Of a DNA stretch of 64,000 bases, positions 1-64,000 are shown one piece after another. This stretch comes from Branchiostoma floridae (lineage: Eukaryota; Chordata; Leptocardii; Amphioxiformes; Branchiostomatidae): assembly GCF_000003815.2 (NCBI RefSeq), contig NC_049983.1, positions 15,050,769 to 15,114,768 on the forward strand, read 5' to 3'. The translations under genes were made by a program, and so were the position numbers. Under the pieces are notes generated by a model. It ran no database searches. It was not told the DNA's origin and saw only the letters and a list, made by a program, of their open reading frames with translations. How positions within the stretch are numbered: the first letter of the stretch is position 1; each line of letters opens with the position of its first letter.

Positions 1-3000
1 TGTCAAAGTCTGTTGGGAACATGACATGGCTGGTGAAGTCCATAAGGTCCCAATGTGGAGTCAGAGATGTGCAGCAAATGTGAAGGCTGCATCTGGGCTG
101 ATCCAGATGGATGAGCCAAGAAGGTTATGATTGTACCAGGGTATTGGTTGGCCTGTTGGCAGGAATTTCCCTTGAGACACTGTGTAAGCTTTTCAAACAT
201 TGATCATTCAGCACTGATCAATTTATCCTACCCATCTGGGACAGCATATAGCCTGGGTGCAATCCTGGGTAGTCTTCTGCATGCTCATGATCATAGGCTC
301 TGCTGACCAACTTTTCAGAGGGAGCAAGTATGGTTGTAAATTAGATAGGATGGCAACAAGGCCAGAGTGGCATGCCTAAATCATTATAATAAAGTGTGGT
401 TCTGCATGTAAATTCCAACTGCAATATTATGATGGATCAGTCCTAAATATAGATCTCTCCACGACCAATTTGGATAATCCTAGTCTCTGATACTGATAGA
501 GTATATAATTCAAAATGACCTTGAGACCATTGACTCTTTGAGAGTATATTATTTTGTGGTCTCTTCCTCATCTTGAAATAATCACACCTGAAAACAGGTG
601 TTGGCATTTCTATTAGGTATGTTCACCTGCTAATATAGTCTCAATTGGAAAGTGCTGCAAAATTTAAGTACCTGAAACTTAATTGATACAGTTTATTGTA
701 TCTGTACACTTTGAAAGATATCCAGCATGTTTGCAATCATGTGTGATATTGTGTATCATTCCTTACCATGATATTGTTATTATTAGTACATGCATCAAGA
801 TGAAGCTGATGCCTCCCCCAGAGTGCTTATCTAGGGTTGACTGGAAGAAATGCCTTGCTTGCCAAACAGATGCTCTGTTGGGCCTTGCTAGAGTCTCAAA
901 GCTCCCAGAGGTAGATACTCCCAGTCCAGCCCATGGTAACCTTTGGGTGTGGCCTGGGAACCCAAATCTTCTTCAAGGAATTAACCCAGTTTTCAACAGC
1001 CATCTGGGAAGAGGAAAAGCCTGTGTGTTGAGAGAGCTTTGCCTGTCTGTCACCTCTTGGGAGAAAACATCCTTCAGCAGAGTTGTAATTGATGTTCCTC
1101 AGTTCTGTTCCTACTGCTTTTCTTGGCTAGCTTTTATAAACAAGATGTACTTAAGTCAGGTTCTGGCAAGAGTCTGATTGTAGTATATAGTATACCTTAC
1201 TTTTGAAAAGTTTTCCTTCAAATCAAAATACCTTTAGCAGCATTTTCTTTACTCTTGGATTTCTTGCTAGAACATTTCTTCCTGTTGTTAGCCACAGAGG
1301 ACCAACCCAGCTGCCTGTACATCTGAGGCTACCTAATCCATTCTCCACCCCCAAACATAGATCTGTCATGATCAACTCAGAAGTAGGTCATTTGGCCCCT
1401 TTGCTTCCACAACATTGTACATTGGGATATATTTCAACAGCACACAATACCCCTTTCTTTGGAAAAAGATGCACACATTTGCACTTACACAAATTATGCA
1501 TTATGCATGTCTACCTTATAATATAATAGTGCCTCTGAATCTGGATAAACAAATACCTTCTCAGATGTGGAAAAGTACTCAAATATGTACCAATACCAGA
1601 AATCAATAATATATAATATATTATTGAATATATATTGGTCACAGTGGCACAATTATCATGACAAAGGTACCAAATAACATGCCGGTAGCCAGGATTTGTG
1701 GGGGGAGTTCTTTTTAGTACTTGAGGGACCATCGAGCGCACGAGCTGCCTTGGAGGGTCCGTGGGCATGCTCCCCCTGAAAAAAGTTGAAATCTTGACCC
1801 TCTGAAATGCTATTTCCTGCATTTTGATAGGCAAAATTTGCTGGACAAGTTTAATGGAATTTCTATTAGAATACACAAGGCTTTCGGCGTGAGTCTTTGA
1901 GGGGACTCCCCCAACATATTTTCACCATGTCCGAAAATGAAGACGCGAGATGTTGCAATGGAGGTCTCGGAATATTTTAAAATCTGGTCCCTCTAAACGC
2001 TATCTCGTGCACTTTCTGGGGCAAATTTTGCTGTTAAATTTGCTTAGATTGAATGAAATTTCTATCAGTGAAAAATGCAAATCATTCCGCCTTTCAAAAA
2101 AATCTTTGACATTAAAGAAGCGGCCCTTTGAGCTTTTAATAGTGGACCTTCGAGCGTGTGGGTTCTTCCGAAACCCCAGAACTCCCCTGGCTACGGGCAT
2201 GAAATAATTAAGGGTTAATGACCAGCCCCGAGGTGTATATGGTGTCATAACGCCTGGTCCTTTGCTATAACCACCGAATGAAACCACCGAGTGAGCGAAG
2301 CGGACGAGGTGGTTTTATGCAAATCGACAACGGTGCCGGTGTCGATTCATTCTTACCAATCAGAAGGAGCAAACACACCGGCCTGGCCGGAATCTATATG
2401 TTACTGCGTCATAACCAACGTGGAATGGGGCCTTCTGATTGGTCAGCGGCACCTGGCTATATGATAATATCAAATAATCAAGTGATGGATTTGTATTTTT
2501 CAGATGAAAGCAGGAAAAGATTTGAAGGTACTAAAACCTGTTGTACTAGTATATTAACCTTTGCTGGCTTCCATCCAGTTCATCTATTACCACAAATTCT
2601 CTCACAGGGAGACCTGTAGCTTAGTGCAAGATTGGAATGTTGTCATTTTTACCAGTGTTGATACCGCTGATGTCAGGGTTGAAGACAAAGCAAGCTCTCT
2701 GTCTGTAAAAGTGCCCATGCTGGAATGTTGCCTGATAGCCTATGACCTCATTCTTTCACAAACATGGCTCACAATCATGGTGCAGCATTCCGCTTGTGAA
2801 TGCTTTAACAACATCTACACCCACTGGAGCGAACTTGATGTTGTGACACAAACATACCATCTGGCAGCTGTCGTCAGTGCGGCAGTGTGGGCTTTGTTTT
2901 AGTTTATCTGCCCTGGTTAAAGCCCACATGTTCTGGAAACATGCACAGACATGCTGTACATAGATACCACCTTGAGTTCAACCGAGACATTATGGATAAG

Positions 3001-3381
3001 CTTGGTGAGAAGCCTGTGATATCCTCTGTGCGTCAGTCACACTAGACCTTCAATGATGGCTATGCTTAGAGACTGTCTGACATTATGGTGTTAAATGTTC
3101 CTGTCACTGGTGTTAGCAACAAGCTTCAAATATTTGGGTCATGTCTTTTGGAAATAATGGATACCACTACTACTTCTTTTAGTTTTAGTGTACATGTGCT
3201 ATCTGGCTATCATGAGGATTATGTAGGCATTGGTGCAGTAATTGTAGGGCTGACTCTTCCGTGCATGTACAGAGAACAATGTCCTGTACAGAGCTTATAG
3301 AACAGCCTAGATGCTTCTATACCAGTGAGCTTGTTTTAACATGTGTCACTGTAACTTATTTCTGTTTTTTTACTTTTACAG
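1..3381. other. Upstream intron or intergenic DNA with repeat fragments
   Basis: No coding exon could be supported here. Open frames are short, lack recognisable domains and are not framed by good splice sites. The right end reads into a pyrimidine-rich tract and an AG acceptor at 3379-3381, so at least the distal part is probably the last intron of the sulfotransferase gene that follows. Degenerate interspersed-repeat sequence fills about 1680-2470. Upstream exons of the sulfotransferase, coding its cytoplasmic tail and membrane anchor, must lie further left or were missed. Confidence 0.5.
2284..2453. repeat. Palindromic interspersed repeat fragment
   Basis: A 13-bp perfect inverted repeat (accaatcagaagg at 2355-2367 against ccttctgattggt at 2431-2443) is nested in an outer pair (ggtgccg at 2332-2338 against cggcacc at 2447-2453). 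A further self-complementary stretch with ccaccgag and cgaggtgg lies at 2284-2312. The arrangement resembles a foldback or miniature inverted-repeat element. Flanking target duplications were not found, so the ends are uncertain. Confidence 0.45.
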
Positions 3382-4221
3382 GAAGACAATGCAGAGAAAA
3401 TTCAGAGAGACAGAAAGACTGCTCTAGAGAGAGTGTGCAATGTTTCCTTGCCAGAGCTGGTCCCGCCACTGTCCACCAGGCAGCTCGGCCACCTCATTGT
3501 TGATGATGAACACAAGATGCTGTACTGCTTTGTGCCCAAAGTGGCATGCACAAACTGGAAGAGGGTCATGATCAAACTGAGACATCCAGACATAGATAAA
3601 CCTCAAGACATATCCCCACGTGATGCACACGAAACATACTTTCTTCCCACCCTGAAGCGATATTCACCAGAGGCAATACAATACAGACTAGACAATTACT
3701 TCAAGTTTATGTTTGTGAGAGACCCACTGGAGAGATTACTATCAGCATACATCAACAAGTTTACCATGCCGTACAACCTCAAATTTCACCGACTGTATGG
3801 CACCAAGATCATCAGCCGTTTCCGAGAGAACCCAAGCAATGACTCTGTGCAGAGAGGAGATGATGTGATGTTTAAAGAGTTTGTACAGTACTTGTTGGAC
3901 CCACAGGCACATGGACCGCAGCTCAACGAACACTGGGACCACTACTTTAACTTGTGTCACCCCTGTCGCATACACTATGATGTCATTGGCAAATATGAAA
4001 CACTGGACCAAGACGTCAACTATGTCTTACAAAGAGCAGGTGTCGCCAATATTGTCCAGTTTCCGCCCAAACCGAAAAAGGCGCAAACAAGCACATCGCA
4101 GCTACTAGATGAGTACTTAGATGAAATTGGACCCAAGGAAGTTTTAAGACTACACAACATGTACATCTTGGACTACTTGATGTTCAACTATAGTCTTCCA
4201 AACTTTCCTGGTGAAAGATAA
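3382..4221 (+). CDS. Chondroitin 4-O-sulfotransferase-like (CHST11/12/13 family), last exon
   Basis: Golgi type II membrane sulfotransferase that would move sulfate from PAPS to the 4-O position of N-acetylgalactosamine in chondroitin or dermatan. Only the C-terminal catalytic part is here, about 279 residues. The exon follows a pyrimidine-rich acceptor ending at 3381 and is open in that frame to TAA at 4219-4221. The 5'-PSB loop is PKVACTNWKR and the 3'-PSB region is FVRDPLERLLSAY, both hallmarks of the family. RYGTKI-like, GDDV, NEHW, LCHPC, HYD and GKYET blocks and the ending LDYLMFNYSLP match CHST11-type proteins closely from memory. The N-terminal tail, membrane anchor and stem are not in this exon. 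Which of CHST11, 12 or 13 it represents cannot be decided, and the gene may predate their split. Confidence 0.88.
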   Translation, partial: EDNAEKIQRDRKTALERVCNVSLPELVPPLSTRQLGHLIVDDEHKMLYCFVPKVACTNWKRVMIKLRHPDIDKPQDISPRDAHETYFLPTLKRYSPEAIQYRLDNYFKFMFVRDPLERLLSAYINKFTMPYNLKFHRLYGTKIISRFRENPSNDSVQRGDDVMFKEFVQYLLDPQAHGPQLNEHWDHYFNLCHPCRIHYDVIGKYETLDQDVNYVLQRAGVANIVQFPPKPKKAQTSTSQLLDEYLDEIGPKEVLRLHNMYILDYLMFNYSLPNFPGER

Positions 4222-4930
4222 TGCGGGGAGCCTGAATCATTTTCAGTCAGTCTCAGATGCTGAACTAGAAGGATAAACTTGAAAGGAGTTGTTAATATTG
4301 TTTTGAAACTTGAATCCTCTTGTTCATTGGTCTTTAGTTCATCAATGTTCAGCAATAAAGTAATAAAATACCTTAGAGCTGGAAATTAGTTAAGATAAAA
4401 AGTTGATGTGGTTATGAGATAAAGTCTGAAAATGTAGAATAGAATGGGGAAAAGGTAATACAACTTTTATGGAAATGAAAGCGTAGTGGAAAGATTGTAA
4501 TTTTCCTTTGACTTGCCCTCTTTATAGAAAGTTCTGCAACTCAGAAGGACGTCACAAGATTTCGATCAAACCTCTGCTTGAAGATTAGTTACTTTTTATT
4601 CTTAGCTTTGTTCACCTGTCTTGTAATTTTATTTGTTAATGATAAACAACTTGTAGGTGAAACAAGCCAGACTGAGCATGTAATATCCATGTCATTTTGT
4701 ACACTTAAATTTATGCTGGTGTGAGTTATATCAATGCATGTATATCAGTCAATTAACTGTATGAAAAAGAGCATTTCTCAGTTTGTCTGTAAATCAAAGA
4801 CAATATGCACTTACTATTTGCATTTTCCACTTCTTTTTTCCTAAAGATTCCCTGGCTGAAACTGAAAAATTTATCAAGGCAGTCATATCTCAGTCAGCCT
4901 CAAGTTCCTGAATAATTTTGCAATAAAAAG
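4222..4930 (+). other. 3'UTR of the sulfotransferase gene with poly(A) signals
   Basis: AT-rich sequence directly after the stop codon. AATAAA hexamers occur at 4354-4359 and 4362-4367 (overlapping cluster, about 135 nt after the stop) and again at 4922-4927, giving short and long candidate 3' ends. From about 4930 to 5600 nothing recognisable is seen. Confidence 0.5.
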
Positions 4931-5639
4931 TTACTCTTGTCATGAAATTTGAAACAGTGCAGCTTGTCTTGATCTGCCATATTTATATGAAAATAGTTTG
5001 AAATATGCCATGTAGCATTTTATTGGGCTGGCCCCTTTCTGTACTGTAACAGTGCCAGCACAAGATTGATAGGTGGACAATTATTTGAATAACTCTGCCT
5101 TTTGTGGGATGGAAAACAAATTATTAATCATTGAAATTGTCCAATTTTCATGTTCTGAGAAGATTGATCTAGCACTAGGTCACATCCCATTTAGTTTACC
5201 AGATCTCCCATATATTGACTTCCACGAAATATTTAGAGGCTAGGGGGCATGTATGGAGGTAACCAGGTAGATACGAAGGTAACTAGCTAGGCTAGATTGA
5301 TCTGGAAAAGAACCCAAACTAGTAGCTGGATAGATACAGCTGCAAATAGGAATTTAGATAAGGGCCTAGTATACCATAGGATTGCACTTCTGAGTCTGCT
5401 CACATCTTACCGTGAATACATGCATGACCACAATGATGGATCATCTGAATGTGCATAGCCAATTTGCCATTGAATAAGATGAAGTAGGGAAACCATCTCA
5501 TTCAATATAGATTTCCTTGAATCATGATATTGCCTGCAGCACTTTTGAAATGAGTTGGATTGATATTGGCAATAGCACAAGTAGATATTAATCATGATGT
5601 TGTCTTGGGTCAGCAGCTTCCCTCTAGCTCTGCATGTGA

Positions 5640-5716
5640 AGTATGTGTGTGTGCATGCCTGTGTGTGTGTGCGTGGGTGCACACATGCATGCGTGTGCGC
5701 ACATAGGTGTGTGTAA
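5640..5716. repeat. GT-rich microsatellite
   Basis: Imperfect (gt)n with alternating purine and pyrimidine interruptions (gtgtgtgtgc, cacacatgcatgcgtgtgcgc). It is simple-sequence DNA and creates a spurious His/Thr-rich open frame on the other strand. Alternating purine-pyrimidine tracts of this type can adopt Z-DNA. Confidence 0.8.
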
Positions 5717-6181
5717 GAGTGTAATTTAATGTCGCTTTGACTAATATTAGACTCAAGGCAAAAGAAAGGAATCATTTTTACAGTATATCTCTTCAATTAT
5801 TTGTATTAAATAGATATCAATCAATTTTTGTTTGTTGCCACTGACTGTAATAGAAACAAAGGATTTTGTAAGCTCACGCACAAGTTTGAATAACCAAAAT
5901 AATGTTCTTATTCAGCCTTTCTCTGTCCTATATGATGTTATATTGTACGTTGTCGTTGTGGTACCTCAACAACTGCAAGGATGAACTAGATTGTTAGGGG
6001 GAGTATGTAAACAATTGGATGGCACCATGGCTAAGGACATATTGAAATAACATCTGTCAGGCAAAAAGATATATAGGCTGAGTGACAAGTCTTAACTAGA
6101 GTTAAATATTAGCTGTTCCAGCAAATATATATACAGGTTTGCGTGTGAGTAATTTATGCGGGATAAATTAACATGAATATT

Positions 6182-6830
6182 AAAATTGACGTTAAAAACA
6201 CTTCCGGTTAAAATGGACTATGCATGAGCCTTACCAAAGAAGTTCCGAAGGCATTATCATCAAATTCGTAGACTGAATCTTTAAAAAGAGAATGGACCTT
6301 TCTTCTGACATATGTCGACAACTACAATGTAGTGGACCAGTTCAATAACCCTTCTGCTCAAAAATTGTCTTTTGCATAATGACCACAGTCCAAAATTAAC
6401 TTAGTCTGTGCAACGCTGGGCTGTAACTGGCCCCTCCTCAAGGGTGGATGTTGGGCGGGCTGCTATACAGCGAGATTTAATCAGATTAAGCGAGATTTAA
6501 TCAGGCTAAAAATTAACTGTGCGAGAATGGACTCTTCCATTGGCCAGCACCCATATGTCAAATGTTATGGTTTAGAAACGCTTTCTCTAAAATAAAATGG
6601 ACTTTGCCTAAACACTCCAGTCTAAAATTAAATTTAGCAAAATGACTCTCTCGCAGGGTAATGGAGTATTGTAGCGCTATTTTCATGTAAAATGGACCCG
6701 TTCAATTACTGCTCCTCTCATCAAAGAACGGACTTCGCATAATCATCCTGTCCAGAATTGCATTTAAACGATTGCCCCTCCCTGTGTGAGGATGGAGTCT
6801 TCTATAGGCACCTGCATCAAAAACACTTCT
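6182..6830. repeat. Diverged tandem repeat of about 150-200 bp units
   Basis: Recurring phrases in the same order mark at least three diverged units: taaaatggac, a tttgc(a/c)taa block, tc(c/t)aaaatta, then gaatggactcttc or gatggagtcttct, then cacttct(g)c. One unit is interrupted by the short mobile element at 6402-6508. Exact unit borders cannot be fixed by eye. A run of 13 G lies just downstream at 6874-6886. Confidence 0.5.
6402..6508. mobile_element. Short inverted-repeat element, copy 1 (9-10 bp TSD)
   Basis: 107-bp element starting tagtctg and ending caggcta, so the ends are inverted repeats of type TAGYCTG. It is flanked by aaaattaact at 6392-6401 and again at 6509-6518, a direct target duplication of 9-10 bp. 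The body shares the blocks ggctgtaactggcccctcct, gggcgggctgctat and gcgagatttaatcagg with two other copies in this window. It carries no ORF, so it is non-autonomous. The 9-bp duplication would suit a Mutator-like transposase supplied in trans; this assignment is inference. Confidence 0.85.
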
Positions 6831-7553
6831 GCTAAAAAAGATAAACATATCAATGTATCTGTAAAATATAACTGGGGGGGGGGGGGTCTGATGTAGAATT
6901 TATTTAGTCGGAGCATGCTGGCTAGACTACACCTTCCTACGTGGGTCCAGGGATCGTGAAATTCGGCAAGAAAATCGGGAAATTGGCCAGGGGAATCAGT
7001 ACACGCTATTAGGTTAGATCAGGTTGGGATTACGTGGCCGACCAAACCCTCTGGTAGCAAAACTTCCCAGGCAAAGTATTCTCCCTATAACAGCCAGCGT
7101 AGTCAGTCTGGTAGAGACTATACATGTTAGCCCGTGAGCCGAGAAGTTGGAGGCCGTCTGGCATCCAGGCTAATATTTGTCTAGCTGTTTCAAGTTCTGC
7201 TGTCAATATCTAAAAATATAGCGTAATATTGTCGTATTCATACTTTTACGTATTACGCAATATCTAAATTATGAAATATCGGAGAAAATAGCAAAACAGT
7301 AACGCAGTGAACGAACCCCGCAGTGACGCATGTGCCGCTGAGAGAGGGCACCTTTAGATAAGCACACCGTGGATTTGTCATGCAGGGAGAGTTTGAAGCT
7401 CCTTGGTACAAGCGTCACTGCTCACCCGTAAATTTTCTATTGAAAACAATCATTTCTCAATGTCTTTGTCAACCAACATACATGCTAGTCATCATCGGGT
7501 GCAGAATCCCGGTAGACTACTGGTAGCTGCGATCAAAATAATGACCCGAAAAA

Positions 7554-7653
7554 NNNNNNNNNNNNNNNNNNNNNNNNNNNNNNNNNNNNNNNNNNNNNNN
7601 NNNNNNNNNNNNNNNNNNNNNNNNNNNNNNNNNNNNNNNNNNNNNNNNNNNNN
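7554..7653. other. Assembly gap of 100 N
   Basis: Exactly 100 unknown bases, the conventional length for a gap of unknown size. Repetitive sequence, present again 300 bp downstream, begins directly at its right edge. Apparent open frames across the gap are meaningless. Confidence 0.98.
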
Positions 7654-7989
7654 CTGTCTTATGCTACCATAGGATCTGCTTGGAGATTAGGTGAAAACAA
7701 AATCTGGTGATGGTGGCAGGATTCGCCTTCCCGCCATTTATGATTCGCTGCTACCTGACGTCATCCGACGACTTCCGGATTAGTGCAACGAATCATTCAT
7801 CTGATGAAGGTCGGAGTATTCGGCCGAAAATTTATGGTGAGTTTCTTTCTTTGTGTTGGAACAAAGTTTAAACTGTTCACTATGGAATTTACCAACACAG
7901 AGGTAGCAAAATACACTCCTAAGCCGGCTTCACTCCTCTGGCAGCTTTGATACTGTCTTATGCTACCGTAGGATCTGCTTGGAGATTAG
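7654..7989. repeat. Duplicated right ends of an inverted-repeat element
   Basis: The block tgtcttatgctacc, then taggatctgcttggagatta, occurs at the right edge of the gap (about 7655-7688) and again at about 7953-7988. It matches the right arm of the complete element at 37053-37172. The matching left arm is not seen next to either copy. One may be hidden in the gap; the other appears truncated. Confidence 0.6.
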
Positions 7990-8109
7990 AAAAACAAATC
8001 ATTCTCTGGCATGTCCATTTTATGTTCAGTTGCACGGTCCTGACTATACAATTAGTATACATGTACTGTGTGGACTCATTGGGGTGCTGCTATAACTAGT
8101 AGCATTTCT

Positions 8110-8340
8110 TTCCCACATGTCTTTATCATTCACCATCGTCATCATTTGTAACAAATCCCACACTTCTTTAATTCAAAGTCGTCGTAATTGCATCCGTAAA
8201 GAACCCCGTATTTCTTTCACTCACAATCGTCATATTGACATTTGCAAAACAAAAACAAAAAAACATTTCTTTCATATTGACATTCGAAAAAAAATCCCGC
8301 AGGTCGTTTATTCACAATCGTCATAAATGCATTTTTGTAA
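8110..8340. repeat. Degenerate tandem repeat of about 50 bp
   Basis: Four diverged copies share tttctttca, tcacaatcgtcat and catttgtaaa phrases (for example around 8130, 8180, 8225 and 8310). The small open frames here follow from this repetition and show no domain. Confidence 0.5.
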
Positions 8341-8371
8341 AAATAAAATCGCGCATTTACGATCATGTGGG

Positions 8372-8663
8372 GAGGCGTGGGTTATTTTGGCCGTCATCTC
8401 GTCAGGGAATTTCCCATGACTCATGATCATGCAGGTGCATGTTCAAACACGACACCACTGTCGCCGTAGAGGCGTGGGGGTTTTGGGCCGTCACCTCGTC
8501 AGGGAATTTCCCATGACTCATGATCATGCAGCTGCATGTTCAAACATCACACCACTGTCGCCGTAGAGGCGTGGGGGTTTTTGGCCGTCATCTCGTCAGG
8601 GAATTTCCCATGACTCATGATCATGCAGGTGCATGTCCAGACACGACACCACTGTCGCCGTAG
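8372..8663. repeat. Three-copy tandem repeat, 97-bp unit
   Basis: Units begin gaggcgtggg at 8372, 8469 and 8566, a period of 97 bp. Each contains ggccgtcatctcgtcaggg (or a one-base variant), a cccatgactcatgatcatg block and ccactgtcgccgta. Copies differ at only a few bases, so the array is young. No coding potential is evident. From 8664 to 10546 no gene is supported. Confidence 0.85.
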
Positions 8664-10551
8664 ACGTAGAGAACCGTGTTTTGTGTTGCGTACACTGGAC
8701 AAGCTTATATAACGTCTTTTGTGTGAAATGGAAGATTCAAGACTAAAGACAACTAAAGTGGTGGATTTAAAAAAAAATAGGATGGACTTTCAGGAACATC
8801 AAGTTTCCAAATGACGCATTTACACTCTTTATCCAGACCTGTCCTCGTCAGGCAGTTATTCTTTAGCTAAATCAACTGTCTTGAAAGGCACAGAAAGCCG
8901 CTTTCGGTATCAAAACCCTCATGCAGACTTCGTTATCCTCTAAGGCCCTACTTAAACACGACAATGCATATATCAAGTCTATAAATGCTGTTGAGATCTG
9001 AGGCAAAGTTCACTCAAATGACTATTGCCCTGTTGAAATATTAACATATAGAACTGCTTTTGTAAAAACACCGATCCTTAGTGCACACAGAAATTCGTGT
9101 AACCTAGCTAGTAGGGCAAAACTGGGGGTATTCCAAATAGATATGGAAGTATCAGTGTTCTTGTACTTACGTATTGGCTGAGACTGAAGCAACTGGACAT
9201 CCACACACATCCCTAACAGGTGAACGTTTTACTGTGTCAACAATACAATATGTGAAATAATTGCAAGAAGAGCTGGCTACTCCAACTTTCATGATATTCC
9301 TTCTTATGGAACACCAATTACCCTGTAGGCAATGAAAATATATGTACATTGTTAATTAAAGGAGGACTTACTGATATGTACGTCAAACATTCTTTTGCAA
9401 ATCGTCTACAAATCACGGTAAGCCAATATGCCCTTTAAAGACCAACCCCGTACTATAAAACCACCCAATAAATTCGGCTAACGTAAACTACTAGAGCTCA
9501 GTCTAAGATAAGAATAAGCGCTTATCCATTAGAGATAGAAAGAGGTCGTTATGAACAGCTATTTGTCCACGTTAGACTGTTTAAGTATAGCATACTGAAT
9601 GCAGTCTTCACGACGAGACCGAAAGAAAGTTTATTTCAAACTGTTGCCACAATTTGTCCGAGCGTTTGCCAATGAGTAGATCACCAAAAGTCTACGTTTC
9701 ATTAAAATCACAACCCCCACCTATTTCACAGAACACGGGACAGTTAAAAGATAGAGGAAATCAAACCAAATGACAGTTTGGATGATTGACAGGAAGCGTG
9801 TGAACCTGACACCTTGCTATTTTGCCGCTTAATTGAAAACGTGACAAAACCCGGATTTCTCTGATGACCCCGATAACCCGATGACCCCGGAGCAGAGAAA
9901 GCTAATACTGTCTGACACAACGTTTGGGGTTCCCACAATCAGGCCTGATATTTGTTTACTGTCTCATTTCTGTTCCTTTTCATGAACGGTAATGTCTCCC
10001 TTCGATGTGTCCGTTGTTTCCGAAGACAGACTTGGAAATGCACTGGAATTACTGATTGTTGGCTACCTGCATACGGCGGTGGCGACATCCTCGGCGCAAC
10101 CAAGGGCTTCATCATTTTGGATAACACAAAGGCATCCTTCCGTACGTTGTCCACATCATGCAGACCAACGCCAACAATTTCTTGTACGACGTATTAAGAC
10201 GTTCCCGCCACCCCACCACCTCCGAGGAGCTTGTTGTAATGCTGGACATCGCTGGATTTGCGACAACAACAACACAAGGAACCATGTGACCTATTTAGCA
10301 CCGGTGGGTCTTTTTCGACATATCCTAAGTGTGTTGAGATATTTACGAAAACGTAGTTGTCGTGTATATTTATAAATTGACAGCACAGTATTATTAGTTA
10401 TATTTTGGACCCGAGAAGCTAACGAGGAAAATATCAAGATGGACGACTTGTCTGCGTATACAGTTTTCATTTTACTATTCGTGACGGTGTATCTTGCTTT
10501 TTAGAATTCTTTAGTTTCAAAGGTTTCATTCAGGTGGCATGGAATTGCGCA

Positions 10552-10730
10552 ACGCCACTATTGTATAGTGTTAATGTTATAAGAGGTTTGGACCACCCCC
10601 ATGCAACTAGTGGTAGGGTCCGGTTGTTCATCATTATGGGTTCCATCTAGATGTTGTCAAATAGATTGTGCTCCTGACTATGCACTCACTGTCATCCTTG
10701 AGTCGTCACCGTACGTGTTCCCTATTGGCG
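10552..10730 (+). repeat. 5' LTR
   Basis: Left copy of the 179-bp repeat, identical to 14139-14317. It begins acgccactattg and ends ccctattggcg, so it lacks the common TG...CA ends. The true border may be offset by a few bases if the shared gcg is partly target-site sequence. Confidence 0.85.
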
Positions 10731-10748
10731 TGGTGGCACCGGTTGGTC
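10731..10748 (+). promoter_or_regulatory. Primer-binding site, tRNA-Leu-like
   Basis: The bases tggtggcaccggttgg directly follow the 5' LTR. As I recall metazoan tRNA-Leu(AAG), the complement of its 3' end including CCA is tggtggcagcggtggg, which agrees at 14 of 16 positions. Position and opening TGG are as expected for reverse-transcription priming. The tRNA assignment rests on memory. Confidence 0.6.
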
Positions 10749-10854
10749 TCCTAGAACCCACACACGCACCAAGAAGCTTGGATGCCACGCAACCAGGTAA
10801 ATAACGCGCAACGACGACCGGGGAAAAGGGCAGAATAGCAAGTCCGCACATGTC

Positions 10855-13173
10855 ATGGCGAGTCAACATCCGGGACCTTATGAATGGTGTTCCACACCGA
10901 CTCAACTTCCACACTTTTCTACCCCGGGTCCATCAACATCACACCCGAGGAAACGAGGACCTAAGAAGATCTGTCCCATATGTCAACAGGCAGGACGGCA
11001 AGTGTTCAACCACGTCCTTAGCACTTGTCCTTTCTTGTCAGGCGAAGAGAAATCGTACCCTCGCCCTCCCCACCAACGTCCTGACAACGTCGGGGATTCC
11101 CCACGTGCGCAGGCGAGGGGAGTCAGCGTTCGTGCTTTACCTCGCTTGGATGCCTTCCATGAGGGGCACGCAATCAGGATCAACTTAAAGTCGGGAGCCG
11201 AAACAAGCATGATCCGAGCTGCCGAAGCACAGCGTCTGAATTTACCCGTCCGTAAATCGCAACACGCAGCAAATCTCAAGTCAATCCAAGCAGATGGGCG
11301 GCGACTCTCCGTCATAGGTGAGTGCTCTACTACGTTCTACAGGGAGAAAATCCCTCTGAAATTTGATGCTTTCGTGGTTGACGACCTCGCCGAACCTATT
11401 GTAGCCGGAACTTCTTTCTTGGAATCCAACAGTTTAATCATCAACTTCAGTAAACATCAGATTCAACTTTCTGATGGATCCACCTCGAACTATTCTCCAT
11501 CCACAACGCGATCGACGCCATGCATATTACACAGTGTCTTTACCAACAACGTGCCATGCCCCAGACCTGTAACCGATACCCGAATGACACCTCATCAGTC
11601 AACCAAGATCATGCACATACTCCATGCTACCTCTATGCCCAACCCTACTATGAATGAAGTGCCAACAAAGGCAAGATCACCTACCATACTAGAGAAGAAC
11701 AAGCACCAGCCTCTCACAACACCTGTGAGGTTAGACTTAGAGTACCAGTTTTCACAACCATCAGCAGAAGCTGCAACTGCACAGGTAGAGGTAGGGTACC
11801 AACTCTCTCCTCCAACATCGGAGGCTTCCACTGCACATGAGGGAGAGTACCACACACAGCAGCTGAAGGGAGAGTACCAGTCTTCACTTCCATCAGCAGA
11901 AGGTGACACACAACAGCTGAAGGGAGAGTACCAGTCATCACCTCCATCAGCAGGTGACACACAACAGCTGAGGGGAGAGAACCAGCCTTCACTTCCATCA
12001 GCAGAAGGTGACACACAGCAGCTGAAGGGAGAGTACCAGCCTTCTCCTCCATCAGCAGAAGGTGACACACAACAGCTGAGGGGAGAGAACCAGCCTTCAC
12101 TTCCATCAGCAGAAGGTGACACACAGCAGTTGAAGGGAGAGAACCAGCCTTCACTTCCATCAGCAGAAGGTGACACACAGCAGCTGAGGGGAGAGAACCA
12201 GCCTTCACTTCCATCAGCAGAAGTTGACACACAGCAGCTGAAGGGAGAGTACCAGTCATCACCTCCATCAGCAGGTGACACACAGCAGCTGAAGGGAGAG
12301 TACCAGCCTTCACTTCCATCAGCAGGTGACACACAGCAGCTGAAGGGAGAGTACCAGTCATCACCTCCATCAGCAGGTGACACACAGCAGCTGAAGGGAG
12401 AGAACCAGCCTTCACTTCCATCAGCAGAAGGTGACACACAGCAGCTGAAGGGAGAGTACCAGCCTTCTCCTCCATCAGCAGAAGGTGACACACAACAGCT
12501 GAGGGGAGAGAACCAGCCTTCTCCTCCATCAGCAGAAGGTGACACACAGCAGCTGAAGGGAGAGTACCAGCCTTCACTTCCATCAGCAGAAGGTGACACA
12601 CAGCAGCTGAAGGGAGAGTACCAGCCTTCTCCTCCATCAGCAGAAGGTGACACACAACAGCTGAAGGGAGAGAACCAGCCTTCACTTCCATCAGTAGAAG
12701 GTGACACACAGCAGCTGAAGGGAGAGTACCAGCCTTCTCCTCCATCAGCAGAAGGTGACACACAACAGCTGAGGGGAGAGAACCAGCCTTCACTTCCATC
12801 AGCAGAAGGTGACTCACAGCAGCTGAGGGGAGAGAACCAGCCTTCACCTCCATCAGCAGAAGGTGACACACAACAGCTGAAGGGAGAGTACCAGTCATCA
12901 CCTCCATCAGCAGGTGACACACAGCAGCTGAGGGGAGAGAACCAGCCTTCTCCTCCATCAGCAGAAGGTGACACACAGCAGCTGAAGGGAGAGAACCAGT
13001 CTTCACTTCCATCAGCAGGTGACACACTGCAGCTAAAGGGAGAGTACCAACCGTCCCCTCCATCAGCAGGCGCAACACAGCAGCTGAAGGGAGAGCGTCC
13101 ACACCCGTCCGATGCTCCTGTACATCATCATCCAGCGGTTCGGCCCCCACCTAAGCCACCCCCGTCTGTGTGA
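10855..13173 (+). CDS. Retroelement protein: CCHC knuckle, inactive retropepsin-like domain, minisatellite tail
   Basis: A 772-residue ORF starting 124 nt after the LTR. Residues 40-58 hold a CCHC-type knuckle (C-X2-C-X9-H-X4-C). Residues about 104-205 read like a retropepsin of a gypsy-type element (IRINL, GAETSMI, ADGRRLSVIGE, VAGTSFLESN). However, the catalytic Asp-Thr/Ser-Gly position is Lys-Ser-Gly at residues 112-114, so proteolysis is unlikely. From about residue 333 the protein is 24 repeats of 17-18 residues with consensus GDTQQLKGEYQPSLPSA, rich in Gln, Ser, Pro and Glu and presumably disordered. It ends in a Pro-rich tail and TGA. No RT or integrase follows. The ORF has stayed open despite many units, consistent with a young copy; whether the protein is made is unknown. 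Confidence 0.7.
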   Translation: MASQHPGPYEWCSTPTQLPHFSTPGPSTSHPRKRGPKKICPICQQAGRQVFNHVLSTCPFLSGEEKSYPRPPHQRPDNVGDSPRAQARGVSVRALPRLDAFHEGHAIRINLKSGAETSMIRAAEAQRLNLPVRKSQHAANLKSIQADGRRLSVIGECSTTFYREKIPLKFDAFVVDDLAEPIVAGTSFLESNSLIINFSKHQIQLSDGSTSNYSPSTTRSTPCILHSVFTNNVPCPRPVTDTRMTPHQSTKIMHILHATSMPNPTMNEVPTKARSPTILEKNKHQPLTTPVRLDLEYQFSQPSAEAATAQVEVGYQLSPPTSEASTAHEGEYHTQQLKGEYQSSLPSAEGDTQQLKGEYQSSPPSAGDTQQLRGENQPSLPSAEGDTQQLKGEYQPSPPSAEGDTQQLRGENQPSLPSAEGDTQQLKGENQPSLPSAEGDTQQLRGENQPSLPSAEVDTQQLKGEYQSSPPSAGDTQQLKGEYQPSLPSAGDTQQLKGEYQSSPPSAGDTQQLKGENQPSLPSAEGDTQQLKGEYQPSPPSAEGDTQQLRGENQPSPPSAEGDTQQLKGEYQPSLPSAEGDTQQLKGEYQPSPPSAEGDTQQLKGENQPSLPSVEGDTQQLKGEYQPSPPSAEGDTQQLRGENQPSLPSAEGDSQQLRGENQPSPPSAEGDTQQLKGEYQSSPPSAGDTQQLRGENQPSPPSAEGDTQQLKGENQSSLPSAGDTLQLKGEYQPSPPSAGATQQLKGERPHPSDAPVHHHPAVRPPPKPPPSV
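11851..13098. repeat. In-frame minisatellite, 24 units of 51/54 bp
   Basis: Tandem units around gacacacagcagctgaaggg, gagagtaccag and cttccatcagcag. Units are 54 bp, or 51 bp where one Glu codon is missing, so length changes keep the frame. Variants alternate Lys/Arg, Tyr/Asn, Pro/Ser and Leu/Pro at four fixed positions, a mosaic typical of unequal exchange. Because the period is a multiple of three, both long antisense frames stay open too; those are by-products. Confidence 0.95.
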
Positions 13174-13182
13174 ATCAACTGG

Positions 13183-13900
13183 GAGACTGTGCTTCCGGGT
13201 CAACACGACGGTCACCCACAGAACTTTGTTTTATAGACAAAACAGAACTCACGCTCAACGTTTTCTCAAGGTCAACACAGAACCCTCTAGAGTTATACAA
13301 AGAAGTCAAGGACAGAACCTACTACAAGGTTAAAACAGAACTTTATTCATTTAGTTTCCAGGTCAACACAGAATTTATCTAGCGTACAAAGAAAGTACAA
13401 AGAACTGAAGAACAGAACTTTATGCGCAAGATCAAAACAGAACTTTATTCAATTTATTTTTCATGGTCCGTGGACTCCACACAGAACTTCTCTAGAGTAC
13501 AAAGAACTCACGGACAGAACCTAGTGCAAGATTGATACAGAATATTATTCCATTTATTCTCACCATCAACACAAAATTTATTGAGATCACAAGGAACTTA
13601 AGGACAGAACCTAATGGGAGGTTTAAACAATTTAAGACGATTTATTTCTCTATCTATGTTAACACAGAATTTTTCTAAAGTACCAGGATTCAGGAACGCA
13701 AGGACAGTATATACTACAAGGTTAAAGCAGAGCTTTATTCCATGTACTAGTATTTCTCCATGTCTACACAAAACGTATCTAGAGTGTATGGGACTCAAGA
13801 ATAGTATATACGGCAAGGACTCTACTCAGTTTATTTTTCCATATCAACACAATTTATGTAAAGTACAAGGAATGCAAGGACAACCTAATGCAAGGCTTCA
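13183..13900. repeat. Degenerate noncoding tandem repeat 3' of the retroelement ORF
   Basis: Recurring phrases in fixed order mark about five or six diverged units of roughly 100-130 bp inside the element: ggacagaacct, caaggttaaa, acagaactttattc, atttatttct, tcaacacagaattt and tagagtacaaagaact. The repeat lies between the ORF stop and the polypurine tract. Unlike the ORF minisatellite it has drifted and carries no frame. Confidence 0.65.
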
Positions 13901-14100
13901 ACAAACGCTATTCAAGTTATTGTTACCGTTATATTTGTTTACTTGTTCACTTGTTCACATATTCTGTAGTTAGTTTAACTCATGTTCCTTATATGTAGCA
14001 AGTTAATATTTGAAGACAACAGTATTCAAGTTTAGACTTCCAATACACGACATTTTACCACACCTTCTTACTCACCCTTTGTTAAGTAGTCAGAGAGTTA

Positions 14101-14131
14101 GAGAAGGAAGAAAAGAGAAGGGAAAGAAGAG
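14101..14131 (+). promoter_or_regulatory. Polypurine tract
   Basis: 31 consecutive purines (starting gagaaggaagaaaag) end eight bases before the 3' LTR. This is the expected place and composition for the primer of plus-strand DNA synthesis in an LTR retroelement. Confidence 0.8.
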
Positions 14132-14138
14132 CCAGATC

Positions 14139-14317
14139 ACGCCACTATTGTATAGTGTTAATGTTATAAGAGGTTTGGACCACCCCCATGCAACTAGTGG
14201 TAGGGTCCGGTTGTTCATCATTATGGGTTCCATCTAGATGTTGTCAAATAGATTGTGCTCCTGACTATGCACTCACTGTCATCCTTGAGTCGTCACCGTA
14301 CGTGTTCCCTATTGGCG
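14139..14317 (+). repeat. 3' LTR
   Basis: Right copy of the 179-bp repeat, identical by eye to 10552-10730. It is followed by caatcgc; the gcgca overlapping its end matches the five bases left of the 5' LTR. Confidence 0.85.
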
Positions 14318-14859
14318 CAATCGCATGCAATACAATGGGAACAGATCATGTTAGAACTAACGTTAGGGTGTTTTTTTCTACGTGTGTTTTACACATGATA
14401 CTAGTATGTCGCTGTGGCTTATAGCATGCCCTCAGTCCCCGCCACGGCCAATGGAATGTTTGGAGATGAATATGTCAAAGCTTTCAAGTTTGGTGAGATT
14501 CTTTTTTTTTCTACATGTTGGCCGGTTGTTTACTACCTTGCTCCTCTTTCCTAGCCCCCCCTTTTCCGCTATGGAATAACCCATGGTCGCTGGCCAATGA
14601 GCTGCCTAGTATTCATATTGCGTAATGCAGATGCAACGTAAACCAAGCTGATTACGAACACAGCAGTCATTTCGCTGCCAGGCAGAGAGGAGACAACACG
14701 GCTCTGGGACCTGTCTCTGATGATTAATAACGACTGCCCCCACGCACTGCACTTCGGTAAGTAATTAGCTTCCAGTTCCACTTCTGCATAGTCAAGAGGA
14801 TCTTAGAATAATTGATCGTGTTCTTTGGTCAGAGCCAGGTATAGTTGGATTATGAACAC

Positions 14860-15440
14860 TAGACGAACGGACCTAATATGTAGACGTATGCTGGCGGATT
14901 ACAATTTGCAACACCTGACGGAAGCTGACGTATGTTGACAAATGCTGACGGATCCCAAAAACCATCACGGATCCCAAAAAATGACGGATCCCACTTACAT
15001 CCGCAACGCATTCGTAGGTATCCGTAACTCACGGTGGATGCAAACACGGAACCCGTATACTTACGTGCTTCGTGACGGATGCTAACACTGCACCCGTATG
15101 GATACTTCCTAAATTACGGACCCTATACACATACGTAACGCATTCGTTGGTATCTATAAGTCACTAACGGATTTAAACATTGCATTCGTATGAATACTTT
15201 ACTTTTAACGTAAACAAAAGCATACGCGGTCAGGATTATTGTTTATCAGCAAAAACTGTTCAGATGCAGACGTATACGAATTCGCAACATCCTGACGGAT
15301 GCTAACGGATCCCCAAGATTACCAAATGTCACGGATCACATACACATCCGTAACGCATTTGTTGGCATCCGTGAATCGCTGTGAATGCAAACACGGAATT
15401 CGTGTGCTTACGTAATTGGCGGATGCTAACACAGCATCCG
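14860..15440. repeat. Irregular repeat array built on ggatgctaacac/cgtatg motifs
   Basis: Short phrases such as gacggatcccaa, acatccgtaacgcattcg, ggatgctaac and gtatggatactt recur many times with varied spacing, often in pairs of opposite sense. The region is low in coding potential and looks like a degenerate satellite or a nest of small elements. No gene is supported from 14318 to about 15960. Confidence 0.55.
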
Positions 15441-15647
15441 AAGGATACTTACTTTTATGTATGCGTGGCTAGCACTCTTGTTTTTGAGCATATATTTTAT
15501 TTTTTAGATTGGTCATATCTTTCCCCCTTTTTGTACCTCGGACACCACAGTTTGTAATGTCAATACAAGTGAGACAATCCACGTTACGCTAGATACTAGG
15601 ATACTCGGATTCGTAAGGATGCGAATTTTTTTTTTCTGCATTCGTGG

Positions 15648-15730
15648 CAAGATTACCAACAATGCACTGCTCCAGTGGATTGCTCCAGTGGAGGGGATTC
15701 CATTGGAGCAGTGCATTGTTGGTAATCTTG
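15648..15730. repeat. Near-perfect hairpin, 32-bp arms
   Basis: Arm 15648-15679 (caagattaccaacaatgc...) is complementary to 15699-15730 with a single C/T difference, around a 19-base loop. The loop side repeats the tctccagtgga-like phrase of the arm. It could be a tiny foldback element or, if transcribed, a strong RNA hairpin. No flanking duplication was recognised. Confidence 0.8.
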
Positions 15731-15972
15731 GGATATCTTAAATATACGACTCTGTATTTTTTTGCATCCGTACATTGGGGCGGTGTATTGTGGGTAATCC
15801 AATCGTTGTCTCTCTGACCAATCAGACTGCACATCAGTCAATTTAAAAATAAAGCGGAGATAGTCAGCGTTGCCCGTGAGGACCGCAATCTTTTTGTACC
15901 TCAAACTTTGAGTTTTGAAACGTTGAACTCGGGATATGGATTTGTACACACGTGTGTGAACTTCTGTAGTAG

Positions 15973-16834
15973 GGTGATGTTGAGGCGGTGACCAAACTCA
16001 AGTGGCAGTCGACGGACGGGACGGCGATCGAGGGACTGAAACAGCCAGCCCTGTTTTGTAGTTCGGCGTCCTGGAGCTATTTTACATCACTGTCCTGCGG
16101 ATCTCACGGCGAGGTATGTTTTATACAATGATTGTTTCCAAACAATACCCGCTTTGAATTCGTCTTTGTGACTACATTCCTTGTTGGCTAGTAGTTAGTA
16201 GCGCTTTTGGTATGCTTGGGCTGAACAGAAACTTATCAGAAAACGACATAACGGAGCCTTACAAAACACAAGTCACAAGCATGATACTTGCTGAGTAACT
16301 GTTGACTTATTTGGGAAAAATTTGAATCGTCATCAAAGCAGTACTTGTATAACTGTTACACATATGTTTGTCTCAAGCCTGGTATTCATTCGCATAGGAA
16401 CATTCTGTTCCAACGGTGTTTACGTGTTTGTTTATATGCGACGTCTCGTACACAATGCAATGTCCGGTCGGGGAAGCAGATCACACCTTGTCACTAATTA
16501 TGCAACGCTAGACTGTTTCTGCCGCGCCCTCCCGGGGGACTTTTTTGGTATGATAATGCGGAATGTAACGGTGATAATGGCGATACCACAAAATCATGCA
16601 TTTGTTCCTGTTGTATAACAAGCCAATCACCATTTCTTTTCATATACATCCTAATTACTTTGACGGACGCATCCATCAAACATGGATGCTTTAGCTATCT
16701 CAAAATTTGATGGGATTATTCTTTCTCTTTTTCAGAAGGCGGGTCGACATTCTGTGGCCGTGTCAACAGCTGGGAGAACACTGGACTACAGGAAGGGCAC
16801 AGAAGGATTTGAGCTGGGAGGGATCAGGGCGTAA
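15973..16834 (+). other. Candidate two-exon transcript of unknown function
   Basis: A frame opens after an in-frame TAG at 15970-15972 and runs 47 codons to a good donor (gag|gtatgt, exon end 16113). A strong acceptor (ctttttcag ending at 16735) opens a second exon that continues the same frame for 32 codons to TAA at 16832-16834. The joined peptide of 79 residues has no domain I recognise and no obvious start codon. The splice sites may equally belong to a noncoding RNA, or arise by chance. Confidence 0.25.
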
Positions 16835-17469
16835 CTAGCCTGAAAAGAAGCGAAGCACTGTCACTAGTAGAAAGGAGACTTTGTGCTGTTGCGAGAAGCT
16901 GTACATACTGATACTATAAGTCATGTTAGTTGTACTTTACAAGCTGGATTCACTATCTGTATCCTGTAGCCGGATGTGGAAATTCCTTTAATAGAGTTGG
17001 ACATCGCGAAGACTTTGATTTGTAATAGAAACAGATATTCGTAGAAGCAAGATTAGCCACAGACTCCCATGTCAGCTTTACATAAAAGTCAAATTGTATT
17101 CACGTTTGATCCTATATTCTATTTGGAAGTATAAGAAGTCATGTGATATTGGCGGTTAAAGGATTCAACTTTCCCTTAGCATAATTAGATAACAGGGACT
17201 CTCTGTACATACCTGGTATAACCCATTCTTGTTGCAATATTGTATCTGTATACATATCATGTGGCAGACAGGATTCGGCCTCGATGACATTACGTCGTTT
17301 AGTTCTTCTCAGGACTGGTTTAGAATAAGATTATTCTGTGCATTCTTTTCCATTTCAAATCGTGTTAGCCTTTTATAAGAAAGTAATTGGGCACACATGA
17401 TATTGTGATTTGTCAAATGTGCTGAAAATTTATTAAAGTGACTTTGTATCTGCAGAAAATCCCGTTTTG

Positions 17470-17830
17470 GATTCTTTATGATCTGATCATACGAAGAAAT
17501 CCCTAAAAAAACGACTTCGCATCCGCGGCAAATGCCGCATTGGGATTTCTTAGGATCCGACCATGACAAATATACGAGGAAAATCCTATAAAAACGACTT
17601 CGCATCCGCCGCAAGGCCGTTTTGTGACCCGTTCATTCCAGGTATTCGAAGAAATCCTTTGAAAAACGACTTCGCATCCGAGGGAAATACCGTTTGGGGA
17701 TTCTTTGCGATCCGATCATTCCAGGTATTCAAAGAAATCCCTAAAAAAACGACTTCGCATCCGTGGAAAATCCCATTTTGGGATATTTTTGAGTCTTTTC
17801 ATTCCGGATCCCAAAAATCCAAATTTCGGA
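17470..17830. repeat. Four-copy tandem repeat, 72-83 bp
   Basis: The core acgacttcgcatccg recurs at 17511, 17594, 17666 and 17749, each preceded by gaagaaatcc(c/t) and an A-run and followed by a ccgttttgggattctt-like block. Spacings are 83, 72 and 83 bp. It is noncoding. The remainder of 16835-19587 shows no supported gene; a 107-codon open frame near 18200-18516 has no recognisable domain. Confidence 0.7.
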
Positions 17831-19587
17831 TATTTTAGGGATCCAACTCGAATCCGTTTGCATTCGCTAGCATTTGTTACAAATACGCAAATATCCCTGC
17901 TCGAATATGGCTACATCCGATACCCTTTCCCCCAGTGGAACTTGATTTAATTGTTAGTTTTGGATTTTTCAAATGTATAGGTAAATGCAATTGACCTGTC
18001 CTTTTTGGCATTCTTGTTGCAGGGGCTCATCATAAAGATGTCTAAGAAGTACAACTATAATACTTGCAGTGAAAAGGAAACATCTCATCAACATGGACTT
18101 ATTATTCTTTTCCTTATCACTTTTATTCTTCTTATTCTTATTCAAAAGCGAATCAATATATTCGAATATTTTGAATATTTTGTTGGGCTTAATAAGTGTT
18201 CAGGTACAGGTTGATATGTGTGTGTCTCTCTGATCTCTCGATCTCAGCACAGGTCGGGCAAGAGAGATCCACACGAACTCCTACCGCTGCAAGGGACGTC
18301 GCTGATGGCTTACACTGGAAGACGAGCTGTATCACTGAAGGGAAGGACATCCGTGTGCAAATTGCTACAAGGGCACTGAGGCTGGGTGCCATGCAAAACC
18401 AGAAACAATGTTGCCCGAAGGAGCAAGGCCATGAGAGGGAAATGCCAGACCGGCAGCAGAGCCGCATGCAACCAAGCGATTGCGCTGCTATTGAAGGAAA
18501 AACTGACTGCAGTTAGAGAATTCATGGACTAACAAAAGTAACATATATGTGCTGTCTGCGTTATTTGACTTTTACGATTGCCTGTTGTCTATTCTATTAT
18601 GTCATATTAAGGAATGTAAAAAAATAATTCAATTGACCTAGACAACGACGGTCTAAAGGGTGGATATACGAATGGTAGACATCCCAACCAAATGTATATG
18701 AAATCTTTATTGACACGACAAAAGTACAGCGACTTTCGTGAGGATTATAACAAGTACTTACAATACAACTAAGCAGACGTATATGCATATTTACAGATAT
18801 GAATAAGTCAACATATTATTTCTAGCATGTCATTTACATAATTCAAACGTTGCCTGCAAATTTCTTGAGTTACAAACAGACTTTTACCAATCTAACGTTT
18901 TCGGGAGTTTCTCAACGCTACAAATACACGTCCATGCAGCCGTTTACTTTTTGGGACTTTTTGGAACTCGGAGTAATACATCAATGGGACCTTACAAGTA
19001 TATTGTGCATACAAGCTGCAGCAGCCTTTCACTCCGTCACTTACAAGAAGATACAACACAACGTTTGCTAGATGTAATAATGTATTAATGTAGTGATGTA
19101 TTATTGTACTATGATTGTTATTCTTAGACAGTTATTCGTTTGATGACGTAAACTGCAACAGACCGAGATGTACAAGTAACCAATGTTGAGTGATATGAGC
19201 GGAGTTGAGTAGATGTCTGTCAGGTAAAACAGAATACAAAGACGGAAGATTTCTACGGCAGTTCGGGAGAGCAGACATTTGTCTGGTACTGAGACAGAAT
19301 GTGAAGACAAGAGAGTGTAAGGTAAGAGAGTTCAGTTCAGGAGAGACAATAGAGAACTTCAGTTAAGGCCTGAGTGAGATAGCATCATTATGAAGTCTGT
19401 TATAATGTTAAACGTATTCCGTGCCTAGCGTACGGAAATTCTTGTCTCTGCGTCATTTCTTTATCCTTCATGTGCTGATCTTCAAATTCCAGTCGGCAAC
19501 TAAAGGAACCTGTATATATTTGTTACATGTCCAAGTTGGAGATGTTGTCGTAATTTTCCTAACTTTACAACATACTAACCCTTCATA

Positions 19588-20190
19588 CTTGTGGCTCTTG
19601 CCGTCCTGCCGTTTCCGACAAGAGCACAAGATCATATTCCCTAACCATCTCATCCAATCCTTTCATACAACACACCAACCCATCATGCTTGTGGCTCTTG
19701 ACGTCCTGCCGTTTCCGACAAGAGCACAAGGTCATATTATTTCCTAACCATCCCATCTAATCCCTTCATACAACACACTAACCTTTCATGCTTGTGGCTC
19801 TTGCCGTCCTGCCGTTTCCGACAAGAGCACAAGATCACATTTCCTAACCATCCCATCCAATTCCTTCATACAACACACCAACCCTTTATGCTTGTGGCTC
19901 TTGCCGTCCTGCCGTTTCCGACAAGAGCACAAGATCACATTTCCTAACCATCCCATCCAATTCCTTCATACAACACACCAACCCTTCATACTTGTGGCCC
20001 TTGCCGTCCTGCCGTTTCCGACAAGAGCACAAGATCACATTTCCTAACCATCCCATCCAATCCCTACATACAACACACTAACAACATTTCCTAAAGATCC
20101 CATCCAATTCCTTCATACAACACACTAACCCTTCATGCTTGTGGCTCTTGCCGTCCTGCCGTTTCCGACAAGAGCACAAGATCACATTTC
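19588..20190. repeat. Six-copy 100-bp tandem repeat with internal hairpin
   Basis: Units start cttgtggctcttg at 19588, 19688, 19791, 19891, 19991 and 20138, mostly 100 bp apart; the last interval (147 bp) contains an extra partial unit. Within each unit cttgtggctcttg can pair with caagagcacaag around a short loop, and the rest (cctaaccatcccatcc, ttcatacaacacac) is unstructured. No genuine ORF crosses the array. Nothing else recognisable was found from 20190 to 21354 apart from the presumed 5' region of the receptor gene. Confidence 0.85.
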
Positions 20191-21354
20191 CTAGTCATCT
20201 TATCACATCACTTCATACAACACACTAATCCATCAAATCCAAATGGCGCCACCCTTCCCGTCATACACCTCAAAACAAAATGGCGGCGCCCATGAATGCA
20301 ACGAAAAACAGAACAGGTTTTGCTATCGCAAACCTGTAATAAGAATACGCAGATGATTCCAGTAGGAAGAACAAATGAGCAATTGTTGATGAGGATGTAT
20401 GTAACTGACACATGTAAAAGCTACATATTTGATTTGGCAATGGGAGATTTTTTGTCCTCTGGCTCAAGTAAAACTTGTTCACATAATTCCTCTCGTTTTT
20501 ATATTTTTAGGCATTTACAGATCTATGAAAAAAGCAAATACAGTAGATATATGACATTAAAGTTTATTGATATTGTTAAATCGATGACGCTTTGGGCAAA
20601 AAATCGTAATTTAAAGCTGTACTTTCGTCTGATGTTGATGAGATATTCTAAAGAATAAAATACATGTAACTTAACGTTCAAAACTCCTGTGCTGAACGTT
20701 TTCAATTTTGCGCAGTGCATTTCTCTGGGGAGACCTTTACTTTCACTTTTTGACTGATAAGAATCAGAAGTGCGATGTTCCAAATCGTTGGTCAATCGAG
20801 GTCAAGTTGAACCAGATCGAGGTCAGCGAAGGTCAATAGCTGCAGGTAGGGCGATGTTGACGTTTTCTTCTATTTTAATCCTCATACGTACAGATGGTTT
20901 CGTGACACCCTTCGTGACACGCTTATTAAGTGAGTTCCGGTTGTGCCCTACTCCTGCAGTGCACAGGTTGTATTAATTAATCCCTGAAGCAGGATTACGT
21001 TAGAACCGCCCACTTTTCCAGGGATCTCACTTCCTCAATCCTTCTGGCTTCTCCAAGTCTGCTTTATCTCGAAAGTTATACTCTAACATGTGGTTAGACC
21101 TGTCTGTGTTTGTGAGCGCTCTGATGACTCACATGCGGGGCTGCTGTCATACTTTAATTTTGGCAGGCGGACCGGAAGTGTTGACTGGTGGTGCCCCAAC
21201 CGGGAAGTCTTCCAAACTTCAGAAAGTCTTGTCAGCAACTTTTTACTTCCCCTTCTCGGTCAGTTAGGCTGAGTTTGCAGGGCCAGCTTGATGTTACCGT
21301 GTATGTTCCTGTAAAGTTGGTCTGATTGTTAGTCTCAACAGCAGCTGTGCAAGA

Positions 21355-24300
21355 ATGGCACCACCAGGTTTTATCATGTGCTTTGTGAACTTCAGTTTGA
21401 CCCTGTGTCTGCTGTTTGCGGGAGGGAACAGCCAGCATTCCAAGGAATTTCCAAACTTCCGACCAGGGGAGGTAGGACAGGGGCTTCAGCACTTATCAGT
21501 GGACAAGAACTCAGGAAGGGTCTACCTGGGAGCTACCAATATCTTGTACCAGCTGTCTGCTGACCTTGAGCTGCAGAAAACCTACAAGTCTGGGCCGGTT
21601 TGGGACAGTCCGAGATGCGGACCATTCGCTCAGCATTGCAGGGAAGGAAAGGTCCTGTCAGACAACGAAAACAAGGTTCTACTTGTTGACGAGTCGCTCG
21701 GAGTCCTCCTAGCATGTGGATCAGTACTGCAGGGCGCCTGTTCGGTCCATCCTCTGGACAACATTGCATCGGGACAATATGTTCTCAATGATGACGACAG
21801 GGCCACATATGTAGCCTCAGGTGAATCAGCTGTCGCCTTCTTCGCACCTGGGCATGATGGTTCTCAAAGTCTGTATGTAGGGTCAGAATATGAACCTGAC
21901 AAGCCAGCTGAGTTCTCCATCCCTGCAGTTTCAACAAGAACACTCAGTCACACCACAGAATACAAGTTCAACTTCGCTCTTCAAACTCAGCATCAGCGTT
22001 CGTATGTCTCTGTGAACAGCAACTATGCCGCAGATTACCGAATCAAATATGTGGATGGTTTCAGTCACGATGGCTTCAGTTACTTCCTCACAGTTCAGAA
22101 GACATCCGTTGACTCACAGTCCTATCACTCCAGACTTGTCCGTGTTTGCCAGAATGACAGAGCCTATTTCTCCTACACTGAACTCCCCATCACCTGTTAT
22201 GGTCACAATGAAAAAGCCTATGGCATCATACAGGCTGCTGCCTTGCACAAGCCTGGAGGCAACCTGACTTGGGTCTACCCTGGTATGACCACAACAGATG
22301 AGGTTCTATTTGCTGTCTTTGCAGAGAGTGAATCTGAGGACAGCCCAGTCCCTAAAAACGGCTCAGTCCTGTGCACCTTCCCTATGTCAGATGTTCGTGC
22401 ACATTTTCAGGATGGAATCCAGTCCTGTTACGGAGGCGAGGGACAGCCAGGTCTGGCATTTCTGTACCAGCCAGGCCACAACAGAGTCTGCCAGGAGACA
22501 GTAAGTGGTTTGAGTTGCTTACAGCAAACCTATGATTTCTCACAAGGTGTCAGTTGACCATGTTTTCATAGCAAACAGGACTTAAAAGCATTTAGACCTG
22601 CAGCTCAGATTTAGTTTGAAATTTATGTTTTGGAAAGATTGGGGATCTGTGAAACATGGTCTCCCTACAGATAAAATTCTTTAGTAGAGTGTTACTCTGA
22701 TAAGTCTAAGGTATCCAACTATGACTCACTTTGAAAGACAGAAAACATCTGCTCTTGATCCTATGAGTCACACATTGAAAGCAGTCAGCAACTTTCTTTC
22801 ACCTGTATAGTTCTTGGGTTTTAAAGAGAAATTGCAGTTCCATTTCCATCTTAGTACACATCTCAGTTTTCAACAGGAAACCAAATGTCTGTTGTCTGAC
22901 ATACATTGTACCTGTATAGAGAGAAAAGTGGCCACTTAACATATCTGCTTAATCATGCTGAACTTGCACACTTGCTGTCTCATGTCTGTCACCAGGAAAG
23001 CCTTGGTGAAAGGCAAGAGTGGCTCATTGCAGGAACTTGGAGGAAGGTCACCTGGCTGACAGTATTTAATAACTGTCAGGTCAGGAATGACTGTGGTTTA
23101 ATACTAGAAAAAAAGACTTGGTCATTACATGTAGACAAATTCTACTATAATTAGTATTTTTTGTTTAGACTACAGAAATAGATGAAGATTTCTGTGGGTC
23201 TGGTGTGATTGGTCCAATTGAAATCTCGGAGGATGGAGAGCTGTATGACTACAGTGTCCTGGATGAAGACAGCTTCTCTGACAAGCTGGTCACTAGCCTG
23301 GCTGTCACTGTGCAACAGGGACACACAGTGGCCATGCTTGGTACTGCAGATGGATTCATTCATAAGGTACGGTAGATTTGGGGGTAGGGAAAGTATTCAG
23401 TCTTCTCAGTTGTTTTAAGTTCACGCTTGAAACAATGAGATAGACAGGCAGAAAACAGACCAAGATTTTTTGTGGTGGTCTTAAGTTTGTGTTGAACAGG
23501 TCACCGTAAGAGCCACTAATATTGAACGACAAAAAAAATTCAATGTTTAGAGTAGATTGCATGCTATATTTATTTTGAAGTACTTGTAAATTTCTATGTC
23601 CATCATTGAAACTGATTGTGATTAGAGGGTTGAAGGTGTTTGAGCAACATAACTGAATTGAATGACCAATTGCAACATCGTAATTAAGGTACCGGTGCTT
23701 AAAAGTCTAATCATGATATCATAATTCAAACTTTTATCTGCATTGCCAGATTATGCTGGATGATCATATGGATAACAAACCCCTCATCAGCCTGGATGTT
23801 GGACATGGACATCCCATCAACAGGGACATGGAGATGGACCCCTCCGAGGAGCACCTGTATGTCATGGCAGGGGAACAGGTGGGTGTTCCTGTTTGGAGCC
23901 ATATCATCTGTGATTGACCCTCTTTTTATTTCTACCAGACTGCAATTGCAATCAGTGACCAAAGTTAGATTTGTTTAAGCCTTGATTTCATAATTAGGAT
24001 ATGGTTCAATATGGTGTAAAAGCATAATTTAAAGGACAACAAAACAAACACAACTTTAAAAAGTTATCTCTTAAATTTGTTGAGCAATCTTTAGTTGTTC
24101 AGTGGCCTCAAGTGAAAGGTGGGTGATTCTAAAAAGGTGTACATGAATTTGAATTTTGTTTCGTGATCATCATAGACACTAAATAACCTTAATTCTTAGT
24201 CTGAGTGTTGTTGTGATAAGAAGGTGTGCAGTGTGTGCCTCTTGAATACCAAAAATAGATGCATGTTTACTGAAGATGCGAAATGCAAAATTTTGCTTCC

Positions 24301-27300
24301 TACACTGGAACATTTCCCTTCCCTATTGTCAGTCTAGACTGTTCATGTAGCCAGTTTCCTTGTGGGAAAACTTTCTTTCTGATTAATGCAACAGGAACAA
24401 CTGGTGCTTATCTGCCTCATGATATAATCCACAGTCCTCGGGGGATGTCTTTGATGTGTTAGTTTTGGGGCTTTGCCAAACAGTTGTAGTGATGAGATAG
24501 GGGGTACAAAGCACTGGGATATGTCACATTTATGTCTGACAATGCTGTATATCCCCAGTCTTTGTGTTCAAAGCTTGTAATTCAAAGTGAGGGTAGCAGA
24601 TGAGCCATGTTTTCTCTGACATGGTGACATTGCAAATGATATTTGTCAACTTTTGTCCTCTGAAAATACTTTCAAATTGGTGATTTTATGATTGATACTT
24701 CTCTGGAATTTACTCAATATATAGCTTTTGGATATCAAATAAGTAAAGTCATTAACATCCCTTAAACTTTTAGCTCCTACATTATACTACACTATTATAC
24801 TCCTTATATTGTTATAACCAGTCTTGTTGTACTCTGTATGAACCCAGGTGATGAAAATACCCATGAAGAGCTGCAGCCTGTACCAGGATTGTGGGACCTG
24901 CATCACTGTGGAGGACCCAGCCCTGGAGTGTGGCTGGTGCAAGACACAGGGAGCCTGCAGTACAAGGCAGGACTGCATGAGGGACATCCAGTGGTCCAGA
25001 GATACCTGTCCTCCAGTCATCTATGAAGTAAGCAGTCATGTTTTGCCAACGCCCTATGTTATGACACCTTTATGTTAAGACAGTTACACCTTTATGTTAT
25101 GAGAACTCTATGTAAGAGTTTGGATCAGGGTTAGGGTTAGAGGTTGTCGGAGAATGCAGGTGTAATTGTCTTTAGGACGCCTCTTCATATATAATATCCC
25201 TAGTCACAGGGGGCTGAAGAGTTAGTATTTCAATTAACCTTGCTACTGTAGAAGGACCCTTTCATGCCTTGTTTTCAAAGTAAGAGGCTTGTTTGTATGT
25301 TGTTGGTAACAATACCACAGAAGAACTGAGGTACATCTACATTTTAAAACTTTTGAGATACAAACCCACATCTCTGTGCATGTAAGTTATATATGACATT
25401 TTAATTAATTTACAATGATCTTACATACATGTATTATGTTTTCAGTTTAGTCCCACATCCGGGCCAATAGATGGTGGTACAAATATAACAATTCTGGGAG
25501 ACAACCTTGGTGACATGGCCATGGCTGACACGCACATTGTCAGGATCTGGGGACAGGAGTGCGCACTAGTGGAGCATGCAAGTGACTTCAACAAGTAAGT
25601 GCAAGGCAATGACAATTTTTTCTTTCTTTTGAACTAAATTGATACCAGAAAACATTTTTTTATGTACATGAAGTAGCTGATTAGTAACATAGCACACATG
25701 TGATCAAGAAAGCTGCAGTTTTTATCAGTTTGGAGTTGTAAGGTTCAAGTTGCTTTTTATCCCTTTCTATCCCCAGTGAAAATTCACAAGTAAATGGTGT
25801 GACATTTCAACGAGGAGGCAAACAATGTTAAAGTTTTCAGAAATGTATTTCTTAATGTGTTGGCATAGCTGAAAGGTGAAAGCAGATCAAACTTGAAGTG
25901 TATGCTATACAAAGCTTATACATGTACTTTTTCATACTGGATAGTGCAATGCAGTAGGATCATGACTAGCAAACCTAATCCCTGTTGTTGTCTGTGTTCA
26001 TGTAGACTTGTGTGCACCACAGCCCCTAGTGAGGTAGCACAGGACCATGTGACAGTGGAGGTCCATGAGGAGTCTGCTGCTCTGGGCTACACCATCAGTG
26101 GCACAGGTTACTCCAGGCAACCCTTCAGCTATGTGGTGAGTCTTAGTAATGCTTTCCACACATTCCAGACCTCCTTTGAACTAATGTACATTGTATATTG
26201 TACTTACAACAAGGTGCTCAGAATCTGACAGACTCACAACTATGTCAGACTGAGAAATGTGTCATTCAGCACCAAGGACAGGTCTGCTATTCACATCAAT
26301 GTTAGAACTAATGTATATTGTGTATTGTACATTTTGTACTTCCAGCAAGCTGTTCAGAATCAGACTCAGTTGTCATTCAGCACCAAGGACAGGTCTACTG
26401 CTTACATCAACATTAACCTTTGAGTTTTCAGAACCGAAGGGCCACCTAGCCACCTAGCACTCTGTTTGAACTAAATATTTCATTGCTGTTCTCATAATGA
26501 CTACAGGATCCCCAAGTGACAAGCATCAGCCCAACCCTGGGACCCAAGGCAGGTGGGACAGTCCTTATAATCACAGGACAACACCTGGATACCAGCAGGG
26601 GTCCTCAGGTCTCTGTGGCGGGACAGGTGTGCAGGATACAGAGGTAAGAACAGTTAAGAACTGGAGCATTGTATATAGAATTCACACATTAAGATAAGCA
26701 ATCTAAAAATCTCCAGAGTTGATTAAATGAAACACTGTTTTAGTGTATGGCAGATAACATACAGCCAATGCTTCTCACATGACAGATACTCAGTAGTTGT
26801 TTTGAAGCTTTGAATTTTTGTTGAGGCAATTTTGAACTTCTTGAATGTTACTAACTAATGATCTTCTTGTTTCCAGTATTTCAGATGACACACTGGCATG
26901 TATGACTGCCCCATCATCCACACCGACATCTGGACCTGTCTCGCTGACTTGGGACGGAGCCACACGATACACAGATGACTTGTTCACATACACAGAAAAC
27001 CCTGCAGTCACTGATATCATCCCAAAGAGAAGCTCTTACAGGTGATACACTAGTAGATATTTTACTAAGCAACTGTCAACATGAAATCCCTCTTATGATT
27101 CAGATGTTTTGTTTTCAACAGAATATTGTTTATATATAATGCTTGTTTTTAAAAACAGGGTATCTAGGTTTAGCAAGTTGATGGACAGGATTTGAAATTG
27201 CATATTTTTTCCCAATACATTTTCATGATATTGCAGTTTGAAACCACCATCCATTCATTAACTTGGGCTCATTTCCTCATGTGTACGTTTTCATAAACCA

Positions 27301-30300
27301 AAATCATTCAGGTTGACAGGGCATTTCTTTCTATTCAAAAGGTTTTGAACATGAAATGTTTTCTTTCCAGTGGAGGTACTGAACTCAATGTGACAGGCGT
27401 GAATTTACATAGTGTGGCTCAACCCAGGATGAACTTCAGTTTTCTACAGGGGAATGAAGTGGTCTCATTCCTTCAGGTAGGCAAGGAATAAGACATGGAA
27501 AATACTTTATCCAATAACATATTCAGACTATCACGAAGTTCAGGTAAAACGTTAAAACAGCAGAAGCACAGTACTAGAAACTACATGATATTATAAACTT
27601 AGTATGTAAAATCCATATATGATGATTTCAATTACCAAGAATATCTTTCAAAATCCATAATGTTTTCCTCCCAGACTTGCATCCATGCAGAGTCAGCCAG
27701 GTCAACTCAGATGATCTGTCAATCACCCAATATCTCCAGCAGGCTCCACCCACTCCCAGCTCCACAGCCAATCACAGTACAGCTCTCTCTGGTGTTAGAT
27801 GGAGTGCTGGATGAGCCATCTCCAGACCTGAGATATTTTACCTATTACCCTGACCCTGTGTTCTTCAGTTTCGACCTTAGTAAGGCATATCCCAAGACTG
27901 GGAGAACATTGATGCTCAGGGTATGTATCTGTGACTGCAAGTGAGCCTCTCAAGTAGATTAACATTCATGTATGATGAAAACATTGGAAGAAATTTGATG
28001 TACGTCATGTAGATGAATGTTGCAACTGTTTCCATTTACAGTAACTTTGTTAAAGCTTCACGGAATGCATGGAAAAAGTATTGTCATTACAATTAGATAA
28101 CAGGTATGAACTGCCATTAGATTCAAAGTTGGTCTGGAAGGTAATAAAACAGACAAACATATTTTTAAGTTTTGATCCTCCTTTCTCTTTTTGAAGGGTG
28201 ACCACCTTGACAGTGCACATGGTATCAGAGACTTCACAGTGCTTGTAGGACAACATAGTTGCAGAGTCACATTGCTGAACTCACAGGTTGGGTGATATGC
28301 TTTTGTCTTACTCTTAGTTTAGAAACTTTATCCACAAAGCTTTGAGAAGTTCAACATTTGCATGTTGTTCTTATATCACAAAGCCTGCACAGCAATTGCC
28401 TTTCTGTTTCACATTTTAACGTTTTATGTCTTGTGTTTCAGGAACTACACTGCCTTTTGCCAGAAGACCAGAAGTTTAGCAACTATACAGATGCACCAGT
28501 GATGGTAATGTAATGATCAAATACTGCCTTGACATTGAATTTGATTTAGTTCATTTCAAACATGTTGCCATATGTTATATTACAATATGTGACAATTTGC
28601 ACAATTACAGAAAACAATCTCTTATTTGAGATGTCAATAACTTTCTTAAATGTATTGTACTTTGATTTGATTTATAGGTCAATGTTGGAAACCTTCAATT
28701 TACTGTTGGTGAGTTAAAACTACAGTTTGCTCATAGCAAGAAGGTCCCTGATGCCATCATCATCTATGTCTGTGCTGCCATTGTTTTGTCAATCCTGGTC
28801 CTTGTGGCTCTATTGGTTGCCTGGAAGCGACGCCATGGCAACCCCATCATCAGGAGGACCAATAGGAACGGCTTGTGGCATGTCCCTGATGAACAGATAG
28901 CCATGGTGGACATGAGCAGTCCTGCACCACAGCCTGATCCCATCAGTGTGGCCAGGCAGCTGTCCAGGGACAACAGTAAGTGTGCCTCTTTTGATTTCCT
29001 TTGTCTTAATGAGGTTTATATGTTACCTTCACAGAATAGAATTCTGATTCTCCTTCTCCCTCTTATTTGTCCATTTTAAACAAATAAGATCAGTCACCTT
29101 TATTTCTCCCTGTAAAATACAAACTTTAGAATCACAGACTGTTTGTCTAGAATTTATGCCCAGTTATTTGACACATTGACAAATTTAATTTTGTATACAT
29201 TGCAGCTGTTGTTTCACTACCTGTACCTGTAGCAACTAAAATCAATAAACCTGTTGAGCCAGAAAATATAACTTAGATGCATTTACAATGTGAGCTACAT
29301 TTCAGCTCTCATCTCTGTCCCTCATTCCCATCCCAGATTATGAGTCCCTCCCATCTGAGTATGAAAACAACACCCTGGGCAGACTGAGGTGTGATGACCC
29401 TGACCTGGCTGCATCTGTGGAGGAGACTCTGATCCCCAGACAGAAGCTCCACCTACATAACATCATTGGCAAAGGTACTGCAGCTGTTCACCCTTTGATA
29501 AGCACAAAAAACTGGCAGACTCACATCGCATACTTAGACAAGTGGATCAGCATCTGACCTTAAATGCAGAGGGTTTCGAACAGCCAATAAAATCATGCTG
29601 GTCAGTATGCATGACAAAGAATGAGTTACTAAGTGTTCATGTCAAAAAACAGTGTTACTATTGATACTATGCCTACTAATGTTTGTCTTACAATGCAGGT
29701 TTCTTTGGAAGTGTTTTCTATGGAACATACCAACATCCAGTAGAGAAGGAGCCTGTCAGAGTTGCTATCAAGACTCTCAACAGTAGGTGCACTATGTGGT
29801 TAACAATGTTTGCTTGAATCTTATCAATTCCCATATATTTTTTTGCCATAAGTGACAAACTTTACTGTAAAAACAAATATACACTGATCATCTCACACTG
29901 TCTTTCTTAATTTTCTTAAAGATTCGGTTAAGTAAAAAAAAGCTTCCTTTACAGCTTTGTAGTTTCTGTGCTGTCCTTTTTATGATATATTGTGTGGTTA
30001 ATTTTATCAACTACCATTTTAGTTTATTTGCTGTTAATACTATAAAGTATAATCAAAATGTCAACAATGTCTTTTCCTTCCAGGAGACAACTGTGACATG
30101 AATGACATAGAGAACTTCCTGCGGGAAGGCATCATGATGAAGGACTTTAACCACGAGCATGTCCTGCACCTGGTGGGGGTCAGTCTGCCCACTACGGGCG
30201 CTCCGCTGGTCGTCCTGCCCTACATGAAGCTAGGGGACCTACACAGCTTCATCAGGAACCCTCAACAGGTATGGAACCTGGTACAACTCTGGACTTCAGA

Positions 30301-33052
30301 ATCTCAAGTTGTACTACAGGACTAGAAATATACATAATGTGATGTTTTCATGGAAGCTTATCTGTGTTGGTAGTAATCATAGTACAATACTCAAATTTCT
30401 TCCATCACAGGTATACACGGGTCAAATTTTCATCGACCACTGGTGCCTTCTTCAGGATCAATGGTCTTTTAGAAGGTGATAGTGGTCGATGAAAATTTGA
30501 TCCGTGTATACCTTAGCGTTGGAAGAAAGTTTAGCATTGTACTATAATGTTATGTTATTTATCATATGTATGTAAAGTACTGTCAGTAGAATATATCTTG
30601 TGAATGTGGAGGAGTAGACTGTGTGGTATTTGGCAGGTCAGTTTTTGTCAATTTTCTTACAGTGTATGAACTCCTGTTACTGTTTGATCTTACATGCTCC
30701 GATGGTTAACTGTGATTCCAGTTGCTGACTGTACAAGACATCCTAGGATTTGCACTGCAAGTGTGCAAGGGAATGGCGTATCTATCCAGTCTGAAGTTTG
30801 TTCACAGAGACCTGGCTGCCAGGAACTGCATGTGAGCAGGCTGTTCTATATGATTTTATGTAGTTATGCTTAACTTCATGTTATCGTTTGTTTGGACAGC
30901 TGGTTTACTTATGTCACAGACTGTTCGATAGACGCATGTGACCCTTACACTGGCAAAAACCTGTTGAAAACCTTCCTCACACTATCAAAGACCTGTCCCT
31001 GGTACTGAAAACCTTCCTTATACTAACAAAGACCTGTCCCTGGTGCTGAAAACCTTCCTCATCCTAACAAAAACCTGCCCCTGGTGCTGAAAACCTTCCT
31101 CACGCTATCAAAGACCTGTTCTTGGTGCTGAAAACCTTCCTCACCCTATCAAAGACCTGTCCCTGGTGCTGAAAACCTTCCTCATCCTAACAAAGGCCTG
31201 TCCCTGGTGCTGAAAACCTTCCTCACACTATCAAAGACCTGTTCTTGGTGCTGAAAACCTTCCTCACCCTATCAAAGACCTGTCCCTGGTGCTGAAAACC
31301 TTCCTCACCCTATCAAAGACCTGTCCCTGGTGCTGAAAACCTTCCTCACACTATCAAAGACCTGTCCTTGGTGCTGAAAACCTTCCTCACACTATCAAAG
31401 ACCTGTCCCTGGTGCTGAAAGCCTTCCTCATCCTAACAAAGACCTGTTCTTGGTGCTGAAAACCTTCCTCATCCTAACAAAGACCTGTCCTTGGTGCTGA
31501 AAACCTTCCTCACCCTAACAAAGACCTGTCCCTGGTGCTGAAAGCCTTCCTCATCCTAACAAAGACCTGTTCCTGGTGCTGAAAACCTTCCTCATCCTAA
31601 CAAAGACCTGTCCTTGGTGCTAAACACCATCTAAATGCCTTAAGGAAACTGTCCTTGGTACTGAACACATTCCACACACTTACAAAGACCTATCCCTGGT
31701 ACTGAAGACGATTCACATGCCTTGAAGGAACTGTTCCTGGTACTGAACACCAGCGAAGACCAGTTCATTTATGGAATGGAATTGTCATTTCTTCCTCTGA
31801 TTTTGGCTGAAATGATTGCTTGATCAATGGATCATTCTGCTAATTGGATGATTACCCAAAGTTTTTCACTAAGTTTCTCCCACCTTTTCCCTCCAGGGTT
31901 AGTGAAGACTTGGTGGTGAAGGTGGCAGATTTTGGATTGTCCCGAGACCTGTATGAGAAGGACTACTATACCTGTGGGGATAAGAAGGCCAGACTGCCTG
32001 TCAAGTGGATGGCACTGGAGAGTTTGTTAGATGGTACCTACACGACCAAGAGTGATGTGGTTAGTACTAGTATGTAGAATCTTGTTCATCTAGATGACAT
32101 ATCCTAGTGTGCTAGAAAAGGCGTTTCTTGTATGTGTGCATATCAGATTTTCTCTAGGGTATTCTTCCCATAGTATCCACTGCTATTTCGGTAGATACGT
32201 ATGGGCAGAACATTCATCATTGTTGTATCTAAATGATTATCTACTTCAATCATAGGCTCCATAGAAACATTTTGATTGGTCTTTCCAGTGGTCCTTTGGA
32301 GTGTTGATGTGGGAGCTAGCCATGAGAGGAGTGAACCCATACCCAGATGTGGACAACTTTGACCTGGCCGTGTACCTACAGCGGGGCAGCAGGCTGAGGC
32401 AGCCAAAGTACTGCCCAGATCACATGTAAGTACTGTAGTGGGGGAATATAGCCTTGAAAACCCACTCTTTCCATGGGGCTCCAAGCAGGTGGAAGTAATA
32501 TCAACAAACTGCACTAAACTGTAATGTTACATTTCTTAAGCAATGCCATGCAAGGTTACATTTTTGTACATCTAACGTTATACTGCTAGATAGTCTTCAA
32601 GATCTCACAGTGTGACAGTGAGTTGAATCATTGTAAGCTTAATTGTTTGAAATATTAGTGCTTGGTGAGTTCATTGTTAACTAATTCACTATTGAGAAGT
32701 CACCAGTAACCAATTTGATTGTAGTAGGAACCAATTTGATTGTGGATGCTGTCACTACTAAACAAAAGATTGCTGATTACTGGTCTGTGGCAGTCTCATT
32801 ACCAGATCTTATATAAAATGAACTTCAATGAACTTTTGGTTTCACCTATCTAAGTTTCTGTTATTTCTTCCCACAAACAGCTATACCATGATGCAGCAGT
32901 GCTGGCAGGTAGAGCCTGACCTCCGACCGACCTTTGATGACCTTGTGTCCCGGCTGAGTGAGGCATTACCACCCACCAGCCCTGTTCCTGAGGGAGAACA
33001 ATCTGTTCAAGACTTTGAAGAATGCTATACTGATGTCTTAGCAAGAGCATGA
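21355..33052 (+). CDS. MET: MET/RON-family receptor tyrosine kinase, complete, 20 coding exons
   Basis: Single-pass receptor kinase of the hepatocyte-growth-factor receptor family. Exons: 21355-22500, 23169-23366, 23750-23878, 24848-25027, 25446-25594, 26006-26135, 26507-26643, 26877-27041, 27371-27476, 27675-27920, 28197-28286, 28442-28504, 28678-28975, 29337-29474, 29699-29782, 30084-30268, 30722-30831, 31897-32059, 32289-32425, 32881-33052. All junctions are GT-AG and phase-consistent, giving 1341 residues (human MET about 1390). Order: signal peptide ([16 protein letters not shown]), sema to about 491, PSI 492-551, four IPT-like domains to about 900, membrane segment about 939-961, kinase from 1057. 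Visible motifs: GKGFFGSV, VAIK (K1083), HRDLAARN (D1178), DFG 1196-1198, activation-loop YY 1208/1209 and PVKWMALE. The furin-type basic site and the C-terminal docking tyrosine pair are absent. It probably predates the vertebrate MET/MST1R split. The start is the first Met before the signal peptide; 5' noncoding exons were not resolved. Confidence 0.95.
30399..30525. repeat. Foldback element in receptor intron 16
   Basis: Arms beginning cttcca at 30399 and ending ggaag at 30525 are complementary over about 53 bp with few mismatches (core tatacacgg, tcaaattttcatcgaccac), separated by roughly 18 bases. It resembles a palindromic miniature element, sits wholly within an intron and has no coding capacity. 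Confidence 0.75.
30962..31622. repeat. 41-bp minisatellite in receptor intron 17, about 16 units
   Basis: Consensus phrases are aaagacctgtccctggtgct, gaaaaccttcctca and ccctatc. About sixteen units span 660 bp, with variants cacactatc, caccctatc and catcctaac interleaved. Diverged half-units continue to about 31760. The array separates the exon with the catalytic loop from the exon with the DFG motif, so instability would alter intron length only. Confidence 0.9.
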
Positions 33053-35349
33053 TAAGACTAAAAGATCTGCTGAGAACTTTCAAACTGCGTTGAAGGGTTT
33101 AGTCCCTGCTGCATTTTATCAGCATTAACATTGGCAATAAGTTGTGAATGATCGACATGGGTCCTTTGCAGCAATTTGTGGAAAACTTGCGTAATCAGGA
33201 TATTATTTGGTCTTAATGTGTGCAATTTTTATTTCCAATTAACAATACATTTTTGCCCTTAACTGTACAACTACTAGATGTAACTATATCAGAAATCTAC
33301 CAAACATTTGTATTCTAGATAACTATATGGATTCCATGTACAGGCTATTGGTACTTTTCAAAATATCACACTGCTTAAAACTTAATTCAAAATGTGATGT
33401 GACTTTGAGTCAGTTTGACTATATACTATGCTGACTATATATTTGCATTCTGCCTATTCATAAAAATGTCGAGGCAGATGAATGACAGTAGACCTATTGT
33501 TGGAAAGTGGTCAAGTTTTGATAAAGTAACACTAAGCCATGACTTCTCTGTATGGAACAGGACTAGATTGTATTTACTGTGTAAAAATCTATGATATACT
33601 GAATCAATACAATGCATACATGTATGTGCAATTTTGAATCATGCTAACAACGCTGTACATAATGTTATGCAACTGATGCCTGAAGTTTGAAGAGGCAACT
33701 ATTAATTGTAGTTAAGGCCATGTTGATTTGATTATATGGATGACATCCTCTGGGAACTCCAAAACTGATGCGAGCGAGCGAGCGAATAAAAAAAAGTTTG
33801 GCCAAAAAAAAAGTTGCCTTCAGTATGAAATCAAAGTGGCCAGGAAGGTTTAACATAGGACTAAACACACATAGTATGGTATACCAACAGTTAGGTGTAG
33901 GAACCAGTACATCATACGGTGCAAAACATTTTTTTCTTCTTGGACCAATCCGAAAAAAACAGACCTTAAAAAAAATCAGAGGAACAGGTTTCCCCAATTA
34001 CAAAATGGACACACTATGTCGGCAGCCATTTGGGGTCTAACCGGGGGGCCAAGAAGACAACAAGAGTGAAGTCAAGTAGAGTTTATAGTCAATTGTACCA
34101 AGTTTCTACAGTCAACGGTACAGAGACAGTTAGCCTTTATTACATGGAGATGGGATTTTAAAATGCCAGTGGGAGTCCAATAATCCATCAAACAGATTCC
34201 TTTGGAGCAAAATTGACCAATTGTTTTGAGTATTGCCAGTTCTCAAGTTTCCACAGACAATCAGGTTCAGGTCCGGACCTGGAAATGATCCTCTGGACCT
34301 GAACGGGACCTATACCTGAATTTTCTGATACTTTTTTTTTTCAATCTACAGAATATTTGTGCTCATTTTACAGCTGCTTAGCACAATTTACTGTGTGGTC
34401 GAAAACTTTTTTTTGTGTGTGGAAACGGCCGAAAATTGGTGCGAGCGCGGATATCATCCATATAAACAAATCAACATGGCCTAAAGTACTGACAAAGTTA
34501 AATGTGTTATACAGGTGGTGGTCTTTTTATATTTGTATAAAGTATAGCTTATTTTTATTGCAATAGTGTAGTACATTACATGACTTTTTTTGTATGAAAT
34601 GGTCTTCTATATTGACTACATTCATAGCATCTAACTTTCAGCATAAAATTTTAGTTTGGTGTGAATTTCTTTAACTTTTTTGTAACAAATGTACCACTAA
34701 ACCAATATAACGTCCTTGACTGAACAAAGTAAGTTGCCTGTAGCAACAGGCCATTTTACATTTGTCCCAATAAAACAAATATGATATCTTACAGGGTATC
34801 TATTGTGATCCATTTTGTGATTATTGTCAATACACTGTTATACTCTCCAGGAGATCAATCAATGCAAGGAGGTTAAATGCATATTGCACATGGCTATTCT
34901 AAGTACTCTGAAAGTTTAGGATTCAGTTCATAATTCTGCTTACATATCCACTCAACGGGAGTTAATAAAACTGCCTGAGGCCATGCACTGTGTACATAAC
35001 CATAGTCTGTAAAATGTCACAAGTAAGCCATTTATCAACTTGATTTTGTCTAATGATAGCTTACTTGTGTACTTCCTTACTGTCGCGAACAAAATTGTAG
35101 CAAACTCTACTAGAAGCAGTAGAAGCAGTCGTCAATGTAAAGCTGCTCGAGCGGCTTTCCCCACCAACTCTTGTTTTCCCTTTATGTAGAGTGCAGTTAG
35201 TCTTAAGATTACACAGGAAAGCAACATTTCAGTCTGACACAATGTAATATGATAACTACTGAAAATGATCAAAGGTGTGCCGATGTGCAACCTAGCAAAT
35301 ACAACAGCCACGATTGCACTTGATCCTACCTACTATATATTCCAAATAG
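33053..35349. other. Receptor 3'UTR and intergenic DNA with repeat fragments
   Basis: The first few hundred bases should be the receptor 3'UTR; no unambiguous AATAAA was found close to the stop. Two fragments of one degenerate repeat, marked by gcgagcg, A-runs and a gtggcc/catggcc plus ctaaa phrase, lie at about 33770-34030 and 34370-34520, with another relative near 57840-57960. A self-complementary stretch with caggtccggacctg lies near 34270. No gene is supported. Confidence 0.5.
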
Positions 35350-36363
35350 TCATGAGAAACTGGGAGCCCTGAGTTTGGAGCACTGTTTCAGTCTTTCTTT
35401 TACCTCCTGTGCAACAGCCAAGACTTCCTCAGGAGTGCCCTTTTCTATAACTTCCCTCGCGTATGTGCAGCTACCTCGAACACGGGCTGCGCTCACGGCT
35501 ACCGCGGTGATGTTCTCTAACAACTGCCTGTTCTTTGTGGTCTCCACACGTTTGAGCTGCTTTATTCTCTCGTCTCTTTCCATCTGTATCGTCTGTATAG
35601 CCCGCCTGGCTTGCTCTTCTATCTTCGCAATATTTTCTTCACATTGTTGCTGCCATACTTCACGCCTTGTATTCAGCTCTTGTAGTCTCTTCTCGTGAAG
35701 TGCAGCAACCTTCTCTGTCTCCACCAGGAGCGCCCTGACTTCCGAAGTTTCTCTCTCAGCGGTCTCCCGTACCTGTGAGTGCAGACGTGCTCTGTGTTTG
35801 GAGAGGCTGCCTTTTCGACATATGAAGTCATGACAAGACTTACAATAGAGGACATCAGGGTCTGCGTGTAATGAATGCGAAGTTCGTTCCGTCTCTTGGG
35901 TTCCTTCTGCTTTACTCTCTGTCGGTGTGGACGAGAACATTTTTCGACGCGGTGACGCCCTCGTGCGAAGGTCGGAGCCGACGCAGTTCTGACACAGGAA
36001 GTCGTCGCAATTATCACGATACCTGGTTGTACTGGACATGTCGCCACAGCTTCTACACACAGCCCTCGATGCTGAGCGCCTTTCTGGAGCCTCCTCGCGG
36101 TGTGTTGCGTTGCGGACCATGTCGTGCAGTTTGCCAACGAAAAAGTTGTCCTTTAAACCGGCGATACCGTTCTCATACTGATATGTAGAAATCTGTCGAC
36201 AAGTCGGGCAACAGATCTTCGTCTTGTTCCCGACCATTCGCTCCAGACACCGCCGACAGAAAGTGTGAAGGCACGGGAGAACTTTCGGTTGTCTATAGTC
36301 GTCCAAACAGATCTGACAGACCAGAAACTCCCGAGTGATATCACTTACCAGTTTGTCCGCCAT
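35350..36363 (-). CDS. Intronless TRIM-like RING/B-box/coiled-coil protein
   Basis: A 337-residue single-exon ORF, probably an E3 ubiquitin ligase. Residues 16-55 form a C3HC4 RING (C16, C19, C31, H33, C36, C39, C52, C55; CQICLDDY, LPCLHTFCRRC, CPTCRQ). Residues about 103-127 (C103, C106, C119, C124, C127) resemble a B-box 1 and 174-195 (C174, C177, C182, H190, H195) a B-box 2, both with odd spacing. Charged heptad-like sequence from about 200 to 300 is a likely coiled coil. The protein then ends: no NHL, B30.2 or other substrate-binding domain follows. It recalls TRIM56- or TRIM2/3-type proteins, which are strongly expanded in amphioxus. Lack of introns suggests origin by retroposition or membership of that expansion. 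Start is the first Met, 15 residues before the first RING Cys. Confidence 0.85.
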   Translation of the reverse strand: MADKLVSDITREFLVCQICLDDYRQPKVLPCLHTFCRRCLERMVGNKTKICCPTCRQISTYQYENGIAGLKDNFFVGKLHDMVRNATHREEAPERRSASRAVCRSCGDMSSTTRYRDNCDDFLCQNCVGSDLRTRASPRRKMFSSTPTESKAEGTQETERTSHSLHADPDVLYCKSCHDFICRKGSLSKHRARLHSQVRETAERETSEVRALLVETEKVAALHEKRLQELNTRREVWQQQCEENIAKIEEQARRAIQTIQMERDERIKQLKRVETTKNRQLLENITAVAVSAARVRGSCTYAREVIEKGTPEEVLAVAQEVKERLKQCSKLRAPSFS

Positions 36364-37052
36364 TGCTGAGTGATGTTGAACCGCGTGACTGATCGTTCCA
36401 GTCCTGTCAGTTAGTGCCCGGGGTCTTTACATGTCATCCCCATCAGGTGTTATTAATGAAATGATAAAGCGCTATTATTCAAGGGAGAGTGGGCTTGTTT
36501 CTGGTTCATATAGCTGACGTCATCATCACATGCACCTAGACGTCTGATAGGTCCCATAAATGTACTACACTGTATAGGACTATTATCAGGAGCTGAGTGA
36601 AGCCCGGTCTGGTGCCCTAGGAGACAATGTTGCCGAACACGCAATTGTAGTTTGTCAATGTCAAAATAAAAGAGTTAATGTCATTCATATGGACATTATA
36701 TGTAAGTTCATTATGGTTATGGACATAGAAAGCTTGTGGAGCACCCCGGAAAGGCGTTTCGTCAGAAAGGTGGTGTGTGCTACTCTCCAAGAAAGAGCGC
36801 CCGTGTAATTTTTCCGACTACTACTATATCTGCGCTATTCAACCGCTGCTTGGACAGTAGTGTGTGCGAGTGTGTTCTCTAATGATTCAGGTTCTAATCA
36901 GGTAGCGACTTTAGCGTAGATAAAATGTCGAATAGACGAACCATGCAAAATGTATTACTCGTGGCAAGGAGGTTAAATGCTCGTTAAGATTCCTATGGTT
37001 ATTTCTGTCTGAATTGATGGGAGTTGATAATCGGTACTTTCACGTTGAAAGC

Positions 37053-37172
37053 TAATCTCCAAGCAGATTTTGCGGTTGTTTAAGACAGTAGAATAAAACT
37101 CCTCTGCCAGCTAAACTCCTTCCCCAGCTTATGTTACTGTCTTAAACTACCGCAAGATCTGCTTTGAGATTA
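37053..37172. mobile_element. Complete 120-bp inverted-repeat element with 9-bp TSD
   Basis: Ends are taatctccaagcagat and atctgctttgagatta, with complementarity continuing inward for about 40 bp per arm (gcggt...ttaagacagta against tactgtcttaaactaccgc). The direct repeat gttgaaagc flanks it at 37044-37052 and 37173-37181. It has no ORF. Two right-end copies occur at 7654-7989. A 9-bp duplication suggests the same class of transposase as the 107-bp family, though the termini differ. Confidence 0.85.
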
Positions 37173-37226
37173 GTTGAAAGCATAGACGAGGGGAAATTCG
37201 CAACCTTCAGTTTTTTCAAAGAAATA

Positions 37227-37270
37227 CCAAGGAGGTTAAAAATCATATAACGTTACTTTAACCTCCTTGG
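37227..37270. repeat. CCAAGGAGGTTAAA palindrome
   Basis: ccaaggaggttaaa at 37227-37240 is perfectly complementary to tttaacctccttgg at 37257-37270 around 16 bases. The same phrase extended to caaggaggttaaatgc recurs identically at 34865-34880 and 36965-36980, and a related palindrome (aaggagct/agctcctt) lies at 49313-49360. Confidence 0.75.
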
Positions 37271-38089
37271 AAATACGTATTCACGGTGAATAAACTATAA
37301 GACACAAAATTTTAAGAAGGCTTCATCGGAATACTTTAATGCATCATTTATTCTGTAAAATGGTCTGTAAAATCAATCATGATCGTTCTACACCTCGACG
37401 TAATATTAAAGAAACACTGGCTGGCGGAGACATGGGTTTCGTCCTGGAAAAAAGTAAATTCCTGCCACCCTGGAAAATACAGCTATTGGTATCGCCCAGC
37501 TACTTGAAATCAAAATGGCGCTGCCCTTGTGAGAAAAACTGTCCGTGGTAATATTTCCAATTTTAAGCAACGAGGACTCAAGAAATTGCACACAGAATTG
37601 CAGAAAAGGTTATCAGGTAAGACGGTCAGTGTTTGGGTAAATTGTTTTACTACAGAGATAACGGAAGGTAGGTAGTATCGCCGCACAAACCGTGGTGGGT
37701 CAAAGTGGGGAGGGGAGCGTGGAGGACCATGCCGAGAAAAAGCTAGTACAGCCGCCAAGCCACGTAGTAAATCGAACACGAATCGAACCGTTTTTATTTG
37801 CAGTTCGAAGTGTTCCGCGGTCCCTAGCAACGTCGTTGCTAAGGAAAGGCTTGTCGCGTGACAGTTGGATGAAATTTCACCCGACTTAAACAGCTGTTTT
37901 AAACCTATTTGGCGGCCATTTTACAAATATTGCGTTATATGTACAAGAAGGGAACACCATGTGCTCTCTGTATAAACCGTTTTGGGGGGATTTTACGGCA
38001 ATTAAAGTTAGTTTCATGGTCATATTTGTTACATAGTAAAATTAGCAAAATGGCGGTGCCGTACTGGGCAAAAATTTCGACGAATTTCA

Positions 38090-39440
38090 CATTGACGGCA
38101 TTTGCATTACGCCCTCGATTCTATCTTTAATGACTAGTGAATTAGCTTTGTCGAATCTTCGACTACAACTCAGGTAAAGATCCTGTTGGTTTGAAATTTG
38201 GAAAGGTTTGAAAGTCCATGTCTATCGGGGTCACCTTATCGACTGTTTTACGCGCAAATATTGCAAGTTGTTGGTGTAGCTGATTCGAGTACAGCTGGCT
38301 TTTTAACACAAGATGCGGTACCGATGCACATGCCCGGTATTGTCAGAGGATGCATACGGAATAAAACAGTGTTGAGACGGACTGAATTAGCAAATGCTAC
38401 ATTGGTCTTACGGCAACTAGGACGCAAATACGGCGGTGCGTGTCTGGCGCGGGCTCCGTGGAACGGGCGTTGACGCAAGGGCGGAAGCGTTCTTTTTTGA
38501 ATGCCTCTGATGAGGTGCCCTCGCGCGATTGGGAAAAAAGCCTATTACTACCACGAAATGGATAGTATGCCATATACCGACTGAAAGAAGAGAATTCGGA
38601 CTATTCTGTGTACTAAATTTTCCGTTTATTTTCAAATCTGTCACAAGATAAAAAAGCGGTGGAAATTGCACTAAAATCAACTGATTTCAGGTTATAAAAT
38701 CAAATGGATACAGCTAGACAAATCTGTTAAAAATCCAAAGGAGTGAAGTGAGAAGCTTTAAAAATGTATATGCGATGAAATGTTGAATATACATAGTTGT
38801 AAACTCAAGCAGCAGGCTTTCTTGTAAGTAGTCCCAACGCCCGGGGGTCATGGAACGTAGAACTGTCACAAAACGGCGCGCGTTTCGCTACGGTAGTCAG
38901 TTAGAACTTTTGAAGTTATATTTATATCATCTCGGATTGGCATATCAACTTGAAAGTTGGAATTTATATACGGGGGACCACTGTTAACTTGGTTCCGGTC
39001 AAAGATTCGATATCTATGGGACGAAGAGCTGTCCAGAGTCGATAATTACTGAAAAAGTCAAATCGGGCGCGTTCTATTCTGGAGTCAAAATTATGACATG
39101 ACTCCGCGCGGATTGGCGGCATTTGCATTACGCCCTCAAAATCTATGATGAGCCTTATACCGACAGAAACTACAATGTTTGCTCTTTCTTGTGGTCCCAA
39201 ATTCCTGTTGGTTTGAAATCTACAACAGTTAAAAAATATGAGGGGAAATTACACGAAAATCACGAGATTTCGGGCCGTATAATTGATAGGAAAACGATAA
39301 ACTATCGGTTCAAAAATCCACAGAGATAACAAATGAGTCTAAAATATTGTAAATAACTTGACATTAGTAAGATAAACGGTAATGTACTCCTGCGATAAGC
39401 TTTCTTGTAGGGGCTGTTGACGCCCGAAGTCATGGAACGG
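38090..39440. repeat. Two diverged copies of one repeat unit
   Basis: Phrases recur in the same order. ggcatttgcattacgccctc occurs near 38097 and 39116, cctgttggtttgaaat near 38188 and 39205, and tttcttgta...acgccc...tcatggaacg near 38818 and 39400. The second copy is shorter. It looks like two insertions or a duplication of one interspersed repeat. Small open frames inside follow neither copy and are not supported as genes. Confidence 0.55.
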
Positions 39441-39764
39441 ACTACTTTCTCTCGCGGAAGGAAAATAAAAAAGCCTCGAACTCTCGACGTGGCGTGGCGG
39501 CTGAGTACCGTAAGATCAGCTTCCAAGGTGAATCGAACATCAGCAAAGGTGATTGCACCTGTATTCAACAAAACAACGTTATCCTCATCCTGGCCCTGAT
39601 CATCCTGTGTGTCTAGAATATTTCCAGAAAGTCCAAAGACAGCGGTACTTACAGATCCCTCTCTTGGTTACACAGATTGTTTTGTTTGTCAACTTTGTGT
39701 GTGATTTATACTATGGTAGATTTACCAATAGTACTTCTTTCTTCCAGCCACAGCTATATATACC

Positions 39765-40887
39765 ATGGCTGGTTTGTCCAATTATGCCAGAAGGATGGCG
39801 AGGCTCAGTGCCCAGATCTTTGGAGAAGTCACACGAAACACTGATAAAAAGTCCATGAGGGTAAGTCAGATCAAGGAGGTTTTATCAAAAATTTGTTTGT
39901 CAAATGCATAACGTTAACTTTTTTCTTCCGACCAATCCCAATAGATACACCAATTAACATGCCACTTCTTGAGACTTTGAATATTGTAAATGCAGAAATA
40001 TTCGCGGTGGTTGTATGTTCATGATTTTCACGGTGGCCACTTCACTGAGAACTTAAAACCACTGCGGACATTTTTCCATTACAGTATGCGATTTCAGTCT
40101 ATAGCGCTACCGCAAACTTAAAACCACCACAAACACTCCATTATCCTGCTACCGTGAAAGTAAATCCCTGCAGACTTAAAATGCATTTACAACTGTCAGT
40201 AAATTGAGCTAATTGGTGATTCATCCAGTCTATAGTTCTCAAAATATGACCAATAAATTATAATGATACTGATAGTGCTCTGGTATGCAGTCACATGAAG
40301 AGAAAATTGTGAAGAAGCTACATGATTTGTAACTGTTGATGTACAAAAGTCTCCTGTTGTTTTTAATGCTCAGGTTGTGAAGATGTTCAGTGAAAAACCC
40401 ATCTGGCTGAAAAGGGAAATTGTTGACTACTATCCAAACCATGACATTCTGGTCAAGATGATGGCTGACCTTCGGAAAATAGGACTGTACAGGTAAAATT
40501 TGGCACATGTGACCATACAGTACGTTATACTATATATTTGAACTTAAAGCTGAACCTAACAAGGATATGTTGAAGAACAGAAGACAAAACAGCATATCTT
40601 AAATATAAATGTATTGACAGTTAGTGATTTCAGTTTCATAGAGCTCAGTTCCCCACTGCCTGCACTCACTGACGCTTCTAAACAACATGGCTTCTTGTGA
40701 ACAAGTCTATTACCACTCAGCTTATTGAAGAGACACAGCTTATAATTAGAAAAGACAACTTTTTTGTTCTTGTGTTTTCAGAGATGAACATCAGGATTTC
40801 AAAGAGGAGATGAGAAGACTTCGAGCACTTAGAGGAAAGGTTAAACCTAAGAAAGGGGAAGGCAAAAGAGCTTCAAAAAGAAAATGA
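39765..40887 (+). CDS. MRPS33: Mitochondrial ribosomal protein S33 (mS33), complete
   Basis: Small-subunit mitoribosome protein, imported into mitochondria. Coding exons 39765-39860, 40374-40492 and 40782-40887 join in phase with GT-AG introns to 106 residues, the same length I recall for human MRPS33. Diagnostic blocks: [24 protein letters not shown] at the N terminus, [29 protein letters not shown] and the basic tail [14 protein letters not shown]. An untranslated stretch 39748-39764 precedes the ATG in the same exon after a clear acceptor, so at least one 5' noncoding exon lies upstream. The variant poly(A) hexamer attaaa occurs at 41061-41066. It is convergent with LRGUK, about 1 kb away. 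Confidence 0.96.
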
Positions 40888-41925
40888 TCTCAACATATTG
40901 TACTTGTGATAGCTTTGGATAAGTGATAATTCAATACCTTTTGAACTACATGTATATACAGTACTTGTATTGTGCTGCAAGGACAAGCACAAGACATTGG
41001 GAATCATCATCCGTGTATTGTTTGTATTTGTTGTTAACTAGCTGATCATTCAGGAAGGAGATTAAACTCTTATTGCGCCGAAGAATTCCTTTTTTTAAGT
41101 CTCATTGGATAGTACTAGTGGTGCTGGTAGTATAAGTACTATGTAGTAGCATTTTCATGTTTGAGGGCATATGGACCTTCAAAATTGTAAAAAAATTAAG
41201 ATGACGTGCACAACAGACTCCGAAATGTCCTGTCCACTTGTCAAATTAGTGACAAGTATTCAAAATGTGTATTCTTAAGATTTTTACCGGTACAAATTTA
41301 TTGCATGAAGGGAATTCAAAAGCATGTCAATACATTTGTTAAAATAGAATTCTTTTTATTTCTCTTTTGCAAACACCATCACCATGCAATACAGACTTTA
41401 AGAAGACATTTTTAAGTAGACATTATACCAATCAAAGTTGTTCCATAGTTGAAAATATTTTGACATCTTACCATTTACTATTTACATTTTACTTGTACAA
41501 CACAAGCATCAAGTGACTTGTAATGACTAAAGAGGCCCATTCAACAGTACAGGCAAAGTACTCAACACAATCTGCAAGAGAGTGCTCCATTCAAAATCAG
41601 TTACTCATGCATTCACTATGAAAGTGTCCTGATATGCACAATATACTGCCAAGAGTCATGAAAGTTTGTACAATGTATTTAGCAGTTATCTAACTTACAC
41701 AAACTGATTCAAGTCAATGTCAAGCTGTTTTTTCAGCAGAGGCAGTACATGTTTGTACTTTCTAAACAGATGTGGGAAGCTCAAAGACTTCAAAGATAAA
41801 GACCAAAACAGTGAAGAAAGTATTTGAAATATAATTATATACAGAAAAACGGTTTACAGACTTTCTTCATTGAAATGTGAAAATTCCTTGAGATTATTGG
41901 TTTTAATATCATGTACAATAAAGAA
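40888..41925. other. Shared 3' region between convergent MRPS33 and LRGUK
   Basis: Contains the two 3'UTRs. For MRPS33 (+) the best signal is attaaa at 41061-41066. For LRGUK (-) tttatt on the plus strand at 41355-41360 and 41297-41302 would read AATAAA in its transcript. No additional gene is seen. Confidence 0.45.
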
Positions 41926-44900
41926 TTAGAAATCAGGCAGACTCTTGTCCTGTTTCTCCCCTCTGTAAGAGGGGATGGGTGGTAGCACAGGCTTGAGATT
42001 TGACCCAGGCCTTGATGTTACTGGCTCCCTCGCTGACCCTGGCCTTGACCCAGGCAATGACATTTGACCTGACCCCGCTGACCCAGGTCGCGGAGCTGCA
42101 GGTGGGGAGGTCAGAGACCCTTGATCTGATAGGGCATTCTCCAGGGCAGCTAAGTCCAAGCCTTCCACCCTTTCAGCGTAACCCCCCTCCCCCTGTTCTG
42201 ATGTGTCGGAGGATCCTGCAGCAGAGAACTGCCTCGCTGAGGAGAGGTCTGACAGACTCGCGCTCTCCTCTGATTCGTCGGAGCTAGAGTCCATGCTGCC
42301 CTGCAGAGCCTGGCTGGTGTTGGCCTGCATGGACAGGAAGGACGTGGTGGCATCCATGGGAGCGGTTGCCGGGCGTTGCTGATCATGGTCGCCAAGGCCG
42401 TCCTGATCCAATGTGTTACTTGGTGCAGTACCAGGTGGTCTGGATAATAAGGTGAAAGGTCAGAATTTGCCCTCATCTTTAAGATTCTATTAAGCGTTTA
42501 AGTCTCTGAACACTTGTACTTACATAAGTTGGAGTAAGCTTGAGACACTTCATTGTTAAATTTCATTAACACACTTTGGCTACTCAAGAATTTCACCCTT
42601 ACAATAGAAACAACCTTGTGTGATGAACATTATTATAGTACGGTACATATAGACACAAGGTCTGCTGAAGTAACAAGGAGTGCAAATGCAGATGCTAAAG
42701 CTGTAGGAAGTGTGGTGGAGTACCTCTGCATGAGCTGCTGGTATGGGTTAGGCACAATTCCTGTGATGATGGCAGCTTTGGCTGCAGCCGACCTGCGAGC
42801 ATAGGATGCTTCCTCCTATAGGGGACACAGCATTTGTTATCAAACTGATATGCATTGTTCTGTATGAACCTAGATGTCATTAGTCCACACTCTTTCATGA
42901 TATACATGTCTACTCCACTATTTGGTCCCCATGGAAAGTAACAACACTATAATTAGGACTGATAGTGATAGTAAAAATAATGGAAGAAGAATAAGTAAGA
43001 AGAATGGAGTGCACTAACCACAGGTGTCTTCTTGGGTTCCATCTTGCGGTGTTGACCGGAGTACGTGCGAGCTGCCCCCCCTCCCATCTCCATGTCCATA
43101 CTGATGGAGCCTGTAGGTTTGCTCCACTTGGTGGCCCTGGTGGCTGAGTTGGTGGATGTGACACCTACAGAAGTCAACCCATTACAGTCAAGTCAACACA
43201 ACATTTTGGAAGCAATCAATGGTTGAACTTCAACATCAGGAACAAGATATTCAAAAATTGAAAGTTGAACATCAACTTGTTTTGGAGAATTTGCTTAGCA
43301 AATTTTTAAGGGATAGCTATTATTTCTCGCTTATTTTCTTCAAAAAGTACAGTACTCTCACCAGTCATGGTTCCATCCTTGGCCTCTATGGCACTCTGGG
43401 ACCTGGAGTCACCATCAATGGTGGATGTCTCAGATGATGCAGCATCACTAATGCCCAGGTAGTCCATAACTAACTTCCGTAGGTTCGTGTAGGCTTGCCC
43501 AAGATCATCTATCAACAAATATAGAGAAGATATCGATAAGAAATATTGATAACATAGGCTGGCAAAATTGTCTTTAGAAAATTGAAGGCAATCAGTATTA
43601 GCTTGGCTCTTTAAATAAAAGGTCAATGTATGTTCAGGATAAGGAGGAGAGCTTTCGAATTTCACGACTACCAGTATTTGGAGAATTTGGAAAGTTGTCG
43701 TCAGACCAAAGAAGGTTTTTACCACTGTCAATGGCCATGTCGAAGAAGCCAGGAGAGGTCTGGTTGGTGTCCACATAAGTGTTCCATCTGGTGATGTTGT
43801 AGGTCACCTCGTCCTGATGTATCCCCTCCCTGGAGCTGAGCCGTTCTGCCAGGTACTGCCGGGTAGCCGGGATGATCAGGACGTACCTCGGCTCAAAGTA
43901 GGTGTTCTTCAGAGTCATCACACCCTGAGGATAAGAGTCAAGGTGTATTTTTATAAATCTTCAAGGACACCATTCCACGTGTTCCTACTATCACTATGCA
44001 ATTAATTTGAAACCTGACTAGATATGTGTCCCAATGACATTAATTAAGCGCAAAATTACTAAGTACATGTACATGTATCTTCAAATCCTATCATTAGGTA
44101 TAAACTTTGCAGTAAACTTATTATCAAAGGACAATTCTTAACAAATATAGGCTTCCAGAAAACCATATGCGCCAATAGTGAGGTTACTGTTAGTTTGAAA
44201 AATCATGTATTGGCATGTCACCTACCCACATCAATACGAACTTTAAGTACGACATCCCAACATGTACAAAAGATCAGTTGCAGAGAGCCTACCTCCAGCT
44301 CCATGTGCACCACACAGGCCAGTCCTTCCTTAGCCACAGCCTCCACAGCATCCATGGTCAGACCATACAGATGGCCTGCATACTGACATGTCTGGATAAA
44401 CTTTCCCTACACACAGGAAAAACAACAACTTATAAGGATCACCATATCCACAACAAGTACAATGAACAAAATCCATGTAAATTCTGTGAGCTTGTCACTT
44501 GCATACCTGTCTGATAAGGTTCTCAAACCTCTCCATGGACACAAAGTGGTAGTCTTTGTTGTCCTCCTCTCCTGTCTTTGGGGGACGTGTTGTGTGAGAA
44601 ATTCTGCCCAAAGGGGGAACATCACAAAGAGTTACAGACCCAGTGCAACAGTTGTTGTAAAAAGCAATGGACAAAGTATAGAACTTCGACATAAAAAAGT
44701 GCGTCTCATCTGAGGGGTACATGTACTTACCCATATCCAAAGTAGTCTGGAAAGTCCTGCACCAATCGGAGAGCCAGGTCCCTCTTCCCTGACCCCTGGG
44801 GCCCAGTCAGTACTAACATGGGGTAGGGGGTCTCAATACTGGGCAGTGTGCTGTGAACAGAAAAATCATAAAGTTTAAACATGGTAATAGCGCTCCAAAA

Positions 44901-47900
44901 GAAAGACCCTTTGGAATTCTGGTAACAACAGACTCGTTTGCCTCTACCATGTAAAAAATTGAAATTCTAAAACATCCATCTACTATAAAAAGTTTTGTAA
45001 ATTCTTGTCAAATAAAAGGAGAAGTAGATTGGTTGTTTTGTTAGTGAAACTGCTTTAAGATACTTGGTTTCTTCACTCACTTGCTAAGCAAGACCATTGA
45101 AGCCTGACCATACCTAGCTAGATGTTGCCACATACAGAAGTCTCACCTGTCATAGACCCTACTGGCTGTTAGGAAACTGTACACCACATTCCTGATGTGG
45201 TCCTGCGCAGCTATGACCTCCTGGGGAGGGTTGAACATGTTGATGGCCTGGACCTGAAAATACAGGAGATTATTGGAAAAAAATTAGACCATAATTTTAC
45301 AACACAATTCTTCCATAATTCTGTATAAACTTTCATGCTAATAATATACAACATCTCTTTGATATCTTACAAGACCTCTTCAAGTGCAGTGTTTTCTTCT
45401 CCGCTGTAGAATAATCATGTACAATTATGAAAACTGAACAGATGAATCTAAGCATGATTTCTGCCTGACCTTCTCTTCCACTTCCGCTCTCTTCCTGTCC
45501 AGAGTGGACAGCTGCTGTAACTTGTACAGGATGGACAACCGGTAGTCAGGAAGGCCCTGGTTATAGAGAAGAATGGCATCAGTCTATGAGTCTACTCTAG
45601 GTATTACAAAGACTTCTCTTTCTTAGTACAGTCAAAGGGTCAACAGTGATAGCTCAATATGGTCACAATAGATAGGTAGGAACCATAGACAGTATTCTTG
45701 ATACTTGAGTCAATGGGAAGAATGATTTAGGTAGCCTGATTAAATCTCGCTTATAGCAGCCCGCCCAACATCTGCCGGTCTCCTATAGCTAGAGGAGGGG
45801 CCAGTTACAGCCCTGGACAGCAGAGTTTGTGTTACACAGACTATGATTTAGGTTACATCAGAAAATATTCACAATGGCCAGTGGTGACTAATGTAGGTGT
45901 GACTGTACCTCTTATTGCAACTACGATATTCAACTGCTGTATCACAACATCATTCCATCAGCAGTTGTTTGACAGAAAAATCTGACCTGTATGGGGTTCC
46001 TCATCAGGTTCAGGTCTGTGAGCAGCCTCAGGTCCACCAGGTACTGCACCTCAGCTATGTTGCTCACCTGTCACAAGATGGGTCATTATTCAATTTATAA
46101 AAACAAGAACTTTTCTAATCTGGTAATATGCAATACCCCCCGGTAGCTGTTATATTATGATTCAACAAATGTCAAATAGTAGGGAAGTAGGAAGTGACCT
46201 AACTCTTTTACAAAACATGAAAAGTATCAATTTTTTACCTCATTGTCATCCAAATCCACAGACTCCAGATAGTTGTGTCCCTCCAGCCCAGCCATGCTGC
46301 TGATGGCATTTCCAGACAGGTTCAACACCTGGAGGAAGGGAGGGGGGATTATTGGTCACAGGTCATATTACGATGTACCAACAAACCACCTTACAAGTCT
46401 GGCATCATAGTTGACCAGAGAAAGACCACCATTCTTTTTCTATCTTGGTACAAGCATTTGCCTGGTGTTGGTGATCACCAGCCTTGCAGTCCATATCTAA
46501 CAGTAAGGAGTTTTGAATAATTTGGATTCTCGTCATAAAGTAGAAGGATCATCATATTCCTGTAAGTAAGTTGTTCAGGGTACTTGCCTGAAGGTACACC
46601 AAGGTCTCCAAGTTTTCTATCCTCTTGATGTTGTTTCCTCTCTGAAAATATCAATGTATATTCCGTTAGTCATCATAAACTGCAAAATTTGCATTACTTG
46701 GCAACAATTGTCTTGATGGCAATAATACAAGCATTACTTTCAATGACTTACACAACTGTATAACCAGGTGATTCAAATCTACATTATGTGATACTCAGGT
46801 GTTAAAAGATTTCCTTTTGGCAGGACATAGTTGAAGAGTCTTGACCCACCAGACTGAGGTATTTGATCTTGAGATGATCCAGTCCACTGATCTTTTGTAG
46901 GTTGTTGTGGGCGATACTCAAATATCTGAGCTGCCGACAGTTGGACAAGCCTGTGATCTCTGTGATGTTGTTGTCTTTGGAGGAGCAAGAGTCAAGGTCA
47001 AATGCTCTTATTGGAAGAAGAAAGAAAACCGAGATAGGGGCCGATACTGACTTCCAAGCACCTTTGACACATTGCTGACGTCACACTTCCAGTCTAGATG
47101 TGTGATATAGGCTTTGGGTCATTTCAAATTGATCAGAGGACTGATCAAAAGCTTGTTGGTAAGCACTGTAGTTTGTGTACGGATATAAAGTTTAAAATTG
47201 TGGAGAATAACCCTAAGAATCAGTAAAGGAAGCTGTTGACATTTATAAAACTCTGAAGGATACTGTCCAGGGTCAGCTTGGTGAGAGCTGTGTGTTCTGA
47301 CAGGTCCTGAATTGCCTCCAGCTTGTTGTAGGAGTAGTCCACCTCCTGTAATTGAAAAGTCACAGAAATTAAATCTCTCCAGTGTAGTTTATTACAAAGT
47401 TTGTACCCTAAAACATCACCATACCTTGTTCATGACTTTCCTGGTGACATCATTCTAAACCTTCCTTTCTGATGAATTTTAGGATTGCACTTAAAAATCT
47501 GTGGCAAAGATACCAATAAAACAAAACTTTAGGAGCAAATCAATAAGTTAAACTAATTTGTTTAATACCAAAATACATCCCATATTACAAAACTGACTGC
47601 ATTTAGCCCCAATGGGGCATGAATATGCAATAAACTTCATTGTCATTGTCATTGTCATTACAAAGCTCTCTCACTAATAGCTGTACTAATTGCCAACACA
47701 CTTTTGATATTTGATAGCCCACTGCCATACATACCTTCAGATTTATGGGGGGATCAAAGTTAAGCAGATCTCTCAGCTCGTTGTGAGAGACATCCAGGTA
47801 CAGCAGGTGTGTCATACAGCTCAGGGCAGACAGGTCTGTGAAACAAACATGAACAGGAGTTTAAACACAAGGCAAAGGACTTTTGCTACCTGTCATTGTA

Positions 47901-49028
47901 GAATTTCTAGATCCTCCACTTTAAAACGTTTTTTTAACAAAGGCGATATCTTTCTCCAAAGTGATAGGGGTTTTAAGTATCTTGTAAGAAATACGGGCAT
48001 CTGTCTGTATATGCAATGTACAGACATGTGATGACTACAGTTCTGTTAGCATTTAACAGTAAAGTACTAGTCTAAGACCTAGTAGTGTCCACACCTGTGA
48101 TCTGGTTATACGGCATCTCCAGCCTCTGCAGGTGGACATAGTCCTGCAGCAGGCTGATGTCGGCTAGGTTGTAGCCCTGTGTACATAAAATGGGGAAAAG
48201 ATTTAGAAATCTTCATACAACATTATAATGATTGGTCGACTAACCAAGGGAAAGAATGCACACTGCACAATCCCTCAGATAAAGGTGAGAGCACAGTCTC
48301 TGATACACTATGCAGCACTACCCACAAGCCATGATATTCATCAACATGAATGTGAGCTTGCACTGGAAGAACAAGAAAGAAGAAGACTGTCTTACCGGCA
48401 GTGTGAGGTGCAGGAAGACTTGAGACGTGCCTCCTGCAGCCTTCCCCAGGTTAGACAGACCCTGGGCCACTGTCTCCTCATCCAGGATTCCATCAGGAGA
48501 CAGCTACAGGAGTAAAGAACAGGTACTTAGTTCTACTAGCTTCAACAGATTTTACTTTGAATCAAACAATTCAGAAAAACACCGTTAAACATACGTTTGT
48601 AATCTTATCCATCGTACGCTGCCATTACTGTAAAATTAACAGGTGGTTTGAATATGGTCAATGACAGAGGAAACCATTTTGACAATCTGTTATTATGATA
48701 TTGAAACAAAACAACTCTTCACACGTTTCAATGCTCTAGCTTGAAGCGTTTGTTATTGTCGTCTTCACATCAATGTGATTGTAAACTGTGACACTTTCCA
48801 ATATTTTCTCCCCACCTCAGGCCCCTCCTCCTCCTGCGAGTCGTCATCATCGTCCGGTATGTAGGGCACCCCGTACCCCAGCGCGCTGTCCGGCAGCTCG
48901 GACGCAGGGGAGTCCGACGTGCCGACCTGGAAAACTTCCGGGGCCCCAAAGCTGATTTCCGGCGGGTCGCTGGGCGGCAGGCCGTCCATCCCTCCGTGTT
49001 GGGACCAGATGCCGTCCGCGTCAGCCAT
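41926..49028 (-). CDS. LRGUK: LRGUK: leucine-rich repeats plus guanylate kinase-like domain, complete, 19 exons
   Basis: Vertebrate LRGUK acts in manchette and sperm-tail assembly. Exons in transcript order: 49028-48816, 48503-48396, 48176-48095, 47835-47735, 47345-47264, 46974-46850, 46641-46588, 46328-46239, 46067-45987, 45556-45470, 45253-45147, 44850-44731, 44603-44507, 44406-44293, 43924-43723, 43508-43362, 43164-43019, 42815-42724, 42439-41926. All phases agree; product 853 residues (human about 825). Acidic N terminus, then leucine-rich repeats about 130-320 (LRYLSIAHNNLQ, LVYLQVLNLSGNAI). The guanylate kinase region starts about 386 with P-loop GPQGSGKR (393-400), then YGISHTTRPPK, DYHFVSMERFE and HLYGL. 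A low-complexity Ser/Gly/Pro tail follows. The intron after 46588 has a GC donor (CAG|GCAAGT). The start is the Met of MADADGIW; an upstream in-frame Met at 49082 is less likely. Confidence 0.95.
45732..45843. mobile_element. Short inverted-repeat element, copy 2, inside an LRGUK intron
   Basis: 112-bp element, inverted relative to copies 1 and 3, starting tagcctg and ending cagacta. The direct repeat tgatttagg flanks it at 45723-45731 and 45844-45852. It shares ggaggggccagttacagccc and agcccgcccaacatc with the other copies. It sits in the intron between the exons at 45987-46067 and 45470-45556. Confidence 0.88.
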
Positions 49029-49220
49029 ATTTTTCAGAGTAAACTTCGGTACAAAACTAGTCCTTACGCGAAAACAGTACAATGTACGTGCGACCGAGTC
49101 ACAGAATGAAGTCTTAGATCACCTGCGTCACACCTTGGAATTATGTCTGTGGCGGGACAGGTCGAATTAAGCCAAGTTTTTCACATAAATTACACAGAAC
49201 CGTGAAAAGTTGATCCAAAG

Positions 49221-49271
49221 GCCGCCATCTTGTTTCGCCGTTCCCTTGGAAATGAGCAATGCATTGTGGGA
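49221..49271 (-). promoter_or_regulatory. Putative core promoter elements of LRGUK
   Basis: About 190-240 bp upstream of the LRGUK start codon, gccgccatcttg (49221-49232) reads caagatggcggc on the gene strand, a classic YY1 site. caatgcattgtggga (49258-49271) reads tcccacaatgcattg, similar to a ZNF143/Staf site. Both motifs are typical of TATA-less housekeeping promoters near the start of transcription. The assignment is by motif only. Confidence 0.45.
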
Positions 49272-49312
49272 TTAGTAAAGTGACTCCGAGCTTTGGCGAG
49301 TGACCAGATTGC

Positions 49313-49360
49313 GGTTAACCAAGGAGCTTATATGATCTTATATCAGCTCCTTGGGTTAAC
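49313..49360. repeat. GGTTAACCAAGGAGCT palindrome
   Basis: ggttaaccaaggagct (49313-49328) pairs with agctccttgggttaac (49345-49360), one base bulged, around tatatgatcttatatc, which is itself nearly self-complementary. It is related to the caaggagg palindrome at 37227-37270. Confidence 0.65.
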
Positions 49361-49935
49361 GTTACAACATGTACTAAAAGTTTAAACTACTTGATGGTGA
49401 AAACACATAAGATGTTAACATGAATAAATAAAACTTTCCGGCAATGTAAACATTTCCATGAAATGCAACGTGTTGTTGATTTGATACATTCCAAGTTTTG
49501 CAAGATTTTCCCCAAGTTCCTTTCTTTGAAAGTTTGATAATGTTGCGACTCGCTTAACCTACATAACTCACCTGTTATTCAATATTTGCCGTTAGCATTT
49601 TTTTTAGAAAGCTGCTGATTTGATAGATATTTCGCGGAGCAATATCAAATTAAATAGCTACAAAGCCTGGACGTCGGCAGAGTCGAGTGAAGCCTAGTCC
49701 TAGGATCGCGTGCTGTTCCCTGGCAGGTTATATTCCTCTGGCCGGCTTACTCCTAAATTTGTTCCATTTCTACTATTTTTCCAGCGATCCGGAGTCTGGT
49801 AGAGACTAAGTGAAGACCGGGACCCGCTATATATATAACGTTATATTTATCATTCCCATAAAACTTCTTTTTAATTTAGCTTTGACTCCACCGTTCCTCT
49901 TCAGCCCGCTAAAACTTCTTTGCCCCCCGTCGTTC

Positions 49936-50041
49936 TAGTCTGTGTAACGCAAAGTCCGCTGTCCAGGGCTGTAAGAAACTGGCCCCTCCTGGAGCCGGCG
50001 GATGTTTGGCGGGCCGCTATAAGCGAGATCTAATCAGGCTA
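49936..50041. mobile_element. Short inverted-repeat element, copy 3
   Basis: 106-bp element starting tagtctg and ending caggcta, in the orientation of copy 1. The direct repeat ccgtcgttc flanks it at 49927-49935 and 50042-50050. It lies in the 2.5-kb stretch between the divergent LRGUK and FAM194-family genes. The rest of 49361-51563 shows no supported gene; a diverged repeat resembling sequence near 7080 lies at about 49670-49830. Confidence 0.88.
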
Positions 50042-51563
50042 CCGTCGTTCCTCTTTGTCTCGAAGTAGGCTGCTTATTCCCCGTTGACAGCTTTGAATCC
50101 AACGACGCCGTCAACCGGTATACGTACTAACGTTACCCCTCAATCGAAGTAGTAACGTTTAGTTAGTGTAACGTGTTACTTCTGAATATTGTAAATCGTA
50201 AAAAAATCGGTGGTTGGATTTTGATCTATTTTCACGGTGACCTCCCACCGACACCGCGGACATGCGTTTCCAATGTATTACTAGCTGTACTGCATAATTG
50301 TTTCAATCGCGAATATAAAACATCGCTAAATCTCCTTTCCCGCCTCCTACCGCGAAACAAAATGCAGCTTCAGTATGAGAGCAACTATCTCATGATCGTA
50401 ACAGAGCCAGACACATTCCCTGTATTGTCTTTTATTTTTCAAGCTGGGTCACCATGATGATTTATGTCATTTGCGAACTTTCCCCGCGGAATGTTTGTTC
50501 ATACCTTGATACCTTGATGATACCTTCATAAGTTATTAATTACTCAGATTTGGTATAAAAAAGGGATTCTGCTCCGCATCTTGTGACAACAACAAAATAA
50601 TTCATAAGGCCTGGACTTGACAATACGAAAACCACCTTCACCTTGTCATCGGTGTTATATTCCTCCTCCCCACCTGTTAAATAAGTTGATACAAAACAAG
50701 TCAACACTGTAACATGTTTAACGCTACAAACATCACAGAAAGTGATCTAACTGGTTGAATACTGGAGTGTCCCCTTTCAGAGGATCAAATGTACTCAGCT
50801 GCCCGCGAACAAATGGTGAAGTGCTATTCTAGTACCGACCTAACCTGCCAGGCGGCATGATGAATGCCTTCTCACGTTCCCCCATAGCAACCAGGTATGA
50901 CCCCTGGCGCACCGTACGCCACAGCACACCTGTAGGACCTGTCAGGCGTCCCGTCTCCAGGGAGACTGGCCACGCCCCCACTGTCCCCAATCCAAACACC
51001 TATAAACAGTTGGGGTTCTCAAGTACCCAGTCAACATGGCGGCCCGCATGGCATGTACCGAGAGTCTCTCTCGAGACGGGCTTTAGGGCTCCTTAGGAGA
51101 GGCTTTGAACGTCCTCCTGAAGGATTAAATCTTGAAAAGATCTTCAGGGAATGATATATAATTGGTAAGTGATCATGTTTCTTGTTTTGAGTGCCTTTTC
51201 TGACATGCAACAGGTCTCCGAGCAGGTTGGCCACTTCGCTGTCCCGGGACGTTGCTGTTGGGAACTTATGGTTGGGAGGGCCGTGCTGAGATTACGCTTC
51301 ATGCTATGGCAACTCAGTCGATTCCGTCTTTGCATTGATTATTCGTGTAAGTGTGAACTACTGAGATAGCAGTAAATTTACCATGATGTCTACAGCGTAA
51401 TTATCAAAGCCCTGGGGACCGCACGATTCACTAGCACTCCCGAAAATCGCCATGCAAAGCAACTAACTCCGTCCTGCAAATTTTTCTGTTCCAGACCCGG
51501 ACGAGGTGAGCTCCTGACGAAGTTTGTTCCAGAACAATCTGATTTTGACCTCACGAAATCACC

Positions 51564-54500
51564 ATGACATCAATCGCATCATCATCAGCGCCAGTGCAGG
51601 AGTTACCCCCTCCCTGGAGAGCAGCCGGCTCCACATTCTTCTGGCAACAGACCAGTCGTAAGTCCGCCAAGCGGTTCCGCAAGTCCCCTGACGAGCTTCC
51701 TCAGTCTCTGCGGTTTGCCAACTTCAATCCTCGCCTGGCAGCTTTCTTGACGAAACAGGACAAGCAGAAGAAAGCGGAGGCGGATACTGAAGTGGGTACA
51801 CACGAGGAGACGGAGGAAGGCGGCAAGAAGAAGGAAAGTTTACTACCGGCAATCAACCAAACTTTGTCTCTAATTCAAGAATCTCTAGATCGAGCTACCT
51901 CGAACTTAGCACAGTTAGAACAGCAAGAACAGGAGAATAAACTAGCCTGGGACGATCCACAGAAAATCCAGTTTGAAGAGTCGAAATACGCCGCACCTAC
52001 ACTACTTGTAGAGTTGGCAAAAGTTTTGTATCTATTTGAACATGAAGAAACAGTGAACCTTCACACAGATATTGTGTGGCAACTCTGTTGGGGATTCAAA
52101 GAGCTCTGTTCGGATGTGGTATTCACCAAACGTGAGTGGCAGTCAAATGCGTACAGAGGAACCTCTGCGACAAAAAAGCACTCGGAAGGTACAATAGATC
52201 CCACGCATATGGACGAATCAAAATCGTCCACCAGTCGGATGGATGCTGATCGGGAAACATCAAAAGATGAGGAGGGCTCAGAGAGAAGGAGGCGGAGAAG
52301 AGCAGGCACCAGGAGTGATGTGATATCAGAAGAAAGTGTGGACTCCCCGCGAGACGACGATCAAGATGACTTGAGATCTAAAGTGGGATTTGCCCAAATA
52401 AAAGAAGGCCGAGTGCTGTCTGGTGGTGGGAGGTCCAGAACTCGAGCGGAGAGGTTCAAGTTGCCAGGTGAGATATGGGCATGGGTTTTGACAGGTATCA
52501 GGAACACCTGTTTCAAAACAATTTTCCAATTTGCTTCAATACAGAGCTAAATTGAATATTTGCAAACAGACATTTCTTACGGAATTTCTAATTAGAAAGA
52601 AAGTCAAGAGAGAGAAAGAACCAGCTGTTATTTCTTAAACACAACTGATGAAAAGATGACTGTTTTGTGCCCAGTGTATCAACTTGACACCTTGTATCAA
52701 GGTGTGTTTTCCTGTAGTTGATGGTGCAGGTTCACTAGTGGTATCAGATTTCCCCAATTGTTTTAGTAGCCTTTTACCTGAAACACCTGCCTCCATACAG
52801 GGCAGCTTCTGACAGGTTTTCTTTCCCATGACATGTTATGGACTCATGAGAAAACATGATTTCAAAGTTGTAAGTTTAACGGTAAAATTGTACGTAGGAT
52901 ATTCAAGTTTGACACTTTACATGGCCTCTGTTTGTCAGCATTGACCATGGATGAAAATCCTTGACCACCTGTTGTCAATGAAACAGGTGATCTAACATGA
53001 CAAAGACATTTGGTGTGAAAAAAAGCTTTGTGTAACAAAGCGGACTAGAATACAATTTTTTTTATCGTCAGTAGCATGGGCTCTTCCTTAAAACATTCCA
53101 TTGGTAAAAGTAAAGGGAGTATAAAAAGACCATACAAATGCCAATCAACGTTAGCATGGCAATCAATTAGTCAGGGTTTGTTATCCATCACAAATGGTGA
53201 CAAATCAATTACTGTGGGATTAATGATTAAACCAAAGTGGGGCTATAATACATCATTAGTTAAATCAGGCAAACAACTCTGCCCAACCAACAGTACACAG
53301 CGTATCATAGCACCATAGTGATAAGTGGGCCAGAACAGAATCTAATAACTTTCACCAAGACATGCAGAGTTCATACTTTCCCTGCACAGATTTTAGTCTT
53401 TATAACTCAAATACATGTATGTCTAAATTTGACTTTTGGATAGTCATGGTGTAGGAAGACATGCTCCCAATGTTTTGTGTAATTAGTATACTGCCATCTA
53501 ATGATATGAAACGTACCGGTACTGACAGTAGTTTATACAGATGACATAATTTGGTTTCTAATAGTTCAGTAATAACTGTAGGGTTAGTGGTTTCAAAGGA
53601 GAAAAAGCAATTTTAGGGAATGAAGTATTGAGTCAACATTGTTCCAGAACCATTAGAAGACTACATTTTAAACAACTTAAAAGTTTGCACAGAAATTAAA
53701 TGTGAAAGAATAATTTTTTTACCCATAGACTATTAAAACTTACAAACTTTTTTCAATGAATGATACATTATTGTGTAGCCAGAAAACAGGCGGAGTAAAT
53801 TGAGTTCATGTTTAACCCTGAGTCAACATGTAATCTGTGGAAGAATGTATGCTGATAGAGTTAGTGTGCACCATATATAACAATTACTGTTGGCTACCAT
53901 TGTGTGGGCATCGCGTTAGCTGGTGATAAAACATGCGGAATGGCCCCAAAGCACTACATCACACTTGACCCAACCCTTATTAACTCCAACACCCCTTTCT
54001 TTTTTCGGATCTGGCCGTACAATTTGTTTTTCTCTCACCGACTTTTGTAAAACAAAAAAAAGCATTGAAACCCTACGCATTTTTTAGTGTACATACAATT
54101 TGAGACTTGTTTTCTTTATCAATAGATGTGTTTTCTTTTTTCGTCATTCCTTTCTTTAATATTGAAAATCCAAACAGAGACTGAGGTAAATGATATGGAA
54201 GAAGTTGTGTTGAAAAAATTGCTTTTAATCTCCCAAAGTCTATATGTCTTACAATGAAGGCATGATATTTTAGTTTGTTGATGAGAGAAATGTCATAGTT
54301 GTCTCCCCTAACATGAGAGTTGGATACTGTGACGCATTTACACTGTCAACCTTTTGAACCAGTTGTAAGGGTCCTTTTCAGGGTGACGAGAAGCGGTCCA
54401 TTGCAGGAGTTAAGTACACACTTGTTTTTGTCCCGCAAAGTTTACACAGGCGTCCTATTTGCATGCCGAATCTGGGCTGCACAAATCTTATTGATCCTTC

Positions 54501-57500
54501 ATGCGTTGCGCGACGAATGAAGGATAGAGGTATCAATCACTCAAAACACTTTTAAAGGATTAGGACCCACAAAAGGTAGCCGTATGAGCTCAGACTCTGC
54601 ATTCTTTAACTGGATTTATGAAGGAGTATGGCAGACGCTGTCTTTGACCTGTTTGTTCTGCTTTGAGTCTCTGCCCAGACCCCTTTGACGGTCTTTGTGA
54701 GATTCTTATTCAACCCTGTGAAACAATTCTTATGTCATAACCCCTCTTTAAAGCACATATCCTGTTCCTGTTTTCTTTCTCTACCAGGTCTACCAGGGCT
54801 ACTGACGGATTGTATGTACTATTTGAACCTTTTCAGGGTGAATAGGTGGATACGGTGTTGGCTGACAGTCTGTTTTAACTCTAAATGGAGCAAAGAAAAC
54901 TCAACTATGAATATAAAAACACTGAAAACAATTATACCACAAACCATTTTAAAGGAAAGTATTCATGTGAGACATGTACTCTGTAATGGAAAGAAACACT
55001 CAATAGGAACCCACTTAGAACTGGACAGAAGGTTGATGTTAGTAGTTGGTACAGAATAAAAAGCCTTTAAACCTTGATATAGATGGGCAAATAAGGTTAT
55101 TTTGGGTGACGTTAAGTATGTTAAGTAATGCTTGATCCAGATAAAGGCTTATAGAGTGGCTTTTGTCACAAAAGATCCTTGAAATTAATGTATGGTTTCA
55201 TAGGTTTAATTTCATAACAGTCTGAAAGGAGAATGACACCTGATTTAAGTTTAAAGTTCCAAAATTCAAAAAGACTTCTTCAGAAAGCAATTTTTCCATT
55301 TGTCAGAACCCATCAATAGTGAAGATATGGCTATCGGTATTTTATCTTGACTAAAATATTTGTCGCACATTTTGTATCTTTTGATAAGAAACCCTTCAGT
55401 GATATTACTTCTATTGAACAGTTTCTGTTTTTTCCTTGAAGATCGCGTACCACTTTTCTGAATTTGGATTGATAGCTTGTTTGCACTAAAATTATTTCTG
55501 AAGTCCTTTGTGACCATGTATGTATTATTCCTCCAGCTGGTGCAGATCGGAAGGTTTCCCTGATGTCTTCCCGAGCCAGCGGAATGTTCTACGACACCAG
55601 GTCACAGGCCTCCGATGTGTCAACAGGTATGAATACTACACTAAGTCTTGTACATGTTAGAGATACTATGTTATACTTACCTGAGAGACTATGAGTTATC
55701 AAAGGTGTAGTTAAAATATTTTTATCCAAACAGCATATTGATTTTTCATTGAAACTTCATTATTTAGGCTGAGAGAAGTGGATTTTATAGATGTTTTGTT
55801 ATTTCTTAGTTGTATATAATGGCTATATAAGAGAAAGCTTTGATGACTCATATGTTGGCGTATGTTGAGATACCATTTTACTGAGCAACTGTGATAAAAT
55901 CAGTGCTATTATGCCTGGTGACAGTCAATCATGAACATAATCATGTATAATTAAAACTCCTACAAGTGGTTATAATGAGGACATCACTGGAGTAAGAATA
56001 GTGTGACCCATGAGTACAATGATGTTGTGATCACTTGATTATCCGGCAGTTATTCATGAAAACACCGCACTCAATCACCCCTGCTGCTCTTTATCCCCTT
56101 TCACCCATGACAAAGAGATCGCAAATCTGGCGATCTGAGGGACCTTTGGAGACCCTTACTATTCTTTCTATGGTCTGTGATCACATACCTATGTGCCCTG
56201 CGATTGGTTGCCTGGGTGCCTGGTGCATTATGGGAGGTTTTTACGGGGACAGATGACGGTTGTTGAGGCTTGTTGAATGACCAGCCTTTTCAGTAATAAC
56301 CGGACATTGTTATACAACTGGGGTCATTCAGACTGCAAATTGGATGCAGCACAAGCTGTAACACTAACAGTTGTTTTTGTGGTTGTGAGTAGTCTTTGTT
56401 GCATTGCTGCTCTGAATTCCCAATTTTTAGCACATTTTGAAACATTTTCCAGTTAAGCGCTGTTTTCTTCTTTCCTGGTATGGCAATGTTACTTATTGTT
56501 ACTAATGTTAGGGAATTGCCCTCTGTGGATTTCAGAATCAGTGCTTTCCACATTGAAAATTTCCTGTACTGAAATTTTTGTCTCTCTTCCAGCTCTTCCA
56601 TACAGCTCAGCCCACACCCCAGCTGGCTACATGTCTGTGCTCAACTTCTCTCTGGCCAACAAAGCCTGTGAGGAAAAGGGTAAGTAAACTCATCATCCTT
56701 TCTGATTTGAACAGTTTGGACAATCATCCAACTTGTGGTTTTGTCTTCTTACATACAAAAAAGGACTCGGGCTTGAATTGAAGTCTTTTGCAATGTCCTT
56801 GGTGTAAATAAGCAATTTTACATGTTTGCATTATATGGATCTTGTTCTGTTTGTGAACCATTGATTTGTAACGTTAACTCTGTTTTGTTTTTGGTAAATA
56901 TTCTTCAGGCTGGATTGTCCACCCCAACGAGCGAGATGACCCAGAGAGACAGACCATGTTGGAATGGGCAAGACAGAGACTGCTCCTGTCCATCAAAGTA
57001 TCGTAAGTAGATACTCAACAAATATGCCTTGTATGAAAGGAATTATTGTGCCCAATGTGCATAATCAATCTAAACATGTTGTACATTTAAGAGAATTGCG
57101 ATGAGAAAAGTTCAACTATGACATTTATATCTGACTATTCATTCAGATGTTATTCCATGTTGTTGACTCAATACCAACAGAATAACATCATCTCAGCCAT
57201 TAACAGTCACAAATGCTACCTTACAGCAGTTGTAGATGTCTTTTACATTTAGAATTAGCAGTAATTGCACTTCATAAATTGCCATGTATCAATGCATTAA
57301 ACACCATACTTTTGTATCCCATCAGTACTGAACAACATGAAAAGGCGCTTGAGTTGGGTCACGACAAGCCACTCGTCATCCGTTACTATGGCGACACCAA
57401 ACGAGAAGCCATGCTGAAGTATAAGAAGCAGCCGCCGCCCAGTCAGAAGCCGGGAGCCAGGGTGATGTCACCACCCAAGATCCCGCGGATGGACAGCCCA

Positions 57501-60500
57501 GTGGAGCAGGGCAGGCTGAAGCTCATGAGACAGCTGCCGGACGGGTCCTGCTCTGTCTTGTATCCTTTCACAATTCTGTACTCATCTCACAGAAAAATAT
57601 ACTTACTTTTATGTCTTTTTCAAATGGTGAAGTGGAGACCTTTTGAAAATTTGGCATCAACATAAAATGGTTGGGGTAAAGGTAACGGCTAATCCAAAAC
57701 ATAAAGAAAAAAAGTTTTTAGCTTGCAAAAAGTACAAAAACACTATTATTGTACAGTAACAGCACCTGTACCCACTATTTAAGGAGCTTATAATATAAAG
57801 GCCAATTTGCTACACCAGAAAGCTGGTGAATGGTTTCATTAATGGTTAAAATTTGCTGAGTGGTAATTTTTATTTTTTATTTTTTTTTCCAAAAAATTGG
57901 AGCGAGCGAATCCGTGAACCAAGAAATTAAATTGGTGTGGCCTAAACAGCAAATAAACTACAAAAAAGTTATTGTATTATGACATAGTTACCCTTACTTT
58001 TATGCATATATGATATAAAAGTTGTAGAAAGGAAATAAGAAATAAACAAAGTTGTACCTCAAGGATGCAGCTTTGATCCAATACTGTTTTCTGACTCCAT
58101 CACAATTGCTGTCATGTTGACATCACCTGAATTAGTGCTGAATGGCTGCATCTCCAGCTTTACCAATTGTAAACCCCTATAGCAATTTGCCCCTGGCTGT
58201 GAAGAGAGATTAGTCACCCCATGATAATGATACTGATGATTGCTAGTGTGAATGTGATTGCCTTAACAACCATTCCCAGCTACCCATCAGGTCGTGTAGC
58301 GATCTCGATCAGCCCTCCCACCAAACCCGGCCAGCTGGGCCTGTACACCAATGTGTATGCAGATAACCTGCAGGGCACCATGCTGGCCTCATTCACACCC
58401 TCGGGTCACGGCTGCTGCTACCATCCAAACGGTGTCCCGCGCTTCGTCATGAGTCCCGAGGGAGGCATGCTCATGGAGCCAGACGGAACCATCTCCAAAC
58501 AGTGGTCCTGGCCAAAGACGGGGAAACTCCCCGTGACAGTGAATGTGCAGGTAAGGTCTCATCAAATTTTACAGCTCAGAATATTTATGTGTATTGATGA
58601 TAGGGACTAGGTAGGACATCCTTACAGGTGATAGGAACTAGGTAGGGCACTGCATGGGTGATAGGGACTAGGTAGGGCACTGTATGGGTGATGTTCAGTA
58701 TTGGCCTAACAGTCACTACTAGGACTAGGACCATACAGATTGCAGATATAGGTCTTTGCTTTACCTTAGGTCAAATTTTTACATTCAATAACATTTCTGT
58801 GTCTCCCCAGGTCACAGAGCTGCTTGTGCTCCGCTGTACAAACCTGTCCTCCGTTGCCCTGCACTTTGCCTGTCAGAAGGAGACAGCCAAGTTCAATGTT
58901 GGGCTGTATGCTGGGGCTGTGCAGCCAAAAGTGGAAGAAATGGTAAGTCATTTTGTCCTGCAATATAGAAGGTGTTTTGCTGTGTAACTTCACTGCACAT
59001 GTAAAGCATGATTCTTGTCTTTTGCAGATAATAGCCTTTTGCTTGTATAAATTGCTCATTTATTGTAGTAAGACCTTCAGTGCAGTGAGGAGTTCTTAAT
59101 ATGTGCCTTTTATCCCCTCTATTTTAGGGTTATCTGAAAACAGAAGGACCATTCATTTCCCAAGCAGCCAAAGAGTCAGTCAAACCCAAGAAGAAAGAAA
59201 AGGACAGACTGAGAAGAGGATTTATCAAACCAAAGGTATGTTGATAAGCATGATAACAAACTCATCCATAAGCAACTTGAGCTATATTTTCCAATTCTGT
59301 AATGTTGACTGGATATAGCTTAGATAGGAATTACTATAATCATTATAATCGTAATGCACTTAGAGAATAGAACATTTTTATACTCAACTAAAAGTGTTCT
59401 AATATGTCATTCTGTTTGCACTCTGTACCATGGAATTGCAGCTTTTCATATTCATGGTTGGAAAACAAGGTGAGGAAAGACACTACCGGTAGATTTTGAA
59501 TGTGGTTCAAAATTTTGGTTACATCAAGATTAGTCTCAAGCATTCCTTTTCTATGACTGTAATTCTTATGTGTCAAATACAACTTTTCGAATCCGTTTCA
59601 TCCTAAAATGGTAGTTTGTGTAAATTTAAACCTTTTGTGTCATTGAAGCACAATATGAAAATCATAAGCAGTATGTGAGATGTTCACATTTTTCCCCAGT
59701 CAAGATGGGCTAGGGTATCAGCTACTAAAAAAGAGCGAGACAGAAAGAGGCCTTCTGGTAGTAACCTTGGTGGTACTAAAGATAACAAGGACTTAGGAAG
59801 ACCTGACTCAGCAAGAGGCAGCAGTGCCAAAGTCAGACAGGACAGTGATCCGCAGGCTACACCCAGAGGCAGTGTAGTAGGAGTCCGGCAGGGGTCAGCT
59901 AAGGACAGGAGGGATCAGGATAGGAAAGAGTCAGTCACAGGCAGAGATGAAACATCTGGTAAACAAGCTTCGGGTAGTGCAGGCAATCTGGAGGCAAGTC
60001 AGTCAGACGTCAGGGAGTTTATACAACAAAATCAGTCAGTTAGCAAGAGACTATGGGAAATAGGGAGCAAATAGTTTAAATATCTGCTGTAAGGTATGTA
60101 GATTAAATTCTAACCCTGTTGTTAATACAAGTTTAATTCATGTTCTGGTAATGACTTCACTACAATGATTGCTGGTTTTCTGTTGACATATTCTTGTTGT
60201 TCTTAGTAAGTTCCTTTGATTAAGGTTGTTGGGTTGATGAATAAATACACAGCTCTTAATGAAGTTTTCTGGAAAATATGAATCTTGTAAACTTTACTAA
60301 CTTTTTGTCTAATGTTCCTATCCACAGGAGAAGAGAGTTTCCCAGCAGATGGCTGAGCTGACCAAGATTCTGGAGCTGCCGGGAGACAAGGACGAGTTTT
60401 TCTCCCAGGCAGAGAAGGACCTGGTCAGACTGCAGCGTAAAGTCAAGTAAGAAGCCTGCTGAATTATGACAGTTATTCTGAGAATTTCAGGGGTCTGGTT

Positions 60501-63500
60501 ATTTTTTGCTACCTAACCAAGCACGATGGGCCTTGGAATAATTATTAGTTCCCTTCCCACTTTAATTTTTTGTCTTAGATAATTTGTTTAAAACACTGTA
60601 TCATTTGCAGTTATAATTGTTTCTGCCAGAGGATTTTCCCAGACACAGAAATTATGTTCAATATTGACTTGTCTGTGAAGTAAGCCAGTTGTAGCCTTTT
60701 CAGCACCAAGGAGAGCACCTATCCTGGTGAATGTAGGAACTTCATCATCTTCATGTTACAGTTTGCATTCAACCAATGTATCATATCCTCTGTGTACAGG
60801 AACCTGATTGATGATTGGATGGAGCACTACCGTATCGCCATGCACATCAGGTCTCCCCACCTCGCCACGCTGTCGCACCGTCCTGGTAAACAGTCTGCCC
60901 GACGTACGATCCAGTCCGCCCGCCCCGCCGCGAAGACTCCTCTGACCTCGCTCTTCCACCAGATCTCCAAGGATGAGGATGGGGATGAGGAGGGGGAGAA
61001 GGTGGAGGAGAGGAACCCTCCCACCAAGCACCAGTCCTTCCGCTCCCCATCAGCACCACCGCGGCACATGATACAGGAGAGGCCGCTGACGGCAGCCTCG
61101 TCACGGCCCTTCAGCTCAGCAGAGGCGCTGTCAAGAAAGGGTGAAACAGACTCCAGAGTGCGTCTGGATCTGGGGAGTGCTAAAGAGGGAGAGCCCAAGT
61201 CCCAGGCTGGGTCTGCCAAGACAAGGCAGCAGTCCACTTCCAGTGCAGGGTAAGGATCCCTCTACTACCAGTGTACAAAATACTTTTCTGAGCCAAAAGC
61301 TCAGCTTGGGGCAAAAACAAAGTTGCACACCTTGTTACACTACCTACAATTCACTAATTTATGAAAAAAAGGTACAATACATACATACATACATAACCTT
61401 TTACATAATCATATTACTTATAAGCAAGCATGTGCACGTGTGTGATTGCTGCTGTTCTGTTCTTCCGATAATGTCCATCTGCCGAAGAATCTGTAATTAC
61501 TGATATGGCTAATATGACACAGAGCTGCCTCTGTCTATTTATTTCTTCCAAGTAAATTGACTACAAAATCGAGTTCTGAGGCTCAAAATCTAAGTTGCAC
61601 CCTTTGCAACCTGAGTTTAGAAGTAAGTTGCACCAAGCAAAAAGTGGTTGCAATGTGCAAGTGTGCAAGTGGTATTTTGCACGCTGACTACATGCCTGTC
61701 CTTCTGTAATCTACATAAGGATCTCTTTAACTTAGTTTTTCCCATGTAAATTTGTAAAAGCTTACATACTTTAAAAGAGTGGCAAATCCCTTTATTATCC
61801 AAGGACCATCTGATTGAAGTTCTGAAAATTCATTAACCCTTTGCTTATTCTTTCCTAGGTCTCCGATGCGAGCTCCCTCAAGCCTCTTCCCAAAGAGTGC
61901 CAGCCATGCCAACCTGTCCACCCCCGAGCGTGTGCGTACCCCGCTGCGGGAGGGCTGCCCCGTCTCGCTGCGTGCTGAGATCCTGGGAGAGGGCATCCTG
62001 GCCTGCAAGTGTAGCAAGCACAAAGTTCCGCTGGTCATGGACCTGGAATTCGACCGTCTCCTCAAGGAGTTTCTTCCCAAGAACCAGCTGATAATCATCG
62101 CTGTCACCTCTACGTACTACACGAACGCTAACCCGTGTGATTCCATGTTAGAACGGATGTACATAGACCGGAACAAAAACAGGACGATGCCTTGCGTGCA
62201 GAGCCGGTCCGATCCCTTCAGAATATTCAAGTACGACATGGCGGTGGCGGCTGAGCGGACGGACTATGACCAGCCACTGCTGCTGAGGAGACACAACGCC
62301 GTGGCAGGCATGTTCCTGATGTACTACAGCGGGAAGCTGCTCTTCTGTGACCACATCTTCAACGGCTATGGTAACGCAAAGAAGGACCTCGTCAAGCAGA
62401 TACTGAAGACCAAGCATGATGCCAAAATGGGAAACTTCCTGCCAGCTGACTTCCGATTTTGGTGAGTGTAACACTTTTGCCAGCTTTTGCATGTTATACA
62501 TGTCGTACACAGCCTTGTAACTGTTTGGCAAAGGTTTGTGTTTGCGACAAGGAGTTTTGTTTGAATTTACTGCTTACCTGTACTGGGTAAATAGAACTGA
62601 ATCAGAGCAGCTGTCTTAATATCACACCATATACTTCCTCACCTAGGTATCAAGAAGCGCCAAAGTTGAAGGAAAGTCCATTTTAGAGGTCTGGTGGAAA
62701 AGATCCCTCAATACTACAGATGCAGACATGTAACTTTGAATGTAGCAGAACAGCACCTATTTGATGCACCTGATGTACACTCTTTCAGCACCCGTGTGGC
62801 TCCTGTTTTTATGTGTAAATCTACATAAAGTTTTTTCTACAAGAAGTTTTTTCAGCACCAAGGACAGCACCTGTCCTGTTGACTGTAGGAACATATTCAT
62901 GACTTTATCTTCACTATGTTACTATTTTCATTTATCCAATGTATGAACTGTTCATCAAACAGTTTTCTCCTTTCCTTCTTCTTTTCAGATCTATTGTTTG
63001 TATGTTTTGAACTCTGCCATACATAAATTATTGTTTCTATGTGAGGAGTATGAGGGCAATTGGTGAAAGACTAAAAAGATTTCATTTGTGAGGAGGAATA
63101 TTGCCTTTTTACCTTCCAAAAGCCAATGTCAGACAGTGAACAAGCTTTGGCCATGTTGATCATCTCGACGTCACCATATTTTCAAATCAACAGAGGATTG
63201 TGTGTATTTTTTGCCTAAAAATCTATGCTCTACAGGGCTTGGTGACCTGCAAACATAGGACAATCTGTAATATTCCAAGATAATCAAAAGCACACTAGGC
63301 AATATTACTGAAGAAAATGTCATTTAGAGCTCACAAACTTGTCGGCCAATCAATTTCCTTGCCATGTGACGGGCATATTAGAAACATCTCTTGGAAAAGC
63401 CTACTGTACTTTACCAATTAAAAGTCAAGGCTATGAAATGAGTGTCATGAACTAAGATAACCTATAGGTACATGTAACATTTACTACATTTATCAATAGA

Positions 63501-63697
63501 ACATTATGGTTTGTTTTCTGTTGTAGCCCCAGCAGAGGGAAGGCTGGTCCCCGTGCCGCCTGGGGAGGAGAGATCGGGGGGACAGGGATAGGGAAGAGTG
63601 GCAAGCCAGGACTACCCAGAGATGCCAGGTCAGACAGAACATCGTCTATCTCCAGCGTCGACTCACGGGAATTCTATGTGGATGCAAATCGCTGGAG
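51564..63697 (+). CDS. FAM194-domain protein, C3orf20-like, 3' end beyond or alternative
   Basis: Function unknown. Exons: 51564-52467, 55537-55626, 56593-56679, 56909-57002, 57326-57559, 58280-58550, 58811-58942, 59128-59235, optional 59700-59993 (or to TAG 60074), 60328-60446, 60800-61249, 61859-62461, then either 62647-62686 (stop) or 63527-63697 (gene leaves the window). Phases agree at each join. The N-terminal 301 residues are charged and of low complexity. Residues about 455-604 form the FAM194 domain (DGSCSVFYPSGRVAISI, LYADN-like, FTPSGHGCCYHPNGVPR, DGTISKQWSW). Exon 12 carries a second conserved block (ILGEGILACKCSKHKVPLVMD, YYTNANPCDSM, GNFLPADFRF) that I associate with human C3orf20. 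ERICH6/ERICH6B share only the first domain. The start is the Met after a pyrimidine-rich leader; earlier noncoding exons are possible. Confidence 0.82.
52468..55536 (+). other. Large first intron of the FAM194-family gene
   Basis: Begins gtgaga and ends in a ctccag acceptor. It is AT-rich. I saw no coding exon, RNA gene or clear repeat in it; the open frames inside are short and featureless. Confidence 0.6.
58597..58692. repeat. Three-copy short tandem repeat in an intron
   Basis: The phrase gatagggactaggtagggca (with variants) followed by ctg(c/t)atgggt occurs three times at about 35-bp spacing, shortly after the donor of the FAM194 exon ending at 58550. Confidence 0.75.
59700..60074 (+). 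CDS. Alternative or optional exon of the FAM194-family gene
   Basis: After a good acceptor (ttccccag ending at 59699) the frame set by the previous exon stays open for 124 codons to TAG at 60072-60074. The peptide is Ser/Arg/Asp/Gln-rich and low-complexity. An internal phase-0 GC donor (gag|gcaagt at 59991-59999) would give a 98-codon cassette that joins in frame to the exon at 60328. Skipping the exon altogether also keeps frame. So three outcomes are possible: cassette, early end, or skip. Confidence 0.55.
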   Translation, partial: SRWARVSATKKERDRKRPSGSNLGGTKDNKDLGRPDSARGSSAKVRQDSDPQATPRGSVVGVRQGSAKDRRDQDRKESVTGRDETSGKQASGSAGNLEASQSDVREFIQQNQSVSKRLWEIGSK

Positions 63698-64000
63698 GTG
63701 AGGTTTCCTACTTGACAATGTGTAACTCTAAGATTCATCCCTCTCCGACTTAAACTTCAAACAGTATAGGCCAGTTCTGGATGGAAGCATAGCAGTTACA
63801 GCTACATTTGTGCTAGCAAATAGAATAATTATTCATGACAGTTCAACGGGCAAAGAAACACTGTTTTGCCTTTTTGTGTGTCATAATCTGCACACAAATA
63901 AGCTCAGCAGCCAGGGCCATACCAGCACTAGGAAATCATTCTTCTTGATCTCAGACAGATCTTTTAAGCTGTCTGTAGGCAACTTGTGAGATAATTATGT

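Follow-up and report, generated by a model that had tools for sequence, protein, structure and literature searches.

The window analysed here, 64 kb of Branchiostoma floridae contig NC_049983.1, contains an LTR element (positions 10553–14317) that is most probably, at about 0.88, a non-autonomous Troyka (Kuafuorterviridae) that was moved in trans and carries a capsid-less Gag-protease remnant. The mobile element belongs to a known kind. Troyka LTR retrotransposons reportedly go back to Kapitonov and Jurka in 2008. According to the available text of Kojima 2025 (PMC12440569), Troyka is an LTR lineage found in aquatic animals, has known non-autonomous derivatives, and has only recently been put forward as an LTR superfamily of its own. 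This identity was missed in the initial annotation; judged by its ends, its 3-bp duplication, and its zinc knuckle, the element is best read as Troyka-type.

The element is framed by two identical plus-strand LTRs of 178 bp, at 10553–10730 and 14140–14317, that run from CGCCA to TGGCG. The trinucleotide CAA flanks the pair as a target-site duplication at 10550–10552 and 14318–14320. Identical LTRs of 179 bp had been claimed earlier. A direct repeat of that length is present at 100% identity (10552–10730 and 14139–14317), but the first A of its left copy fits the CAA duplication, and the LTR is therefore read as 178 bp plus one base of the target duplication. The base before the right LTR happens to be an A too, which extends the identity to 179 bp. 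A scan of all CGCCA...TGGCG pairs in the window that are separated by 1.7–8.5 kb and flanked by the same 3 bp returned two pairs, both with their right end at 14317. One is the element starting at 10553, and the other, starting at 10169, was put down to chance. With GCG preceding CAA at both ends of the element, a 6-bp duplication GCGCAA and an LTR ending in CTATTG are formally possible from a single insertion. The bases after CTATTG in the 5′ copy would then have to match by chance. By a hand calculation with the rule of three, the absence of differences over 178 bp only limits LTR divergence to less than about 1.7%, so that "recent" is a loose bound on the insertion.

In the available text of Kojima 2025 (PMC12440569), Troyka LTRs start with CGCCA in 573 of 603 cases and end with TGGCG in 522 of 603, and insertions with known empty sites display a 3-bp duplication in all but one. 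The LTRs measure 100–400 bp and the internal parts 1,553–7,691 bp, and Gag-Pol carries a CX2CX8-10HX4C finger at the end of Gag, followed by retropepsin. The amphioxus copy shares these traits. It combines the CGCCA start and TGGCG end with a 3-bp CAA duplication (seen in one insertion, with GCG before CAA on both sides), LTRs of 178 bp, an internal part of 3,409 bp, and a CX2CX9HX4C finger followed by a sub-threshold retropepsin-like match. The same text treats the ends and the 3-bp duplication as a clear indicator, although not a conclusive one; placement of the RT branch and an integrase devoid of the GPF/Y motif serve as further criteria. Placement here rests on the ends, the duplication, and the knuckle, the element itself offering no RT for phylogeny. 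Kuafuorterviridae is the Troyka lineage under another name and includes Troykas of Branchiostoma floridae and Nematostella, according to the available part of PMC11673190; that family is recognised via RT, whereas no RT was found in the amphioxus copy. The accessible portion of PMC5802833 does not mention Troyka.

We consider it very improbable that this is a conventional LTR element, Ty3/Gypsy or other, with unusual ends. The order of knuckle and protease is common to Ty3/Gypsy (PMC12440569, available text), and the longer duplication GCGCAA is conceivable from this one insertion. However, the same text gives the conventional pattern as TG...CA ends, a 4–6 bp duplication, and a CX2CX4HX4C knuckle, and CGCCA/TGGCG ends, a 3-bp duplication, and CX2CX9HX4C jointly fall outside it. 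Instead of the TG...CA ends and 4–6 bp duplication of Metaviridae, the element has CG...CG ends, with the GCGCAA caveat applying to the duplication.

The signals for priming reverse transcription had been described as an intact primer site and polypurine tract. TGG stands immediately 3′ of the 5′ LTR, where a plus-strand primer-binding-site candidate starting TGGTGGCACC occupies 10731–10746; we take it to resemble animal tRNA-Leu 3′ ends at 14 of its 16 bases. A run of 32 purines at 14100–14131, the sole plus-strand run of at least 20 in the window, is the polypurine tract candidate, but it stops 8 bases short of the 3′ LTR. The window contained no tRNA gene (ARAGORN) and no Rfam match at the gathering score. 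RNA folding indicated no packaging structure: 137 of 200 shuffled leaders (z 0.49) and 19 of 20 shuffled 3′ parts (z 1.84) folded as well as the native sequence.

These placements also bear on an assembly artefact that doubled one LTR or the repeat array, a reading we consider extremely improbable. Although the array count hangs on assembly quality and the window includes a 100-N gap, this gap lies at 7554–7653, outside the element. Moreover, the primer site and purine run lie between the LTRs at about the expected places, and the target duplication flanks the pair.

The element has a single long ORF of 772 aa (10855–13173, plus strand). Its 332 codons ahead of the minisatellite array are coding-derived: they contain 0 stops in the ORF frame, against 10–23 in each of the five other frames. 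About 37 of them are diverged edge copies of the repeat. A pattern match places a zinc knuckle, the end of Gag, at 10972–11028 on the plus strand (aa 40–58). The CCHC knuckle noted earlier is present, with the spacing CX2CX9HX4C and not CX2CX4HX4C. At most 57 codons of open frame precede the knuckle, and no Gag capsid family was among the Pfam matches of the ORF; the packaging role suggested earlier is conceivable. Matches of zf-RVT, zf_CopZ, and zf-Di19 to the stretch around the knuckle scored below cut-off and were rejected.

A retropepsin-like domain follows at 11158–11481 on the plus strand (aa 102–209, limits by eye), with weak matches to Pfam gag-asp_proteas and to ASPRV1. The gag-asp_proteas match covers aa 103–190 and reached E 0.019 and 16 bits with the whole ORF as query, E 0.0026 and 18.8 bits with aa 1–215, and E 0.00059 and 20.8 bits with the protease segment alone, all three scores lying below the curated cut-off of 28.2 bits. 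This match is weak, yet it appears where a retropepsin would be expected. In the ASPRV1 alignment, itself weak (E 0.045), Lys112 (codon AAG at 11188–11190, plus strand, within LKSGAE) sits on the position of the catalytic Asp. Lys-Ser-Gly at aa 112–114 replaces the Asp-Thr/Ser-Gly motif of an active retropepsin, in agreement with the initial annotation. AlphaFold models with no relatives in the input were too poor to judge, both for aa 1–215 (mean pLDDT 36.3) and for 113 aa of the protease segment (mean pLDDT 44.5). PHROGs returned one match only, at chance level (E 0.1).

The rest of the ORF is dominated by an in-frame minisatellite of 54/51-bp units at 11852–13095 on the plus strand, with diverged edge copies of the unit, also in frame, at 11740–11851. 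TRF gives 23.4 copies of 54 bp, and the reading frame gives 23 units with a GE[YN]Q start; the repeats are in frame as reported, but their number is not the 24 once counted. The array is open in one plus-strand frame and two minus-strand frames, and 440 of the 772 codons lie within or beyond it. With open frames on both strands of the array, the open 772-codon frame is weaker evidence than it seems, and only the 332 pre-array codons count. The earlier argument that a frame kept open over 772 codons suggests a protein that may matter is weakened to that extent and retains the 332 codons in its favour. Several whole-protein matches in which no single stretch passes alone fell in the array and were rejected as repeat artefacts. 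These were Pput2613-deam, Tnp_DNA_bind, and CsbD on the ORF, all below cut-off, and DUF3704 and ParD_like (summed scores above cut-offs) and PufQ (below cut-off) on the minus strand of the array.

Downstream, the 3′ part (13174–14139, plus strand) has no long ORF and contains imperfect repeats of ~100 bp (about 13267–13904) that are 61–85% alike. RT, RNase H, and integrase gave no match in the 772-aa ORF. Of the 12 stop-to-stop frames of at least 30 aa in the 3′ part, 8 were scanned, again with no such match. CRAL_TRIO and DUF2691 in this part were below cut-off and rejected. Most Troykas have a single Gag-Pol that includes RT, RNase H, and integrase (PMC12440569, available text). None of these was found in the frames scanned of the amphioxus copy, which also lacks a recognised capsid and, past a protease that has lost its Asp, continues only into a linker and the minisatellite. 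The element looks recently inserted and self-insufficient. Its identical LTRs, intact ends, and lack of RT or integrase matches in the frames scanned bear out the earlier description of a young, non-autonomous LTR element.

A single fresh defective copy, produced by one internal deletion in a full-length Troyka during reverse transcription and belonging to no family of its own, is unlikely. The identical LTRs are consistent with it, and the 64-kb window holds no second copy of the element. On the other hand, the repeats in the 3′ part have diverged (61–85% alike), no RT or integrase remnant appears in the 3′ frames scanned, and loss of the active site takes two changes. Together, these features argue for an older non-autonomous lineage and not a one-step deletion.

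For such a non-autonomous Troyka, the ancestor would be a full-length Troyka from which the capsid part of Gag disappeared together with all that follows the protease. Another Troyka of that genome, full-length, would supply in trans the proteins that package the RNA, reverse transcribe it, and integrate the product; these proteins would recognise the LTR ends, the primer site, and the purine tract. The ORF would then be a stump of the Gag end and protease, the latter presumably non-catalytic since the catalytic Asp is missing. A Gln/Pro/Ser-rich stretch may have expanded into the minisatellite C-terminal tail, possibly by template switching during reverse transcription.

TR-GAG elements are non-autonomous plant LTR elements whose ORF has a Gag capsid domain. 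The amphioxus copy likewise keeps a Gag-related ORF in a non-autonomous LTR element, but it retains only the Gag end and a dead protease, with no capsid family in its Pfam matches, and is apparently an animal Troyka. Tat/Ogre elements of plants carry tandem repeats in 3′ untranslated regions (PMC7004042, available text), whereas the amphioxus array lies in frame inside the ORF, in addition to the diverged array in the 3′ part. Among non-autonomous Troykas, 70 have been reported, 62 of them from sea urchins, and the available text of Kojima 2025 (PMC12440569) describes no open Gag-protease-minisatellite frame for them. Among the papers listed on amphioxus, Troyka, gag-only, and tandem-repeat LTR elements, none of the titles or available passages describes such an ORF, although absence from print is unproven. 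Scans for relatives of aa 1–215 gave 12 candidate stretches in viral contigs and 87 in prokaryote genome contigs, 0 confirmed in either; as the collections are viral and prokaryotic, they tell little about animals.

We judge the stump protein about twice as likely to be a by-product as to be needed. An open frame is in part uninformative because a young copy inherits it. It is possible, though doubtful, that the protein is needed as a capsid-less RNA-binding adaptor and that selection among copies preserves its frame. The knuckle, a dead and possibly dimerising protease fold, and a flexible Gln/Pro/Ser tail would then aid RNA entry into partner Troyka particles or disturb the partner protease. 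The 332 pre-array codons are open despite the lost active site, and Lys is two base changes from any Asp codon, a distance reached by only 0.4–2.4% of Asp losses in a neutral model (divergence 0.005–0.03). Across the same range, the frame stays open with a probability of 0.59–0.04. Silent variants make up 9 of 19 among the repeat units (29% expected, p=0.07), and stop-making variants 0 of 19 (0.23 by chance). The unit lengths vary by whole codons, in part by construction since the reading frame was used to delimit the units. However, these supports are weak and post hoc, with an assumed Asp ancestor and indel rate and non-independent repeat variants. Edge-copy comparisons gave dN/dS of 0.81, 0.63, and 0.40 on 17 codons each, too few sites to set against 1. 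The hints of constraint, from silent variants and the two-step Asp-to-Lys change, fit a needed protein but do not decide for it.

A further reading, which we regard as rather improbable, holds that a non-autonomous Troyka lineage made the stump a selected pseudoenzyme with a new repeat tail, which binds the RNA of its element and recruits or dampens the particles of a full-length Troyka. If true, the element would parasitise another retroelement and bring along a helper protein, the pseudoenzyme stump. Whether such stumps serve a purpose could be examined well on this copy, which is young, has intact ends, and retains an open Gag-protease frame that lacks a capsid. Even if the element is ordinary, the combination of CGCCA/TGGCG ends and a 3-bp duplication is a useful flag for Troyka in raw sequence.

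The element, an LTR retrotransposon copy at window positions 10553-14317, is a real and well-formed LTR element with both ends present. The initial annotation had described identical LTRs, and the direct repeats at 10552-10730 and 14139-14317 indeed show 100% identity over 179 bp. The first base of this match fits better as part of the target duplication, leaving LTRs of 178 bp. These start with CGCCA and end with TGGCG, and CAA flanks the element on either side. Because GCG precedes CAA at both flanks of this single insertion, a duplication longer than 3 bp, GCGCAA, is formally possible. By eye, a short palindrome (CACTAT-TGT-ATAGTG, 10556-10570) overlaps the CGCCA end at the LTR start and is possibly an integrase or promoter feature, or chance. 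Immediately 3' of the 5' LTR, the primer-binding-site position is occupied by the candidate site TGGTGGCACCGG, with which animal tRNA-Leu 3' ends would presumably pair at 14/16 bases. Upstream of the 3' LTR, 32 consecutive purines (14100-14131) form the sole plus-strand purine run of at least 20 in the window. Calling this polypurine tract intact is fair yet imperfect, since the run stops 8 bases short of the LTR.

The LTR retrotransposon lineage Troyka, named Kuafuorterviridae in PMC11673190, provides the closest frame of comparison. As given in the account of Kojima (2025, PMC12440569), Troyka LTRs have 5'-CG...CG-3' ends, with CGCCA in 573 and TGGCG in 522 of 603 LTRs, and measure 100-400 bp. 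Target duplications are 3 bp with one 4-bp exception, internal parts span 1,553-7,691 bp, and the zinc finger at the Gag end follows CX2CX8-10HX4C (PMC12440569). The ends, duplication, LTR and internal lengths, and knuckle of the element all agree with this profile, whereas RT phylogeny and the GPF/Y criterion (the motif is described as missing from Troyka integrase; PMC12440569) need an RT or integrase. The same account treats LTR ends plus a 3-bp duplication as a clear, though not conclusive, indicator of Troyka, describes 70 non-autonomous elements, of which sea urchins supply 62, and reports the lineage solely from aquatic animals, including lancelets (PMC12440569). The element is best read as a non-autonomous Troyka.

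The reported lack of RT and integrase was borne out in the frames scanned. The 3' part between ORF end and 3' LTR (13174-14139) carries no long ORF, and none of the 8 frames scanned, out of 12 stop-to-stop frames of at least 30 aa, matched RT, RNase H, or integrase. The copy is thus integrated, its LTRs identical and its ends intact, yet no polymerase or integrase can be recognised in it. A full-length Troyka would have moved it in trans. No further copy of any element part occurs elsewhere in the 64-kb window, and neither the viral nor the prokaryote collection yielded a relative when scanned. With 0 differences between LTRs of only 178 bp, "young" means nothing beyond a divergence upper bound of ~1.7% (rule of three at the 95% level, calculated by hand).

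The element sits between two likely host-gene exons in a window of ~42% mean GC. These encode a sulfotransferase (3517-4221; Pfam Sulfotransfer_2, E 2.6e-63) and a Sema domain (21355-22557; Pfam, E 1.7e-7), and a third likely exon encodes a RING finger (35350-36363, minus strand; Pfam, E 1.5e-9). The Pfam scan of 7 window ORFs gave a family in 3 and none in 4. Gene content and GC level would both be in keeping with a lancelet, though this is guesswork. An assembly gap of 100 N (7554-7653) lies 2.9 kb upstream of the element. TRF also placed tandem repeats outside it: a 97-bp unit in 3 copies ~2 kb upstream (8372-8664), ~100-bp units in 5.1 copies (19566-20228; overlapped by TRF rows of 203-, 147-, and 47-bp period), and a minisatellite with a 41-bp unit in 18 copies (30965-31706).

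The single ORF (10855-13173, plus strand) encodes 772 aa. Its first 332 codons, including ~37 (11740-11850) that belong to diverged repeat copies at the array edge, contain 0 stops against 10 to 23 in each of the other five frames, so the ORF descends from coding sequence. Residues 40-58 form a zinc knuckle with spacing CX2CX9HX4C, preceded by at most 57 codons because the open frame starts at 10801; no Gag capsid family matched the ORF in Pfam. Residues 103-190 match Pfam gag-asp_proteas weakly, with E 0.019 for the whole ORF, 0.0026 within aa 1-215, and 0.00059 for the segment alone (20.8 bits, below the cut-off of 28.2). The ORF also matched chains of ASPRV1 (Retroviral-like aspartic protease 1) at E 0.045, and Lys112 (LKSGAE) aligns opposite the Asn of the chain's VNSGA motif, a position we take to be Asp in the wild type. 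Given the weak scores and the motif order, the domain is named retropepsin-like. AlphaFold, run without relatives, modelled it too poorly for a judgement (mean pLDDT 36.3 for aa 1-215 and 44.5 for 113 aa of the protease segment).

An in-frame minisatellite array follows. The initial count of 24 repeats becomes 23.4 copies of a 54-bp unit by TRF (11852-13095), or 23 units, each 17 or 18 codons long and starting Gly-Glu-Tyr/Asn-Gln, with more strongly diverged copies at the upstream edge. Units differ in length by whole codons, which in part reflects that they were cut in frame. Two minus-strand frames of the array are open too; a 449-aa minus-strand ORF running through it (11714-13063) was rejected as a gene, being an effect of the repeat unit. 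The 772-codon open frame had been offered as a functional hint. The coding descent of the first 332 codons stands, but beyond them the open frame is no functional evidence, because a stop-free unit that is a multiple of 3 stays open at any copy number and two minus frames are open as well. The 3' part holds ~100-bp imperfect repeats (13267-13904) spaced about 80-115 bp, with a CAGAACTTTATTC-like core. Their similarity is 61-85% without gaps and 66-68% across the three longest BLAST pairings; being more diverged than the coding array, they presumably predate it. Tandem repeats may have expanded while the element replicated, as hypothesised for the 3' repeats of Ogre elements (PMC7004042).

Whether the protein matters was approached with two post hoc tests. 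The active-site codon differs by two bases from every Asp codon. Under a neutral, transition-biased model that sets 0.1 indels per substitution (ancestral residue and indel rate assumed), divergences of 0.005 to 0.03 leave the frame open with probability 0.59 to 0.04, and merely 0.4 to 2.4% of Asp losses lie at least 2 changes away. These figures hint that the open frame persisted after active-site loss. Also in favour of a needed protein, if weakly, are the 19 variants in the 23 repeat units, which are non-independent: 9 silent, 10 non-silent, and 0 stops (one-sided p 0.07 for silent excess; probability 0.23 of 0 stops among 19). The diverged edge copies gave dN/dS of 0.81, 0.63, and 0.40, at 17 codons each too few for comparison with 1. 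A requirement for the protein appears rather unlikely. The dead-protease/minisatellite ORF is a curiosity rather than a demonstrated new function, and one worth comparing among copies.
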